Below, piece by piece: positions 1 through 64,000 of a stretch of 64,000 bases of DNA. The notes below the pieces were generated by a model. It searched no databases and was not told where the DNA came from. It saw nothing but the letters and a program-made list of their open reading frames with translations. How positions within the stretch are numbered: the stretch's first letter is position 1; each line of letters begins with the position of its first letter. The translations under genes were made by a program, and so were the position numbers. Source of the DNA: Thermus amyloliquefaciens (GTDB lineage: Bacteria > Deinococcota > Deinococci > Deinococcales > Thermaceae); the NCBI RefSeq assembly GCF_000744885.1, contig NZ_JQMV01000003.1:1-64000 (forward strand), written 5' to 3'.

Positions 1-26
1 CACGGGGCGGTGCGGGTCCTCTTCGG

Positions 27-819
27 CTATGCCTGGTAACCCAGGCGGGCCAACAGGGCCTCCAGCTCCTCCAGGGAACGGTAGTGGATGACCACCTTTC
101 CCTTCCTTCCCCCCACCACCCTCACCGGCAGGCCCAGGTGCCGGGAAAGCTCCAGGGAAAGGGGGGAGGGTTCCTGGACCTTGCGCTCCCCCCGCACCAG
201 GCGCTCCCGCAAGGCCTCCGCCTGCCGCACGGAAAGCCCCTTATCCAGGATCTCCCTCAGGCCCCAAAGCCGGTCCTCGGGCTCCAGCATGAGCAAGGCC
301 CGGGCGTGGCCCGCGCTGATGCGCCCCTCCTCCAAGGCCTGAAGCACCTCCTCTGGCAGGTGCAAAAGCCTCAGGGCGTTGGCCACCGTGGAGCGGGCCT
401 TGCCCACCCGCCTGGCCACCTCCTCCTGGGTAAGGCCCAGGTCCAAGAGGGCCTGGTAACCCCGGGCCTCCTCCAGGGGGGTGAGGTCCTCCCGCTGCAG
501 GTTTTCCACCAGGGCCACCTCCATGGCCTCCTGGTCGGTGAGGTCGCGGATGACGACGGGGACCTCCCTTAGGCCCGCCAGCTCCGCCGCCCGAAGGCGC
601 CTCTCCCCGGCCACCAGCTCGTACCCCTCCCCCTTGGGGCGCACCAAGAGGGGCTGGAGAAGGCCCTTCTCCCGGATGGAGGCGGCCAGCTCCTCCAGGC
701 CTTCCTGGGAAAACCTCCTCCGCGGCTGGTGGGGATTGGGCCGGATGGCCGAAAGGGGGAGGCGGACCACGCCTCCGGTTCCCTTGGGCAGGAGGGCCTC
801 GAGGCCCCTTCCTAAGCCG

Positions 820-836
<17 letters not shown>
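27..836 (-). CDS. parB: Chromosome-partitioning protein ParB (Spo0J)
   Basis: CTP-dependent DNA clamp that loads at parS and spreads to organise and segregate the origin region. The 269-residue protein has the usual length. Visible are the NPHQPR motif (about 34-39), the GERR motif of the CTP-binding N domain (77-80), and a helix-turn-helix around 133-158 ([18 protein letters not shown]) for parS recognition. It overlaps the end of soj by 17 bases, so the two are probably translationally coupled. It closes the minus-strand operon mnmG-rsmG-soj-parB, and a candidate parS lies inside that operon. Confidence 0.97.
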
Positions 837-2303
<1,467 letters not shown>

Positions 2304-2306
2304 CTA

Positions 2307-2322
2307 TGTTTCACGGGAAACA
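2307..2322. promoter_or_regulatory. parS: parS centromere-like site
   Basis: TGTTTCACGGGAAACA, a 16-bp palindrome with a single mismatch (G for T at the ninth base) to the bacterial parS consensus TGTTTCACGTGAAACA. It lies in the short gap between mnmG and rsmG, 1.5 kb from parB and about 3 kb from oriC, where ParB would be expected to nucleate. Confidence 0.88.
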
Positions 2323-2329
2323 TCCCCCT

Positions 2330-4123
2330 CTAGTGGGCAAGCACCTTCAGGTGCACCAATAGGGCCGTGAGGTCCGAATCCCGGATCCCGGGAACCCGGG
2401 CCGCCTCCGCCACCGTGCGGGGCCTCACCCGGGAAAGCTTCTCCACCGCCTCCCGGGAAAGGCCGGGAACCCGGGGAAACTCCAGGCCCTCGGGTATGCG
2501 GAAGGCCTCCAGGTCCCTCAGCTTCTCCCGTAGCCGCTCCTGCCGCTCAATGTACCCCGCATACTTGGCCCTCACCTCCACCTGGTAGGCCTCCTCAGGG
2601 CTCAAGGGAACCGGCGGGGGGAAGCGCTCCGCCAAGGCGCAGTAGCTGTTTTCCGGGCGCCTCAGCCACACCAGGCCGCTCACCCCATCCAGGCGCAAGG
2701 CCTCGAGGCGCCGGAGCTCCTCGGCCACCCGGCGGTACTTCTCCTCCACCCGCCTTAGATCCTCCCTGGGCCTCAGGCCCCACTCCACCGCCAGGGGCAC
2801 CAGGCGCTCGTCCGCATTATCCGCCCGGCAGATGAGGCGGAGCTCCACCCGCGAGGTCATCATGCGGTAGGGCTCATCCGTACCCCGGCCCACCAGGTCG
2901 TCCACCATCACCCCCACGTAGCCGCTCTCCCGCGGCAGGTGAACCTCAGGAAGACCCAAGGCGAAGCGGGCGGCGTTCAGGCCGGCCAGAAGGCCTTGGG
3001 CCGCCGCCTCCTCGTACCCCGAGGTTCCGTTCACCTGCCCGGCAGCGAACAACCCCGGCAGGAAACGGGACTGGAGCCCCCGGGTGAGCTCCGTGGGGTC
3101 CAGGCTGTCGTACTCCACCGCATAGGCATAGCGCTGGATCACCGCCCGCCCAAACCCCGGTAGGCTCCTCACCATGGCCTCCTGGAGCTCGGGCGGCAGG
3201 CTGGAGGAAAACCCCTGGAGGTACACCTCGCTGGTGGCGAGGCCGTCGGGCTCCACGAAGAGGAGGTGGCTCTCCTTATCGGCGAAACGCACCACCTTGT
3301 CCTCTATGGAGGGGCAGTAGCGCGGGCCAACGCCCACGATATCCCCCGCATAAAGAGGGGAGAGGTGCAGGTTTTCCAGGATCAGGCGGTGGGTGCTGGG
3401 GGTGGTCCGGGTCTGCCAGGTGGGGAGCCTGGCGGCATGGGGACCGGGGTTTCCGGTGAAGCTTCCCGGGGGGACCTCCGGAGGCACCACCTCCAACTCG
3501 GCAAACTCCACGGAATCCGCCCGGATCCTGGGCGGGGTGCCGGTCTTAAAGCGCCGCAGGGTGTGGCCCACCGCCCTCAGGCTCTGGGAGAGGAAGCGTG
3601 CGGGAGGCTCCCCTTGCCGCCCCGCCGGCCGGGACCGCCTCCCGTACCAAACCACCCCGCCCAAAAAGGTGCCCCCCGCCACCACCACCGCCTTGGCGGC
3701 AATCCCCCGGCCATCCACGGTGCGCACCCCAAGAAGCCTTCCCCCCTCCACCCAGAGGCCCGCCACCTCCCCCCGGATCACCTGGATGGGCCTCTCCGCC
3801 AGGATTTCCTGGGCCTTAAGGGCGTAGAGGTCCCGGTCCACCTGGACCCTCAAGCTTTGGACCGCCGGCCCCTTGGACCGGTTCAGCACCCGGGTGTGGA
3901 TGGCGGTGGCGTCCGCCGCCCGGCCCATAAGCCCCCCCAGGGCGGTGAGCTCCGCCACCAGCTGGCTCTTTCCCGGTCCGCCCACCGCCGGGTTACAGGG
4001 CATCATGCCCATGCGCTCGGGGTTAATGGTGACCAGGGCCACCCGCACCCCCAGGGCCGCGGCCGCCCAGGCCGCCTCCAGCCCCGCATGTCCCCCTCCC
4101 ACCACCACCACGTCGTAGCGCAT
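2330..4123 (-). CDS. mnmG: tRNA uridine-34 5-carboxymethylaminomethyl modification enzyme MnmG (GidA)
   Basis: FAD-dependent partner of MnmE that modifies the wobble uridine of several tRNAs. The N-terminal FAD-binding loop [10 protein letters not shown] begins at residue 9. The [14 protein letters not shown] block and the C-terminal helical domain ([15 protein letters not shown]) are present. The frame is open for seven more codons upstream, but the ATG at 4123 gives the usual 597 residues and has GGAGG five bases ahead. It is divergent from dnaA. Confidence 0.97.
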
Positions 4124-4133
4124 CCCACCCTCC

Positions 4134-4160
4134 ACTTTACCCAAGGCCTTGGCGTAGAAT
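4134..4160. promoter_or_regulatory. mnmG-dnaA divergent control region
   Basis: The region holds TAAAGT on the minus strand (4134-4139) as a possible -10 for mnmG, a perfect 12-bp palindrome CCAAGGCCTTGG (4141-4152), and TAGAAT on the plus strand (4155-4160) as a possible -10 for dnaA. The palindrome sits between the two candidate -10 boxes. The elements are seen directly; their use is inferred, and no convincing -35 was found. Confidence 0.45.
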
Positions 4161-4188
4161 GTACCTCCGGAAACGCGGGGGGGTAGCC

Positions 4189-5502
4189 TTGACCCACGAG
4201 GCCATCTGGCAACACATCCTGGAGCACATCCGCCGCAACATCACCGAGGTGGAGTTCCACACGTGGTTTGAGCGCATCCGCCCCCTAGGGATCCAGGATG
4301 GGGTGCTCCAGCTGGCGGTGCCCACCTCCTTCGCCCTGGATTGGATCAAGCGGCATTACGCGGAGCTAATCCAGGAAGCCCTGGGCCTCCTGGGAGCCCA
4401 GCCTCCCCGGTTTGAGCTCAAGGTGGTCCCCAGCGTGGCGGTCCAGGAGGACATCTTCCAAACCGCCCCTACCCCTGAAACCCCCAAACCCAACCTCAAC
4501 CCCAAGTACACCTTTGAGAACTTTGTGGTGGGTCCCAACAACTCCATGGCCCACGCGGCGGCGGTGGCGGTGGCCGAATCCCCGGGAAGGGCCTATAACC
4601 CCCTTTTTATCTACGGGGGCGTGGGGCTGGGTAAGACCCACCTCATGCATGCCGTGGGCCACTCCGTGGCCAAAAGGTTCCCCCACCTGAAGATTGAGTA
4701 CGTGTCCACGGAAACCTTCACCAACGAGCTCATCAACGCCATCCGTGAGGACCGCATGACGGAGTTTCGCGAGCGCTACCGCTCCGTGGACCTCCTCCTG
4801 GTGGACGACATCCAGTTCATCGCCGGTAAGGAGCGCACCCAGGAGGAGTTCTTCCACACCTTCAACGCCTTGTATGAGGCCCACAAGCAGATCATCCTCT
4901 CCTCCGACCGGCCGCCCAAGGACATCCTGACCCTCGAGGCCCGCTTGCGAAGCCGGTTCGAATGGGGCCTCATCACCGACATCCAGCCCCCCGACCTGGA
5001 AACCCGCATCGCCATCCTGAAGATGAACGCCGAACAACGGGGTTTGCGGATCAGCGAGGAGGTGCTGGAGTACATCGCCCGCCAAGTCACCTCCAACATC
5101 CGCGAGCTGGAGGGGGCCCTGATGCGCGCCATCGCCTACGCTTCCCTAAACGGGGTGGAGCTCACCCGGGCTGTGGCCACCAAGGCCCTTTCCGATATCT
5201 TCGCCTCCAGGGAGGCGGAGGTGGACCCGCAGGAGATCGTGCGCAAGGTGGCCGAATACTTCTCCCTCCGGCCTGAGGAGCTGCTGGGCGGGGGAAGGCG
5301 CAAGGAGGTGGTCCTACCCCGCCAGATCGCCATGTTCTTGGTCCGGGAACTTACCCGCTCCTCCCTACCGGAGATCGGCCAGCTTTTCGGGGGGCGGGAC
5401 CACACCACGGTTCTTTATGCCATCCAAAAGGTCCAGGAACTTTCGGAAAGCGACCGGGAGGTGCAGAGGCTCCTTCGCAGCCTGAAAGAGGCCCTGTCAT
5501 GA
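4189..5502 (+). CDS. dnaA: Chromosomal replication initiator DnaA
   Basis: AAA+ initiator that binds the DnaA boxes just downstream. It has Walker [11 protein letters not shown], Walker [10 protein letters not shown], and the domain IV signature [15 protein letters not shown] that reads the box. An ATG at 4159 is in frame but overlaps a TAGAAT -10-like box. I prefer the TTG at 4189 ([10 protein letters not shown]), which gives 437 residues, close to the length I recall for T. thermophilus DnaA. The start assignment is the main uncertainty. Confidence 0.96.
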
Positions 5503-5506
5503 CCCC

Positions 5507-5724
5507 TGTGGATAACCTGTGGATAACCCTGTGGATAACCCCCCTTTTCCTGTGGATAACCGTGTGGATAACCTGTGGACAACTGACCCCCTTTGGGGGC
5601 CTGTGGATAACTGGCCAGTTATCCACAGCTTATCCACAAGCCAAGCCCAGTTATCCACAGGGCTTTTCCACAGGCGGTTTGCCGTTCCCAACGGCCTTCA
5701 CCGCCCCTTATCCACATATCCACA
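5507..5724. other. oriC: Origin of replication oriC: 13 DnaA boxes
   Basis: Thirteen DnaA-box sequences lie between dnaA and dnaN. Plus-orientation TGTGGATAA occurs at 5507, 5518, 5530, 5551, 5563 and 5602, with the variant TGTGGACAA at 5574. Inverted TTATCCACA occurs at 5619, 5630, 5651 and 5708, with variants TTTTCCACA at 5664 and ATATCCACA at 5716. The orientation switches near 5615. The number and the dnaA-dnaN position match the experimentally described T. thermophilus origin. Confidence 0.96.
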
Positions 5725-5728
5725 GCCC

Positions 5729-5765
5729 CTACTACTACGGCTACTATCCTTTAAAAGTTTTAAAG
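5729..5765 (+). promoter_or_regulatory. DNA unwinding element with DnaA-trio-like repeats
   Basis: Directly after the last DnaA box and a short GC stretch come CTA CTA CTA CGG CTA CTA (5729-5746), i.e. 3'-GAT-5' triplets on the complementary strand, as in DnaA-trio elements. Next comes the AT-rich near-palindrome CTTTAAAAGTTTTAAAG (5749-5765). This box, GC cluster, trio, AT order is that of a basal unwinding system. The function is inferred. Confidence 0.75.
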
Positions 5766-5799
5766 CTCTCAGTAAAAGCAGTAAGAGGAGGAAGGGAAA

Positions 5800-9674
<3,875 letters not shown>

Positions 9675-9696
9675 GGCCCCCGTGGGCGGAGCCTCC

Positions 9697-11184
9697 TTAC
9701 GGGGCATAGAGGGCCAAGGCGCTCACCACCGGCCTTGGGGAGCCCTGGTGGGGGCTTCTCAGCCTACCCTTGACCCAAAGCTGGGCGGATCCTCCCCCGT
9801 CCATCCGGAGGGCGTTCCAGGCCCCTAGGGAGAGGAGGGCGCGGGCCAGGACCCCGGGGGTGGTGGGCTCGGAAACCAAGAGCCAAAGCCTCCCCTCCCG
9901 GGTCCAGGCCACCGCCGCCTGAGGGGTTACGGCTTGGAGGGGCCTTGGGTCGCGGAAGTTCTCTTGGCCTGGGTCAAAGGCGTACCGGCCCTCCTGGACC
10001 AGGAGGGGGCCGGCCTCCAGGGCGTAGCGGAAAGGGGGGTCCAGGCGGCCGTAGAGGCTTAGGGGGTCCCCGGGCTTCAGGGGGAAGGGCGGGGCTCCTT
10101 GGGGAAAGGACAGGGCCCAGGCCCCAGGGGGGAGGTCCTGGGGGGCGGGCAGGATGGCCTCCACCTTGTCCCCGCGCACCAGGGCCACCTCTTCCCCTTG
10201 CCGGCCCACCCTTCCCGGAACGGTGTGGGCGGTGTAGCGGGCCCGGGAGGCGTTGATGCCCACCCGCACCCTTTCCCCACTTGGCCCGCGCACCACGGCT
10301 TCAAATCTGGGTTTTCCCAGGAAGAAACGGAATCCATCCCAGAGGAGGGCCACCCGTCCGTAGGGGTAGGAGACCGTTACCCCGTCCTGGACCCAAAGGC
10401 CTATGGGGGTGCCGCTTGGGGGATCGAAATACCCTCCGTTCAAAACCGCAAGGGCGTCCTGGGCAAGGTCCTTGGGCAAGGCCCTCACCCCGGGGCGGCC
10501 CACGGGGATGAGCCTTCCCCCTTCCGCCTCCACCAGGTGAAGCCTTAAGGGTTCGGGGGTAAAGGCCCAGACTTCCCGGTAGCGGATCCCGGGGGCCAGG
10601 GGCTCCTGCACCTCCGGCTCCAGGGCGTAAAGGTCCAGGACGAGCCGAGGGGGGTTTTCCAAGGGGAAAAGCCGGTAACGGAGGAGCTTACCCTTGGCGA
10701 AAAGGCCCAGTTCCGTGCCCGTGGGCAGAAGCCGCACCCTGGCCTCCACTCCCTTGGGCCAAGCCACCTGGAGCGTTCCCGGGGCCAGGTAGGGGAGAAG
10801 GAGGGTCAGGCGCTCCTGTCCTTGGGCGTCCTGGGGCGGGCCAGGGTGGGGCTGGGTTAGGTCCAGGACCAGGCGCAGGCCCCGGCCTTGGGGGGCAAAC
10901 CGGACCCCGGCCTCGGGGGTGCGGAAATAGCCCAAAGACCTCAGGGCCTCGAGGGGAACCTTTTCCCCTTCGGGCGGGGGGAGGGTGGCCTCCCGGGGCT
11001 CGGCCCAGCCCACACCCGGCACGTACACGAGCCGCACCCCTTCCCCCTCGTAGACCCAGGCCCCGTTCTCTTCCCGGAAGGAGAGGCCAAAGGTGCCGGC
11101 GGGAAGCAGGGTCTGGGCCAAGGAAAGGGAGAGGAAAAGGGAAAGGGCGAGGGTTTTGAACGGGTAAGCCCCAAAAGGCCTCAT
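9697..11184 (-). CDS. Exported phosphodiester glycosidase (NAGPA/DUF2233-like) family protein
   Basis: The 495-residue protein has a signal peptide (hydrophobic LALSLFLSLSLAQ at 12-24), a beta-rich N-terminal half resembling AMIN-like repeats, and a C-terminal NAGPA-type domain. Family marks are LNGGYFDPPSGTPIGLWV and, near the end, the RMDGGGSAQLWVKG block. Members act on phosphodiester-linked sugars of exopolysaccharide or cell wall outside the membrane. The substrate is unknown here. It is convergent with pyk and stands alone. Confidence 0.8.
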   Translation of the reverse strand: MRPFGAYPFKTLALSLFLSLSLAQTLLPAGTFGLSFREENGAWVYEGEGVRLVYVPGVGWAEPREATLPPPEGEKVPLEALRSLGYFRTPEAGVRFAPQGRGLRLVLDLTQPHPGPPQDAQGQERLTLLLPYLAPGTLQVAWPKGVEARVRLLPTGTELGLFAKGKLLRYRLFPLENPPRLVLDLYALEPEVQEPLAPGIRYREVWAFTPEPLRLHLVEAEGGRLIPVGRPGVRALPKDLAQDALAVLNGGYFDPPSGTPIGLWVQDGVTVSYPYGRVALLWDGFRFFLGKPRFEAVVRGPSGERVRVGINASRARYTAHTVPGRVGRQGEEVALVRGDKVEAILPAPQDLPPGAWALSFPQGAPPFPLKPGDPLSLYGRLDPPFRYALEAGPLLVQEGRYAFDPGQENFRDPRPLQAVTPQAAVAWTREGRLWLLVSEPTTPGVLARALLSLGAWNALRMDGGGSAQLWVKGRLRSPHQGSPRPVVSALALYAP

Positions 11185-11229
11185 CCCCCCATGGGACCAG
11201 ATGGCGGTGAGAGGGTGCTTAGAGGGCGC

Positions 11230-12660
11230 TTATCCTTTTACCACGATGAGGGGCCTCAGGCGGGCCACCTTTTGGCCAATCCCTGCCCCTTGGACCGCCT
11301 CCACCACCACCGAGACGTCCTTGTAGGCCTCGGGCATCTCCTCGTCCACGGTGGCCCGGGTGGCGGCCCGCACCAGGATGCCCCTTTCCGCCAGCTCCTT
11401 GATCAGGTTGCGCTCCCGGGCCACCCGTTTGGCCTGGTGGCGGCTCATCTTGCGCCCGGCCCCGTGGCAGCTGCTGCCGAAGGAGACCGCCATGGCCCTT
11501 TCCGTTCCCGAAAGCACGAAGGAGTAGCGGCCCATGTCCCCAGGCACCAGCACGGGCTGGCCCACCTTGCGGTACTCGGGGGGGATCTCCGGGTGGCCGG
11601 GGCCGAAGGCCCGGGTGGCCCCCTTGCGGTGCACCAGGACCCGCCTCCCCCCGTGCTCCTCAAACTTGGCGTTGTTGTGGGCCAGGTCGTAAAGCACCCT
11701 CAGGCCGTGGTCCCTGGGGGTGTACCCCACGGCCTCAAAGGCCTCCCGCACGAAGTGGGCGATGAGCTGGCGGTTGGCGAAGGCGAAGTTGGCGGCGGCG
11801 GCCATGGCCTGGAGGTAGTCCTGGCCCTCCGGGCTATGGATGGGGGCCGCCGCCAGCTGCTTGTCCACCAACTCTATGCCGTGGCGAGGGGCAGACCTAA
11901 GGAATTTCTCCACGTAATCCTGGCAGACCTGGTGCCCCAGGCCCCGGCTTCCCGTGTGGATGAGGACGGTGATCTGGTTGGGAAAGAGCCCGAAGGCTTC
12001 GGCGGTCACCTCGTCGTAGATCTGGTCCACGTATTGGACCTCGAGGAAGTGGTTCCCGCTTCCCAGGGTACCGATCTGGGGGGCTCCCCGTTCAAAGGCC
12101 CTTTCCGAGACCTTGTCGGGGTTGGCCCAGGGGAGGCGGCCCTCGGACTCAATGAAGCGCAGGTCCTCCGGATAGCCGAAGCCCCGCCGGATGAGCCAGC
12201 CCGCGCCCTCCTTCAGGATTTCCTTGAGCTCTTTTTTGCTAAAGCGCACATCCTTCCGCTCGCTCCCCACCCCCGAGGGGATGAGGCGGTAGAGGGCGTC
12301 GGCCAGCTCCTTCTGTCTGGGGAGGAGGTCTTCCAAGGTGAGGGAGGAAACCAGGAGGCGTACCCCACAGTTGATGTCAAAACCTACGCCTCCTGGGCTC
12401 ACCACCCCACCCGCTTCCGGGTCAAAGGCCGCCACCCCCCCGATGGGGAAGCCGTAGCCCCAGTGGATGTCGGGCATGGCCAGGGCGGGCTCCACGATCC
12501 CCGGCAGGGTGGCCACGTTCATGAGCTGTTGCAGGGAAGCGTAGTTTTCCCCCTCGAGGTCCTTTAAAATCTCCTCCGAGGCGAAGAAAACCGCGTCCAC
12601 CCGCATCTTCCCCTGGCGGGGGATGCGGTAGGTGTAGGGGGCGATCCTTTCAAAGCGCAT
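11230..12660 (-). CDS. rtcB: RNA-splicing ligase RtcB
   Basis: GTP- and Mn2+-dependent ligase joining 2',3'-cyclic phosphate (or 3'-phosphate) and 5'-hydroxyl RNA ends. The metal/GTP site blocks GVGFDINCGVRLL, IHTGSRGLGHQVCQDY and SSCHGAGRKMSR are all visible. The frame runs open to 12738, but the ATG at 12660, preceded by GGAGGGCGCC, gives 476 residues as in intein-free RtcB. A rho-independent terminator lies just upstream, so it has its own promoter. No archease gene is adjacent. Confidence 0.95.
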   Translation of the reverse strand: MRFERIAPYTYRIPRQGKMRVDAVFFASEEILKDLEGENYASLQQLMNVATLPGIVEPALAMPDIHWGYGFPIGGVAAFDPEAGGVVSPGGVGFDINCGVRLLVSSLTLEDLLPRQKELADALYRLIPSGVGSERKDVRFSKKELKEILKEGAGWLIRRGFGYPEDLRFIESEGRLPWANPDKVSERAFERGAPQIGTLGSGNHFLEVQYVDQIYDEVTAEAFGLFPNQITVLIHTGSRGLGHQVCQDYVEKFLRSAPRHGIELVDKQLAAAPIHSPEGQDYLQAMAAAANFAFANRQLIAHFVREAFEAVGYTPRDHGLRVLYDLAHNNAKFEEHGGRRVLVHRKGATRAFGPGHPEIPPEYRKVGQPVLVPGDMGRYSFVLSGTERAMAVSFGSSCHGAGRKMSRHQAKRVARERNLIKELAERGILVRAATRATVDEEMPEAYKDVSVVVEAVQGAGIGQKVARLRPLIVVKG

Positions 12661-12670
12661 GGCGCCCTCC

Positions 12671-12700
12671 AAAAGCAAAAGGCCGGGCTTAAGGGCCCGG
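12671..12700 (-). terminator. Rho-independent terminator upstream of rtcB
   Basis: On the minus strand a CCGGGC / GCCCGG stem (12683-12700, six-base loop) is followed by a T-rich tract read opposite AAAAGCAAAA (12671-12680). It would end a minus-strand transcript coming from the 12713-12907 region before rtcB. Confidence 0.6.
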
Positions 12701-12712
12701 GCTATCCTCAAT

Positions 12713-12907
12713 CTAGCCCGGTATGCGGTATGCGTCAAGGCTATGCAGGGCTAAGGGGCCTTGGGGGGTTCGGAGAGGAAGGACCTTGGTGAGCCTCACG
12801 CCCTCCATGCCAAGGAGGAACTCCAAGGCCTTGGCCCCCGAGGTATCCACGAACACCCGAAGGAGGATGGCGGCGTCAGCCCAACGCTCGTCCCCTAAGG
12901 ACTGCAC
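12713..12907 (-). CDS. Small hypothetical protein (64 residues)
   Basis: The frame starts with GTG at 12907 and ends shortly before a terminator hairpin. The product has an ordinary mixed composition (for example RVFVDTSGAKALEFLLGMEG), not the Pro/Arg-rich look of shadow frames here, and it fills the only space between rtcB and the divergent phosphatase gene. No domain was recognised, and no clear ribosome-binding site precedes the GTG. It is probably real because of the gap, the composition and the terminator, but it is unproven. Confidence 0.5.
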   Translation of the reverse strand: MQSLGDERWADAAILLRVFVDTSGAKALEFLLGMEGVRLTKVLPLRTPQGPLALHSLDAYRIPG

Positions 12908-12951
12908 ATGGAGGCGTACCCGGTAGAAGGGGCTTGCGGTAAAATCCCCCT

Positions 12952-13884
12952 GTGCCCGGCTTGGCCTTCGCCCTGGAGACCCATCCCGGCCTCAAGCGGC
13001 CCAAGAACGAGGACGCCGTGGGCCACCTCCTTACCCCCTGGGGCGGGGTTTTCGTGGTGGCCGACGGCATGGGTGGGCACCGCACGGGAGAGGTGGCGGC
13101 CAAGCTGGCCGTGGAGACCATCCTGGAGCACCTGAAGGAGGCGGAGCCGTCCCCGCGGGTGCTCCTTCACGCCTTGGAAAAGGCCAACGAGCGCATCCAC
13201 CAGGAGGCCCAGCGCCCGGAGAACCGGGGCATGGGCACCACGGCCACCTGTCTGGTCCTGGACCTGCCCTACGCCCTCATCGCCCACGTGGGGGACTCGA
13301 GGGCCTACCTCCTCAGGAAAGGGGAGCTTACCCTCCTCACCGAGGACCACTCCTGGGTGGCGGAGAGGGTGCGCCAGGGCCTTTTAAGCCCGGAGGAGGC
13401 CAAGACCCACCGCTGGCGCAACGTGATCACCAATGCCTTGGGCTCCTTCCCCCAGGCCCGGGTGGACCTCATGGGGCTCAAGCTGGAACCGGGGGACGTG
13501 TTTTTGTTGTGTAGCGATGGCCTTTCGGGGGTTTTGGACGACCGAACCCTGGGAGAGGTTCTAAAGGGTTTTCCTCCCGAGGAGGCGGCCAAGCGCCTGG
13601 TGGCCTTGGCCAACGAATGGGGAGGGCCGGATAACGTGAGCGCCATCGTGGTGGCAATCCCCGGGGAGCTTCCCCCGGGGGGTCGCCCCTATGCCCTGCC
13701 CCTCGAGGCGGCAAAGGGAGCCCCGGTGCGTCTCAAGCTGGGGGAGGAGCCCGAGGAGCTGCCCACCCAGGTTCTGGAGCCCAAGCGGCCCAGGGCCCGC
13801 TTGGGCTGGCGGGATGCCCTCCTGGTGCTCCTTTGGGTGGTGGTGGTGGCCTATATCCTGCTGGGCTACTTCCAAAGGCCCTAA
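12952..13884 (+). CDS. PP2C-type Ser/Thr protein phosphatase with C-terminal membrane anchor
   Basis: Metal-dependent phosphatase that counteracts Hanks-type kinases. PP2C motifs in order are RPKNEDAVG, VVADGMGGHRTGEVA, AHVGDSRAYLLR, LCSDGLSGVLDD and GGPDNVSAIVV. After a linker, a single hydrophobic segment near the end (ALLVLLWVVVVAYILLGYF) should anchor it in the membrane with the catalytic domain inside. The GTG start at 12952 lies six bases after TAAAAT (12940-12945), a leaderless arrangement. No partner kinase is seen in the window. Confidence 0.92.
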   Translation: MPGLAFALETHPGLKRPKNEDAVGHLLTPWGGVFVVADGMGGHRTGEVAAKLAVETILEHLKEAEPSPRVLLHALEKANERIHQEAQRPENRGMGTTATCLVLDLPYALIAHVGDSRAYLLRKGELTLLTEDHSWVAERVRQGLLSPEEAKTHRWRNVITNALGSFPQARVDLMGLKLEPGDVFLLCSDGLSGVLDDRTLGEVLKGFPPEEAAKRLVALANEWGGPDNVSAIVVAIPGELPPGGRPYALPLEAAKGAPVRLKLGEEPEELPTQVLEPKRPRARLGWRDALLVLLWVVVVAYILLGYFQRP

Positions 13885-13905
13885 ACCTGCTAGACTCCTA
13901 GAGGT

Positions 13906-14319
13906 ATGGAGCGCACCTTCGTGATGGTGAAACCCGATGGCGTACGGCGGGGCCTGGTGGGGGAGATCCTGGGCCGCTTTGAGCGGAAAGGCTTCCGCCT
14001 GGTGGGCCTGAAGCTCATGCGGATTTCCCAAGAGCTGGCCGAACAGCACTACGCCGAGCACCGGGAGAAGCCCTTCTTCCCCGGCCTGGTGAGCTTCATC
14101 ACCTCGGGTCCCGTGGTGGCCATGGTGCTGGAGGGGCCAAACGCGGTGGCCGAGGTGCGCAAGATGATGGGGGCCACCCACCCCAAGGACGCCCTCCCCG
14201 GCACCATCCGCGGGGATTTCGCCACCACCATCGACGAGAACGTGATCCACGGCTCCGCGAGCCTCGAGGACGCAGCCAGGGAGATCGCCCTCTTCTTCCG
14301 CCCCGAGGAACTCCTCTAG
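13906..14319 (+). CDS. ndk: Nucleoside diphosphate kinase
   Basis: Balances nucleoside triphosphate pools through a phosphohistidine intermediate. At 137 residues it matches the family. The N-terminus [20 protein letters not shown] and the active-site region [16 protein letters not shown] with the catalytic His are present. TAGACT at 13891-13896 is a likely -10, nine bases before the ATG. Confidence 0.97.
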
Positions 14320-14872
14320 CCCGGGGCTTACTCGCCGCTTTCGGGGCTTGGGGCATGCTGGGGGCCCGGAGGCGCTCCCAGGGGAAGTCGTCCAGGGGGT
14401 AAAAGCGGTCCGCCTGCTGGGCCAGGCGGTGGGAGGAAAGGGCGTGGAAGGTGGTGTTCTCCACCTGCTTGCCCATGTCCTGGACCACCCGGACCACCTC
14501 GGCGAAATCCCCATCCCCAGATACCAAAACCGCCACGTCGTAGGCGTCGGCGTAGGCCAGGCGCAGGATGTCGATGGCGATCTGGATGTCCACCCCTTTT
14601 TCCACGAACCCATCCGCCCGCCTTTCCAGCCTTCCCAAGCGGACCGCCACGTAGGGCACCCGCTTCAGGTAGTTGAGGAAGCTCTGGTGGGCCTTGGCGG
14701 CCGGGTCTTCCGGGGGGAGGGGAGCGTTGTAGTAGTAGGCGCGCAAAAGCCGGCGCCCGGCGGTGAGAAGGGTGATAAACTCCACAAAGTTAAGCCGATA
14801 GTCCGGCCCCAGGTGTTGCACCAACCCCTTGTACAGGTTGGAGCCGTCGATGAATATGGCTACCCTTTCCAT
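14099..14872 (-). CDS. NYN-domain (LabA/DUF88-like) protein, C-terminus doubtful
   Basis: Predicted PIN-like nuclease fold. The N-terminus [14 protein letters not shown] and the block [23 protein letters not shown] carry the acidic residues of NYN proteins, and residues 1 to about 165 look normal. After FPWERLRAP the frame turns basic and low-complexity and runs 221 bases antisense through ndk to a stop at 14099. A one-base shift in the C5 run at about 14352-14356 would instead end the protein at a TAA at 14328-14330 with a tail ending ESGE. The start is the ATG at 14872. Confidence 0.75.
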
Positions 14873-14879
14873 AATAGAC

Positions 14880-15045
14880 CCGCCCCTTTCCGGGCTCCTC
14901 CAGTTTAGCTCAAGCGCGTGAGAAAGTTCATAGCCCACCGCCCCAATGAGCGGTGGGGGAGGCATACCCGTTTCGGCTTAGCCCTTTCGGGCGCCGGTAT
15001 CCTACCACGGCCATCCCATGAGCGCAAGATGAGGAGCCCAAGGGG
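14880..15045. other. Structured non-coding region, possible IS200/IS605-type remnant
   Basis: Between the NYN gene and folB is a stretch without a convincing gene but with clear secondary structure. The main hairpin is CCCACCGC/GCGGTGGG (14934-14941 with 14950-14957, eight-base loop). Smaller GGTA-TCC-TACC (around 14997-15006) and GCC-rich stems follow. It resembles the structured ends of IS200/IS605 elements or their MITE-like derivatives, but no transposase or TnpB fragment is present, so the identification is tentative. Confidence 0.35.
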
Positions 15046-15048
15046 GCG

Positions 15049-15405
15049 CTAAGAACGCAATTTTTCCGTCTCCGCGTACACGTCGCGAAAGACCCCGGGG
15101 ATGGGCGCATGGGGTTTGTGCACCCGCACCCGCACCCCCAGAAGGCGGGGAAAGGCTTCCAGGAGTTTCTCCGCCAGGTGGTCGGCCAGGGCCTCGATCA
15201 AGTAGAAGCGCCGGTGGCGCACCACCTCCTCCACCAGGGCGTAGACGGCAGCGTAGTCCACGGTTTCCTCCAGCCGGTCGCCCTTGCCCTCAAAGGGCAC
15301 CTTGAGCCAGAGGTCCACCACGAACCGGGCCCCCAACTGGCCTTCCTCAGGCCTCACCCCATGGCGGCCGTAGAACTCCAGACCCAAAAGGGCGATCTCT
15401 CCCAC
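15049..15405 (-). CDS. folB: Dihydroneopterin aldolase
   Basis: Cleaves 7,8-dihydroneopterin to 6-hydroxymethyl-dihydropterin in folate synthesis. At 118 residues it has the family size. The N-terminus IALLGLEFYGRHGVRPEEG and the conserved ETVDYAAVYALVEEVV and YLIEALADHLAEKLL blocks fit FolB. It starts three bases after the folP stop, so the two folate genes form one transcription unit. Confidence 0.95.
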   Translation of the reverse strand: MGEIALLGLEFYGRHGVRPEEGQLGARFVVDLWLKVPFEGKGDRLEETVDYAAVYALVEEVVRHRRFYLIEALADHLAEKLLEAFPRLLGVRVRVHKPHAPIPGVFRDVYAETEKLRS

Positions 15406-15407
15406 GT

Positions 15408-16226
15408 CTACCCCCCAAGGGCGTTCCAGACGGCCAAGGCCTCCCGGTGGGCGGCCACGTCGTGGACGCGGAGGATCCGGGCCCCCTTCGTGACGGCGAA
15501 AAGGTGGGCGGCCACGGAGCCCAAAACCCGTTTGGCGGGCTCCTCCACCCCGGTGAGCTCCCCGATGGAGCGCTTCCTGGAAAGCCCCACCAAAACGGGA
15601 TGGCCCAGGGCCACGATCTCCTCCAGCCGGCGGAGGAGGGCCAGGTTGTGCTCCAGGAGCTTGCCGAAGCCAAAGCCGGGGTCCAGGACCACCTGGGGCA
15701 CCCCGGCCTTCAGGGCCTTTTCCGCCTGGGCCTGGAGGAAGGCCTTCACCTCGGCCACCACGTCCCCGTAGCGGGCGTGGGCCATCATGGTCCTGGGGTC
15801 GGGCACGGGCATGTGCATGACCACGGCGGCCACGCCAAAGCGGGCGCAGAGGGCCACCATGCGCTCGTCCCTGAGGCCCGTCACGTCGTTGATGAGGTGC
15901 GCTCCCAGCTTCAAGGCCTCCTCCGCCACCTCGGGCTTGCGGGTGTCCACGCTCACCGGTACCCCCAGCTCCAGGACCGCTTCCAGGGCGGGGAGGAGCC
16001 GCCTTTTCTCCTCCTCCACGGGCACGGGCTCCGCTCCTGGGCGGGTGGACTCGGCCCCCAGGTCCAAAAGATCCGCCCCCTCGGCCACCAAGGCCTTGGC
16101 CCGCTCCAGGGCCCTTTCCGGGTCCAGATAGAGGCCCCCGTCGGAGAAGGAGTCGGGGGTGAGGTTGAGGATGCCCATGAGCCGGGGCTGGGATAGGTCC
16201 AGGGTGCGGCCGCGAAGCCAGAGCAC
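15408..16226 (-). CDS. folP: Dihydropteroate synthase
   Basis: Condenses p-aminobenzoate with hydroxymethyl-dihydropterin pyrophosphate and is the sulfonamide target. The first signature MGILNLTPDSFSDGG, the second block LLDLGAESTRPGAEPV and the C-terminal GLSRKRSIGEL are intact. The open frame extends to 16376, but I chose the GTG at 16226 (VLWLRGRTLDL). It gives 272 residues and lies exactly six bases after a perfect minus-strand TATAAT. Confidence 0.96.
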   Translation of the reverse strand: MLWLRGRTLDLSQPRLMGILNLTPDSFSDGGLYLDPERALERAKALVAEGADLLDLGAESTRPGAEPVPVEEEKRRLLPALEAVLELGVPVSVDTRKPEVAEEALKLGAHLINDVTGLRDERMVALCARFGVAAVVMHMPVPDPRTMMAHARYGDVVAEVKAFLQAQAEKALKAGVPQVVLDPGFGFGKLLEHNLALLRRLEEIVALGHPVLVGLSRKRSIGELTGVEEPAKRVLGSVAAHLFAVTKGARILRVHDVAAHREALAVWNALGG

Positions 16227-16232
16227 GTAAGG

Positions 16233-16240
16233 ATTATATT
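16233..16240. promoter_or_regulatory. Overlapping divergent -10 boxes, folP / uspA
   Basis: Minus-strand TATAAT (16233-16238) is six bases from the folP GTG. Plus-strand TATATT (16235-16240) precedes uspA, whose leader carries AGGAGGTG. The two boxes share four bases, so one melted region could serve both directions. Confidence 0.6.
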
Positions 16241-16251
16241 GGGGCCAGGAG

Positions 16252-17094
16252 GTGAGCGAAATGCGCCTTTTGGCGGCGGTGGACCTGGGGGAGGCGTTTC
16301 GGGTGGTGGTGGAAACGGCCCGCTTCCTCCAAGAGGGTCTTGGGCTTCCCGCCGAGCTCCTGCACGTGGTGCCCACCCCCTACCTGGAGGCCCTAGGCAG
16401 GCGGTTCCCGGATCTGGCGCCCAGGTTGGAGGCCACCTTGGGCCTGGTGGAGGAAGGGGTGCGGGAGGCTTTAGCCGAGACGGGCCTGAGGGGCTAGGTG
16501 CTAAGGGGGTTTCCCGCCCAGGTGGTGGCGGGGGAGGCCTTGAAAAGCCGCCTGGTCCTTTTGGGTCAGCGGGGAACGGATGCCCTCGAGGCCCTGGCCC
16601 GGGGAGGCCTGGCCCGCTACCTGCTCCACCGGGGGGAGGTGCCCGTCCTCCTGCTTCCCAGGGCCCTAAAGGGGGTGCGGCGCATCGCCGTGGGGCTGGA
16701 CGATAGCCCCGCAAGCCTGAGCGCTTTCCGGATGGCGGAGGCCTGGGGCAGGGCCTTGGGGGCCGAGGTCTTCGGCCTGCACCTGGTGAGCGGGCAAGGG
16801 GGGTGCTGCTTCCCCACCTATCTGGATCCGGAAACCCTGGGGCTTGCGGAGGCCTTGGACCGGGCCAAGGCCCATCTGGAAAACCTCCTGAAGGCCACGG
16901 GGGTGGTGGAGGTGTCCAAGGGGGAAGAGGAGCTGGACCTTTTGCGCTTGGCCGAGGCCCGGGAGGCGGACCTTCTGGTTTTGGGTTCCAAGGCCAAGAG
17001 CACCTGGCGCCACCGGCTTGGGCGCATGGTGGAGGTCCTGGCCCACCGGAGCTCCCTCCCCCTCCTGGTGGTGCCCGAGGCCACGGTCTGGTAA
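16252..17094 (+). pseudogene. Tandem universal stress protein interrupted by an in-frame TAG
   Basis: Two reading segments in the same frame, 16252-16497 and 16498-17094, together make a 280-residue double UspA-domain protein. A single TAG at 16495-16497 separates them, in the middle of the first domain (GLRG-stop-VLRGFPAQVV). The second domain is complete, from about RRIAVGLDDSPASLSAFRMA to VLAHRSSLPLLVVPEA, with the G-x2-G-x9-G-type loop region LGSKAKSTWRHRLG. GTG at 16498 could restart the rest. The cause is a nonsense mutation, a sequencing error (one base from GAG/CAG/AAG), or true termination and restart. Confidence 0.8.
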
Positions 17095-17104
17095 GGTAGG
17101 GCCC

Positions 17105-18313
17105 ATGCGCCACGGGCCTGGTTGGTTTCTTTCCCTTTCCGCCTACTGGTTTGCCACCAGTTTCAAGTGGTTCCTGGTCCTCCTGGTGATCCTGCCCGCC
17201 AAGGTGGCGGAGCTTTCTCCCCCGGAGGAAAAGGCCACACGGCTGGGCCTTCTCTTTGGCCTAGGGGCAGTGATGGCCATCCTGGGTCCTCCCCTCATGG
17301 GCTATCTTTCCGACCGCCTGGGCCAGCGCCGTCCCTTTCTCCTCCTGGGAAGCCTCCTCACCGCCTTGGCCCTCCTCCTTCTGGTCCACGCCCCCACCTA
17401 CGGCTTTCTCCTCCTGGCCTACCTCCTTCTGCAGGTGGCGGACGACCTGGCCACCGGGCCCTACTCCGCCCTCATTCCCGACCTGGTGCCCCGGGGGGAA
17501 AGGGGCACCGCCTCAGGGTACATGGGGGTGTTGCAGGTTTCCGGCCAGATCCTGGGGGGCGCCGTGGGCTTCCTCCTTCCCTTGCCCCTTCAGGCCTACC
17601 TGGCGGCCTTCTTAAACCTGGCGGGGGCGGGCTTGAGCTTGCGCCTTATCCCCGACCATCCCCTAAGGGCCAACCCGCGGTCCTTTTGGGCCGCCATGGT
17701 GAGGCCCTGGGGGGACCGGGACTTCCTGCTGGTCTACCTCACCCGCTTCCTGGTGATGCTGGGGTTTTACCTGGCCCAGACCTACCTGCAGTATTACCTG
17801 GCGGACGTGGTCCAGACCTTCCAGGCCTTCGGGCGGGCCCTCGCCCGGGAACCCTTCCAGGCGGTGGCCCTTTTGGGCCTCCTCATCTCCTTGGGGGCTT
17901 CCCTGGCCGGCATTCCCGCCGGTCGGGCCTCGGACCGGCTGGGGCGCAAACCCCTCATCTACCTTTCGGGGGTGGGGCTGGGGCTCCTTTTGCCCCTTAT
18001 TCTCCTCCTCCCTCGCTATGACGTCCTGCTTTTCCTGGCCCTTGGCTTTGGCTTCTTCTATGGGGTCTACCTGGCGGTGGACTGGGCCTTGGTGGCGGAT
18101 GTGCTTCGCGACCCCGAGGCCCATGCCACGGACATGGGCCTGTGGCAGACCTCCATCGTGGTCCCCCAGGTGCTGGCGGGGGCCTTCGGCAGGCCCCTGG
18201 ACCTCCTGAACGCCAGGGGGGAGGGCCTGGGGTACGTGGTGCTCTTTTTGCTCGCGGGGGTCTTCTTCCTCCTGGGGGCTTTCCTGGTGGCCCCGATCCG
18301 CCGGGCCCGCTAG
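17105..18313 (+). CDS. MFS transporter
   Basis: The 402-residue polytopic membrane protein has about 12 hydrophobic segments. The intracellular loop motif after TM2 reads GYLSDRLGQRRPFLLLG and is repeated in the second half as GRASDRLGRKPLIYLSG, typical of the major facilitator superfamily. The RRPF form recalls the glycoside-cation/sucrose-type branch. The substrate cannot be read from the sequence. The ATG at 17105 is seven bases after TAAGGT (17092-17097). The gene follows uspA by 10 bases. Confidence 0.85.
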   Translation: MRHGPGWFLSLSAYWFATSFKWFLVLLVILPAKVAELSPPEEKATRLGLLFGLGAVMAILGPPLMGYLSDRLGQRRPFLLLGSLLTALALLLLVHAPTYGFLLLAYLLLQVADDLATGPYSALIPDLVPRGERGTASGYMGVLQVSGQILGGAVGFLLPLPLQAYLAAFLNLAGAGLSLRLIPDHPLRANPRSFWAAMVRPWGDRDFLLVYLTRFLVMLGFYLAQTYLQYYLADVVQTFQAFGRALAREPFQAVALLGLLISLGASLAGIPAGRASDRLGRKPLIYLSGVGLGLLLPLILLLPRYDVLLFLALGFGFFYGVYLAVDWALVADVLRDPEAHATDMGLWQTSIVVPQVLAGAFGRPLDLLNARGEGLGYVVLFLLAGVFFLLGAFLVAPIRRAR

Positions 18314-18340
18314 GGCTTGGCGTAATCCAGAAAAAGCCCT
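18312..18340 (+). terminator. Weak hairpin after MFS gene
   Basis: AGGGCTT (18312-18318) pairs with AAGCCCT (18334-18340) across a 15-base loop containing an A run. There is no following T run, so it is only a possible terminator. Confidence 0.3.
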
Positions 18341-18357
18341 CCTGAAGGCCACCTTGA

Positions 18358-18386
18358 TTGACAACCCGGGCCGCCCTGGGTAGGAT
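18358..18386 (+). promoter_or_regulatory. Sigma-A-type promoter of the TRAP genes
   Basis: A perfect -35 TTGACA (18358-18363), a 17-base spacer and TAGGAT (18381-18386). It is one of the best-matching promoters in the window and lies 26 bases before the dctQ ATG. Confidence 0.75.
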
Positions 18387-18412
18387 GGGGCCGGTTTCAA
18401 GGGGGGTTGGGA

Positions 18413-18952
18413 ATGCGCTTTCTCCTGGGTCTTTCGCGAGCCATAGACGCCTTAACGGAGGCCGTGGGCAGGATCACCGTTTGGCTGGTTCTTCTGGTGG
18501 CCTTGCTCTCTGCGGGCAACGCCATCATGCGCTACGGCTTTAGCTATAGCTCCAACGCTTACCTCGAGGCCCAGTGGTACATGTTCAGCCTGATCTTCCT
18601 CCTGGGGGGGGCCTACGCCCTCAAGCACAACGCCCACGTGCGCATTGACCTCGTCTTCGGGCGCTTCTCCAAGCGCACCCAGGCCTGGATCGACGTGGTG
18701 GGGACCCTGCTTTTCCTTCTGCCCATGGCGGTGGGGGTCATCTACCTCTCCTGGCCCTGGGCCCTGAACTCCTTCCTGGGGAAGGAGATGTCCCCCGACG
18801 TGGGGGGGCTGCCCCGCTGGCCCATCAAGCTGGCCCTGCCCTTGGGGTTCGCCCTCTTGGCCTTGCAGGGCCTCTCTGAGCTCATCAAGCGCATCGCCTA
18901 CCTCACGGGGCATACGCAACTGGTGGAGGAGGAAGCGGAGGTGGTGGAGTGA
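18413..18952 (+). CDS. TRAP transporter small permease subunit (DctQ-like)
   Basis: Four-helix membrane subunit that docks onto the large TRAP permease. The 179-residue protein has the YxxxxxEAQWYMFSLIFLLGGAYALKHNAHVRIDL region and FGRFSKRTQAWID characteristic of DctQ. A TTG at 18407 is an alternative start two codons upstream. Its stop overlaps the GTG of the large subunit by four bases (GTGA). Confidence 0.88.
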   Translation: MRFLLGLSRAIDALTEAVGRITVWLVLLVALLSAGNAIMRYGFSYSSNAYLEAQWYMFSLIFLLGGAYALKHNAHVRIDLVFGRFSKRTQAWIDVVGTLLFLLPMAVGVIYLSWPWALNSFLGKEMSPDVGGLPRWPIKLALPLGFALLALQGLSELIKRIAYLTGHTQLVEEEAEVVE

Positions 18953-20448
18953 ACCTGGAAAGCCTCATGCCCCCTCTGATGTTTTTGGCCCTGGTGGTTT
19001 TCCTGCTCTCCGGGTACCCGGTGGCCTTCTCCCTGGGAGCGGTGGGCATCGTCTTCGGTTTTTTGGGGATAGCCCTGGACATCTTCCCCGCCCCTCTCCT
19101 ACGGGCCATGCCCGACCGCATCTTCGGCATCATGTCCAACCAGCTTCTCTTGGCCATTCCCTTCTTCACCTTCATGGGGATCATCCTGGAGAAAAGCGGC
19201 CTTGCCGAGGACCTCCTGGATACCATGGGCAAGCTCTTTGGGCCCCTAAGGGGGGGCTTGGCCTTGAGCGTGGTCTTCGTGGGGGCCATCCTGGCGGCCA
19301 CCACCGGGGTGGTGGCCGCCAGCGTCATGGCCATGGGGCTCATCTCCTTGCCCATCATGCTCAAGTACGGGTACAACCCCCGGTTCGCCAGCGGGGTGAT
19401 CCTGGGCTCCGCCACCCTGGCCCAGATCATCCCCCCCAGCGTGGTCCTCATCGTCCTGGCGGACCAGCTGGGGGTGAGCGTGGGGGACATGTACAAGGCG
19501 GCCCTGATCCCCGCCGGGCTTACGGTGGGCTTCTATTTCCTTTACGTGATCTACGTGGCCCTCTTCCGGCCCAAGTGGGCCCCAGCCTTGCCCCTCGAGG
19601 CCCGGCCCGATGCGGGCAAGGAGGTTCAGGCGGCCTTCGCCTTGCTTTCCTACCTCCTGGTGGGGGTGGGGGCCTATGCCATGGGGCGCTTTTTGCCCGC
19701 CTGGGCGGAGGGGTTGGAGGTACTCCTGGCCCTAGCCCTTTGGACCCTGGTGCTCCTTCCTTGGATCCGCAAAAACCCTCTGCTTAGAAGAGCCCTCCTT
19801 TCCATGGTACCCCCCTTGGTGCTCATCTTCCTGGTGCTGGGCACGGTGCTGATCGGCCTGGCCACCCCCACGGAGGCCGGGGCCATGGGGGTGGTGGGGG
19901 CCTTGGTCCTGGCGGCCTTGAACCGCAGGCTTTCCTTCCCCGTGCTCTATGGGGCCATGGAGGGTACGGCCAAGCTCACCGCCTTCGTCATCTTCATCCT
20001 CATCGGCTCCACCCTCTTCAGCCTGGTCTTCCGCGGGGTAAACGGGGACCTTTGGGTGGAAGGCTTCCTCACCCGCTTGCCGGGCGGGGAGGTGGGCTTC
20101 ATCCTCTTCGTGATGGTCCTGGTCTTCCTCCTGGGCTTCTTCATCGATTTCTTTGAGATCGCCTTCATCGCCTTGCCTCTCCTGGCCATCGGGGCCGAGG
20201 CCCTGGGCATAGACAAGCTCTGGTTTGGCCTTTTGGTGGGGGTGAACCTGCAGACCTCCTTCCTCACCCCGCCCTTTGGCTTTGCCCTTTTCTACCTGCG
20301 CAACGTGGCCCCCAAGGAGGTGAAGACCGCCGACATTTACCTGGGGGGGATTCCGTTTATCGGGCTGCAACTTTTGGTTCTCGTTTTTGTCTACTTCCTG
20401 CGGGAGCCCATCCTCCGCTTTGTGGGTGGGATGGGTTTTGGGGGGTAG
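18949..20448 (+). CDS. TRAP transporter large permease subunit (DctM-like)
   Basis: Ion-coupled importer subunit with about 12-14 membrane segments in 499 residues, longer than standard DctM and nearer the mannitol/chloroaromatic-type branch. Conserved regions include SNQLLLAIPFFTFMGIILEKSGLAEDLL, GATTGVVAAS-like helices and PTEAGAMGVVGAL. The periplasmic binding protein (DctP) expected beside these genes is absent; moaC follows, and an MFS gene precedes. The substrate is unknown. Confidence 0.88.
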   Translation: MNLESLMPPLMFLALVVFLLSGYPVAFSLGAVGIVFGFLGIALDIFPAPLLRAMPDRIFGIMSNQLLLAIPFFTFMGIILEKSGLAEDLLDTMGKLFGPLRGGLALSVVFVGAILAATTGVVAASVMAMGLISLPIMLKYGYNPRFASGVILGSATLAQIIPPSVVLIVLADQLGVSVGDMYKAALIPAGLTVGFYFLYVIYVALFRPKWAPALPLEARPDAGKEVQAAFALLSYLLVGVGAYAMGRFLPAWAEGLEVLLALALWTLVLLPWIRKNPLLRRALLSMVPPLVLIFLVLGTVLIGLATPTEAGAMGVVGALVLAALNRRLSFPVLYGAMEGTAKLTAFVIFILIGSTLFSLVFRGVNGDLWVEGFLTRLPGGEVGFILFVMVLVFLLGFFIDFFEIAFIALPLLAIGAEALGIDKLWFGLLVGVNLQTSFLTPPFGFALFYLRNVAPKEVKTADIYLGGIPFIGLQLLVLVFVYFLREPILRFVGGMGFGG

Positions 20449-20452
20449 GCCC

Positions 20453-20458
20453 TAAACT
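20453..20458 (+). promoter_or_regulatory. Leaderless -10 box of moaC
   Basis: TAAACT followed by exactly six bases and the ATG of moaC. This TANNNT-N6-start layout recurs throughout the window. Confidence 0.6.
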
Positions 20459-20464
20459 GGGGGT

Positions 20465-20935
20465 ATGGACCTCACCCACTTTAAGGACGGCAAACCCCAC
20501 ATGGTGGACGTGACGGAAAAGCCCGCCACCTACCGCACCGCCACCGCCGAGGCCTACGTGGAGCTCACGGAGGAGGCCCTGACCGCCCTGGAAGGAGGCG
20601 GGGTGGGGAAGGGGGACCCCCTGATGGTGGCCCAGCTTGCGGGCATCCTGGGGGCCAAAAAGACCTCGGAGCTTATCCCCCTCTGCCACCCCCTGCCCCT
20701 CACCGGGGTGGAGGTGAAGGTGGAGCTGGAAAGGGAGGCCAGGCGGGTGCGCCTCGAGGCCACGGTGCGCACCAAGGCGGAAACCGGGGTGGAGATGGAG
20801 GCCCTGACCGCTTGCGCCGTGGCCGCCCTCACCGTTTACGACATGTTGAAGGCGGCCTCCAAGGGCCTGGTCATCTCGGGGGTGCGCCTCCTCCATAAGG
20901 CCGGTGGGAAGAGCGGGGAGTGGCGGGCCCCTTGA
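20465..20935 (+). CDS. moaC: Cyclic pyranopterin monophosphate synthase MoaC
   Basis: Second enzyme of molybdopterin synthesis, acting after MoaA. The 156-residue sequence has the conserved opening [22 protein letters not shown], the active-site block [15 protein letters not shown] and [21 protein letters not shown]. No moaA or moaE is adjacent. The pterin it makes would also be needed by the tungsten enzyme encoded at 47131-48954. Confidence 0.96.
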
Positions 20936-20973
20936 GCCCCTGGTCTCCTACCCAGGGGGTGTATCCTGGGGAC

Positions 20974-21303
20974 ATGAGGATCGCCATCGCCCTGGCCAAG
21001 AACCAGGAGGACAAGGTTTACCCTGGCCCCTTCGGCCACGCGCCCCGCTTCGCCATCTATGGGGTGGAGGGGGAGGAGTTTCGCCTTTTGGAGGTGCGGG
21101 AAAACCCCTATGCGGCCATGGAGGGGGGGAACAAGCACCAGCTCATGCGGGAGCTCCTTAAGGACGTGGACCTGCGGGTGGGGGCCCGCTTCGGCCACGG
21201 GGGCTCCATGGGGGCTTTCCCCATGGCGGACCGCCTCGAGGTGGGCCCGGTGAGCCTGGCCGAGGCCCTGGAACAGGTCAGGGCCCGCCGAAGTACCTCC
21301 TGA
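20974..21303 (+). CDS. NifX/NifB-type dinitrogenase iron-molybdenum cofactor-like domain protein
   Basis: The 109-residue protein has the single domain of the NifB/NifX/VnfX family (MRIAIALAKNQEDKVYPGPFGHAPRFAIY). In organisms without nitrogenase these small proteins are of unknown role, probably in Fe-S or metal-cofactor handling. The frame is open upstream, but the ATG at 20974 lies six bases after TATCCT (20962-20967). The 3' end overlaps the convergent gene by 26 bases. Confidence 0.8.
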   Translation: MRIAIALAKNQEDKVYPGPFGHAPRFAIYGVEGEEFRLLEVRENPYAAMEGGNKHQLMRELLKDVDLRVGARFGHGGSMGAFPMADRLEVGPVSLAEALEQVRARRSTS

Positions 21304-22186
21304 GGAGCTCCCGGGCCTCGGGCGGCAGGGGGGTGCGTTCCAGGTAGACCTCCACCCCGCGCCGCACCCCTTCCGGCGGGCGCCCCTCCCGCCAGGGGGA
21401 GGGAAGGCCTTGGCCTTCTCCCCCCTGCCCTGGCGGGAGGAGTCCTTCCCCCGGGGCGGGGTCAGGGGCATGGGCGGGATGGCGGGGCCCCGCCTGGGGA
21501 GGGGATCCGGAGGCGCCCGGGGCGGAGGCCTCCGGGCCTGGCCCTTCCTGGCTGGCTTCCTTGCGGGCCCCTGGGCCTATCTCCTCGCCTTGGGGGGGGT
21601 TTCCCCCTTTGCCCCCTGGGCCTCCCCGTCCCCTGGCCCTCCTCTTGCCCCGCGCTCGGGTCTGGAGGGGGCTTTCCCGAGGGGCTTCTGGGGCCAGGGG
21701 GGATTTCCCCTCACCGGGTTCGGTGGGCGTGGGGGTGGCCTTGGCCCCCGGGTCCGGGTTCGTTGGTCTGGACGCCCCTTCCTGGTCTTGGGTTAGAGGG
21801 CGCTCTATGGGAAGGGACCATGGGGGGCTGGGGGCTTCGGGGGTCCAGGCACCCCAGGCACCCCAGGACAGGGCGGCCAGAAGGATGGCCAGGTAGAGGA
21901 GGAGAAGGCCCAGGGGAAAAGGGGGCGCCTCGGCCCGAACCTTCCTTGCCTCTTGCCAAAGGGAGGCTTCCCCATAGGCCAAAGCCGTGGGGTAGGCTAA
22001 GCTGACCCGGGCGATTTCCTTCAGGGCCCTCCTCTCCCAAAGCCTTGGGGGTAGCAAAAGGGGAAGCCAAGAGGCCAGGGCGAAGGCGGGATGGAGAAAG
22101 CCCAAAAGGGCCAGGGGAATGGCCAAAAGGAGCCGGTGGCGCCAGGCGAGGCGCCTGGCGTAGAGGAGGTGGAACCCAGGCTCCAC
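21278..22186 (-). CDS. Hypothetical membrane protein with Pro/Gly/Ala-rich tail
   Basis: A start at GTG 22186 gives 302 residues. Residues 1-50 and 93-115 contain hydrophobic segments (LLLAIPLALLGFLHPAFALASWLPLLL; LGLLLLYLAILLAALSW). The next 150 residues are low complexity, rich in P, G, E and A, ending in a folded-looking C-terminus VEVYLERTPLPPEARELLRRYF. I do not recognise a family. The low-complexity part could be a periplasmic linker. The promoter-like GATAAT is nine bases before the GTG. Confidence 0.6.
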   Translation of the reverse strand: MEPGFHLLYARRLAWRHRLLLAIPLALLGFLHPAFALASWLPLLLPPRLWERRALKEIARVSLAYPTALAYGEASLWQEARKVRAEAPPFPLGLLLLYLAILLAALSWGAWGAWTPEAPSPPWSLPIERPLTQDQEGASRPTNPDPGAKATPTPTEPGEGKSPLAPEAPRESPLQTRARGKRRARGRGGPGGKGGNPPQGEEIGPGARKEASQEGPGPEASAPGASGSPPQAGPRHPAHAPDPAPGEGLLPPGQGGEGQGLPSPWREGRPPEGVRRGVEVYLERTPLPPEARELLRRYFGGP

Positions 22187-22227
22187 GGCAAGACCATTAT
22201 CCCCTGTCAGGGGCCAGGGAAAAGGTG

Positions 22228-22249
22228 CCCGGGGCCCAAGGGCCCCGGG
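22228..22249 (-). terminator. Terminator after c552-like cytochrome gene
   Basis: Perfect 10-bp stem CCCGGGGCCC / GGGCCCCGGG with a two-base loop. On the minus strand it is followed by CACCTTTTCC. It lies 18 bases after the cytochrome stop codon. Confidence 0.6.
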
Positions 22250-22267
22250 GGGAGGGAGTACGCCGGT

Positions 22268-22696
22268 CTACTTGACCGGGGGACGGGACTTGAGGACCTC
22301 CTGGGGAGATCTGGCCCTGGCCCTTTGGGCCGCTACCTCGGCGGCGCTGATGGGCTTGGCCTTGGATTTGGCGAAGGTGGTGAGGACGTGGTTCAGGAGG
22401 TCGGCCACCTCCTGGTCCTTGAGCTGGCGGAAGGGGGGCATGACCCCGTTATAGGTCTTGCCCTCCACCGTCAGGCTTCCCTGCAGGCCGTAGAGGACCA
22501 CCCGGATCAGGTACTCCCGCCCCCCCTTGGCCTGGACCACCTTGTCCAGGTGGGTGAGGGGCGGAAAGGCCCCAGGAAGCCCCAGGCCCGTGGCCTGGTG
22601 GCAGCTTTGGCAGTTGGCGGAATAGAGCTTGGCCCCAGGGCTTTGGGCAAAGGCCAGAAGGCCCAGGAAGAGCAAGGCGGGCAAGAGGCGCTTCAT
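22268..22696 (-). CDS. c-type cytochrome, c552-like
   Basis: Periplasmic monohaem electron carrier. Signal peptide MKRLLPALLFLGLLAFAQ, then the haem-binding CQSCH. The blocks GAFPPLTHLDKV, GGREYLIRVVLYGLQG, YNGVMPPFRQLKDQEVADLLNHV and a C-terminal extension match Thermus cytochrome c552, the donor to ba3 oxidase, so this is that protein or a paralogue. The methionine in NGVM is the likely axial ligand. Leaderless -10 CATAAT (minus strand, 22703-22708) is six bases before the ATG. Confidence 0.88.
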   Translation of the reverse strand: MKRLLPALLFLGLLAFAQSPGAKLYSANCQSCHQATGLGLPGAFPPLTHLDKVVQAKGGREYLIRVVLYGLQGSLTVEGKTYNGVMPPFRQLKDQEVADLLNHVLTTFAKSKAKPISAAEVAAQRARARSPQEVLKSRPPVK

Positions 22697-22724
22697 GGCT
22701 TCATTATGGGGAACCCCCCTCCTT

Positions 22725-23795
22725 TTAGGCCAGGGGCATTTGTCCTTGGCCTTTGGGGATATAGGCGCACCGGGGGTCCGAGGCCAGGTGGTCCCCGGTT
22801 TCCGCCCAGGCCCGGGCCCGGCTTCCCCCGCAAAGCTCCCGGTACTCGCAGACCCCGCACTTCCCCTTCAGGAGGGCCTTGTTGCGCAGCTCCAGGAAAA
22901 GGGGGCTATGCCGGTATATCTCCAGAAGGGGCTTTTCCCGCACGTTCCCTGCGGGTAGGGGCAAAAAGCCCGAGGGGTAGACCTCTCCCGTGGAGGAAAC
23001 GAAGACGAAGCCAAAGCCGTCAGAAAGGTGCACGCCGCGGCCCTCTCCTACCAGGGCGCCGTCCTCCCCACCTTCCCTTTGGCGGCGCTCCACGGCCACC
23101 CGGCGGAACATGGGGCCCTCGGTGGTGCGCACCTTGAAGGGGTAGCGGCGGGAAAGGTCATAGAGGAGGTGCATGACCTCCTCATACTCTTGCGGGGTAA
23201 GTTGTTCCAAAAGCGCCCCCCGGCCCACGGGGACCAGGAAGAAGACCTCCCAGGTGACCACCCCCTTCTCCGCCAGGATCTCGGCGATGCCGGTGAGTTC
23301 CCCCTTGGTCCTCCGGGTCACGGTGGTGTTCACCTGGGTCATGAGGCCCACCTCCCGGGCCCATTCCAAAGCCTCTAGGGCCCGGGCGAAGGTGCCGGGA
23401 ACGCCCCGGAAGCCGTCGTGGCGCTCCGGGCTAGCCCCGTCCAGGGAGATGGCCATCTGGTGCACGCCGAGTTCCTTGAAGCGGGCCACCACCTCCCGGG
23501 TGAGCCTGGGGGTGACCGCGGGGGTGATGCCCACCTTGAGGCCCAGGCGCCTGGCCTCCTCCAGGAGGAGGAAAAGGTCGGGACGGGCCAAGGGGTCACC
23601 CCCCGTGGGCAGGAGGATGGGTTTGGGGGTATAGGTGGCCAGCTCCCGCAAGAGCCTCAGCCCCTCCTCGGTGGTGAGCTCCCCGGGCAAGGGGTCGGGT
23701 TCCGCCGAGGCCCGGCAGTGTTGGCAGGCGAGCAGGCAGGCCCGGGTCATCTCCCAGGCCACCAGGAGGGGGAAGCGGTGCAGGTCGGGCTTCAT
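22725..23795 (-). CDS. Radical SAM/SPASM protein (NirJ/AhbD-like)
   Basis: The radical SAM 4Fe-4S ligands are C20, C24 and C27 (CLLACQHC). A glycine-rich TGGDPLARPDL follows, and the C-terminal SPASM-type cysteines are in KCGVCEYRELCGGSRARA plus SDPRCAY. The closest functional relatives are NirJ/AhbD haem-synthesis enzymes and TIGR04053-type proteins, so a tetrapyrrole or peptide-modifying role is possible; the sequence alone does not decide it. It lies upstream of the cytochrome gene in the same direction. Confidence 0.85.
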   Translation of the reverse strand: MKPDLHRFPLLVAWEMTRACLLACQHCRASAEPDPLPGELTTEEGLRLLRELATYTPKPILLPTGGDPLARPDLFLLLEEARRLGLKVGITPAVTPRLTREVVARFKELGVHQMAISLDGASPERHDGFRGVPGTFARALEALEWAREVGLMTQVNTTVTRRTKGELTGIAEILAEKGVVTWEVFFLVPVGRGALLEQLTPQEYEEVMHLLYDLSRRYPFKVRTTEGPMFRRVAVERRQREGGEDGALVGEGRGVHLSDGFGFVFVSSTGEVYPSGFLPLPAGNVREKPLLEIYRHSPLFLELRNKALLKGKCGVCEYRELCGGSRARAWAETGDHLASDPRCAYIPKGQGQMPLA

Positions 23796-23833
23796 GCCTC
23801 CAGGATGCCGCCTGGGGATGGGGGCAGATGTCC

Positions 23834-24829
23834 TTAGCGGGGAAGGGTGAGGCGGTAGACCAGGGTGCGGGCTTCCCCGGGTTTAAGGGCCACCTCCAGC
23901 CGATAGCCCTGGGGCAGGTGGGTGGCCTCGGGGAAGTCCAGGCGGAAGGGCTGGGGAAAGGTTTCCGAGAGGAGGAGGGCGATGGGGTAGGGGTAGGGGT
24001 TCGCCAAGCGGGTCTCCACGCGGTAGGTGGCTTCCTTTTCCCCTTGGCTCAAGAGGCTCACCTGCCGTTCCAGCCGGCCCTCGAGGTCCCGTCCCAGCCA
24101 CACCTCCGCCACCTCCCCTTGGGGGGTAGCGGGAAGCAGGGCCTGGCCCAGGAAGAGGCCTCCCTCCACCACCTCGAGGCTCCCCGGGGCCAAGGGGAAG
24201 GGGGCCCTAAGGCGGTAGCCCCGCTCCAGGGCCAAAAACCTGTCCGTGCGGAAGGGGCCTTGGTGGCGAAGGAGCCGGGTGGGGTCCACCTGGGCCGTAA
24301 GGACAGGGAGCTCCGTGGTGCCGGGTTCCAGCCGGCCTGGGGGTAGCGGGTAGCGAAAGAGGCCAAAGGGGTTCTCCCCCAAGGGGGCCTCCGCCAAAGC
24401 CCGCAGGGGTACCCCCTTGGCCTCGGCCAGGCCGGGAAGGGGGGCCTCCCCAGCCAAAAGGGTGAGCTTTTTGGCTTCCAGGGGGCTTCCCTCCAGCCGG
24501 AGCCGGGCCCAGAGGGTGAGCCTTTCCTCTTCCAGGGTGTAAAAGACCTCCCCGGAAAGCCCGGTGTACAGGTAGCGCAAGGTGGCGGGGCCTTCCCCTC
24601 GGTAGCGGAAAAGGACCGCGGTGCCCTGGAGGACCCGCCCCGTTTCCTCCACCCCAAGAAGCCGCAAGGAACCCGGGACCATGCGGGAAAGCTTCTCCCC
24701 CGCCAGGTAGACCCAGGCGGAAGGGGGAAGGAGCACGGGCTCCTTGACCTCCGCGAAGCCCGGGTAAACCACCACCTCCTGGGCCAGGGCGGAAAGGCTC
24801 AGGAGGGAGAGGGCGAGGAGCTTTTTCAT
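23834..24829 (-). CDS. Exported protein, DUF4139-like
   Basis: The 331-residue protein has a signal peptide ([17 protein letters not shown]) and is beta-rich throughout. Segments such as YLYTGLSGEVFYTLEEERLTLWARLRLEG and the final ALKPGEARTLVYRLTL resemble DUF4139-type secreted proteins, whose function is unknown. The ATG overlaps the stop of the MBL gene, yet a TAAACT box (minus strand, 24836-24841) sits six bases upstream, so it may also be transcribed on its own. Confidence 0.7.
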   Translation of the reverse strand: MKKLLALSLLSLSALAQEVVVYPGFAEVKEPVLLPPSAWVYLAGEKLSRMVPGSLRLLGVEETGRVLQGTAVLFRYRGEGPATLRYLYTGLSGEVFYTLEEERLTLWARLRLEGSPLEAKKLTLLAGEAPLPGLAEAKGVPLRALAEAPLGENPFGLFRYPLPPGRLEPGTTELPVLTAQVDPTRLLRHQGPFRTDRFLALERGYRLRAPFPLAPGSLEVVEGGLFLGQALLPATPQGEVAEVWLGRDLEGRLERQVSLLSQGEKEATYRVETRLANPYPYPIALLLSETFPQPFRLDFPEATHLPQGYRLEVALKPGEARTLVYRLTLPR

Positions 24830-25440
24830 ACCCCCAGTTTAAGGGCCAAGGCCTCCACCTCTTTCCGGGATAGGGGCCCCCCGTGCCCCAGGTAGACGGT
24901 CTCCACCCCCAGGCTCAGGATCTTGCGCACCGTCTTCCTGGCCAGGTCATGGTCCTCGTTGATGAACCTGGGGGGGAGGCCATGGCCCCTAAGGGCGTCC
25001 CCGGCCAGGAGGAGGCCATCCCGGAAAAGCCCCACCTGCCCCAGGGTGTGGCCGGGAAGCTCCACCACCCGCCACCCCAGGACCTCCTCCCCTTCCTCCA
25101 CCGGCCTTAGGGCCTCCCGGGGAAGGGGCGGGGCCAGGTTGGCCAGGGTGCGCCCCAGGAGGGGGATGGGCAGGGGTGGGCGGGGCTTCTCCTTGGTCAG
25201 GTAGGGCCACTCCCGGGGGTGGGCCAGGAGGGGGAGGCGGAACCTCTCCCAAAGGGCCCTCGCCCCCCCGCTATGGTCCGTGTGGTGGTGGGTGAGGAAG
25301 AGGAGAATGGGCGGGGTTCTGAGGCGGGCCAGGAGCCGCCCGGCCTCCCAGGGAAGGCCCGCGTCCACCAGGAAATACCCCCCTTCCGCCGGTACCCGGT
25401 ACAGGTTGGCGGCAAAGCGCAGGACCTCAGGCCCGCTCAT
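24826..25440 (-). CDS. Metallo-beta-lactamase-fold hydrolase
   Basis: Two-metal hydrolase of the glyoxalase II/MBL type, 204 residues. The metal-binding [10 protein letters not shown] motif, [17 protein letters not shown] and the final HGGPLS are in the expected order. The start at ATG 25440 overlaps the dxs stop by 14 bases, placing it in the dxs operon. The substrate is unknown. Confidence 0.87.
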
Positions 25441-27274
25441 AGGCGGGATGGAGGCCCATCTCCCGGAGGGCCTTCCGGATCCCTTCCGCGTCGATCCCCG
25501 CCTGGCGGTGGAGGCTCGGGATGGGGCCGTGTTCAAGGAAGCGGTCGGGGAGGGCCAGGATCCGCACCTCCGGGTTCAGGCCCATCTCGTTCAGGGCCTC
25601 GAGGACCGCACTTCCAAACCCCCCCATCTTCTGGTGGTCCTCCACGGTGACCAGCCGGTAGCGGGCGAGGGCCCGGAGGGTCTCCTTGTCCAGGGGCTTG
25701 AGGAAGCGGGCGTTCACCACCCCCACCCTGGGATCCTCGGCGGCGGCCTCCAGGGCGTACTTCAGGGTCTTGCCAAAGGCCAAGAGGTAGACCTCCGTGC
25801 CCTCCTTCAGCACCTCCCACTTGCCCCAGGCGATCTCGGGCCACACCCCCTCGGGGGCCCGCTCCACGTTGTCCCGGGGGTAGCGGATGGCCACGGGCCC
25901 CCCGATCTCCAAGGCCTTCTTCAGCATGGCCCTGAGCTCCAGGGCGTCCTTGGGGGCGGCGATCTGCAGGTTGGGGATGGTGCGCAGATAGGCGATGTCA
26001 AAGACCCCGTGGTGGGTGGCCCCATCCGCCCCCACCACCCCGGCCCGGTCGATGGCGAAGACCACGGGCAGGTTCTCTATGGCCACGTCGTGGATGGCCT
26101 GGTCGTAGGCCCGTTGCAGGAAGGTGGAGTAGATGGCCACGATGGGCTTCAGGCCCCTCAAGGCCATCCCCGCCGCCGTGGTCACCGCCACGTCCTCGCA
26201 GATGCCCACGTCCAGGTAGCGCTCCGGGTGCTCCAGGGAGTAGCGCACCAGCCCCGAACCCTCCCGCATGGCCGGGGTGAGGACGAAGAGGCGGGGCTCC
26301 AAATAGGCCAGCTCCGTGACCGCATCCCCAAAGGCCTGGCTCCAGGAGTAGCCCTTGGAGACCTTCTCCGGCTTCTCCGGGTTGAAGCCAGGGGGGCCGT
26401 GCCAGTAGATGGGGTCGGCCTCGGCCACCTTGTACCCCTTGCCCTTCTGGGTGACCACATGGAGCAGGGTGGGGCCCTCCAGCTCCTTCAGGTGCTCCAG
26501 GATGTGGATGAGCCCCTTGAGGTCGTGCCCGTCCACGGGGCCCACGTAGCGGATGCCCCAGGCGTAGAAGGGGTTCTCCTGGTGCAGGAGGAGCTTGGCC
26601 GCCTCCTTGGCCCGGTCCACCAGGCCGAAGAGCTTGGAGGAGATGTGCTCCAGGATGCTCCGGCCCAGCTTCTCGGCGTCCTGGACCCACTTCCTTATCT
26701 GGAGCTCCTTGAAGTACTTGTTGAGGGCCCCCACGTTTTCCGAGATGCTCATCTCGTTGTCGTTCAGGATGATGAGCATCCGCCTGCCCAGCTCCCCGAT
26801 CTTGTTGAGGGCGGCCAGGGCCATCCCTCCCGTGAGGGCCCCGTCCCCGATCACCGCCACCACGTGGTAGTCCTCCTTCGCCAGGTCCCGGGCAAGGACC
26901 ATGCCCAGGGCGTGGGCCAAGGAGGTGCTGGCATGCCCCGCGGTGATGGCGTCGTGCTCCGACTCCGAGACCTTGGTGAAGCCGGAAAGCCCCCCTTCCA
27001 GCCTGAGGGTGTGGAAGCGGTCCTTGCGGCCGGTGACCAGCTTGTGGGCGTAGGCCTGGTGGCCCACGTCAAAGAGGATGCGGTCCTTGGGGGACTGGAA
27101 GACCCGGTGCAGGGCCAGGATGAGCTCCACCGCCCCCAGGGAGCTGGCCAGGTGGCCGCCGTTTTGCGCCGTTACCCGGATGATCTCGCTGCGGATCTCC
27201 TCCGCCAGTTGGAGGAGCTCCTCGAGGCTCAGGGCCTTCAGGTCCTCGGGGCTGTTCACCTTGTCCAGTACCAT
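25427..27274 (-). CDS. dxs: 1-deoxy-D-xylulose-5-phosphate synthase
   Basis: Thiamine-diphosphate enzyme making DXP from pyruvate and glyceraldehyde-3-phosphate, the first step of the MEP isoprenoid pathway (Thermus carotenoids and quinones). The 615 residues include the N-terminal [17 protein letters not shown], the ThDP motif [15 protein letters not shown]...[15 protein letters not shown], and the transketolase C domain with [15 protein letters not shown]. The pathway gene ispF is also in this window, damaged. Confidence 0.97.
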
Positions 27275-27282
27275 CTTTCCCC

Positions 27283-27924
27283 CTAAAAATTCTTCTCCAC
27301 CAGAACGCGGCCTTCCCGGGTGCGCACCTCCCCCACCTTGGGGACGAACCAGACCTCCCGCGCATCCTGGCCGCGCTCATCCTGATACACCTGGCGGATC
27401 CTATACACCCGGAAGACCCCCGCGGGCAGGCGCACCTCCCGTTCCTCCAGCACCTCCATGGCGTAGCCCAGGCTCCCCTGGGCCAAGGGCTCCCGTCCCC
27501 CCGGGGTGAGGAGCTCCACCCGCACCGTCACCTTGCCTCCCCAGCGGTGGCCCGGGGCCAGGAGGGCCTCCGGGGGGTACTCCAGGATGGGGGGGGTGAA
27601 AACCACCCGGGCGGAGGGGTCCTGAAAGCCTAGAAGCCGCACGCCAAAAGCCCCCACCTGCCGGTAGTAGACCCGGTCCTCCCCCCGGCCAAAGCTGCGG
27701 AAGCGCACCGCCTCCTGCCCCTCGTACAGGGCTGGGCCCTCCACCCGCACCCGGTAGGGGGGGGAGGAAAGGGCTTCCCCCTCGGGCACATAGACCCACT
27801 CCAGCCCCGTGGTGGCGGGGTAGAAGGCGGTTTCCTGCAGGAGGGGCTGGGCCTTAGGGGCCTGGGTTACCTGAGGGGCACAGGCGGCCAGGAGGAGGGC
27901 AAGGGCCATAACGTACCGCCTCAT
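27283..27924 (-). CDS. Putative lipoprotein
   Basis: The 213-residue protein has a lipoprotein signal: [15 protein letters not shown] with Cys15 as lipidation site. The rest is beta-rich ([17 protein letters not shown] ... [20 protein letters not shown]) and resembles secreted proteins that report on cell-envelope lipids, but no family is certain. The ATG at 27924 is seven bases from TAAACT (minus strand, 27932-27937). It lies between a coiled-coil/PspA pair and dxs. Confidence 0.75.
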
Positions 27925-27934
27925 GATACGGAGT

Positions 27935-28333
27935 TTACTCCCCCCTTTCCCGTAGGTTGGCCAACACTTCCCGCAGGGCGGCGAGCCGCTCCTCCAGGTT
28001 CTTGGCCGCTCCCAAGTCCTTGCGGGCCAGGGCCCGCTCCGCCGCCAGGCTCTCCAGGAGGGCCAGGAGCTGGGCCCGCTGCCTTTGCGTCTGGCCAAGG
28101 GCGGCCTCGAGGCGTCCTCGGGTTTCCGGGAAAAGGTGGGGCGCTTTCAGGGCCTCCTCCAGTTCCCTTTCCCGGGCATCCAAGGCCCGGAGGGCCCGCT
28201 CCACCTCGGCCCAGTCCACCAGGCTTTTCAGCTGGGCCTTGGTCCACTCCAGCCCCGCCGGCCTGGGCCGCAGGAGGAGGGCCAGGAGGAGCAGGACGAC
28301 GAGGAGGAGCAAAAGCTCCAGGAGGAGGGGCAT
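27935..28333 (-). CDS. Membrane-anchored coiled-coil protein
   Basis: The 132-residue protein starts with one strongly hydrophobic leucine-rich helix (residues 3-21). A long charged amphipathic coiled coil follows (WAEVERALRALDARERELEEAL onward). No enzymatic motif is present. It starts six bases after the pspA-like gene and probably works with it at the membrane; that link is inference from position and shape. Confidence 0.7.
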   Translation of the reverse strand: MPLLLELLLLLVVLLLLALLLRPRPAGLEWTKAQLKSLVDWAEVERALRALDARERELEEALKAPHLFPETRGRLEAALGQTQRQRAQLLALLESLAAERALARKDLGAAKNLEERLAALREVLANLRERGE

Positions 28334-28339
28334 GGGGCT

Positions 28340-29002
28340 TTAGGCCTGGCCCAGTTCCCGCTTCAGGCGGGCGAGTTCCTCCTCCACCTCTTTATCCGCA
28401 GAGAGGGCGGCGAGCTCCTTGTCCAGGTCCTGGCCATCCAGCTCCCTCAGGGCCTCGTGCCGGTCCTCCAGGGAAAGGATGCGGGCCTCCATTTCCTCGA
28501 AGGCCTCGAGGGCCGGGTGGGCATCCAGCTTGGATTCCATCCGCCGCACCGCCTCCGCGGCCTCCACCCCCTTCTTGCGGGCCAGGAGGAGCTTTTTGCG
28601 GGCCTCGGCCTCGTCAATCTTGGCTTCCAAGGCCTTGAGTTGGGTCATGAGCCGTTGGATGAGGGCCTTCTGCTCCTCCGCCTGTTGCCGGAAGCCCTCG
28701 GCCAGATCCAGGGCCCGCTTCCTGCGCTTTAGGGCCTCCTTGGCCAGGTCCTCCCGGCCCGCCTTCAGGGCCTCCTTGGCCTTTTCCTCCCAAAGGGAAG
28801 CCTCCTTGAGGTGGCTTTCCACCTCCCGTTCCAGGCGCTTGCCCTCGGCCATGGCGGCCGCCACCTGCTCCCGGGCTTCCCTTAGGGCTTCTCTCATGTC
28901 CTCCAGGGCTTGCTGGATGATCTTCTCCGGGTCCTCGGCCCGGCGCAAGAGGTCGCTCAGGTTGGCCCGGATGAGTCGGCTGAGGCGGTCCAGTAGGGTC
29001 AT
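28340..29002 (-). CDS. pspA: PspA/IM30-family membrane-stress protein
   Basis: ESCRT-III-like coiled-coil protein that binds and protects the inner membrane. The 220-residue sequence begins LLDRLSRLIRANLSDLLRRAEDPEKII, the usual PspA/Vipp1 start, and is helical and charged throughout. The frame is open far upstream, but the ATG at 29002 has AGGAGG 8 bases ahead and gives the family length. It leads a likely operon with the coiled-coil protein and possibly the lipoprotein. Confidence 0.88.
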   Translation of the reverse strand: MTLLDRLSRLIRANLSDLLRRAEDPEKIIQQALEDMREALREAREQVAAAMAEGKRLEREVESHLKEASLWEEKAKEALKAGREDLAKEALKRRKRALDLAEGFRQQAEEQKALIQRLMTQLKALEAKIDEAEARKKLLLARKKGVEAAEAVRRMESKLDAHPALEAFEEMEARILSLEDRHEALRELDGQDLDKELAALSADKEVEEELARLKRELGQA

Positions 29003-29315
29003 GGTTGTTCCTCCTAGGTTGAGTATGCCACATCCCCGCCCTTGACCGGGGCGGGGGGAAGGGGTAGGCTCGCCCTGCAAGTATGCCCTTGCTTGCGGGG
29101 CCAGGGGAGCGGGCCTGGGGCAAGGACCCGGATCGGGGGTTGCTTTGGGCCACCACCAAGGAGATCCGGGGTGAACGAGGTGAACCTCTTCCGGCGCTTT
29201 GGCCGCAAGGAGGCCCTTTTGCCCACCGGAGTTAAGAGGAGATGGCCTTGGCCTTTGTGGACCCCTTGATGGCCCGCTTCCTTCTCGGAGGGCCTGTCTG
29301 CGGGGGAGGGTAAGT
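29003..29315. other. Intergenic region with decayed coding fragments
   Basis: The region holds the pspA leader and a GC-rich hairpin CCCCGCCC/GGGCGGGG (29034-29056). Short plus-strand frames include one at about 29172-29270 ([18 protein letters not shown]) and [17 protein letters not shown] starting after AAGAGGAG near 29241. They read like leftovers of an upstream transporter gene. No intact gene is seen. Confidence 0.4.
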
Positions 29316-29499
29316 ATGGTGCGGGCAGATGAGGTCACGCGGAGCTTTGGTGAAGTCAAGGCCCTGGACCGGGTGAGCCTCGAGGTGCGCCCCGGGGAGG
29401 TCTTCGGCCTCTTGGGGCCCAACGGGGCGGGGAAGACCACTTTTCCACCTTGGTCCTCTTCCTGGCTTCCGTGCGCTTCCAAAGGCAGGTGGTGGCATG
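29316..29499 (+). pseudogene. Internally deleted ABC exporter relic
   Basis: From ATG 29316 the frame encodes a normal ABC ATPase N-terminus ([36 protein letters not shown]) through the Walker A motif. It then abruptly leaves the family. From about 29440 a different frame reads [19 protein letters not shown]-stop, which looks like the last helix of an ABC-2 permease. Its TGA overlaps the ATG of the next gene (ATGA), as expected for a real former gene end. The signature, Walker B and the whole permease body are missing. Confidence 0.65.
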
Positions 29500-30258
29500 A
29501 AAAGGATCGGGTGGGCGGGATGGCTCATTTTGGGTTTGGCCCTGGCCCAGGGGCGCCTCGAGGCCGGGGTGTACGGGATCCCTGGAGCCTTGGCCCCTAC
29601 CCTCGAGGTGGGCTACAGCCTGGAGCCGGGGGAGGTCTACGCCAAGCTGCAAATGGGGCAGGAAAGCCGGGGGGGTCTGGGGTTTTCCTCCAGCCTGGCC
29701 CTGGGGCCCTTGGGGTACCTGGCCTACGGCCTTCAGGCCGAGGCGGGGGCGGGGGGGGTTGGGGGGATAGCCTTCGCCGAGGGGGGCGCTGGCCCCTTGG
29801 CCCTGGGGGTGCGGCTTGGCTACCGCCCCAAGGGGCTTTTCCCCATGTTCCCCGAGGAGGGGGTGTTTGGCCGGCTCTCCCTGCGCTACCGCCTGGTGCC
29901 CAAGGAGGTGGTGGGCCTGCTCTTGGAAAAGGGGGAGGGGGCGCGGGCTGAGGTGAGCTACGCCCTGAGGGAGGGGGCCACCCACACCCTGGGGGCGGGT
30001 TTTTCCGGGCTTCCCTATCTGATCTTGGGCTGGAAGGGGGAGGTGGGGGAGGGGATGGAGGTCCTGGACCTCTCCTTGCGCCTGGGGGGGCTGAACCGCC
30101 TCGAGGCGGGGCTTTACTTAGGGGAGGCTAGCCTTTTCCTCACCCTTTCCTATCCCTGGGCGGGTAGCCTCGGGGTGTGGCTTGGGGACCTGGGCTTGGA
30201 GGGGGGCTTTAGGGGGGCTCCCTACGCCTGGGTCCGGTACGCCTGGAGGTGGCCATGA
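29497..30258 (+). CDS. Exported beta-rich protein, probable outer-membrane protein
   Basis: The 253-residue protein has a signal peptide ([19 protein letters not shown]). Many alternating amphipathic strands rich in Gly, Leu and Tyr follow, ending in an aromatic-rich strand ([11 protein letters not shown]), as in beta-barrel proteins. No family was identified. The start overlaps the stop of the ABC relic by four bases, and the following LolA-like gene overlaps its own end, suggesting an envelope operon whose transporter part has been lost. Confidence 0.7.
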
Positions 30259-30908
30259 ACACGCACGCGCTGGAGAAAACCGGGGTTGCCCTCTTCCTGG
30301 CCTTGGGCTTGGCCTTGGCGCAAAGCGTCGTGGAGATCCTGGACCGGGTGGAGAAGAACCTGCAGGAACCCTGGCAGGCGGTGGTCCAGGGCCAGATCCA
30401 AGGACCCGGAGGGCAGGAGGAGCTTAGGGCCCGGGTGCTGGCCATCCCCAAGGAAGACCTCTTCCGCATAGAGTTCCAAAGGCCAGGCTCCCTGGAGGGG
30501 AACTTCACCGTGATCACGGAAAAGGAGGTCTGGAACTACCTCTACCTCACCAACCAGCTGGTGGTCAGCTCCAAGGAAAAGGCCCAGGTGCAGGGTCTGG
30601 GGTTTAGCCCCCAGGGCCTTGGGGACCTGAAGGGGCTTTCCCAGCGGGTGAGCCTGCGCCTTGTGGGGGAGGAGCGCTTGCCGGAGGGGGTGGCCTGGAA
30701 GCTGGTGGGCCAGGCCAAGGAGGGGCAGGGCTTCGCCAGCCTGGAGCTTTACATCCTAAAGGCCGATCCCAGGCCCGTGCGCTTCGTGTTCCGGGATGAG
30801 GCGGGAAGGGTTCTGGCGGACCTTAGGGTGGTGGAGTTCAAGAGGGCCTCCTTGCGCCCCCAAGACCTCAAGCGCTATCCCAAGGACGCCCAGGTGGTGC
30901 GGCGCTAG
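30255..30908 (+). CDS. LolA-like outer-membrane lipoprotein-sorting protein
   Basis: The 217-residue exported protein has the LolA/LolB-type fold signature: signal peptide (GVALFLALGLALAQ), then VEILDRVEKNLQEPW, the RIEFQRPGSLEGNFTVITEKEVWNYLYLTNQLV strands, and a C-terminal domain with VLADLRVVEFKRASL. These carriers bind lipid chains in the periplasm. The ATG at 30255 overlaps the previous stop and has GGAGGTGGCC just ahead; a GTG at 30249 is an alternative. It is convergent with cysteine synthase. Confidence 0.75.
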   Translation: MNTHALEKTGVALFLALGLALAQSVVEILDRVEKNLQEPWQAVVQGQIQGPGGQEELRARVLAIPKEDLFRIEFQRPGSLEGNFTVITEKEVWNYLYLTNQLVVSSKEKAQVQGLGFSPQGLGDLKGLSQRVSLRLVGEERLPEGVAWKLVGQAKEGQGFASLELYILKADPRPVRFVFRDEAGRVLADLRVVEFKRASLRPQDLKRYPKDAQVVRR

Positions 30909-31819
30909 GGCTCGGCGTAGAGGGGGGTGGAGAGGTACTTCCAGCCGCCATCGGGGCTGATGCAGGCCACCCTCTTCCCCGGGCCCAGCTCCCGGGCCAC
31001 CTGCAGGGCCGCCCAAAGGATCCCTCCGGAGCTCATCCCCAAGAAAAGCCCCTCCTCCTTGGCCAGGCGCCGGGCCAGGGGGAAGGCGTCCTCCTCCCAC
31101 ACCTGGATGACCCCATCCAGAAGGGAAAGGTCCAGGTTCTCGGGGATGAAGCCCGGGCCCATGCCCTGGAACTGGTGCTGGCCCATCTTCCCCCCGGAGA
31201 GGACGTTGGAGCGGGCCGGCTCCACGGCGATCACCTTCACCCCGGGGATCCTTTCCTTCAGATAGCGCCCCACCCCGGTGATGGTCCCCCCGGTGCCCGA
31301 ACCGTAGACAAAGGCGTCAATGCGCCCCTCCAGGGCCGCAAAGAGCTCAGGCCCTGTGGTTTCGTAGTGGGCGCGCACGTTGGCGGGGTTGGCGAACTGG
31401 TCGGGCATGAAGGCCCCAAGCTCCTCCTTGAGGCGCAGGGCCTCCTCCCTGGCGGCCAGCATCCGGCGGCTGGGGTCGGTGAGGACCAGCTCCGCTCCGA
31501 AGGCCTTTAGGACCCGCTTCCTCTCCTCGGACATCTGGGCGGGCATGGTGAGGATGAGGCGGTAGCCGCGGCTTGCCGCGATCATGGCCAGGCCGATCCC
31601 CGTGTTCCCGCTGGTGGGTTCCACGATCACCTGGCCCGAGCCGGGGCGGAGGAGGCCCCTTTCCTCGGCATCCTTGATCATGTACCAGGCGGGCCGGTCC
31701 TTGATGGACCCTCCGGGGTTGAGGCCTTCCAGCTTCACCCACACCTCGGCCATGTCGGGCTCCACCAGCTTGAGAAGGCGCACCGCCGGGGTCTTGCCGA
31801 TGATGCTTTCCACCCGCAT
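30905..31819 (-). CDS. cysK: Cysteine synthase (O-acetylserine sulfhydrylase family)
   Basis: PLP enzyme making cysteine from O-acetylserine and sulfide. Lys40 in NPGGSIKDRP is the Schiff-base lysine. PTSGNTGIGLAM and the phosphate loop GSGTGGTITGVGRYLKE are present, with 304 residues as usual. Substrate use within the family (CysK versus CysM) is not decided. TATAGT on the minus strand (31826-31831) lies six bases before the ATG. Confidence 0.93.
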   Translation of the reverse strand: MRVESIIGKTPAVRLLKLVEPDMAEVWVKLEGLNPGGSIKDRPAWYMIKDAEERGLLRPGSGQVIVEPTSGNTGIGLAMIAASRGYRLILTMPAQMSEERKRVLKAFGAELVLTDPSRRMLAAREEALRLKEELGAFMPDQFANPANVRAHYETTGPELFAALEGRIDAFVYGSGTGGTITGVGRYLKERIPGVKVIAVEPARSNVLSGGKMGQHQFQGMGPGFIPENLDLSLLDGVIQVWEEDAFPLARRLAKEEGLFLGMSSGGILWAALQVARELGPGKRVACISPDGGWKYLSTPLYAEP

Positions 31820-31920
31820 ACCCCTACTATAGGGCTGGCAAGGAAGGGGAAAGGGGCTTGGATACGGGGAAAGCCTCCCCCACCTTTCCTCTAGGGGGCG
31901 GGTCTGCTAGGCTAAAGGGA

Positions 31921-31935
31921 GCAAGCTCGGCTTGC
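31921..31935. repeat. Small inverted repeat in the slyD leader
   Basis: GCAAGC-TCG-GCTTGC, a short hairpin 12 bases before the slyD ATG. It could affect translation; there is no further evidence. Confidence 0.4.
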
Positions 31936-31947
31936 GAAAGGGTGACC

Positions 31948-32415
31948 ATGAAGGTTGAACAGGACAAGGTGGTAACCATTCGTTACACCCTCCAGGTGGA
32001 GGGGGAGGTGCTGGACCAGGGGGAGCTTTCCTACCTGCACGGGCATGGGAACCTGATCCGGGGCCTCGAGGAGGAGCTGGAGGGCCGTCAGGAGGGGGAG
32101 AGCTTCCGGGCCCACGTGCCCGCGGAGAAGGCCTATGGCCCTCATGACCCCGAGGGGGTCCAGGTGGTGCCCCTTTCCGCCTTCCCCGAGGATGCGGAGG
32201 TGGTGCCTGGGGCCCAGTTCTACGCCCAGGACATGGAGGGCAACCCCATGCCCCTCACCGTGGTGGAGGTCCAGGGGGAGGAGGTGACCATTGACTTCAA
32301 CCACCCCTTGGCGGGCAAGGACCTGGATTTTGAGGTGGAGGTGGTGAAGGTCAGGGAGGCCACCCCGGAGGAGATCCTCCACGGCCACGTTCACGAAGGC
32401 GGGCACCACCACTAG
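31948..32415 (+). CDS. slyD: FKBP-type peptidyl-prolyl isomerase SlyD
   Basis: Folding helper with prolyl-isomerase activity and metal binding. The 155 residues open with VEQDKVVTIRYTLQVEGEVLD. They contain the inserted-flap chaperone region, FNHPLAGKDLDFEVEVV, and a His-rich metal-binding tail (HGHVHEGGHHH). The frame is open upstream; the ATG at 31948 gives the family length. Confidence 0.95.
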   Translation: MKVEQDKVVTIRYTLQVEGEVLDQGELSYLHGHGNLIRGLEEELEGRQEGESFRAHVPAEKAYGPHDPEGVQVVPLSAFPEDAEVVPGAQFYAQDMEGNPMPLTVVEVQGEEVTIDFNHPLAGKDLDFEVEVVKVREATPEEILHGHVHEGGHHH

Positions 32416-32433
32416 ACCCTCCTGGATTCCCCG

Positions 32434-32458
32434 GCCCCAAGGCCCCTCGCCTTGGGGC
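32434..32458 (+). terminator. Hairpin terminator after slyD
   Basis: GCCCCAAGGC / GCCTTGGGGC, a 10-bp stem with a five-base loop, 18 bases after the stop. There is no marked T run. Confidence 0.55.
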
Positions 32459-32489
32459 TGAATCTGGACAGACACACCTGATAAAAAGA

Positions 32490-33050
32490 GGGGGAACCTC
32501 CACAGGGTCGGTTCCCCCTATGTAGCTCACCCCAGTTGGCCGAGCGATATGGCAAGGAGCTAGGCAAGGGATAAGCCTGGCCGAGGCGGGGGCGGGGGAC
32601 CCGGAGGTCCAGGAACGCCTGCGCAAGGTGAAGTTGGTGAAAGCCCTGCGGGAAGCCAAGCGGGGCTGGGATGAGATCCGGGAGCTTTTGGGCCTCAGCC
32701 GGGCCACCTACTACCGTTGGGAGAAGGCCCTGAGGGAGAAGGGCCTGGCCGGGCTCAAGCCCCAGTCCCGCCGCCCCCGGCGGCTGCGGGGAAAGGTGCA
32801 CTGGAGGCCCGAGGTTCTTGTGCGGGTGGAGGAGCTGAGGAGGGAGAACCCCACCTGGGGGCGGTGGCCCATCTGGCTGGCGTTGCGCAAGGAGGTGAAA
32901 CCCTTTTCGTGCTGCCTCCCGGGAGCCCTAAGCTGAACAGGCACGTGGAGCGGCTACAGGAGGCCCCACATGGCCTTGGGGGGTCTTGTTCCTTTGGAGT
33001 TCCTGGCTAAGATGCGGGAAGGGTCGGTTCCCCAGCGTGTCTCAAATGTA
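32490..33050 (+). mobile_element. Degenerate IS481-like insertion sequence
   Basis: An N-terminal helix-turn-helix part of an IS481-type transposase is readable at 32628-32936 (AKRGWDEIRELLGLSRATYYRW). It is followed in another frame by PPGSPKLNRHVERLQ and FLAKMREGSVPQRVSNV, the end of the rve integrase domain. Most of the catalytic core is deleted. A 13-bp sequence GGGTCGGTTCCCC recurs at 32505-32517 and 33021-33033. A GGGGGAACC/GGTTCCCCC hairpin (32490-32518) marks the left side. Not functional. Confidence 0.65.
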
Positions 33051-33069
33051 GCGGCCGATTACAAGGCTA

Positions 33070-33098
33070 TTGCAATCCCGGGCGGGGTTTTGTACACT
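33070..33098 (+). promoter_or_regulatory. Promoter of the 33146 lipoprotein gene
   Basis: TTGCAA (33070-33075), a 17-base spacer, TACACT (33093-33098), then about 47 bases of leader ending in AGGGGGG ahead of the ATG. Confidence 0.6.
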
Positions 33099-33145
33099 TA
33101 GGGGGAACATCTTTTCGCTGCCAATCTTCAACAGGGGGGTTTTCT

Positions 33146-33940
33146 ATGAAGGAAGCTAAGCGGCTACTGGTTCTGGCGGCATCCCTTCTGCTTTTTGCCG
33201 GTTGCGGCGGGCAGGTGGGCGATCCTCGCAAGGTGAACGCCTCCGTGGGCACCTGGAACTATGGGGGGCAGAACGTGGGGGTAGCCTACGTCCTGTGGGC
33301 GGATTTACCCCAGCCCACCAGCCCCGACGGCTTCACCCTGACCATCAGTGGGCCCAACAATTTCTCGTGGAGTCCAGCATTTAGATTTAGAAGAAGCACT
33401 GCTGGAGCGGCTTTTTGGTGGTTGACTGAAAGCTCTCTGGTGCCCCCTTCGGGTTCCTACACCCTCTCGGCCAACCTCACCGAGGGCTTGACCCTCAACC
33501 GAACGATGAGTGTGAACGCCAGCTCCACCCTGCCCCAGCCCCAAAATGTCAGCCTGGAGACCATTACCAGCAACAGCGCCAGGGTGACCTGGTCGCCGGT
33601 TTCCGGGGCGAAGTCTTACTTCGTAGAACTATGGCAGCTTGACGACCAGAATCGGCCGTCGGTCTATCGGCTGGGGTGGTTCACCACGAGCACCCAATAC
33701 CAGTTCACCCAAGCGGCGGGAATCACCCTTCCCCCTGGCAACTACCGGGCCCGGGTGTTTGCCGCCAACGTGGACTTCACCCGCCTTCCCACCCCTGGCC
33801 AGGCGAGCCAGCTTGACCCCCAGCTTTTGCTCTCCTCGGCCTGGAGCGCCCAGGCACTGCAGGTGCAGTCCGCGGGCACGCTTCGGGTCCTGGACCTTGG
33901 GCCTGTTTCCGATCCGGGTGTGGCGGGAGGCCAGGAGTAG
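33146..33940 (+). CDS. Lipoprotein with fibronectin type III-like domain
   Basis: The 264-residue protein has a lipoprotein signal (LLLFAGC, Cys20). A Thr/Ser/Asn-rich beta region follows, then an FnIII-like segment (PQNVSLETITSNSARVTWSP ... KSYFVELW). Its lower GC and higher Asn/Thr content than the neighbours, and its place between an IS relic and VapBC, suggest acquired DNA. It is likely surface-attached; the role is unknown. Confidence 0.75.
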   Translation: MKEAKRLLVLAASLLLFAGCGGQVGDPRKVNASVGTWNYGGQNVGVAYVLWADLPQPTSPDGFTLTISGPNNFSWSPAFRFRRSTAGAAFWWLTESSLVPPSGSYTLSANLTEGLTLNRTMSVNASSTLPQPQNVSLETITSNSARVTWSPVSGAKSYFVELWQLDDQNRPSVYRLGWFTTSTQYQFTQAAGITLPPGNYRARVFAANVDFTRLPTPGQASQLDPQLLLSSAWSAQALQVQSAGTLRVLDLGPVSDPGVAGGQE

Positions 33941-33975
33941 TCCTTCCTGAAAGCTCACTTTCGCGCAAGTTTCAG

Positions 33976-34002
33976 CCCCCGCAGGCCCTGAGCCTGCGGG
34001 GG
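33976..34002 (+). terminator. Terminator after the FnIII-like lipoprotein
   Basis: Perfect 11-bp stem CCCCCGCAGGC / GCCTGCGGGGG with a five-base loop, followed by TTATG. Confidence 0.7.
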
Positions 34003-34072
34003 TTATGCGTGAAGGGTCGGGAGGTGAGGCCCCTTTCGGAGGCGCATAGAGGCTGGGCGAAGGTTGAAGGGT

Positions 34073-34222
34073 CTAGCGCGCCAGAAGTTTGAAGGTATCC
34101 AGGTTCCTCTAGAGGGTCCGGCGCATCAGAGCCTGCGCTTCCTGATCTTCCTTGGAGACCCTGTGCGCAGGCAAACTCCCGCGCACGCGCCTCTTCTTGG
34201 CCTTGTTCCTAGCCCGCTTCAT
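34073..34222 (-). pseudogene. Possible small basic protein with internal TAG
   Basis: From ATG 34222 the minus frame reads a 37-residue, very basic peptide (MKRARNKAKKRRVRG ... ALMRRTL) to a TAG at 34109-34111. It continues in the same frame for 11 residues (RNLDTFKLLAR) to another TAG at 34073-34075. A single base change would join them into a 49-residue protein. No family was recognised, and it could be chance. Confidence 0.3.
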
Positions 34223-34270
34223 GCCCCCGGGTACCACGGGGCCGCGGAAAAGGGGGAATCCTCGTTAAAG

Positions 34271-34300
34271 TTGACCAACCCTGGTCAAGTCTCTTATCCT
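34271..34300 (+). promoter_or_regulatory. vapBC promoter and operator
   Basis: Inverted repeat TTGACCA-N4-TGGTCAA (34271-34288) includes a -35 TTGACC. TATCCT (34295-34300) follows at an 18-base spacing. The overlap with the -35 fits autorepression by the antitoxin-toxin complex, the rule for VapBC. Confidence 0.65.
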
Positions 34301-34320
34301 TAGGGAGAAAGGGACCGGCA

Positions 34321-34599
34321 ATGCCTAAGGTGGCTGGCAGGAAAAAGTTGGTCAACATTGCGGAGGCCAAGGCCCAGCTCTCCCGGTTGGTGAAGCGGGT
34401 GGAGCGGGGAGAGGTGATCCTCATCGGTCGGTATGGGCGGGTGGTGGCCAAGCTGGTGCCGCCTGACACCCCTCCTAAACCGAAGCGGGTGCCTGGAATC
34501 TGGAAGGGAAAGGTCTGGATAGCCCCCGACTTTGACGAACCCAACGCCGAGATCGCTCGGATGATGGAGGAAGGCCCGATTGAACCTTCTGCTCGATAG
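34321..34599 (+). CDS. vapB: Type II antitoxin, Phd/YefM-like (VapB)
   Basis: The 92-residue protein has the Phd/YefM N-terminal DNA-binding fold (LVNIAEAKAQLSRLVKRVERGEVILIGRYGRVVAKLVP) and a flexible acidic C-terminus that would wrap the toxin. It overlaps the toxin gene by 20 bases. A palindromic operator precedes it. Confidence 0.85.
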   Translation: MPKVAGRKKLVNIAEAKAQLSRLVKRVERGEVILIGRYGRVVAKLVPPDTPPKPKRVPGIWKGKVWIAPDFDEPNAEIARMMEEGPIEPSAR

Positions 34600-34954
34600 C
34601 CACATCCTGCTGTGGTGGCTTTCCGACGATGAAAGGCTGACCCGCAAGGCCCGTCGGTTGATCCAGAAGGCCGACAGGGTCTTTGTGAGTGCGGCAACCA
34701 CCTGGGAGCTGGCCGTGAAGGCATCCCTGGGTAAGCTCCGGATGCCGGAGGGTTTGCTGGAGGTGGTGGAGGAGGAAGGGTTTACCCATCTCCCCATCAC
34801 CCCAGAGCACGCCATGGCGGTGCTGAGCTTGCCGTGGCACCATCGTGACCCCTTTGACCGGATGCTGGTGGCCCAGGCCATGGTGGAGGGCCTCAGGCTG
34901 GTGAGCGCAGATGAGGGGTTGCTCCCTTACGGGAGGTTCGTGATCCTGGTTTGA
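34580..34954 (+). CDS. vapC: PIN-domain ribonuclease toxin VapC
   Basis: Type II toxin RNase, 124 residues. PIN acidic residues are visible in LLLDSHILLWWL (Asp6), TWELAVKASLGKL (Glu), and HRDPFDRMLVAQA plus LVSADEGL near the end. The TTG start at 34580 lies inside the antitoxin gene, and this translational coupling is usual. It sits immediately before the tandem IS copies. Confidence 0.87.
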   Translation: MNLLLDSHILLWWLSDDERLTRKARRLIQKADRVFVSAATTWELAVKASLGKLRMPEGLLEVVEEEGFTHLPITPEHAMAVLSLPWHHRDPFDRMLVAQAMVEGLRLVSADEGLLPYGRFVILV

Positions 34955-34984
34955 GGAAAGCGCCGGGTCCCACTGCGGGGGCGC

Positions 34985-34993
34985 GCGGGTCCT
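34985..34993. repeat. 9-bp direct repeat, left junction of tandem IS
   Basis: GCGGGTCCT. The identical sequence recurs at 35967-35975 (between the copies) and 36949-36957 (right junction), so it behaves as a target-site duplication shared by both copies. Confidence 0.75.
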
Positions 34994-35001
34994 GGGCTTG
35001 C

Positions 35002-35562
35002 CTAGTAAATCGCCTTGTACCCCCCCTGAGGGGGAAGCAGGGTGAGCAGGATGCGCAGGCCGTAGGCAAGGAACTCCATAAAGGCCCGCCACATGGCCGT
35101 ATGCGGTTTCCGCTCCTGCAAATAACCCCTCCGCAAACGCGTCTTCATCCCCCCAAACACCCCCTCCACCACCCCTCGCCTCCGATACACCTCCCCGTCC
35201 CACCTCGCCGCTACCTCCCGCCGCACCTCATCCCGCACCTCTCCCCCTCCCCGCAGCCGGATCAGGGGCCACACCCCAAGCCCTCGCACCACCTCCCACA
35301 CCTCCCTCCCGTCAAAGCCCGCGTCCCCCAAAAGCACCCCGCCCCCCAGCCCAAACCGCAGGAGCACCCCCGCCCCAAGCCTCGGGTCAGGGGCATACGC
35401 CCGCCCCACCCCGCCCCCCCAAGGGACCAAAAGCTTCTGCCCCCTCCTCCACCGCACCAGGGCCAAAAGCCGGCTGTGCCCCCGCATCCGCCGCTCCTCC
35501 TGCCCCCTGCGCCAGCGCAGCACCGTGTCTTTGCTACGGTAGGTCAGCCCCGTGCTGTCCAT
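35002..35562 (-). CDS. IS transposase, catalytic part (copy 1, orfB)
   Basis: From ATG 35562 this gives 186 residues: FLMDSTGL-type first catalytic Asp region, LLGDAGFDGREVWEVVRGLG (second Asp), and the C-terminal RRRGVVEGVFGGMKTRLRRGY (Glu), as in DDE_Tnp_1. The start overlaps the orfA stop as TGATG, so it can be made by re-initiation. Alternatively a -1 shift on the CCCCCCTTTTC tract would fuse both parts. Confidence 0.8.
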   Translation of the reverse strand: MDSTGLTYRSKDTVLRWRRGQEERRMRGHSRLLALVRWRRGQKLLVPWGGGVGRAYAPDPRLGAGVLLRFGLGGGVLLGDAGFDGREVWEVVRGLGVWPLIRLRGGGEVRDEVRREVAARWDGEVYRRRGVVEGVFGGMKTRLRRGYLQERKPHTAMWRAFMEFLAYGLRILLTLLPPQGGYKAIY

Positions 35563-35924
35563 CAAGAAAAGGGGGGTTCCCCTTCCTCTTGGGGAAGCCG
35601 GGCTTCCACCTCCTGTACCAGCCGTTCCAGCAGCGCCTGCAGCACCTCTTCGTTCAGGTGTTTCTGTGCATAGGCGGCCAGGGCCTGGTGGGAGGGGAAG
35701 GGGCCCTCTAGGAGGTCCTGGAGATGGGCCTCTGTGGCTCGGTAGGTGAGGCCGTAGAAGGCGCGGAAGAGGAGGAGGGCCAGATACAGGGCATGGGTGT
35801 AGCGCCAGGGTCTGCCGCGGTGGCCTTTGGGGGTGGGTGGGGCCACCTCTTGGGCCAGGTACAGGCAGAGCTCCAGGACTTCCTTGGGCCTCGGTTCCCT
35901 TCGGACGAAGCCGCGCTTGCCCAT
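35562..35924 (-). CDS. IS transposase, N-terminal part (copy 1, orfA)
   Basis: From ATG 35924 (TTG at 35945 or 35957 possible) a 120-residue product with the DUF4096/IS5-like N-terminal region (PWRYTHALYLALLLFRAFYGLTYRATEAHLQDLLEG) ends at TGA right after the slippery tract. It has no catalytic residues of its own. Confidence 0.75.
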   Translation of the reverse strand: MGKRGFVRREPRPKEVLELCLYLAQEVAPPTPKGHRGRPWRYTHALYLALLLFRAFYGLTYRATEAHLQDLLEGPFPSHQALAAYAQKHLNEEVLQALLERLVQEVEARLPQEEGEPPFS

Positions 35925-35983
35925 CTCGGGAAATGCATAACTCAAGAGGGCTTGCAAGGCAAGCCCGCGGGTCCTGGGCTTGC

Positions 35984-36544
35984 CTAGTAAATCGCCTTGT
36001 ACCCCCCCTGAGGGGGAAGCAGGGTGAGCAGGATGCGCAGGCCGTAGGCAAGGAACTCCATAAAGGCCCGCCACATGGCCGTATGCGGTTTCCGCTCCTG
36101 CAAATAACCCCTCCGCAAACGCGTCTTCATCCCCCCAAACACCCCCTCCACCACCCCTCGCCTCCGATACACCTCCCCGTCCCACCTCGCCGCTACCTCC
36201 CGCCGCACCTCATCCCGCACCTCTCCCCCTCCCCGCAGCCGGATCAGGGGCCACACCCCAAGCCCTCGCACCACCTCCCACACCTCCCTCCCGTCAAAGC
36301 CCGCGTCCCCCAAAAGCACCCCGCCCCCCAGCCCAAACCGCAGGAGCACCCCCGCCCCAAGCCTCGGGTCAGGGGCATACGCCCGCCCCACCCCGCCCCC
36401 CCAAGGGGCCAAAAGCTTCTGCCCCCTCCTCCACCGCACCAGGGCCAAAAGCCGGCTGTGCCCCCGCATCCGCCGCTCCTCCTGCCCCCTGCGCCAGCGC
36501 AGCACCGTGTCTTTGCTACGGTAGGCCAGCCCCGTGCTGTCCAT
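35984..36544 (-). CDS. IS transposase, catalytic part (copy 2, orfB)
   Basis: Counterpart of 35002-35562 with the same DDE residues and TGATG overlap with orfA. Two substitutions are visible: Thr to Ala after DSTGL, and Val to Ala in the QKLLAPWGGG segment. The reading frame is intact. Confidence 0.8.
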   Translation of the reverse strand: MDSTGLAYRSKDTVLRWRRGQEERRMRGHSRLLALVRWRRGQKLLAPWGGGVGRAYAPDPRLGAGVLLRFGLGGGVLLGDAGFDGREVWEVVRGLGVWPLIRLRGGGEVRDEVRREVAARWDGEVYRRRGVVEGVFGGMKTRLRRGYLQERKPHTAMWRAFMEFLAYGLRILLTLLPPQGGYKAIY

Positions 36545-36906
36545 CAAGAAAAGGGGGGTTCCCCTTCCTCTTGGGGAAGCCGGGCTTCCACTTCCTGTAC
36601 CAGCCGTTCCAGCAGCGCCTGCAGCACCTCTTCGTTCAGGTGTTTCTGTGCATAGGCGGCCAGGGCCTGGTGGGAGGGGAAGGGGCCCTCTAGGAGGTCC
36701 TGGAGATGGGCCTCTGTGGCTCGGTAGGTGAGACCGTAGAAGGCGCGGAAGAGGAGGAGGGCCAGGTACAGGGCATGGGTGTAGCGCCAGGGTCTGCCGC
36801 GGTGGCCTTTGGGGGTGGGTGGGGCCACCTCTTGGGCCAGGTACAGGCAGAGCTCCAGGACTTCCTTGGGCCTCGGTTCCCTTCGGACGAAACCGCGCTT
36901 GCCCAT
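36544..36906 (-). CDS. IS transposase, N-terminal part (copy 2, orfA)
   Basis: Counterpart of 35562-35924, with ATG at 36906 and the stop at the same slippery tract. Intact. The transposase genes point away from the cold-shock gene that follows. Confidence 0.75.
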   Translation of the reverse strand: MGKRGFVRREPRPKEVLELCLYLAQEVAPPTPKGHRGRPWRYTHALYLALLLFRAFYGLTYRATEAHLQDLLEGPFPSHQALAAYAQKHLNEEVLQALLERLVQEVEARLPQEEGEPPFS

Positions 36907-36956
36907 CTCGGGAAATGCATAACTCAAGAGGGCTTGCAAGGCAAGCCCGCGGGTCC

Positions 36957-36985
36957 TTGACTTTTTTTGCCGGCTGTGGGATAGT
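36957..36985 (+). promoter_or_regulatory. Cold-shock gene promoter abutting the IS
   Basis: TTGACT (36957-36962), a 17-base spacer, GATAGT (36980-36985). The first base of the -35 is the last base of the 9-bp repeat, so the IS array ends exactly at this promoter and replaces everything upstream of it. Confidence 0.7.
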
Positions 36986-37032
36986 AAGGGGTCCCTGGAA
37001 AGCCAAGTGGGTTTTCGGGATGAAGGAGAAGC

Positions 37033-37239
37033 ATGAAGAAGGGTACCGTCAAGTGGTTTAACGCGGAAAAAGGCTACGGGTTCATCCAGCAGGAAGAGGG
37101 TCCGGATGTGTTTGTGCACTTCACGGCCATTGAGGCCGATGGGTTTCGCACCCTAAACGAGGGTGACCGGGTGGAGTTTGAGGTGGAGCCGGGCCGGGGC
37201 GGCAAGGGCCCCCAGGCTAAGAAGGTCCGCCGCCTCTAG
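37033..37239 (+). CDS. csp: Cold-shock protein (CspA family)
   Basis: The 68-residue single-strand nucleic-acid-binding OB-fold protein has RNP1 KGYGFIQ and RNP2 [14 protein letters not shown] lies just before the ATG, with a leader of about 40 bases from the predicted start point. A strong terminator follows. It is probably an RNA chaperone. Confidence 0.95.
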
Positions 37240-37254
37240 AGGAGCCCTCCCTGC

Positions 37255-37279
37255 AAAAGGCCCCTTCGGGGGCCTTTTT
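37255..37279 (+). terminator. Rho-independent terminator of csp
   Basis: AAAAGGCCCC-TTCG-GGGGCCTTTTT: a UUCG tetraloop hairpin with a U tract, the clearest intrinsic terminator in the window. Confidence 0.9.
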
Positions 37280-37283
37280 GCTT

Positions 37284-37289
37284 TAGGCT
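37284..37289 (+). promoter_or_regulatory. Leaderless -10 box of surE
   Basis: TAGGCT lies six bases before the surE ATG, immediately after the csp terminator. Confidence 0.5.
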
Positions 37290-37295
37290 TGGGGT

Positions 37296-38045
37296 ATGCG
37301 CATCCTGGTTTCCAACGACGACGGCATCTTTTCCCCCGGGATCAAGGCCCTGGGCCTGGCCATGCGGGCCTTGGGGGAGGTCTACGTGGTGGCCCCCGAT
37401 GTGGAGCAGTCCGCGGTGGGCCATGGCATCACCGTAAGGCGCCCCCTGCGCTTCAAGCACACCGCCAGCGCTGGCTTCGGGGAGGTGCCCGCCTACCGGG
37501 TGGACGGTACCCCCGCCGACTGCGTGGTGCTGGGGGTGCACCTTCTCGGGCGGCCGGATTTGGTGGTCTCCGGCATCAACATCGGGGTGAACCTGGGCTT
37601 GGACCTCACCCACTCGGGCACGGTGGCGGCGGCGTTGGAGGGCGCCTCCTTGGGCATCCCCTCCATCGCCTTCAGCCTGGACACCTCGGGGGAGGAGCTC
37701 AACTTCACCCTGGCGGCGGAGTGGGCGGTGAGGATCGCCCGCCGGGTGATGCAAGAGGGCCTTCCCAAAGGGGTTCTCCTCAACGTGAACTTCCCCGCCG
37801 GGATGCCCAAGGGGATCATGGTCACCCGGCTTTCCACCCACCACTGGGAGGACAAGGTGGTGGAGCGCCTGGACCCCGAGGGAAGGCCCTACTACTGGAT
37901 CGCCGGCACCCCGGTGGGGGAAGAGGAGGAGGGCACGGACCTCTACGCCGTGCGCCGGGGCTACATCTCCATCACCCCGGTGAGCCTGGACTTCACCGCC
38001 TCCCACCTCCTGGCCCAGGTGGAGAAGTGGATGGAAGGCCTCTAG
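37296..38045 (+). CDS. surE: 5'/3'-nucleotidase SurE
   Basis: Metal-dependent survival phosphatase acting on nucleoside monophosphates. The metal-binding N-terminus MRILVSNDDGIFSPG (Asp8, Asp9), VVAPDVEQSAVGHGIT and the VSGINIGVNLG motif with Asn are intact in 249 residues. It is convergent with the SAM hydrolase gene, overlapping by four bases. Confidence 0.96.
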   Translation: MRILVSNDDGIFSPGIKALGLAMRALGEVYVVAPDVEQSAVGHGITVRRPLRFKHTASAGFGEVPAYRVDGTPADCVVLGVHLLGRPDLVVSGINIGVNLGLDLTHSGTVAAALEGASLGIPSIAFSLDTSGEELNFTLAAEWAVRIARRVMQEGLPKGVLLNVNFPAGMPKGIMVTRLSTHHWEDKVVERLDPEGRPYYWIAGTPVGEEEEGTDLYAVRRGYISITPVSLDFTASHLLAQVEKWMEGL

Positions 38046-38818
38046 AGGAGGCGCACCGGCATGCCCTCCTCCAGGCCCAGGGTTTCCCTGGCGCTTCCCC
38101 GGTTCACGGCCACCTCCAAAAGCCCCGCGCTTCCCAGGTAGGCCACCGCCTCCCCCATCCCCACCTCCCCGAAGGTGTGGCGGATGGCCACCCGCCTGCC
38201 CCCCACCTCCACCCACCCCCCCACGGGGGCCCGCAGGAGGGTGGTGATGGCGTTGCCGAAGCGGTCAAAGGTGAGGACCTCTCCCTCCGGCCCTTGGCTC
38301 AGGCTTAGGGGTAGGCGGCGGAGGCCTTCCGGGGGTAGCTGGGGGCCAAGCCCCTCGAGGGGAAGCCCCAGGGCCAGGTGGGCGGCGGCGGGGGCGAAAA
38401 GGTCGCGGCCGTGGAAGGTGTGGCCTCCGGGGGCCCAGCCGGGTGGGGGGAGGATACCGGCGGGGCGGGGAGGGGAGATGAAGGCGATCTCGTGGGCCCG
38501 CATGGGGGGGTCCAGGAGCCAGGCCAGGGTGAAGAGGCCGTTGTCGGGGCCCACATAAAAGCGCCTTCCCAGGGCGGCGATGGCCCGCCGGCTCGTGCCT
38601 ACCCCCGGGTCCACCACCGCCAGGACCACCGCCCCTTCCGGCAGGTAGGGGAGGGCCTCAAAGAGGGCGTAGGCGGCCCGGCGCAGGTCCTGGGGCGGCA
38701 GGCCGTGGGCCAGGTCCAGGACGGGCACCCCGGGGGCCCTTGCCCAGAGCACCGCCTTGACCACCCCCACGTAGGGGTCCTCGAGGCCAAAATCGGAAAG
38801 GAAAAAGACGGGACGCAT
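38042..38818 (-). CDS. S-adenosylmethionine hydrolase (adenosine-forming), DUF62 family
   Basis: Splits SAM with hydroxide to adenosine and methionine; the family also contains halogenases. The 258 residues begin FFLSDFGLEDPYVGVVKAVL. They contain VVDPGVGTSRR, YVGPDNGLF, FHGRDLFAPAAAHLA and FDRFGNAITTL, the usual DUF62 blocks, and lack the longer loop of the halogenases as far as can be judged. Confidence 0.88.
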   Translation of the reverse strand: MRPVFFLSDFGLEDPYVGVVKAVLWARAPGVPVLDLAHGLPPQDLRRAAYALFEALPYLPEGAVVLAVVDPGVGTSRRAIAALGRRFYVGPDNGLFTLAWLLDPPMRAHEIAFISPPRPAGILPPPGWAPGGHTFHGRDLFAPAAAHLALGLPLEGLGPQLPPEGLRRLPLSLSQGPEGEVLTFDRFGNAITTLLRAPVGGWVEVGGRRVAIRHTFGEVGMGEAVAYLGSAGLLEVAVNRGSARETLGLEEGMPVRLL

Positions 38819-38835
38819 CTTCCATGCGCTGGCCC

Positions 38836-40290
38836 TTAGAAGGCCCTAAGCCAAAGGGCGGGGAGGAGGGCCAGGATCACCCCCGCCACCACCCAGCCCA
38901 AGGCCAGCCCCAAGGTACCCTCTGCCCGCTCCTTGGCCCAAAGGAGGCCGGCCCCCAAGAGAAGGAGGAGGAAGGTGGGCCCGGGCACGGCCACGGCGAA
39001 GAGCAAGACGGCCAGATGGGGGGCGAGGTCCCGGTACCGCTCCCTAAGGACCAGGGGGACCAGGCCGCGGAAAAAGGGCTCCATAAGGGCCAGGCCCAGG
39101 AAGGCCAGGAGGTTTAGGGGCAGGGTGCCAAGCCCCAGGAACCCCCGGGCCCAGCCGTAGACAAAGAGCAACAGGACCAAAACCGGTCCCACCCAGAACC
39201 CCTCGATCCAGGTGGACCAAGGGCCCAGCAAGGCGGGAAGGCGGCTTCGGAACCTCTTGAGGAGAAGGAGGCTTACGAAGAGCAAAAGCCCATAGAAGAG
39301 GTAGAAGCTGGGGAGGATCAGGTCCTTCTGGTAAGGGGTGATGAGGGCCAAGGCGTTGGCGAAGAGGGCCTTTCCCAGGAAGAGGGTCAGCAGGAGCGAG
39401 ACAAGAAGGCCCCCCAGGAGGGTCAGGTAGAGGCTTCCTGGCCCCGGCAAGGGATCCTCCACCACCTCGAGGGTGCGCAGGGGCTCAATGCGGCTTTCCC
39501 CCAGGAGAACCAGGAGCAAGAAGGCCAAAAAGACGAGAAGCCAAGGCCAGGCCTGGGCCAGGAAGCGGGCAGGAAGGTTTTCCAAGGCGGCCAGCTGCCT
39601 CAAGGCCGCCTGCCCCTGGGCCAGCTGCCCCTGCCCCAGGTACGCCAGGGCCAGGAGGGAGAGGGCTTGGCGTTGCAGCTCGGGCTGGGCCGTAAGCTCC
39701 GGCAAAAGCCCTTCCAGGAGGGCTATGGCCTCCTGGGGCTTCCCCACGAGGAAAAGGAGGCGGCCCCGCTCTAGCCTTTCCCTTAGGGTGGAGCCCAGGA
39801 GGGCCAGGCCCTCCTGGGGCCTTCCCAAGGCCAGGTGGAGCCGCGACCGCAAAAGGCGGGCTTCCGGGGTGGAGGGCAGGCCGGGGGCTAACCCCAGGGC
39901 CTCCTCGTACCGGTGGAGGGCCTCCAGGGCCATGGCCTGGAGGAGGTTGGCCTCGGGGCCTGGGGGGAGGGGGAGCCTTAGCACCTCCTGGGCCTGCCCC
40001 TTTTGAAGCAGGATCCGGGCGCGAAGGAGCTGGGCCTCGGGCTCATCGCCCAGGCGCCCCAGGAGGTTTTCCGCCTGGGCCAGATCCCCCCGTTCCAGGT
40101 GGATGCGGGCGAGGAGGAGAAGGCTGGGCCGGTGCTCTGGGTCGCTGGTGAGGGCCAGCTCGCAGGTGGCTTGGGCGCTTTCCAAGGCCCCTTGCTGGTA
40201 GAGCCGCTGGCAACGGGAGAAATAATCCTCGGCCCCCTGGGCCCAGGCGTCAAGACCCAGGAGGAGCAAAAATCCCAGGATAACCCTCAT
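38836..40290 (-). CDS. TPR domain fused to CPBP-like integral membrane domain
   Basis: The 484-residue protein has a signal peptide and about 200 residues of TPR-like helices (residues 20-245, for example RPSLLLLARIHLERGDLAQAENLL). Then come about eight membrane helices. The membrane part contains EPFFRG (like the EExxxR motif of CPBP proteases), but the second Glu and the later His motifs are not evident. It is probably a non-catalytic or divergent relative acting with exported TPR proteins. TAAACT lies seven bases before the ATG. Confidence 0.65.
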   Translation of the reverse strand: MRVILGFLLLLGLDAWAQGAEDYFSRCQRLYQQGALESAQATCELALTSDPEHRPSLLLLARIHLERGDLAQAENLLGRLGDEPEAQLLRARILLQKGQAQEVLRLPLPPGPEANLLQAMALEALHRYEEALGLAPGLPSTPEARLLRSRLHLALGRPQEGLALLGSTLRERLERGRLLFLVGKPQEAIALLEGLLPELTAQPELQRQALSLLALAYLGQGQLAQGQAALRQLAALENLPARFLAQAWPWLLVFLAFLLLVLLGESRIEPLRTLEVVEDPLPGPGSLYLTLLGGLLVSLLLTLFLGKALFANALALITPYQKDLILPSFYLFYGLLLFVSLLLLKRFRSRLPALLGPWSTWIEGFWVGPVLVLLLFVYGWARGFLGLGTLPLNLLAFLGLALMEPFFRGLVPLVLRERYRDLAPHLAVLLFAVAVPGPTFLLLLLGAGLLWAKERAEGTLGLALGWVVAGVILALLPALWLRAF

Positions 40291-40326
40291 GCCTTCCAGT
40301 TTACGCCGGGCCCCCTTTGAACCCGG

Positions 40327-40332
40327 TATAAT
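40327..40332 (+). promoter_or_regulatory. -10 box of the 40341 gene
   Basis: A perfect TATAAT, eight bases before the GTG start. Confidence 0.6.
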
Positions 40333-40340
40333 CCCAGCGG

Positions 40341-41051
40341 GTGAGACCCGTGAAACGCTGGATACCCTTCCTTTTGGCCATGGCCCTTTCCCTGAGCCTG
40401 GGGCAGGCGCCCCAGGTGGCGGCTTTGGTGGACGCTGGGCGGTTTCAGGAGGCGTACGAGGCCGGCCTGAAGCTGGGCACCCCCGAGGCCCTGGCCCTGG
40501 CGGCCAAGGGGGCGAGCTTCTACGCCCTGTACCAGGCCAAGCCCGAGGAGAAGCGGGCTTGGTTTGAGCGGGCGGAGAAGGCCGCCTCCCAGGCCATCGC
40601 CAAGGCCCCGGACTACCCGGAAGGGTATTTTGAGCGGGCCCGGGCCCTGGGGCGGCTTTCCCAGTTCAAGGGGATCCTCGAGGCCCTGGCGGAGGGCCTG
40701 GCCCCCAGGATCAAGGGGGATTTGGAGAAGACCCTCAAGCTCAAGCCCGACCATGCGGGGGCCATGGTGGCCCTGGCCCTTTGGCACTTTGAGCTGGTGC
40801 AGAAGGGGTGGCTGGTGGCCGCCACCCAGGGGGCGGACGGGGCCCAGGTGGAGCCCCTCATGAAGAAGGCCATTGCCCTGGAGCCGGAGGTCATCATCCA
40901 CCGGGTGGAGTACGCCAAGGTGCTGGCGGCCTGGAACAAGAAGGAGGAGGCCAGGAAGCAGCTGGAGACCGCCCTTGCCCTCCCCGCCAGGACCGCCGCT
41001 GACCGGTACGACCAGGAAAGGGCCCGGCAGGAGCTGGCCAAGCTGAAGTAG
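40341..41051 (+). CDS. Exported TPR-repeat protein
   Basis: The 236-residue protein has a signal peptide (WIPFLLAMALSLSLGQA) and several TPR-like helix pairs (AEKAASQAIAKAPDYPEGYFERARALG; EPLMKKAIALEPEVIIHRVEYAKVLAAW). It is divergent from the TPR/CPBP gene and probably acts in the periplasm as a scaffold. GTG at 40341, or GTG at 40350, is the start. A strong terminator follows. Confidence 0.75.
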   Translation: MRPVKRWIPFLLAMALSLSLGQAPQVAALVDAGRFQEAYEAGLKLGTPEALALAAKGASFYALYQAKPEEKRAWFERAEKAASQAIAKAPDYPEGYFERARALGRLSQFKGILEALAEGLAPRIKGDLEKTLKLKPDHAGAMVALALWHFELVQKGWLVAATQGADGAQVEPLMKKAIALEPEVIIHRVEYAKVLAAWNKKEEARKQLETALALPARTAADRYDQERARQELAKLK

Positions 41052-41065
41052 GGCCTTGCCGGGGC

Positions 41066-41097
41066 CCCCACGGGACCGAAGGCCCCGTGGGGTTTTT
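41066..41097 (+). terminator. Rho-independent terminator
   Basis: CCCCACGGG / CCCGTGGGG stem with an eight-base loop and a TTTTT tail (41093-41097). Confidence 0.85.
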
Positions 41098-41693
41098 CAC
41101 TTCGGGGTGGGGAGCCTAAGGCCTAGCCGCCTCCCGAAGATCCGCAGGAGGACCGTGGCCAAAGCCCCGGCGAAGAGGGCCCCTTGCGGGTGAAGGCCGT
41201 GGAGGGCGTAGACCAAAAGCGCCCCCACCAGGGCGGCGGAGGCGTAGAGGTCCCCTGCCCGGTAGAGGATGCCGGGCACCTCCCCGGAGAGCACGTCCCT
41301 GAGCACCCCTCCCCCCACCCCGGAGAGGGTGCCCGCCAGGGCCACCCCGAAGGGCCCAAGCCCCGCCTCGAGGCCCCGCTCCGCCCCCAAGGCGGCGAAG
41401 AGGCCCAGGCCCAGGGTGTCCAGGTAGTAGATGGGCCTTTCCAGGGCCTGCACCCGGGGGTGGAAGCGGAAGACGAGAAGCCCCACCAGGACCACGCTCC
41501 AGAGGAGGGGTTCGTTCCTCAGGGCCGTGGGGGGTAAGGTCCCCACCAGGACGTCGCGGATGGAGCCACCCCCTACCGCGGTCACCGTGGCCAGGACCAG
41601 GACCCCAAGGAGGTCAAACCCCCGCTCCACCCCCTTCAGGGCCCCCGTGGCGGCGAAGACCAGGGTGCCGAGCCAGACCAGGGCCTCAACCAT
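41097..41693 (-). CDS. TRIC-type channel / YicG (UPF0126) family membrane protein
   Basis: The 198-residue protein has two repeated three-helix units. The repeated glycine motif appears as AVGGGSIRDVLVG and GVGGGVLRDVLSGEVP, the mark of prokaryotic TRIC/UPF0126 proteins. Relatives are proposed cation channels, and some affect glycine uptake. It overlaps the ispF end by eight bases in the same direction. Confidence 0.88.
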   Translation of the reverse strand: MVEALVWLGTLVFAATGALKGVERGFDLLGVLVLATVTAVGGGSIRDVLVGTLPPTALRNEPLLWSVVLVGLLVFRFHPRVQALERPIYYLDTLGLGLFAALGAERGLEAGLGPFGVALAGTLSGVGGGVLRDVLSGEVPGILYRAGDLYASAALVGALLVYALHGLHPQGALFAGALATVLLRIFGRRLGLRLPTPK

Positions 41694-42143
41694 CCAAAAG
41701 CACCACCGCCCGAGCCTGCACGTGCTCCGGGGCCAGGCCCTCCGAGGTCTTGAAGGTGAGGCCGATGCGGTCTTTGGGCAGGGCGAGGAGCCGGGAGAGG
41801 TTTTCCAAAAGGGCCTCGCGGTGGGGGGAGAGCTTGGGGCGGTCCAGGGTGAGGGTTAGGGCCACCTGCAAGAGCTTTCCCCCCCGTTCCTCCACCCGGC
41901 GCAACGCCTCCTTCAGGAAGACCTCGCTCCTCGCTCCCTGCCAGCGGGGGTCGGTGTCGGGGAAGAGGAGGCCGATGTCCCCGAGGCCATAGGCGGAAAG
42001 GAGGGCGTCGGTGAGGGCGTGTAAGGGGCGTCCCCGTCGGAATGGGCCAAGGCCCCATGGGGGCTTGGGATCAAGAGGCCGCAAAGGTAAAGGGGCCTGC
42101 CTTCCCCAAGGCGGTGGCTGTCCTCCCCGTAGCCGATGCGCAT
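41686..42143 (-). pseudogene. ispF: 2-C-methyl-D-erythritol 2,4-cyclodiphosphate synthase, frameshifted
   Basis: MEP-pathway enzyme. From ATG 42143 the frame gives the N-terminus with metal-site residues ([19 protein letters not shown] and HSDGDAP). It then runs out of frame, while the next frame continues [24 protein letters not shown] to the normal end at 41686. One missing base in the G4 run at 42025-42028 (minus-strand C4, expected C5) restores GDAPLHALTD. Since the pathway needs IspF and dxs is intact, a sequencing error is at least as likely as a real mutation. Confidence 0.88.
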
Positions 42144-42146
42144 GGC

Positions 42147-42155
42147 TATACTTTA
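42147..42155. promoter_or_regulatory. Overlapping divergent -10 boxes, ispF / HD hydrolase
   Basis: Plus TATACT (42147-42152) is seven bases from the HD gene ATG. Minus TAAAGT (42150-42155) is six bases from the ispF ATG. The start codons are only 16 bases apart. Confidence 0.65.
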
Positions 42156-42159
42156 GGGC

Positions 42160-42711
42160 ATGCCGAGCTTTGCGGAAGCCTTGGCCCTCATGGAGGCCTG
42201 GACGGAAGGCGAGTCCTTGAGGCGGCACATGCGGGCGGTGGAGGTGGCCATGCGGGCCTACGCCCGCCGCTTCGGGCAGGACGAGGAGCTTTGGGCCGTG
42301 GCCGGGGTCCTCCACGACATGGACTACGAGAAGTACCCGGAGGAGCACCCCTACCGCGGGGTGGAGGAGCTGCGGCGTCTGGGCTACCCGGAGGAGGTGC
42401 TGGAGGCCATCCTGGGCCATGCCTCCTACACCGGGGTGCCCCGCAGGACCCTGATGGCCAAGGCCCTCTTCGCGGTGGACGAGCTCACGGGCCTCATCAC
42501 CGCCGCGGTCTATGTGCGCCCGGACCGCTCCATCCTGGGCCTGGAGCTCCCAAGCCTCAAGAAAAAGTTCAAGGATAAGGCCTTTGCCAAGGGGGTGAAC
42601 CGGGAGGAGATTCGCATGGGGGCGGAGGCGTTGGGCCTTTCCCTGGAGGAGCACATGGCCTTTGTCCTCGAGGCCATGAAGGGCGAAGCGGAGCTTCTGG
42701 GCCTCAAGTAG
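42160..42711 (+). CDS. HD-domain phosphohydrolase
   Basis: The 183-residue protein has the HD signature: His23 (RRHMRAVEVAMRAYA), His52-Asp53 (VLHDMDYEKYPEEHP), ILGHASYTG and a late Asp (AVDELTGLI). Members hydrolyse nucleotide or phosphate esters. The substrate is unknown. It is transcribed divergently from ispF. Confidence 0.85.
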   Translation: MPSFAEALALMEAWTEGESLRRHMRAVEVAMRAYARRFGQDEELWAVAGVLHDMDYEKYPEEHPYRGVEELRRLGYPEEVLEAILGHASYTGVPRRTLMAKALFAVDELTGLITAAVYVRPDRSILGLELPSLKKKFKDKAFAKGVNREEIRMGAEALGLSLEEHMAFVLEAMKGEAELLGLK

Positions 42712-42748
42712 TTGCCGCTTCCCCTTAGGTTCCGCTAGGGTGGAGGGC

Positions 42749-43069
42749 GTGGAACTGCCCGACCTAAGCCCTTATCTGGGGCAGATGACCTTCGGTGGCC
42801 TGGCGGGGTATGCGGTGGGCTATGCCCTGAAGAAGGTGGGCCGCCTCCTGGCCCTTGGCCTCGGCCTCCTCTTCGTCGCCCTACAACTCCTCGCCCAGGC
42901 TGGGTACATCCAGGTGGACTGGACCCGCCTCCAGAAGGACGTGGAGCCCCTCCTGCAGCAGCCGGGCCTGCAAAGCCTTTGGGATAGGCTTCTGAGGACC
43001 CTCACCTACAACCTCCCCTTTGGGGCCAGCTTCGTGGGGGGGCTGGTCCTGGGCCTGCGGGCAGGCTGA
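42749..43069 (+). CDS. FUN14-family small membrane protein
   Basis: The 106-residue protein has hydrophobic helices with the FUN14 glycine pattern (MTFGGLAGYAVGYALKKVGRLLALGLGLLFVALQLLAQAGYI split over two helices) and a final GASFVGGLVLGLRAG. The function in bacteria is unknown. The GTG at 42749 is seven bases after TAGGGT; GTG 42740 is an alternative. Confidence 0.75.
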   Translation: MELPDLSPYLGQMTFGGLAGYAVGYALKKVGRLLALGLGLLFVALQLLAQAGYIQVDWTRLQKDVEPLLQQPGLQSLWDRLLRTLTYNLPFGASFVGGLVLGLRAG

Positions 43070-43085
43070 AGCCCTCCCTTGCCCC

Positions 43086-44066
43086 CTACACCCAAGTGAG
43101 GTCCAGCTGGGCCTCGAGGTGGCCCACCCGAAGCCCCCGGTGGTTCCGCACCTCCGGCCGGTCCCAGGGGGTGGGGCCGGGGTCCAGCCCCAGGAGGCGC
43201 AAGAGGGCCACCACCGCCACCTCCCGGGCCTGGGAGGAGCCATCCTCCACCTTCAGGGCCACGCCCAGGGGTCCGTGGGGGCTTTCCAGGAGGGCCAGGC
43301 CGTAGTACCCGTCCGCCCCCCGCTTGGCCACCAGGGGAAGCCGCTCCATGAGGAGGGTGTCAATGCTCCCCGGCCCCGCCACCAGCTCCGGATGGCGGCG
43401 CATGGCCTTTTGCACCCGGAGGAGGGGTTCCCGGTAGACCTCGGGGGCCGCCTCCGGGCGGGCCAGGAGGTGGAAGGCCCGGGCGGCGCGGGCGAGGGGC
43501 AGGGCGAAGGTAGGCACGCTGCAGCCGTCGGTGGCGTGGGCGGGCTGGGTCCCGGAAAGCTCCAGGAGGGTCTTCTGGTTCAGGCGTTGCACCGGATGGT
43601 CCGGCCGCTCGTACCCCTCCACCGGGGCCCCCATGGCCAGGGCGGCGGCCAGCATGCCCGCGTGCTTTCCCGAGCAGTTGTGGTGGAGGGGGGTGGGGCT
43701 TAGACCGGCCTCCTCCAGGGCCCTTCGCGCCTCCCGGGAGAAGGGGGGGTGGACCCCGCAGGCCAGGTGCTCGGGGCCCAGGCCCAGCTTCTCCAGGAAG
43801 CGGGCGGCCACGGCCACGTGCTGCGGGGTGCCGTCGTGGCTGGCGGTGGCCAGGGCCACCTCCTCCTCCGTGAGGCCAAACCGCTCCACCGCCCCCGTGA
43901 GGAATAGGGCCAGGGCCTGGAAGGGTTTGGCCGAGGAGCGCATGTAGGCCAGGAGGGCGGGGTTCCCCCCATAGGCCAAAAGCCCTTCCTGCCCCACGAT
44001 GGCCAGGGAAACCCGGTGCCGGTTCTCCACCAGTTCGCCGCGGTAGACGTGGACGAAGGCGTTCAC
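43086..44066 (-). CDS. Asparaginase II (thermolabile/rhizobial type)
   Basis: The 326-residue member of the asparaginase II family is unrelated to the bacterial type I/II enzymes. The family blocks YRGELVENRHRVSLAIV, YMRSSAKPFQALAL, SHDGTPQHV, HHNCSGKHAGMLA and DGCSVPTFALPL are all present. It probably hydrolyses asparagine to aspartate. It overlaps the preceding DUF309 gene by four bases. Confidence 0.88.
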   Translation of the reverse strand: MNAFVHVYRGELVENRHRVSLAIVGQEGLLAYGGNPALLAYMRSSAKPFQALALFLTGAVERFGLTEEEVALATASHDGTPQHVAVAARFLEKLGLGPEHLACGVHPPFSREARRALEEAGLSPTPLHHNCSGKHAGMLAAALAMGAPVEGYERPDHPVQRLNQKTLLELSGTQPAHATDGCSVPTFALPLARAARAFHLLARPEAAPEVYREPLLRVQKAMRRHPELVAGPGSIDTLLMERLPLVAKRGADGYYGLALLESPHGPLGVALKVEDGSSQAREVAVVALLRLLGLDPGPTPWDRPEVRNHRGLRVGHLEAQLDLTWV

Positions 44067-44344
44067 GCTCCAAGTCTACGCCGGGCCTCCTCGAGGAGGG
44101 GCCGCCAGTCTAAGCCCAGATAGGGGGAGGGGAGGCCCAGGAGCTTTCCCTCCGCCTTCCGCAGGTTCCTCAGGCCCCCCCGCCCGGTCTGGGCCTGGTG
44201 CAGGGCGGCCGCCAGGAGGATGAGCCCCTGGAAAAAGCGGCGCTTCTCCCCTTTCGCCTTGCGCCAGGCCTCCTCGAGGACCTCGTGGGCCTCAAAGTAG
44301 CGCCCTCCCTGAAAAAGGTGCCAGGCCTCCCTCAAGGCTTCCAC
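44063..44344 (-). CDS. DUF309 family protein
   Basis: The 93-residue helical protein has the DUF309 motif AWHLFQGGRYFEAHEVLEEAWR followed by FFQGLILLAAALHQAQTGR. The function is unknown. GTG at 44344 is the start, six bases after TAGTCT on the minus strand; its -10 overlaps that of tupA. Confidence 0.85.
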   Translation of the reverse strand: MEALREAWHLFQGGRYFEAHEVLEEAWRKAKGEKRRFFQGLILLAAALHQAQTGRGGLRNLRKAEGKLLGLPSPYLGLDWRPLLEEARRRLGA

Positions 44345-44350
44345 CCCTTC

Positions 44351-44360
44351 AGACTAAACT
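44351..44360. promoter_or_regulatory. Overlapping divergent -10 boxes, DUF309 / tupA
   Basis: Minus TAGTCT (44351-44356) and plus TAAACT (44355-44360) overlap by two bases. Each is exactly six bases from its own start codon. Confidence 0.65.
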
Positions 44361-44366
44361 CTTCCC

Positions 44367-45170
44367 ATGCGCGCCCTCCTGGTGCTCCTTGCCGCCTGCC
44401 TTTCCGGCCCGGCCCTGGGGCTCAGGCTGGCCACCACCACCAGCGTCTACGATGCGGGGCTTTTGGACCGGCTCCTGCCCGCCTTTGAGAGGGCCGCGGG
44501 GGTGCGGGTGGAGGTCCTGGCCGTGGGCACGGGGCAGGCCCTGCGCCTGGCCGAGCGCAAGGATGTGGATGCGGTCTTGGTCCACGCCCCGGAGCTGGAA
44601 GGGGAGGCCCTAAAGCGGGGGGTCCTGGCCGAGCCCTTCTGCCTCGCGCAGAACAGCTACCTCCTGGTGGGGCCCAAGGGGGATCCCGCCCGGGTCCGGG
44701 AGGCAAGGGATGCCCTGGAGGCCTTGCGGCGGATCGCCCGGGCCCAGGCTCCCTTCGTCTCCCGGGGGGATCGCTCGGGCACCCATTTGCAGGAGCTTTC
44801 CCTCTGGGCGAAGGCGGGCCTGGTCCCCAAGGGGGGCTGGTACCTGGAGTCGGGGGCGGGCATGGGCCAGACCCTGGTTCTGGCGGCGGAAAAGGGGGCC
44901 TATACCCTCTCCGACCTGGCCACCCACCTCACCGTTGGCCGGAAAAGGGGCCTGGTGGCCCTGCATGGGCGGGATGACCCCCTTCTTTTGAACCAGTACA
45001 CGTACCACGTGGTCCCTCAGGGGGTGCGGCTCAAGGAGGCGGAAGCCCTTCGCCGCTTCCTGGCCACGGAGGAAGCGGCCCGGCTGGTGGGGGGCCTGCG
45101 GGTGGAGGGGGTGCAACTCTTCAAGCCCCTAAGGGGGCGGTGTATCATCCCCTGGAGTGGAGGCCTTTGA
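44367..45170 (+). CDS. tupA: Tungstate ABC transporter substrate-binding protein TupA
   Basis: Periplasmic tungstate binder. After the signal peptide it shows the TupA opening LRLATTTSVYDAGLLDRLLPAFE, then VLVHAPELE, SRGDRSGTHLQELSLW (oxyanion site) and YTLSDLATHL. This is the tungstate branch rather than the ModA branch. It overlaps tupB by 14 bases. Confidence 0.9.
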   Translation: MRALLVLLAACLSGPALGLRLATTTSVYDAGLLDRLLPAFERAAGVRVEVLAVGTGQALRLAERKDVDAVLVHAPELEGEALKRGVLAEPFCLAQNSYLLVGPKGDPARVREARDALEALRRIARAQAPFVSRGDRSGTHLQELSLWAKAGLVPKGGWYLESGAGMGQTLVLAAEKGAYTLSDLATHLTVGRKRGLVALHGRDDPLLLNQYTYHVVPQGVRLKEAEALRRFLATEEAARLVGGLRVEGVQLFKPLRGRCIIPWSGGL

Positions 45171-45792
45171 GCTTTGGGAAATCTCCTGGCGGAGCCTTTG
45201 GGTGGCGGGGCTCGCCACCTTCTTGGCGGCCCTTCCCGCCGTGCCCTTGGGGCTGTGGCTGGCCCTGAAGGGGGGCGGGGGCCTATGGGGGCGGGTCCTC
45301 CTCTACGCTGGCCTTGCCCTTCCCTCCGTGGTGGTGGGGCTTTTCTTTTACCTCCTCCTTTCCCGCTCCGGGCCCCTGGGCTCCTTGGGCCTTCTCTATA
45401 CCCCTTACGCCATGGTGCTGGCGGAGGCGGTCTTGGCCTTCCCCCTCATCGCCGCCTTCGTCCTTTCGGGGGCCAGGGGCCGGGTGGCGGAGGTGCGGCT
45501 TCTGGTGAGGAGCCTGGGGGGTAGGGAGCGCCAGGTGCTTCCCACCCTGTTTTGGGAAAGCCGCCGCACCTTGGCCGCCGCCCTGGCCGCGGGGTTCGGG
45601 GGGGCCATCAGCGAGGTGGGGGCGGCCACCTTGGTGGGCGGGGATATCCGCCACCACACCCGGGTCCTCACCACGGCCATCGTGGTGGAGACCCGTAAGG
45701 GGGAGCTGGAAAGCGCCTTGGCCTTAGGGTTTGTCCTTCTTGGGATGGCCCTCTTGGTCACGGCCCTGCTGGTGGTCTTGGAGCGGGAATGA
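45157..45792 (+). CDS. tupB: Tungstate ABC transporter permease TupB
   Basis: The 211-residue permease has about five helices and the EAA-type cytoplasmic loop (EVRLLVRSLGGRERQVLPTLFWESRRTLAAALAAGFGGAISEVGAATLVGG, split by helices). The length and sequence fit TupB. The GTG start lies inside tupA, and its ATGA-type end overlaps tupC. Confidence 0.9.
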   Translation: MEAFELWEISWRSLWVAGLATFLAALPAVPLGLWLALKGGGGLWGRVLLYAGLALPSVVVGLFFYLLLSRSGPLGSLGLLYTPYAMVLAEAVLAFPLIAAFVLSGARGRVAEVRLLVRSLGGRERQVLPTLFWESRRTLAAALAAGFGGAISEVGAATLVGGDIRHHTRVLTTAIVVETRKGELESALALGFVLLGMALLVTALLVVLERE

Positions 45793-46469
45793 GGCCGGTT
45801 CTGCAGGTCCGGGGGTTGGTGCACCGCCATGGGGATTTTCGCCTCGAGGTTCCCCGCCTCGAGGTCCACGTCGGGGAGATCCTGGCGGTGCTGGGGCCTT
45901 CGGGAAGCGGCAAGACCACCCTCTTGCGCCTCCTCGCCGGCCTCCTCTCCCCGGAGGAGGGCCAGGTGGAAGGGGGCTTCCGGGCCTACCTGCCCCAGAC
46001 CCCACCCCTCCTTCGGCGAAGCGTCCTGGAAAACGCCGCCTTCGGCCTGTGGCTCCACGGGATTCCCCGGCGCCGGGCCCTGGCCCAGGCCGCCCTGCTT
46101 TTGGAACGGGTGGGCCTAGGGGCCAAGGCCCGGCAGCCCGCCCACCTCCTGTCCGGGGGGGAGGCGGTGCGCCTGGCCCTGGCCAGGACCCTTTTGGTGG
46201 AGCCCGCCGCCTTGCTTCTGGATGAGCCCACCGCCAGCCTGGACCCCGCCAACACCCTGAAGGTGGAGGCCCTGCTCCAGGAGGCGGCCAGGGAGGGCCG
46301 GGGGGTGGTCCTGGCCACCCACGACCTCTTCCAGGTGCGCAGGCTGGCCCATAGGGTGGTCTTCCTCTTCCAGGGCCAGGTGGTGGAGGAAGCCCCCGTG
46401 GACCGGTTTTGGCAAAGCCCGCAGGACCCGAGGAGCCAGGCCTTTTTGGAGGGAAGGTTGCTTCCTTAG
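45789..46469 (+). CDS. tupC: Tungstate ABC transporter ATPase TupC
   Basis: The 226-residue ATPase has Walker A GPSGSGKTTLLRLL, signature LLSGGEAVRLALARTLL, Walker B ALLLDEPTASLDP and the switch His in LATHDLFQVRRL. It completes the tupABC operon. The AOR and MoaD-related genes end toward it. Confidence 0.92.
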   Translation: MRPVLQVRGLVHRHGDFRLEVPRLEVHVGEILAVLGPSGSGKTTLLRLLAGLLSPEEGQVEGGFRAYLPQTPPLLRRSVLENAAFGLWLHGIPRRRALAQAALLLERVGLGAKARQPAHLLSGGEAVRLALARTLLVEPAALLLDEPTASLDPANTLKVEALLQEAAREGRGVVLATHDLFQVRRLAHRVVFLFQGQVVEEAPVDRFWQSPQDPRSQAFLEGRLLP

Positions 46470-46472
46470 GTG

Positions 46473-46497
46473 CCCCGTGGCCCAGGCCACCACGGGG
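46473..46497. terminator. Terminator hairpin between convergent tupC and MoaD-related genes
   Basis: CCCCGTGG / CCACGGGG, an eight-base stem with a nine-base loop, just after the tupC stop. It may serve both directions. Confidence 0.5.
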
Positions 46498-46564
46498 GCC
46501 CAAGAAAAGCCTGGAGCATGCCCTTTGTTCCCCGGCTCTTTTGGCAACCCCCACGCCTTGGCCC

Positions 46565-47074
46565 TCAGCCTCCGCCCCGGGCTGCCGCCAGCCCAATCCT
46601 TTGGAACCAGGCCTCAGCCTCCTCGCCCTCCACCTCCACCCAAAGCTGTCGGACGGAAAGGCTTCCTGCCCGAAGGGGGGCCTCCTCCCGGAAGCGCACG
46701 GTGGCCCCCGGAAGGGCGTAGGCCCCTTCGTCCAGCCTCGTTCCGCCCCACTCCAGGAGGTACCTGGCCAGAAGCCAGGGGGGCAGGGCCCCAAAGCGCT
46801 GGGCCAAGGCGCCGCCCGCCACCGGGGGGAAGAGGTCCAGGGTGGCCTCAGGCGCGAGGGGGGTGGAAAGCCCCTCCAGGTAGCGCACATCCCGCCCCTC
46901 CAGGAAGACGGAAACCCGCTCGGCCAACGCCTCCCCCTCAAAGAGCTCCTCCCGCAGCCTGGGGTAGAGGCGGACGAGGTTTTCCAGCACCTCCCCCACG
47001 GTCCTGCCCTCCACCTGGAGCTGGCCCTTTCCCGTGAGGTCGCGGAAGGTGGCGTAGAGGTTCACCTTGGGCAT
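46565..47074 (-). CDS. MoaD-related protein with extra C-terminal domain
   Basis: Residues 1-86 form a MoaD/ThiS ubiquitin-like domain (VNLYATFRDLTGKGQLQVEG ... LDLFPPVAGG), but the Gly-Gly is internal. A second domain of about 80 residues follows (DUF1952-like). As I recall, a MoaD-related protein of this architecture has been crystallised from T. thermophilus HB8. It lies directly after the tungsten enzyme gene, so it probably serves its pterin cofactor. TAGACT is six bases before the ATG. Confidence 0.85.
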   Translation of the reverse strand: MPKVNLYATFRDLTGKGQLQVEGRTVGEVLENLVRLYPRLREELFEGEALAERVSVFLEGRDVRYLEGLSTPLAPEATLDLFPPVAGGALAQRFGALPPWLLARYLLEWGGTRLDEGAYALPGATVRFREEAPLRAGSLSVRQLWVEVEGEEAEAWFQRIGLAAARGGG

Positions 47075-47094
47075 AAGGAGAGTCTAAGGGAAAA

Positions 47095-47116
47095 CCCGGC
47101 CCCCCGGGGGGCCGGG
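47095..47116 (-). terminator. Terminator of the AOR gene
   Basis: Perfect 22-bp palindrome CCCGGCCCCCC / GGGGGGCCGGG. On the minus strand it is followed by TTTT. It separates aor from the MoaD-related gene, which has its own -10 box. Confidence 0.65.
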
Positions 47117-47130
47117 CCTTCCCGAGGGGG

Positions 47131-48954
47131 TTAGTCCGCGGCCTGGGAGAGGATGCCCAGCTCCTGGAGCTTGGCGGGGGGCACCACGCCCCGCTCCCAG
47201 CCCCGCTCCTGGTAGTATTCCTGGAGCATCAGGTCCAGCTCGGTGAGCTGGCCCTTGGAGCCCGCGCAACCCGAGGGCTCCTTGAGGAAGCGTTCGGGGA
47301 GGTAGTCCGAGCCCTCGGCCCAGCCCGCCAGGTTGTTGTAGTAGCGCTCCAGGTTGTAGATGCGCTCGCCGATCCTGAGGATCTCCTCGGGGGTCACGGG
47401 CCGGCCCCAGTAGGCGGAAAGCTGCTTGGCGTACTCCTCGGGGCCCTCGGCGAACTGGCTGAACTTGCAGAGGTCCAGGGAGTCGGTGAAGGCGGAGAGG
47501 TCCTGGAAGAGCTTGGTGAGCTTGCCCTTCCCCTCCCAGGCCAGGGGGTCGGTCTTGTAGGGCACGCCCAGGATCTCCGAGGCCGGGGTGTAGGCCCTAA
47601 GGTGGCAGGCCCCACGGTTGGAGGTGGCGTAGGCGATGCCCATGCCCTTGAGGCCCCGGGGGTCGTAGGCGGGGATGGACTGGCCCTTGACCTCGAGGGA
47701 AAGCTCGGGGTGGCCGATGGCCTTGGCCCAGCGGGCTGGGCCCTCCGCCAGGCCGTCCCCCACCCCCCGGCGGTGGGCGATGGCCTCAATGGTGCGGATC
47801 TCGCCCTCCTTGTCCCCAAACCGGATCCCATCAGGCCCCTGGTAGTAGCCCTTCTCCGTGGCCTCCATGAGGACGGCGATGGCGTTGCCCGTCTCGATGG
47901 TGTCCATGCCGTAGGCGTTGCAGAGGTAGATGGCGTAGCCGGTCCAGTCGGTGTCGGTGTGGCCCGCATGGGCCCCGAGGGCCCAGGCGGACTCGTACTC
48001 GTAGGACTCAAAGCGGATGGTCCTGCCGTCGATGTGCACCTCCACCATCTTCTTGCAGGCCACGGGGCAGGCGTGGCAGGTGTTGTCCTTGACCAGGCGG
48101 TGCTCGCGGATGTACTCCCCGGAGATGGTCTCCACCCCGTCGATGCAGGTGTGCTGGGCGTTAAAGGTGGGCAAGGCCCCCATCACGTTGGTGATGTTCA
48201 TGAGGACGTTGGTGCCGTAGAGGGAAAGGCCTCCCTTCTTGGGGGCGGTCACGTTCTTGGGGTCGTTGATGGTGGCCGAGGCCTGCTGGTCCGCCTCCCG
48301 CCAGGCTTCCGGGTCCTTGGGCTGGGGCATCTTCTCCTGCTTGCCCACCACCACGATGGCCTTCAGCCTCTTGCTCCCCGCCACCGCCCCGGTGCCCCCG
48401 CGGCCTGCGGCCCGCTCGTCGTTGTTGATCCAGTTGGCGAAGCGCACCAGGTTCTCCCCGGCGGGGCCGATGGCCATCACGTCGGCGTCCTCCCCGTGCC
48501 GCTCCCGCAGGATGCGGTGGACCTCGTGGGTGGTCTTGCCCCAGAGGTCGGAGGCGTCGTGGATGGAGACTTCCCCATCCTTCACCAAAAGGTAGACGGG
48601 CTTCTCCGAAGCCCCTCGGATGAGGAGCCCGTCAAACCCCGCCCACTTCAGCTTGGCCGCGGTCCAGCCCCCCATGTGGCTGTCGGTGACCGTGCCCGTG
48701 AGGGGGCTTTTGGTGACGATGGCCAGACGCCCGGACATCTTGGCCCGGGTGCCGGAGAGGGGGCCATTCATGATGCAAAGGAGGTTGTCGGGGCCCAAGG
48801 GGTCCACCTTCGGCCCGTTTTCAAACACGTACTTCACCCCAAGCCCCCGGCCCCCCACGTACATCTCCAGGTCCTTGGGGTCGGGGGCAAAGTACTCCAC
48901 CTGGCCGCTGGAAAGGTCAATACGGGCAAGCCTATGGGCATATCCGCCAAGCAT
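47131..48954 (-). CDS. aor: Aldehyde ferredoxin oxidoreductase (tungstopterin enzyme)
   Basis: Oxidises aldehydes with ferredoxin as acceptor, using a bis-pterin tungsten centre and a 4Fe-4S cluster. The 607 residues carry the AOR opening (HRLARIDLSSGQVEYF, YVGGRGLGVKYVF), the pterin-binding region (GPLSGTRAKMSGRLAIVTKSPLTGT split), and the cluster cysteines CHACPVAC near residue 292 with a late SLDLCKF. The ATG at 48954 has AGGAGGT ahead. The tupABC and MoaD-related genes beside it supply tungsten and pterin functions. Confidence 0.93.
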   Translation of the reverse strand: MLGGYAHRLARIDLSSGQVEYFAPDPKDLEMYVGGRGLGVKYVFENGPKVDPLGPDNLLCIMNGPLSGTRAKMSGRLAIVTKSPLTGTVTDSHMGGWTAAKLKWAGFDGLLIRGASEKPVYLLVKDGEVSIHDASDLWGKTTHEVHRILRERHGEDADVMAIGPAGENLVRFANWINNDERAAGRGGTGAVAGSKRLKAIVVVGKQEKMPQPKDPEAWREADQQASATINDPKNVTAPKKGGLSLYGTNVLMNITNVMGALPTFNAQHTCIDGVETISGEYIREHRLVKDNTCHACPVACKKMVEVHIDGRTIRFESYEYESAWALGAHAGHTDTDWTGYAIYLCNAYGMDTIETGNAIAVLMEATEKGYYQGPDGIRFGDKEGEIRTIEAIAHRRGVGDGLAEGPARWAKAIGHPELSLEVKGQSIPAYDPRGLKGMGIAYATSNRGACHLRAYTPASEILGVPYKTDPLAWEGKGKLTKLFQDLSAFTDSLDLCKFSQFAEGPEEYAKQLSAYWGRPVTPEEILRIGERIYNLERYYNNLAGWAEGSDYLPERFLKEPSGCAGSKGQLTELDLMLQEYYQERGWERGVVPPAKLQELGILSQAAD

Positions 48955-49004
48955 TGGCCACCTCCTTAGGGCTTGGAAGACGAGAGCCCGTCGCCGGAAG
49001 GGTT

Positions 49005-49037
49005 CCGCAGGACTGCCCTGGTTCCTGCGGGATTATA
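49005..49037 (-). promoter_or_regulatory. AOR promoter and structured leader
   Basis: On the minus strand, TATAAT (opposite 49032-49037) is followed by a leader of about 70 bases. Its beginning overlaps a CCGCAGGA/TCCTGCGG hairpin (49005-49030), and a GGGCT/AGCCC stem lies just before the AGGAGG. It could be regulatory but is shorter than known Moco riboswitches. Confidence 0.45.
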
Positions 49038-49087
49038 CCACCGAGCCCTCCGCAGATTGTGAATGGGGTGACGGGGATAATGGGGGT

Positions 49088-49996
49088 ATGTTGGCCTTTG
49101 CGGGCGAGGTCCTGGTGGATCTGATCCTCGAGGCGAAGGACCCCTTGCGCTTCGCCGGGGTCCTGGGCGGCTCGGCCCTGAACACCGCCACCACCTTGAG
49201 CCGCCTGGGCTTTCCCGTGCGCTTCTTCTCCGAGGTGGGGTCGGACTGGCTTTCCCGGTGGAGCCAGGAGGAGATGGCCCGGCGGGGCTTGGACCTTCGC
49301 CTTCAGCGGCACGCGGGCCCCATGCCCCTGGCCCTGGTGCGCCTGGACGAGGGGGGGGAGGCCTCCTACAGCTTCCACCGGCCCTTCCGGGCGGCCTACC
49401 GCCCGGAGCCGGGGGGCCTCCGGGGGGTGAGGGCCTTCCACTTCGCTTCCCTCTTCGCCCTGGAAGGGCGCACCGCGGGTGGGGTGGAGGCCCTCCTGAA
49501 GGAGGCGGAGGGGGAAGGGGCCCTCCTCTCCTACGACCCCAACCTCCGCGCCGCCCCTACCCCGGAGGCCAGGCGGCGCCTGGAGGGCTACCTGGCCCGG
49601 GTGGACCTCCTGAAACTCTCCCTGGAGGACGCCCGCTTCCTTTTCCCCGAAGGCCCCGTGGAGGCGGTCCGGCGCCTTCTTCCGCCCCTCAAGGTCCTCA
49701 CCCTGGGACCGGAGGGGGCGGTGGCCTTCCTCGGGAGGAAGGAGGTGCGCCTCCCCGGGGAGAAGGTGGCGGTGGCGGACACCGTGGGGGCGGGGGACAG
49801 CTTCACCGCGGGCCTTCTCGCCCTCCTGCTCCGAAAGGGGTATGGCAAGGGCACCCTCCCCCGCCTGGCCCTCGAGGACCTGGAGGAAGCCCTGCGGGGC
49901 GCCATCGCCCTTTCCGCCCTGGCCTGCACCGTGCGGGGGGCCTACCTGCCGGAGGAGGGGCTTAGGGCCTGGCGGGGGCGCTACCTAGGGGATTAG
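49088..49996 (+). CDS. PfkB-family carbohydrate kinase
   Basis: The 302-residue ribokinase-fold enzyme has the N-terminal substrate region GEVLVDLILEAKDPLRFAGVLGGSALNTA and the C-terminal signature DTVGAGDSFTAGLLALLL with the catalytic Asp. It is fructokinase- or KDG-kinase-like; the exact sugar is not decided. The ATG at 49088 is six bases after GATAAT. It is convergent with the quinone reductase gene, overlapping by 12 bases. Confidence 0.88.
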   Translation: MLAFAGEVLVDLILEAKDPLRFAGVLGGSALNTATTLSRLGFPVRFFSEVGSDWLSRWSQEEMARRGLDLRLQRHAGPMPLALVRLDEGGEASYSFHRPFRAAYRPEPGGLRGVRAFHFASLFALEGRTAGGVEALLKEAEGEGALLSYDPNLRAAPTPEARRRLEGYLARVDLLKLSLEDARFLFPEGPVEAVRRLLPPLKVLTLGPEGAVAFLGRKEVRLPGEKVAVADTVGAGDSFTAGLLALLLRKGYGKGTLPRLALEDLEEALRGAIALSALACTVRGAYLPEEGLRAWRGRYLGD

Positions 49997-50944
49997 GAGG
50001 ACCTTGCCCGTGGTCTTGCGCCCCTCCAGGGCCTCATGGGCCTCCCTGGCCCTTTCCAGGGGGAACTCGGCCCCGATGCGCACCCTAAGCCACCCTTCCC
50101 GCACCGCTTGGAAGACCTCCCCGGCGCGCCAGAGGAGCTCCTTGCGGCTTGCCGTGTAGTGGTGGAGGGTGGGGCGGGTGAGGAAGAGGCTTCCCTTGCG
50201 GTTCAGCACCTGGGGGTCCAGGGGGGGCACCGGCCCCGAGGACTGGCCGAAGAGGACCAGGAAGCCCCGGGGGCGCAGGGCGTCCAGGCTCCCCGCAAAG
50301 GTGCTCTGCCCCACCCCGTCGTAGACCACGTCCACCCCGCCCCCGGAGAGGGCCTTCACCGCCTCCGGAAAGCCCTCGTAGGGCAGGGCGTAGTCCGCCC
50401 CCGCCTCCTTGGCCAGGGCCCGCTTTTCCTCGGTGCTGGCGGTGGCGTAGACCGTGGCCCCAAGCCGCTTGGCCCACTGGATGAGAAGGAGGCCCACCCC
50501 CCCGGCCCCCGCGTGCACCAGCACCTGGTCCCCAGGGGCCACGGGGTAGGTGCTCTTGAGGAGGTAGTGGACGGTCATGCCCTGGAGGAGGACCGCGGCG
50601 GCGAGCCTGGGTTCCACCCCCTCGGGCACGGGCACGAGCCTCTCCGCGGGCACCACCTGGTACTCCGCATAGGCCCCCTGCACGTTGGCGAAGGCCACCT
50701 TATCCCCGGGGGCCACCCCCGCTACCCCCTCCCCCACCTTCTCCACCACCCCGGCCCCCTCCTCCCCCAGGGTGAAGGGGAGGGGCATGGGGTAGAGGCC
50801 TTTCCGCTTGTAGGTGTCAATGTAGTTGACCCCGATGGCCAAAAGCCGCACCAGGACCTCCCCTGGCCCAGGCTCGGGGACGGGGATTTCCTCCAGCCGC
50901 AAGACCTCGGGGCCGCCTGTTTGGTGAACCCGAACCGCCCTCAT
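49985..50944 (-). CDS. NADPH:quinone oxidoreductase (zinc-independent MDR family)
   Basis: The 319-residue medium-chain reductase has the opening VHQTGGPEVLRLEEIPVPEPGPGEVLVRL, the IGVNYIDTYKRKGLYP block of QOR, and the Rossmann loop VHAGAGGVGLLLIQWAK. No zinc ligands are seen. TAGACT is ten bases before the ATG. Confidence 0.92.
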   Translation of the reverse strand: MRAVRVHQTGGPEVLRLEEIPVPEPGPGEVLVRLLAIGVNYIDTYKRKGLYPMPLPFTLGEEGAGVVEKVGEGVAGVAPGDKVAFANVQGAYAEYQVVPAERLVPVPEGVEPRLAAAVLLQGMTVHYLLKSTYPVAPGDQVLVHAGAGGVGLLLIQWAKRLGATVYATASTEEKRALAKEAGADYALPYEGFPEAVKALSGGGVDVVYDGVGQSTFAGSLDALRPRGFLVLFGQSSGPVPPLDPQVLNRKGSLFLTRPTLHHYTASRKELLWRAGEVFQAVREGWLRVRIGAEFPLERAREAHEALEGRKTTGKVLLIP

Positions 50945-50964
50945 GGTGAGGCCCAGTCTACCCC

Positions 50965-52014
50965 CTAGAAGGCCCTCTGGTACTGCGGGGGCACCTCCGG
51001 CGCCACCCCCAGGGCCTTGGCCGCCCGTAAGGGGAAGTAGGGATCTCTGAGGAGAACCCGGCCCAGGAGGATGAGGTCGGCGCTCCCCGCCTGCAGGATG
51101 GTCTCCGCCTGCTCGGGGGTGGTGATGAGGCCCACGGCCCCCGTCCTCAGGCCCACCTTCTTGCGCACGGCATCGGCGAAGGGTACCTGGAAGCCCGGGG
51201 CCAGGGGAATCCGCACCCTGGGCACCACCCCGCCCGAGGAGCAGTCCAGGAGGTCTACCCCCAGGGCCTTAAGCCTTTCGGCGAAGGCCAGGGTGTCCGT
51301 TAGGCCCCACCCTCCCTCCCCCCAGTCCGTGGCGGATACCCGCACCAGGAGGGGAAGCTCGGGGGGGACCACCTGGCGCACGGCCTGGGCCACCTGAAGG
51401 GGGAAGCGCATGCGGTTTTCCAGGCTACCCCCATAGGCGTCCGTGCGCTGGTTGGAAAGAGGGGAGAGGAAGGAGGAAAGGAGGTAGCCGTGGGCCATGT
51501 GGAGCTCAATCACCTGAAAGCCTGCCCGAAGGGCCCGCCTGGCCCCTTCCACAAAGGCCTTTAGGATCCTTTCCATTCCCGCCTCGTCCAGGGGTTCGGG
51601 TACCGGGTAGCCCTCGTCAAAGGGGAGGGGGCTTGGCCCCACTACCCGCCAGCCCAGGGGTTTGCCCCCTTCCCAGGGCCGGGCGGTTCCCGCCTTGCGC
51701 CCGGCGTGGGCCAGCTGGATCCCGGGCACCGCCCCCGCCTCCCGGATCCTCCGGGCGAGCTCCTTCAGGCCCGGAAGCTGGCCCTCCGACCAGATGCCGA
51801 GGTCGTGGGGGCTGATGCGGCCTGAGGGCTCCACGGCGGTGGCCTCCACCAGGATGAGCCCCACGCCCCCTAGGGCCCTTGTGGGGTAGTGGAGGAGGTG
51901 CCAATCCGTGACCTCCCCTTCCTCGGTGGCCGAGTACTGGCACATGGGGGACATGGCCAGGCGGTTCCTGAGCCGAACCTCTCGCAGGTTTAGGGGGGTG
52001 AAGAGGAGGGCCAT
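50965..52014 (-). CDS. namA: Old yellow enzyme-like NAD(P)H-dependent ene-reductase
   Basis: FMN TIM-barrel of the YqjM/NamA class: [28 protein letters not shown] with the class-specific Cys, [24 protein letters not shown] and [12 protein letters not shown]. The length is 349 residues, as in the described T. scotoductus enzyme. The frame is open to 52050, but the ATG at 52014 is six bases after CATAAT (minus strand, 52021-52026). Confidence 0.93.
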
Positions 52015-52049
52015 GGGTTCATTATGGCCTGGCGGAATATGGAGGGGCA

Positions 52050-52055
52050 TATAAT
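52050..52055 (+). promoter_or_regulatory. -10 box of the GH57 gene
   Basis: A perfect TATAAT, leaving a leader of about 47 bases before the ATG, unlike the leaderless neighbours. No clear -35 is seen. Confidence 0.5.
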
Positions 52056-52108
52056 GGCCTTGGTAACCCTATGGAACCTCTTCCAGCAGGTCCAAGGCGG
52101 GTGAGAGC

Positions 52109-55042
52109 ATGAAGCAAGCCCTCTTGTTGTCCTTCCTGGTCCTTTCCGCGGCCCTAGCCCAGCCCCTAAAGGTGGCCATCCTCTGGCACCAGCACCAGCC
52201 TCCTTACGAGAACCCCCTCACCGGCCAGTACGAGGGTCCCTGGGTGCGGGCCCACGGGGTGAACGACTACCCCTGGATGGCCGAGGTGCTGAAGGAGTTT
52301 CCCGAGATCAAGGTGACCTTTGACTACACCTCCACCCTGCTCAAGCAGATCGCGGACTACCTCTCGGGAAAGGCCAAGGACGCCTACTGGCGGCTTTCGG
52401 TGAAGCCCCTTGGGGAGCTCACCCCAGAGGAGCGGGCCTTCATCGTGGACCGCTTTTTTGACATCAACCCCCGCTTCGTGGAAAAAAGCCCCCGCTACAA
52501 GGAGCTCCAGGCCAAGAAAATCCGGGGTGAAGCCTTCTCCGACCAGGACCTCCTGGACCTCCGGGTGCTTTGGAACCTCTACTGGATCAACGTGGACTAC
52601 ATTGAGCGCGACCCTGGGCTGAGGGCCCTTTACCAGAAGGACAGGGGCTTCACCCAGAAGGACGTGGACTACGTTCTAGGGAAGCACCTGGAGCTCATGG
52701 CCACCATCCTGCCCCTGCACCAGGAGCTTTGGGAGCGGGGGCAGATCGACCTCATCACCACCCCCTACTACCACCCCATCCTGCCCATCCTCCTGGACAA
52801 GGAGGCCATCCGGGAGTCCAACCCCGCCTTGGCCCTGCCCAAGGAGCCCATCGCCTGGCCCGAGGACGCCGCCTGGCAGGTGCGGGCTGGGAAGGCGTAC
52901 TTCAAGGGGCTTTTCGGTAGGGAGCCCAAGGGGATGTGGCCCCCCGAAGGGGCGGTGAGCCAGAAGGCGGCGGAGCTCTACGCCGAGGAGGGCATCGGCT
53001 TTTTGGTGACCGACGAGGCCATCTTGGGTAAAAGCGGCTTTCCCGTAACCCCCGCCACCCTTACCCGCATCTACCACGTGGAGAAGGGGGGCAAGCGGGT
53101 GGTCCTCTTCTTCCGCCACCGGGACCTCTCGGACCGCATCGGCTTCAGCTACAGCGGCATGCCCGCGGAGCGGGCGGTGGAGGACTTCATCGGCACCCTT
53201 TTGGAGATCCGCCGCCAGGTGATTGCGCAAAACCCCGAGGCCGTCCTCACCATCGCCCTGGATGGGGAGAACGCCTGGGAGAACTACCCCAACAACGGCA
53301 ACGACTTCCGCCGCCTCCTCTACAAGCGCCTCACGGAAGAGCAGCGAAAGGGCACCCTCAAGACCGTCCTCTTCTCCGAGCTTCTGGAAAAGCCCTCCCT
53401 CCCCATCGCCCGGCTGGGTACAGGCGGTTGGGCAGGGGACTTCGCCATGTGGGCGGGGGAGCCGGAGGAAAACGAGGCCTGGGACCGCCTGGCCCGGGCC
53501 CGGCAGGCGGTGCTGGCCTACAAGGAGGCCGGGGGCGATCCCCAGGTGGTGGAGAAGGCCATGGGCCTGATCTATGCCGCCCAGGCCTCGGACTGGTTCT
53601 GGTGGTACGGCCAGGACACCGGCTTCCCCAACAACCCGCCCTTTGACGAGGCCTTCCGCGCCCTGTTGCAGTCGGTGTACCGCACCCTGGGCCAGAAGCC
53701 CCCGGAGGCGCTCTTCATCGCCGTGCGGCCCCCGGTGGCGCCCCAGGGCGCCCCGGGCCGGGTGAAGCCCAATCTGGACGGCAGGGGCGAGGCGGAGGAG
53801 TGGAAGGGGGCCGCCTACCTGGCGGATGCCGACGGCACCACCATGCAAACCCCGGACGACCTCCTCAAGGGGGTTTACCTGGGCTTTGACGAGCAGAGCG
53901 TCTACCTGCGGGTGGACCTGCGGGACGGGGTGCAGGCCCAGGACCTTTTGGGCCAGGGGTACCGCCTGCACGTGTACGCCACCACCCCCAGGGAGGAAGG
54001 GGGGGCGGCCTTCCCCGAGGGCGCTGGGGTTTCCCTGGGCTTTCCCTTGCAGCAGCGCATCACCCTGGATCTGGACCAGGTTCGGGAGGGGCAGGGGGTC
54101 TTGGTGCGCTACGCCTACCGGGAAGGGGCCTGGGTCCTGGCCAGTTCCCCCGCGGACCTGGCGGGCCGGCGGGCCTGGGTGGGGGAGGAGGTGGAGATGC
54201 GCATCCCCTACACCACCCTGAAGGCCGAGGCCGGGGACACCCTGCGTTTGGCGGTGGTGCTGGAGCGGGGCGGGCGGGTGCTGGACACCGCCCCCAACGG
54301 CAACCCCCTGGCCCTGAGCCTGCCCCAGCGCCTGGCGGGCAAGGAGGTCTTCCGCCTGCAGGATCCGGAAGGGGACGAGCACGGCCCTGGCACCTACACC
54401 TACCCCAAGGAGAACGCCTTCGCCCCCTTCAAGGGCCTCTTTGACCTCTTGGAGGTTCGGCTTTTGGACAGCGGGGCCACCTGGACCTTCGTCTTCACCT
54501 TCGGGGAGATGACCAACCCCTGGGGGGCCCCGGCGGGCTTCAGCCACCAGCTCGTGAACGTCTACCTGGATTTCAAGGAGGGAGGGCGGACCGATACCTT
54601 CGCCAAGGGGGCCAAGGTGGCCTTTGACCCCGAACATCCTTGGGACCTCTTCCTCAAGGCGGCGGGCTGGCCCCAGTACGGGCAACGGGTGGGCTTCCCA
54701 GACGGCACGGATACCGCCGATGGGGTAGTGGTGGCCAGCAACCCCGCGGATAAGCAGGTGATCCTGCAGCTAGATAAAAAGCACTTCAACCCAGCCCCGG
54801 GGCAGAGGGTGTGCCTGTACGTCCTGGTGGGCAGCCAGGACGGTTACGGCCCGGACCACTTCCGCCCCGTGGGGCGGGAGGCGGGGCCCTGGAACCTGGG
54901 TGGGGCCGCCAATGAGGACGCGCCCTTGGTGGTGGACTACCTCTGGCCCGAGCGGGGGGTGCAGGAGGCCATGCTTTCCCAGTACGGCGGGGGGAGGTAC
55001 GCGGTGCTCAAGCCCTACTGCCTCTCCTGGCCTGCTCCTTGA
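52109..55042 (+). CDS. Exported glycoside hydrolase family 57 protein (amylopullulanase-like)
   Basis: The 977-residue protein has a signal peptide (LLSFLVLSAALAQ). The GH57 catalytic domain covers about the first 540 residues: WHQHQPPY (27-33), GMWPPEGAVS near 275 with the probable nucleophile Glu, and ALDGENAWE near 383 with the probable acid/base Asp. Two beta-rich C-terminal domains follow, the last resembling the glucodextranase C / C-terminal binding module. It likely degrades starch or pullulan outside the cell. A terminator follows. Confidence 0.88.
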   Translation: MKQALLLSFLVLSAALAQPLKVAILWHQHQPPYENPLTGQYEGPWVRAHGVNDYPWMAEVLKEFPEIKVTFDYTSTLLKQIADYLSGKAKDAYWRLSVKPLGELTPEERAFIVDRFFDINPRFVEKSPRYKELQAKKIRGEAFSDQDLLDLRVLWNLYWINVDYIERDPGLRALYQKDRGFTQKDVDYVLGKHLELMATILPLHQELWERGQIDLITTPYYHPILPILLDKEAIRESNPALALPKEPIAWPEDAAWQVRAGKAYFKGLFGREPKGMWPPEGAVSQKAAELYAEEGIGFLVTDEAILGKSGFPVTPATLTRIYHVEKGGKRVVLFFRHRDLSDRIGFSYSGMPAERAVEDFIGTLLEIRRQVIAQNPEAVLTIALDGENAWENYPNNGNDFRRLLYKRLTEEQRKGTLKTVLFSELLEKPSLPIARLGTGGWAGDFAMWAGEPEENEAWDRLARARQAVLAYKEAGGDPQVVEKAMGLIYAAQASDWFWWYGQDTGFPNNPPFDEAFRALLQSVYRTLGQKPPEALFIAVRPPVAPQGAPGRVKPNLDGRGEAEEWKGAAYLADADGTTMQTPDDLLKGVYLGFDEQSVYLRVDLRDGVQAQDLLGQGYRLHVYATTPREEGGAAFPEGAGVSLGFPLQQRITLDLDQVREGQGVLVRYAYREGAWVLASSPADLAGRRAWVGEEVEMRIPYTTLKAEAGDTLRLAVVLERGGRVLDTAPNGNPLALSLPQRLAGKEVFRLQDPEGDEHGPGTYTYPKENAFAPFKGLFDLLEVRLLDSGATWTFVFTFGEMTNPWGAPAGFSHQLVNVYLDFKEGGRTDTFAKGAKVAFDPEHPWDLFLKAAGWPQYGQRVGFPDGTDTADGVVVASNPADKQVILQLDKKHFNPAPGQRVCLYVLVGSQDGYGPDHFRPVGREAGPWNLGGAANEDAPLVVDYLWPERGVQEAMLSQYGGGRYAVLKPYCLSWPAP

Positions 55043-55057
55043 ATGCTGGGGAACCCT

Positions 55058-55085
55058 CTACCCCGGGGAAGCCTCCCCGGGGTAG
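55058..55085 (+). terminator. Terminator after GH57 gene, overlapping next promoter
   Basis: Perfect 11-bp stem CTACCCCGGGG / CCCCGGGGTAG with a six-base loop. Its right arm runs into TAGACT (55083-55088), the -10 of the next gene, six bases before that ATG. Confidence 0.65.
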
Positions 55086-55094
55086 ACTACTCCC

Positions 55095-55784
55095 ATGGAC
55101 CCAGGCCTCGGCCAGGGGCAAGGCTCCGACCTCGCTGCCGCCTTCCGTTACGTGGAACGCCTGCTTTTTGGGGACATGGAGCGCCCCGGCCTCACCCTCT
55201 ATGACCTGCAGCGTTTGGTGGGGTACCCCGCCAAGGGGGAGGGTCCTTTGGCCTACACCCTCCCCCGCAGCCAGAGCCCTTCCGGGGTGCAGGCGGTGCG
55301 TTTCTACTACTATCCCAGGGATCCCGTTCTCCAGCTCATCGTGGAGATTGAGGATCGGGAAGGGAAAAAACACCTTCGCCACTTCCGCTGGAACGGGTTT
55401 ACCTGGGAAACCCCCGAGGGGGGGAAGGGGGAGTTCAAACCCACCCGGGAGGATCCGGGGTGGGTTCAGGTGGGGGAGGACTTCTTCCTGGGCTTTCCCC
55501 GGGAGGAGGCCGTGGAGTTGGAGGAGGCGGTGCGCAAGGGGGAGGCCTCCGGGGTCAAGTACCTCCTGTGCCCCCGGTGCCGCACCCGGATCTTCTACGC
55601 CCCCTCGGTCCGCCCCGGGGGCCTGGCTTGCCCTAGGTGCGGTAACTCCGCCCTCCTTTTCAAGACCCTTTCCGCGGCGGAGGGGACCAAGGACCCCCTC
55701 GAGGCCCTGGCGGAGGAGCAACGGGCCTTGCGAAAGGCCCTCGAGGAGCTCACCGCCTACCTGAAGCGCAAGCTGGGCCCTTAA
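55095..55784 (+). CDS. Zinc-ribbon protein of unknown function
   Basis: The 229-residue protein has a beta-rich N-terminal part (AVRFYYYPRDPVLQLIVEIEDREG). A CPRC-x16-20-CPRC zinc ribbon (about residues 156-182) and a C-terminal coiled coil (DPLEALAEEQRALRKALEEL) follow. No family was recognised. It is cytoplasmic by absence of a signal. The promoter overlaps the upstream terminator. Confidence 0.75.
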   Translation: MDPGLGQGQGSDLAAAFRYVERLLFGDMERPGLTLYDLQRLVGYPAKGEGPLAYTLPRSQSPSGVQAVRFYYYPRDPVLQLIVEIEDREGKKHLRHFRWNGFTWETPEGGKGEFKPTREDPGWVQVGEDFFLGFPREEAVELEEAVRKGEASGVKYLLCPRCRTRIFYAPSVRPGGLACPRCGNSALLFKTLSAAEGTKDPLEALAEEQRALRKALEELTAYLKRKLGP

Positions 55785-55787
55785 GGG

Positions 55788-56258
55788 CTAGACCCGCGTT
55801 CCCGGCTGGTTCCAGCCGGTGTAGGCGTAAAACCGCCCCCGTTCTCCCGCCAGGTAGTCCAGGAGAGGCTCCAGAAGGGGGCGGTGGCCGGCAAGCTTCA
55901 CCGCCACCTCCTCCGGGGTGAAGAAGCGGGCCTCCACGATGTGGCCGTCAGGGTCGCGGGGGTTCAAAAGCCCCTCGTAGCTGGCCCTAAAGGCCATGGC
56001 CAGGGTCCTTTCGTTCTTCCGGCGGTCCTCCACCTGGATGGCGTAGGCCAGGTGCTCAATGGCCTTCACCCTTAAGCCGGTCTCCTCCCGCACCTCCCGC
56101 ACCAGGGCTTCCAGCACGGTTTCCCCCGGCTCCACCGTGCCCCCGGGGAGGGTGTAGCGCACCATGCCCCGCCGGCCCCAGTCGTTCCCCACCAGGAGGA
56201 CCCGGCCCTGGCGGTCCAGGAGGATGGCCGCCACCACCAGGATCTCGCGGCGCATCAC
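55788..56258 (-). CDS. Nudix hydrolase
   Basis: The 156-residue protein has a complete Nudix box from Gly40 (GTVEPGE ... [12 protein letters not shown]), which binds Mg2+ and cleaves nucleoside-diphosphate-linked substrates. The substrate is unknown. The ATG overlaps the prfA stop by four bases, so it is coupled to release factor 1. Confidence 0.9.
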
Positions 56259-57319
56259 GCTTCCGTCATGGCCTCCAGCTGGCGCTCCTGGTCGGCCCGC
56301 TTGAGGGCCTCGAGAAGGGGCTGGAGGTGCCCCGAGAGGACGCCCTCGAGGTCATGGGTGGTGAAGCCGATGCGGTGGTCCGTGACCCGGGACTGGGGGA
56401 AGTTGTAGGTGCGGATCTTCTCCGAGCGCTCCCCGGTGCCGATCTGGGCCAGGCGGGTCTGGCGGAGTTTCTCCGCCTCCTCCGCCCGCTTCATCTCCAG
56501 GAGGCGGCTTCTTAGGATCATCAGGGCCTTCTCCCGGTTCTTGATCTGGCTACGGGAGTCCTGGCAGGTGACCATGATCCCCGTGGGCAGGTGCACCACC
56601 CGCACGGCGCTGTCCGTGGTGTTCACCCCCTGGCCCCCCGGCCCCGAGGCCCGCATCACGTCAATGCGGATCTCGTCCATGTTGAGCTGGAAGTCGGACT
56701 CCTCCGCCTTGGGCAACACCGCCACCGTGGCCGTGGAGGTGTGGATCCGCCCCTGGGTTTCCGTGGCGGGGACCCGTTGCACCCGGTGGACCCCGCTTTC
56801 GTACTTGAAGGTGCCGTAAGCCCCGGGTCCCCGCACCTCAAAGACCACCTTGGAGAAGCCTCCCAGGTCCGTGGGGTGGGAGTCCAGCACCTCGGTTTCA
56901 AACCCCATCTCCTCGGCGAAGCGCAGGTACATCTCCAGGAGGTCCCGGGCGAAAAGGGCGGCCTCCTCGCCCCCGGTTCCCGCGCGGATCTCCACGATGG
57001 CGTCCCGCTCGTCCAAGGGGTCCTTGGGCAAGAGGTGCCGCTCCAGTTCCCTTTCCAGCTCCGCCTTGCGGGCAAGAAGGGCTTCCCTCTCCGCCTTGGC
57101 CACCTCCTTGAGCTCGGGGTCCTCGAGGAGGCCTTCCACCCCCTCCAGGTCCTCCAGCACCTTCCGGTACGCCCGGATGAGGGCGATCACCTCCCCCATC
57201 TCCGCGTAGCGCCGGGAGAGGGTTTGATAGCGCTTCTGGTCCTTCAGGACCTCGGGGTCAGCGAGGCGCGCTTCCAGCTCCCGGTATTCCTCTTCTAGGC
57301 GCGCGAGCTTATCCAGCAT
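56255..57319 (-). CDS. prfA: Peptide chain release factor 1
   Basis: Terminates at UAA and UAG. The 354 residues carry the PAT codon-recognition motif ([15 protein letters not shown]) that distinguishes RF1 from RF2, and GGQ near residue 227 ([11 protein letters not shown]). No prmC is adjacent. RF1 decoding of UAG is relevant to the in-frame TAG codons in uspA and in the small ORF at 34073-34222. Confidence 0.97.
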
Positions 57320-57371
57320 ACCTTACCTCAGGATACCCCAAGCGGGGCTTGCCTTGGTTTTTAGGTAAGCC

Positions 57372-57377
57372 TAAACT
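57372..57377 (+). promoter_or_regulatory. Leaderless -10 box of the ZIP gene
   Basis: TAAACT, six bases before the ATG at 57384. Confidence 0.55.
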
Positions 57378-57383
57378 GGGGCC

Positions 57384-58181
57384 ATGGAAACCCCGGTCTT
57401 CCTCTACGCCCTATTGGGAGGGCTCTTCACCTGGGGGCTCACCGCGGTGGGGGCCGCCAGCGTGTTCCTAATGCGGGAGCCCAGCCGCAAGCTTCTGGAT
57501 GGGATGCTGGGCTTTGCCGCTGGCGTGATGCTGGCGGCCAGCGTCTTCTCCCTTCTCCTTCCGGGGATGGAGATGGCCGAGGCTCAGGGCACGGTGCCTT
57601 GGGTGCCCGCGGTGGTGGGCTTCCTTCTGGGCGGGGCCTTGTTGCGCCTGATGGACCGCTTCCTTCCCCATGTGCACCTGGGGCCAGGGGCCCAGGAGGA
57701 GGGCGTGAGAACCCTGTGGCGGCGCACCACCTTGTTGATCCTGGCCATCACCCTTCACAACTTCCCCGAGGGCCTGGCGGTGGGGGTGGCCTTTGGGGCC
57801 GCGGGGTTGGACCCCACGGGGGCGGCCACCCTGGGCGGGGCCATCGCCTTGGCGGTGGGCATCGGGTTGCAAAACCTGCCCGAGGGCCTGGCGGTGGCCT
57901 GGCCCCTGAGGCGGGCGGGTATCGGGGCGGGGAAGGCCTGGTTTTATGGGCAGCTTTCCGCCATCGTGGAGCCCCTTGGGGCCCTGCTGGGAGCCCTTTT
58001 GGTCACGCAGATGCTCTACCTTTTGCCCTACCTCATGGCCCTGGCGGCGGGGGCCATGGTTTTCGTGATCGTGGAGGAGGTCATTCCGGAAAGCCAGGCG
58101 GAGGGCAACGGGGACATCTCCACCTTTGGCGTCATGACGGGCTTCGCCTGCATGTTGGCCTTGGACGTGGCCTTGGGCTGA
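57384..58181 (+). CDS. ZIP-family metal transporter (ZupT-like)
   Basis: The 265-residue protein has about eight helices and the two metal-site motifs of ZIP proteins: TLHNFPEGLAVG (TM4) and GLQNLPEGLAVAWPL (TM5). It probably imports zinc or related divalent metals. Confidence 0.9.
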   Translation: METPVFLYALLGGLFTWGLTAVGAASVFLMREPSRKLLDGMLGFAAGVMLAASVFSLLLPGMEMAEAQGTVPWVPAVVGFLLGGALLRLMDRFLPHVHLGPGAQEEGVRTLWRRTTLLILAITLHNFPEGLAVGVAFGAAGLDPTGAATLGGAIALAVGIGLQNLPEGLAVAWPLRRAGIGAGKAWFYGQLSAIVEPLGALLGALLVTQMLYLLPYLMALAAGAMVFVIVEEVIPESQAEGNGDISTFGVMTGFACMLALDVALG

Positions 58182-58228
58182 GGCTCTCCTCGAGGCGAAG
58201 GGCCGAGGGCTGCAAGGTACGGGTCGGG

Positions 58229-58558
58229 TTAGGCATCCTCCTTGCCCAGGCGTTCCTTGAGGAGGCGGGCGGCTTCCTCCGCCTTGGCCTTGGCGGCCTC
58301 GGCGGCCTGGGCGGCTTTCTCCGCCAGGTCCTTTAGCTTGTCGGGGATTCCGTCCTGGTCCTGGTCCAGCTCCGCCAGGCGGGCCTTGGCCTCCGCCAGG
58401 GCCTTCTTGGCTTCCTGAAGGGCTTTTTCCACCACGTCGGGCTTCCCGTCCTTGTCCTGGTCCAGCTTCTCCCGGAGCTCCTGGAGTCTTTTTTCTGCCT
58501 CTTCCGCCGCCGACTGCACCGCTTCCTTGGCCTTCTGCAAGAACCCTTTGAAATCCAT
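58229..58558 (-). CDS. Helical protein with two EF-hand-like calcium loops
   Basis: The 109-residue, Ala/Lys/Glu-rich, alpha-helical protein has two internally repeated loops, DQDKDGKPD and DQDQDGIPD, like the DxDxDG calcium-binding loops of EF-hands or dockerins. No signal peptide, so it acts in the cytoplasm. TAAACT is nine bases before the ATG. The function is unknown. Confidence 0.75.
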   Translation of the reverse strand: MDFKGFLQKAKEAVQSAAEEAEKRLQELREKLDQDKDGKPDVVEKALQEAKKALAEAKARLAELDQDQDGIPDKLKDLAEKAAQAAEAAKAKAEEAARLLKERLGKEDA

Positions 58559-58570
58559 GGTAGCTCTAGT

Positions 58571-59161
58571 TTAGAGCAAAGCCCTGAGGTCGGCCACTAC
58601 CCGCGGGGTTTCCTCCACCTTGTCCGGGCTGAAGAGGAGGACCAGCTGGCCCGACTTCACCACGAAGGTGGTGGCGGTGTGGTCCACCAGGTACTCCCCG
58701 GGGCCCCGGTACTGGGTCTTCTGGTAGTAGACCCCGAAGGTCCGGGCCACCTCCTGGATGGCCTGGGGGCTTCCCGTGAGGCCCAGGAAGCTAGGGTGGA
58801 AGCCCTTGGCGTACTGGTCGGAGATCTCTGGGGTGTCCCGCTCGGGGTCCACGCTGATGAAGACCACCTGCACCCTTGCCTGCTCTGAAGGGGAAAGCTC
58901 CTCATAGGCCCGCTTCAGGGCCAGCATGGTGGTGGGGCAGACGTCGGGGCAGTGGACGAAGCCGAAGAAGATGAGGACCAGCTTGTCCTTAAGCTGGGAA
59001 AGCTGTACCGGGCCCTGGGGCCCCTCGAGGGTGAAATCCACGGGCTTGGGGTTCAGAAGCCGGGTGCCGTAGAAGCTGTGGGCGCCCTTGGGGAGAAGAA
59101 GATAGGCCACCCCCACCAGGGCGAGGACCAGCAGGACGGGCAAGAGAGCTTTCGCCTTCAT
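58571..59161 (-). CDS. Sco1/SenC-family copper chaperone
   Basis: Membrane-anchored thioredoxin-fold protein with CPDVC (Cys71, Cys75) and a later His (LVDHTAT, about 160) as copper ligands. Family members, including the Thermus one, help assemble the CuA site of cytochrome oxidase. It overlaps the PCuAC gene by four bases. Confidence 0.93.
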   Translation of the reverse strand: MKAKALLPVLLVLALVGVAYLLLPKGAHSFYGTRLLNPKPVDFTLEGPQGPVQLSQLKDKLVLIFFGFVHCPDVCPTTMLALKRAYEELSPSEQARVQVVFISVDPERDTPEISDQYAKGFHPSFLGLTGSPQAIQEVARTFGVYYQKTQYRGPGEYLVDHTATTFVVKSGQLVLLFSPDKVEETPRVVADLRALL

Positions 59162-59571
59162 CGCTCCTCCACGGGCAGGATCACCTGGAGCCTGCTGCCA
59201 TCTTGGAACTTCAACACCAAAACTACCTTCTCCCCCGCCTTCAGAGGACGCTTAAGCCCTTCCAGCATGAAGTGATACTTCCCCGGGCGGAACTCCACCT
59301 TGCTTCTTGGGGGGATGTCCAGGTAGGGAAGGGGGCGCATGCCCAGGACCACCTGGCCTCCCCGGTGTTCCCGGTTGTTCTGATGGAAGGAAACCCGCTC
59401 GGCCACCTCCGTTTCGGCTCCCACCAGGCGCAAGGGGGTCTTGCCCCGGTTTTCCAGGGTGAGGTAGGCGGCGGTGTCCTTCACCACCGGGGGCACCAGG
59501 CGGACCCAGCCCGGGGTGACCGCGGCCTGGGCCAGGGCCAGGCTTCCCAGCAGGATCAGGAGCCACCTCAC
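59158..59571 (-). CDS. PCuAC-type periplasmic copper chaperone
   Basis: The 137-residue protein has a signal peptide and the copper ligand pattern His63, Met78, His100, Met102 (YHFM). In T. thermophilus a PCuAC protein delivers Cu(I) to the CuA site of ba3 oxidase, with Sco acting as thiol reductant. The GTG start is six bases after TAAGGT. Confidence 0.92.
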   Translation of the reverse strand: MRWLLILLGSLALAQAAVTPGWVRLVPPVVKDTAAYLTLENRGKTPLRLVGAETEVAERVSFHQNNREHRGGQVVLGMRPLPYLDIPPRSKVEFRPGKYHFMLEGLKRPLKAGEKVVLVLKFQDGSRLQVILPVEER

Positions 59572-59595
59572 GCGTTTACCTTACCAATCGGGAGG

Positions 59596-59649
59596 GGGAC
59601 AAATGTACTCCGTGGTTTAGGGCACATTTCCTGGGAGTACGAATGTCCC
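59596..59649. promoter_or_regulatory. Inverted-repeat operator between PCuAC-Sco and nos operons
   Basis: Left arm GGGACAAATGTACTCC (59596-59611) pairs with right arm GGGAGTACGAATGTCCC (59633-59649) with three central mismatches. Each arm is itself a partial dyad, so two regulator sites are possible. It sits between the divergent operons, upstream of both -10 boxes. The regulator is unknown. Confidence 0.6.
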
Positions 59650-59671
59650 GCTCCCCAGGCCTACCCTTAGT

Positions 59672-60862
59672 GTGATGCGCCCTTTGGGGTGGTGGCCCCT
59701 TTTCCTGGGCATGGCCCTGGCCGCACCGGTCCTTCAGCTGAGGGGGGAGGTGGAGGGACCCCTGGTTCTCACCACCCCGGGCCTGGTGGTGGAGGGGGAG
59801 GGGGCGGTGCTCCGGGGAAAGGAGGGGCACACCCTGCGCCTCCTGGCCCCGGGCATAACGGTGCGGGGGCTGAAGGTGGTGGGGGCGGGGCCGGGGGAGG
59901 ACTTCTTTGAACCCGACGCCGCCATTTACCTGCGGGGGTGCGAGGGGTGCCTGCTGGAGGAGGTGACGGTGGAGGAAGCCCCCGCGGCGGTGCGGGTGGA
60001 GGACTCCCCAAGGGCGGTGGTGCGGGGCTTGAGGGCCAAAGGCCTGGGGGAGTCCCCGGGGGTTCTGGTCTACGGGAGCCCTGGGGTACGGGTGGAGGGA
60101 AGCCACCTCCTTGGCTACATGGACGCCATTTACGTGGAGTACAGCCCGGACATGGTCATCCGGGGGAACCTTTTGGAGGGGAACGGGCGCTACGGCTTCC
60201 ACGTGATGTTTTCCTGGGGGGTGCGGGTGGAGGAGAACCTAAGCCGGGCGAACGGGGTTGGCAATGCGGTGATGCACGGGGCGCAGAACCGGGTGCGGGG
60301 AAACCGGCTTTACGGGCACAAAAGCCCGGTGGGCTATGGGCTTCTGGTCCAGGACGAACGGGGGACCGAGGTCCGGGAAAACCTGTTTGCGGAAAACACC
60401 CTGGGCCTGGTCCTTATGGACGCCCAAGGGGTGAGGGTGTGGGGCAATGGCTTCCAGGAAAACGGCACCGCCTTGCGCATCACCCGGGAGCGGGGAGGGA
60501 ACTCGGCTTGGGTGGAGGGGAACGCGTTTCAGGGGAACCTCTACGACCTCCTGGTGGACGACCCCGGGGCCAAGGCCAAGGTGGTGGGTAACCGCTACGA
60601 CCGGGCCTCGGGCCTCCCCGTCCCCCACCTACCCACGGGCGCCTTCGCCCTCCTCCTGGCCCGCCAGCCCGAGCTTTCCCTCTTCGCCCTCTCCCCAGGG
60701 GTGGTCCTCTGGGAGGCGGTGGAGGCCCAGGTGCCGGGCCTGCGGGGGGTAGCCCTGGCCGATCCCGCGGCCCAACCTTTGGCCAAGGAGGTCCGGACCC
60801 AGGGGGGGTGGCTGGTCCTCGGCCTTTTGGGGGGTGTCCTATGGTGGCGGTGGAGGGCCTGA
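59672..60862 (+). CDS. nosD: Nitrous oxide reductase maturation protein NosD
   Basis: Periplasmic right-handed beta-helix protein with a signal peptide, 396 residues. Repeated short turns such as VRVEDSPRAVVRGLRAKG and YGFHVMFSWGVRVEENL are those of NosD, which with NosFY supplies sulfur or copper for the CuZ/CuA centres of N2O reductase. The C-terminus has a hydrophobic helix. The start is GTG 59672 or ATG 59675. Confidence 0.88.
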   Translation: MMRPLGWWPLFLGMALAAPVLQLRGEVEGPLVLTTPGLVVEGEGAVLRGKEGHTLRLLAPGITVRGLKVVGAGPGEDFFEPDAAIYLRGCEGCLLEEVTVEEAPAAVRVEDSPRAVVRGLRAKGLGESPGVLVYGSPGVRVEGSHLLGYMDAIYVEYSPDMVIRGNLLEGNGRYGFHVMFSWGVRVEENLSRANGVGNAVMHGAQNRVRGNRLYGHKSPVGYGLLVQDERGTEVRENLFAENTLGLVLMDAQGVRVWGNGFQENGTALRITRERGGNSAWVEGNAFQGNLYDLLVDDPGAKAKVVGNRYDRASGLPVPHLPTGAFALLLARQPELSLFALSPGVVLWEAVEAQVPGLRGVALADPAAQPLAKEVRTQGGWLVLGLLGGVLWWRWRA

Positions 60863-61518
60863 GGAAGCGGGGCAGGCTCCTGGGGGTGAACCTCCGGGTG
60901 GAGGGGGGTGTGGTGGGCCTTTTGGGCCCCAACGGGGCGGGGAAGAGCACCCTTTTGGCCCTCCTCGCCGGCCGCCTCCGGCCCGATGGGGGGGAGGCCC
61001 GCCTCCTGGGGCGCACCCCCCGGGACCCCAAGGCCCTGCCCCTCCGGGCCTACCTCCCGCAAAGCCCCAGGCTTTTTCCCCACCTGCGGGCCCTCGAGGT
61101 CCTGGAGGGCGCCAGGCGGGCGAAAGGCCTGGGGAGGGAGGCTTTGCAGGAGGCGGTGGCGCGCATGGGCCTAGAAGGCCTTCTGCACCGGCCTGTGGCC
61201 GTTCTTTCCGGAGGCCAGCGCCAGCGCCTCGCCCTGGCCGCGGCCCTCATGGGGGACCCCCCCATCTGGCTCCTGGACGAGCCCACCGCCGCCTTGGACC
61301 CCAAGGGGCGGGAGCGCTTCTGGGCCTGGGTAGGGGCCAAGCGGGAGGGGGTGGTCCTCCTGGCCCTGCACCACGTGGAAGAGGCCCGGAGGGCGGACCG
61401 CCTGTTGCTCCTAAAGGAAGGTGGGGTGCTAGAGGAGGGCCCCCCGGACCAGGTTTTGGGCCCAAGGGGAGAACGTCTCCCCTGGCTAATGGAGGTGCTC
61501 TATGCGGAGTCGGCGTGA
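60841..61518 (+). CDS. nosF: NosF-type ABC transporter ATPase
   Basis: The 225-residue ATPase has Walker A GPNGAGKSTLL, signature LSGGQRQRLALAAALM, Walker B WLLDEPTAALDP and switch His LALHHVEEARR. The ATG at 60841 lies inside nosD. With NosD and NosY it forms the NosDFY complex. Confidence 0.87.
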   Translation: MVAVEGLRKRGRLLGVNLRVEGGVVGLLGPNGAGKSTLLALLAGRLRPDGGEARLLGRTPRDPKALPLRAYLPQSPRLFPHLRALEVLEGARRAKGLGREALQEAVARMGLEGLLHRPVAVLSGGQRQRLALAAALMGDPPIWLLDEPTAALDPKGRERFWAWVGAKREGVVLLALHHVEEARRADRLLLLKEGGVLEEGPPDQVLGPRGERLPWLMEVLYAESA

Positions 61519-62197
61519 GGTGCTGAAGGCATTGGGCGGTTTGGCGCTGGCGGCTCCCGTGCTGGCCCAGCACCAGGGGCAAGGAGCCATGGGCGGGGCG
61601 GCCCCCGCCTCCGCGGGCGCGGCGATGCCCGCCAGGCCCATCCCTTGGGGGGATGGCCAGTGCGCCTTCTGCGGCATGCCCATCAAGACCCCCGAGGGCC
61701 AGTGGCGGGGGCGCACCTTCCCCCAGGGCTTCTTTGAGCAGACCTACAGCCAGATCGCCTTTGAGAAGCCAAGGCCCGCCCCCCACGATCCCAAGCGGGT
61801 GGTGGAGGCCTTGCACTTTGAGAGCATCGCCTGCATGGTGAACTACGCCTGGGTGCACGGGATTAGGGACGGGGAAGGGGCCACCTTCCACGTGGCCGAC
61901 CGGGGGGCCTACGACCCCGCCCGCCCCCAGGAGAGCGTGCGCCTCGTTCCCGCCCGCCAGGCCACCTACTACTGGGGGGAGCGGATGATGGTGGTGATGA
62001 ACGCCAGGCTGGTGGCCTTTGCGGACCCTGCCCAGGCCCGTGCCTTCGCAGAGCGGCACCGGGAGGCCCACGGGCGCCAGCGTTTCCTGGACTTCCAGAC
62101 CCTCTGGGACCTGGCCCCCTTGCCGGAGATGAACCTGGTGGCCCTCCTGGCCCAGCACGCGGGGCTCTTGGGAGGCGGGGACCACGGGAGCCATTAG
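61502..62197 (+). CDS. NosL-like copper protein 1 (long form)
   Basis: The 231-residue protein has a Tat-like signal (MRSRREVLKALGGLALAAP) and CAFCGMP (Cys54, Cys57, Met59), a NosL-type copper-binding motif. It is longer than ordinary NosL and has no lipobox in the usual place. It overlaps nosF by 17 bases. Confidence 0.78.
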   Translation: MRSRREVLKALGGLALAAPVLAQHQGQGAMGGAAPASAGAAMPARPIPWGDGQCAFCGMPIKTPEGQWRGRTFPQGFFEQTYSQIAFEKPRPAPHDPKRVVEALHFESIACMVNYAWVHGIRDGEGATFHVADRGAYDPARPQESVRLVPARQATYYWGERMMVVMNARLVAFADPAQARAFAERHREAHGRQRFLDFQTLWDLAPLPEMNLVALLAQHAGLLGGGDHGSH

Positions 62198-62206
62198 ACT
62201 TCCCCC

Positions 62207-62722
62207 ATGGACCGCAGGCGCTTTCTCTTGGGGTTGGCGTCCGGGGTGTTCCTCCCCCGGGCCCTGGCCGCCCCCCGGGCCCTTAGGGTGGGGGTGGAGG
62301 CCTGCCCCTACTGCTTCATGACCATCCTGGACGCCCGCCATGCGGCCCAGGCGGTGAACCCCCAGGGCAAGGCCTTCTTCTACGACGACCCCGCCTGCCT
62401 CCTGGACCAGCTGAACGGCTGGGGAGGGCCTTCCCTCGCCCCCAAGGAGGTCTACCTGGCGGACCACGCGGAGAGCACCCGCACCGCACCCAAGTGGGTG
62501 GCGGCGGAGAAGGCCCTCCTCTACCACAACCCCAAGGTGCGCACCCCCATGGGCTCGGGGCTATTGGCCTTTGGGAGCCGGGAGGCCCTGGAGCGCCACC
62601 TCAAGGAGCGGCCCGAGCGGGCCGGGGGGCGGGTGCTCACCTGGGCGGAGGCCCTCAAGGAAGGGGAGAAGCGCACCTGGGTGCCTGCCGCCTTCTTCCC
62701 CCCGCCCCCCAAGGCCCCATGA
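62207..62722 (+). CDS. nosL: NosL-like copper protein 2
   Basis: The 171-residue protein has a Tat-like signal (MDRRRFLLGLASG) and CPYCFM (Cys33, Cys36, Met38) as copper site. NosL binds Cu(I) and delivers it to N2O reductase. TAGACT (62195-62200) is six bases before the ATG, and its stop overlaps nosY. Confidence 0.85.
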   Translation: MDRRRFLLGLASGVFLPRALAAPRALRVGVEACPYCFMTILDARHAAQAVNPQGKAFFYDDPACLLDQLNGWGGPSLAPKEVYLADHAESTRTAPKWVAAEKALLYHNPKVRTPMGSGLLAFGSREALERHLKERPERAGGRVLTWAEALKEGEKRTWVPAAFFPPPPKAP

Positions 62723-63468
62723 CCGCCCTCTTCCTGAAGGAGATCTGGCGCAACCCCTGGACCTCGGGGCTGCTTTTCCTTCCCCCTCTCCTGGCCCTGG
62801 GCTTCCTGGGCCGGGGGGAGGGGGTGGGGCTCGTGGGGCTTTACTCGGGGCTTCTCCTCCTCCTGCCCCCCTTGGTCCTGGCCCTGGGGGTGCCCCTTTT
62901 GGCCTCGAGGGAGGAGTGGGCCTTCCTCCTGGGCCTGCCCCTCCGCCCCTTCCGGGGGTTCTTGCTGGGGGCCCTGGGGGTCTTCCTGGGCCTCGGCCTG
63001 CCCCTGGCCCTGGGCCTCCTTCTGGGGGCGGGGGTCTTGGGGCTTTCCGGGAAGGCCCTCCTTTGGCTCCTCCTTTCCGGGGTGGGGGTATTGGCCTTCT
63101 GGGTGGGGCTTGCCGCCCTGCTTTCCGCCCTCCTCTTGGAGGAGAGGCGGGCCCTGGGCCTAGGCTTTGCCCTCTTCGGCCTCCTAAACGTCCTCTACGG
63201 CCCCCTGGTGGTGGCCCTGGCGGTGCGCCTCAGGGACTACCCCCTGGAGGGCTTTCTCACCCTGGCCCTCCTCCTGAACCCCCAGGAGGTCCACCGGGTG
63301 GGGCTCCTTGCGGGCCTGAAGGCCCCTGTCCTCACCGGGCCCGTGGGCTATCTGGTGGCGGAGAGGCTGGGGGAGGTGGGGCCCCTTTTGGGGCTCGCTT
63401 ACCTTTGCCTCCTGGCCTTGGCCTTGGCCTTGCTGGGGGCCCTGATCTTCGCCCGCCGGGACCGGTAG
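62719..63468 (+). CDS. nosY: NosY-type ABC transporter permease
   Basis: The 249-residue protein has six hydrophobic helices with very Leu/Gly-rich composition, opening MTALFLKEIWRNPWTSGLLF as in ABC-2 permeases. The ATG overlaps the nosL TGA (ATGA). It is the partner of NosF. Confidence 0.8.
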   Translation: MTALFLKEIWRNPWTSGLLFLPPLLALGFLGRGEGVGLVGLYSGLLLLLPPLVLALGVPLLASREEWAFLLGLPLRPFRGFLLGALGVFLGLGLPLALGLLLGAGVLGLSGKALLWLLLSGVGVLAFWVGLAALLSALLLEERRALGLGFALFGLLNVLYGPLVVALAVRLRDYPLEGFLTLALLLNPQEVHRVGLLAGLKAPVLTGPVGYLVAERLGEVGPLLGLAYLCLLALALALLGALIFARRDR

Positions 63469-63478
63469 GATGGGGACC

Positions 63479-63814
63479 ATGGAGATCCTGTTTACCACCC
63501 TGAGCGAGGTGCCGGGCCACCGGGTGGTTCAGGTCCTGGGCGTGGTCAGGGGGAGTACGGTGCGCTCCAAGCACCTGGGCAAGGACCTCCTGGCGGGGCT
63601 CCGCACCCTGGTGGGGGGGGAGATCCCCGAGTACACGGAGATGCTGCAGGAGGCCCGTCAGGAGGCGGAAAGGCGGATGCTGGAGGAGGCCCGGCGGCTA
63701 GGAGCCCATGCCGTCTTGGGGGTGCGGTACCTCACGGCCAACGTGCTCCAAGGAGCGGCGGAGATCCTGGTTTACGGCACCGCGGTCCGCCTAGAGCCCG
63801 TGAGGGAGCGTTAG
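63479..63814 (+). CDS. YbjQ/UPF0145 family protein
   Basis: The 111-residue protein has the YbjQ pentamer fold: LFTTLSEVPGHRVVQVLGVVRGSTVRSKH and ARRLGAHAVLGVRYLTA. The function is unknown; some relatives are annotated as heavy-metal binding. The ATG at 63479 is seven bases from TAGGAT; a GTG-like start upstream at 63470 is less likely. Confidence 0.85.
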   Translation: MEILFTTLSEVPGHRVVQVLGVVRGSTVRSKHLGKDLLAGLRTLVGGEIPEYTEMLQEARQEAERRMLEEARRLGAHAVLGVRYLTANVLQGAAEILVYGTAVRLEPVRER

Positions 63815-64000
63815 ATGCGGCTTGCGGCCGGCCTTCTCATCCTCCCTTTTTTCCTGCAGCTTCTGGGCTTCGGGAACACCCCCTTAGGGGGAGGGTTGTG
63901 CGGGGAGCTCTTCCTGGCGCAAAACCCCGCCTTGGCCTTCCAGACCCCAGGCTTTTGGTACGCCCTGCTCTTCATGGGGCTTTTGGCCTTGCAGCTGGGC
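63815..64000 (+). CDS. Membrane protein, 5' part only
   Basis: From ATG 63815, next to the YbjQ stop, the frame is open to the window end. It has two hydrophobic segments: LLILPFFLQLLGF, which may be a signal, and a later ALLFMGLLALQLG. No family can be named from 62 residues. Confidence 0.6.
   Translation, partial: MRLAAGLLILPFFLQLLGFGNTPLGGGLCGELFLAQNPALAFQTPGFWYALLFMGLLALQLG

Follow-up and report, generated by a model that had tools for sequence, protein, structure and literature searches.

The window analysed in this work, a stretch of 64,000 nucleotides, comes from a Thermus genome, namely from its main contig of 2.06 Mb. Within it, the gene coding for the 2-C-methyl-D-erythritol 2,4-cyclodiphosphate synthase (ispF, 41686-42143, minus strand) and a gene coding for an HD-domain (HDIG) metal-dependent hydrolase of 183 aa (42160-42711, plus strand; hereafter the HD gene) are divergently oriented and separated by 16 bp only. 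The former was assigned on the basis of a TIGR00151 match (first 68 residues of the protein of a relative), and its ATG (42141-42143) opens a protein start of the MRLGYGEDSH type that is kept in the genus. The latter, whose ATG begins at 42160, matches both PF01966 (1.2e-9) and TIGR00277 (5.7e-9); a sequence comparison with the HD protein did not retrieve any relative of solved structure.

In this assembly alone, ispF is frameshifted by one base near position 42028, in a run of C residues (42020-42036, minus strand); all the complete relatives examined harbor an intact ispF frame of 152 codons (152 aa). Since ispF is normally essential, the frameshift probably represents a sequencing or assembly error. 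The HD gene, in turn, is split in one Thermus genome (L027 and L028; G026:C1:1994665-1996406), with some 1.2 kb between the parts encoding residues 1-62 and 60-182, pointing to an insertion inside the gene; the intergenic region upstream of it is still intact.

Putative promoter elements between ispF and the HD gene

The intergenic region (42144-42159) reads GGCTATACTTTAGGGC and embeds one TANNNT box on each strand, resembling a -10 element and lying about 6-7 nt from the respective start codon. The box of the HD gene is TATACT (42147-42152, plus strand), followed by 7 nt (TTAGGGC) and by the ATG at 42160, while that of ispF is TAAAGT (42150-42155, minus strand), followed by 6 nt (ATAGCC) and by the ATG at 42143; the two boxes overlap by three bases (42150-42152). 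The coordinates, the spacing and the three-base overlap are those of the original prediction. The plus box can also be read as TACTTT (42149-42154), 5 nt before the ATG of the HD gene, so that neither of the two plus readings lies at exactly 6 nt. Together with the minus box, TACTTT forms TACTTTA (42149-42155), that is, a TANNNTA core with an offset of -1, in which the -7 and -11 positions of the two directions coincide. This reciprocal coincidence of the -7 T and the -11 A holds for TACTTT and not for TATACT, and both are conserved. The transcript starts predicted for the two strands (42143 and 42160) are 17 bp apart.

As far as other signals are concerned, no Shine-Dalgarno sequence was found at a working distance on the ispF side, and on the HD side an AGGG lies just 1 nt from the ATG, which is not well placed for this role. 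The search for a -35 hexamer 15-19 nt upstream of the -10 boxes gave at best 2/6 matches on the plus strand and 3/6 on the minus strand, i.e., the level of random positions. It had been proposed that the layout leaves no room for -35 sites; this does not hold, in that the corresponding positions exist, and are free, in the opposite coding sequence, and it is the motifs that are missing. Their lack in both directions agrees with the finding that leaderless promoters consisting of a -10 motif alone work in Deinococcus (PMC12340547).

These data bear on a different explanation, according to which only one promoter direction is true, the opposite box being a by-product of the symmetry of the -10 element and the other gene being driven from inside the opposite coding sequence. 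A near-symmetric -10 element does easily yield a spurious opposite box; however, no sigma-70-like promoter is present on either strand between 42000 and 42300, and a well-placed Shine-Dalgarno sequence is lacking upstream of both genes.

Gene pairs sharing the layout

The frequency of this layout was analysed in 964 kb of the chromosome, where genes were called with a simple caller (uncurated) that made no use of upstream motifs in the choice of the starts. Upstream of the 933 genes considered, TANNNT shows sharp maxima at 6 nt (126 genes) and 7 nt (67 genes), versus about 6 for each other position; therefore, leaderless genes appear to be common in this chromosome. Divergent pairs with a gap of 15-25 bp, a range fixed after the list had been viewed, are 11 out of 124 (roughly 9%), and nine of these 11 gaps harbor a TANNNT 5-8 nt from both starts (eight out of ten without the ispF pair, which was entered by hand owing to the frameshift). 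Shuffling the sequences of the same short gaps gave a mean of 0.07 double-box pairs, with a maximum of three in 2000 shuffles.

Moreover, two registers of the boxes are favoured: the TANNNTA core, found in five pairs (ispF/HD and four others), and the sharing of TA, found in three. A simulation under a dinucleotide model revealed that these two registers alone arise by chance, at 0.7 motif-only hits each per 964 kb, because the shared bases lower the requirement. This rate speaks in favour of the possibility that one of the two boxes is a by-product; nevertheless, the excess over simulated chance in the two favoured registers is real, and the preference for them may reflect simple parsimony.

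Five further pairs were traced through the genus, and the double-box layout is kept, for most of them genus-wide: rraA/purU (25 out of 26 purU loci), sdaAB (26 out of 27), dnaX (27 out of 28), ribH/crcB (25 out of 27) and tupA on its DUF309 side (16 out of 23, 13 of which have the same box offset as in the window). Some of the misses of this survey are placing artefacts, as in L026 and L027, where the match begins inside the gene and the gap is intact. The assignments of folP, tupA, DUF309, HD and ispF rest on a comparison with family models; rraA, purU, sdaAB, dnaX, ribH and crcB are what we take these genes to be from their translated sequences.

Two additional pairs of the window had been indicated as having the same layout. 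For DUF309 (minus strand) and tupA (plus strand), this is correct: the 22-bp gap (44345-44366; 44342-44369 with its flanks) harbors TAGTCT and TAAACT, each 6 nt from its start codon and sharing TA. This pair is a reasonable further example, with a lower conservation than the other ones. The gap between folP (minus strand) and uspA (plus strand) (16227-16260) is instead a one-sided case. It includes overlapping TATAAT and TATATT boxes, the first of which lies 6 nt from the GTG of folP (16226), whereas the second (16235-16240, plus strand) is 20 nt from the ATG of uspA (16261), with a GGAGG in between, so that the leaderless distance is observed for folP alone. Hence, the idea of a repeated design is well supported by the other pairs and by their conservation in the genus, but not by the folP/uspA example.

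The sequence ATTATATT (16233-16240) in this gap looks like a near-symmetric two-way -10 element of a mixed form, leaderless for folP and Shine-Dalgarno-led for uspA. The uspA-like gene starting at 16261 (plus strand) has an in-frame stop (16495-16497) after 78 codons, and the same frame runs on to 17094; the stop may be genuine (a nonsense mutation) or, again, due to an error in the sequence.

Conservation in Thermus and its relatives

The alignment of the ispF/HD gap from 27 Thermus genomes comprised 26 distinct sequences. Only four positions are variable (42146, 42153, 42157 and 42158), none of which is a defining T, A or T of either box; accordingly, the six box-defining bases are unchanged in all 26 sequences, as are all six bases of TATACT. 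Pairwise distances average 0.04 in the gap versus 0.31 and 0.16 at the third codon positions of ispF and of the HD gene, respectively.

One might suppose that the boxes are chance occurrences in an AT-rich spacer, conserved only through the coding starts, since the gap is just 16 bp long and has conserved codons on both flanks. The flanking third codon positions, however, diverge far more than the gap itself, and double boxes recur in other pairs far more often than in the shuffled sequences and are kept across the genus; we regard this explanation as very improbable. The alignment also weighs on the existence of a single true direction. The T and A at 42147-42148, belonging to the plus box alone, and the A at 42155, belonging to the minus box alone, are all invariant, and together with the missing alternative promoters this makes a single direction rather unlikely. 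Conservation cannot wholly separate the two putative promoters, the gap being short and some of its bases being common to both.

Outside the genus, the 16-bp layout of Thermus is found again in G035, a genome from a sister genus. In the remaining organisms, the two genes are often still divergent neighbours, with a wider gap. In a genome of the same order and of another family (G031), the gap is 47 bp long and contains two separate leaderless boxes, that of the HD gene being TATAGT; in Trueperaceae, lacking the compact layout, the HD gene has a leaderless box TAAACT. In Meiothermus and Calidithermus, the gap is wider than that of G031, and the HD gene has a promoter of the TTGACC/GAGAAT type at the leaderless distance.

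In the Meiothermus loci (L053, L057 and others), TTGACC and GAGAAT are conserved, about 17 nt apart, with the latter adjoining the start codon of the HD gene, which is therefore apparently leaderless yet provided with a -35 element, whereas the Thermus version lacks it.

Samples of 400 kb each from G031 and from a genome of the same family (G029) did not contain any gap of 15-25 bp among 98 divergent pairs, versus 11 out of 124 in this Thermus (Fisher p = 0.0014), a contrast between one Thermus genome and two relatives. The wider ispF/HD gaps of the relatives suggest that, in the Thermus line, two leaderless promoters once apart came closer to each other up to the fusion of their -10 boxes, a direction of change that we infer from the sequences compared.

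A putative two-way promoter for leaderless mRNAs

In our opinion, the 16-bp gap probably represents a bidirectional housekeeping (sigma-A) promoter, both transcripts of which would be leaderless. According to this model, the AT-rich core TATACTTTA would offer one TANNNT -10 element per strand, and the RNA polymerase holoenzyme would bind in one orientation or in the other, never in both at once, open the double helix from the -11 A onwards and initiate transcription on the A of the corresponding start codon or beside it (42160 or 42143). Because of these starts, both mRNAs would be leaderless and would be translated as such, and their 5' ends would not overlap. The original prediction placed both starts in one melted region; since a single complex is expected to fit at a time, there would rather be two alternative, overlapping bubbles. 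A point against this model is that, in so short a gap, any promoter may be bound to assume such an appearance.

Judging from its letters, the gap combines the sequence features of two known systems. The first is that of the promoters that are bidirectional by -10 symmetry (Warman et al. 2021, cited in PMC12825309; Middlemiss et al. 2023, PMC10268837). Near-symmetric -10 elements of E. coli and Salmonella give starts on either strand 7-25 bp apart, 18 bp being the commonest distance (PMC10268837, PMC12825309). As in those promoters, the -10 elements of the opposite strands share bases here, and the predicted spacing of 17 bp falls inside the range that defines bidirectional promoters; the TANNNTA core, which in the ispF/HD gap depends on the TACTTT reading, would correspond to the commonest 18-bp class, and a box offset of +4 to the 23-bp class. 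Unlike those promoters, both products would be leaderless in this case and the gap would be the promoter core itself, with starts predicted from the DNA; the two papers searched contain no mention of leaderless RNAs.

The second system is the leaderless motif of Deinococcus-Thermus (Zheng et al. 2011, PMC3160421; Zhong et al. 2025, PMC12340547), a phylum where leaderless genes are common (PMC3160421, PMC12340547) and where a -10 motif by itself, a few nt before the start codon, gives rise to leaderless mRNAs with no need for a -35 element (PMC12340547). In T. thermophilus, RNA rises downstream of this motif (PMC12340547). The ispF/HD boxes share with it the TANNNT at a short distance from the start (6-7 nt in this case), the predicted absence of a leader and the presumed dispensability of the -35 element. 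These studies, unlike the two-way layout described here, treat genes singly: the words divergent and bidirectional are absent from PMC12340547, and divergent is absent from the main text of PMC3160421. The FadR and TTHB023 work on T. thermophilus HB8 (PMC5597230, PMC7022988) also deals with divergent genes whose promoters lie close together in a common region; it discusses shared repressor sites and -35/-10 predictions, and the word leaderless does not occur in it.

The two-way promoter might, in addition, act as a regulatory switch, the competition between polymerases resulting in a reciprocal expression of ispF and of the HD gene. Two overlapping binding registers would indeed be sterically exclusive; however, in the five bidirectional E. 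coli promoters tested (PMC12825309), basal transcription is too low for competition, and the pairs using this layout have no obvious common function, so that we consider such a switch quite unlikely. For the latter reason, saving space in a compact genome, and not the co-regulation of the two genes, is the likely purpose of a two-way promoter.

On a wider scale, one could imagine a conserved Thermus class of minimal two-way promoters, with about 16-24 bp between the start codons and perhaps about 20 members per genome (by extrapolation), in which the orientation of the polymerase alone would pick which leaderless mRNA is made, with reciprocal coupling, and which would have arisen by compaction of leaderless promoters that were once apart, as they are in G031, with a final fusion of the -10 boxes. 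In this full form, the scenario is speculative and rather improbable.

Both ingredients are already known, i.e., the leaderless -10 motifs (PMC3160421, PMC12340547) and the -10 symmetry (PMC10268837, PMC12825309); in the literature searched, which covered few subscription papers, we found no description of the combination of -10 symmetry with two leaderless mRNAs. The real addition is a conserved, genus-wide class of such putative promoters. If the two-way reading is true, this would be about the smallest possible arrangement for two divergent protein-coding genes, with an intergenic region consisting of one shared core, no leaders and no -35 elements. These gaps would then represent natural, conserved test pieces for the choice of orientation by the polymerase and for the minimal DNA required by sigma-A and by leaderless translation, and might provide practical rules for the annotation of start codons and for the design of two-gene vectors in thermophiles.
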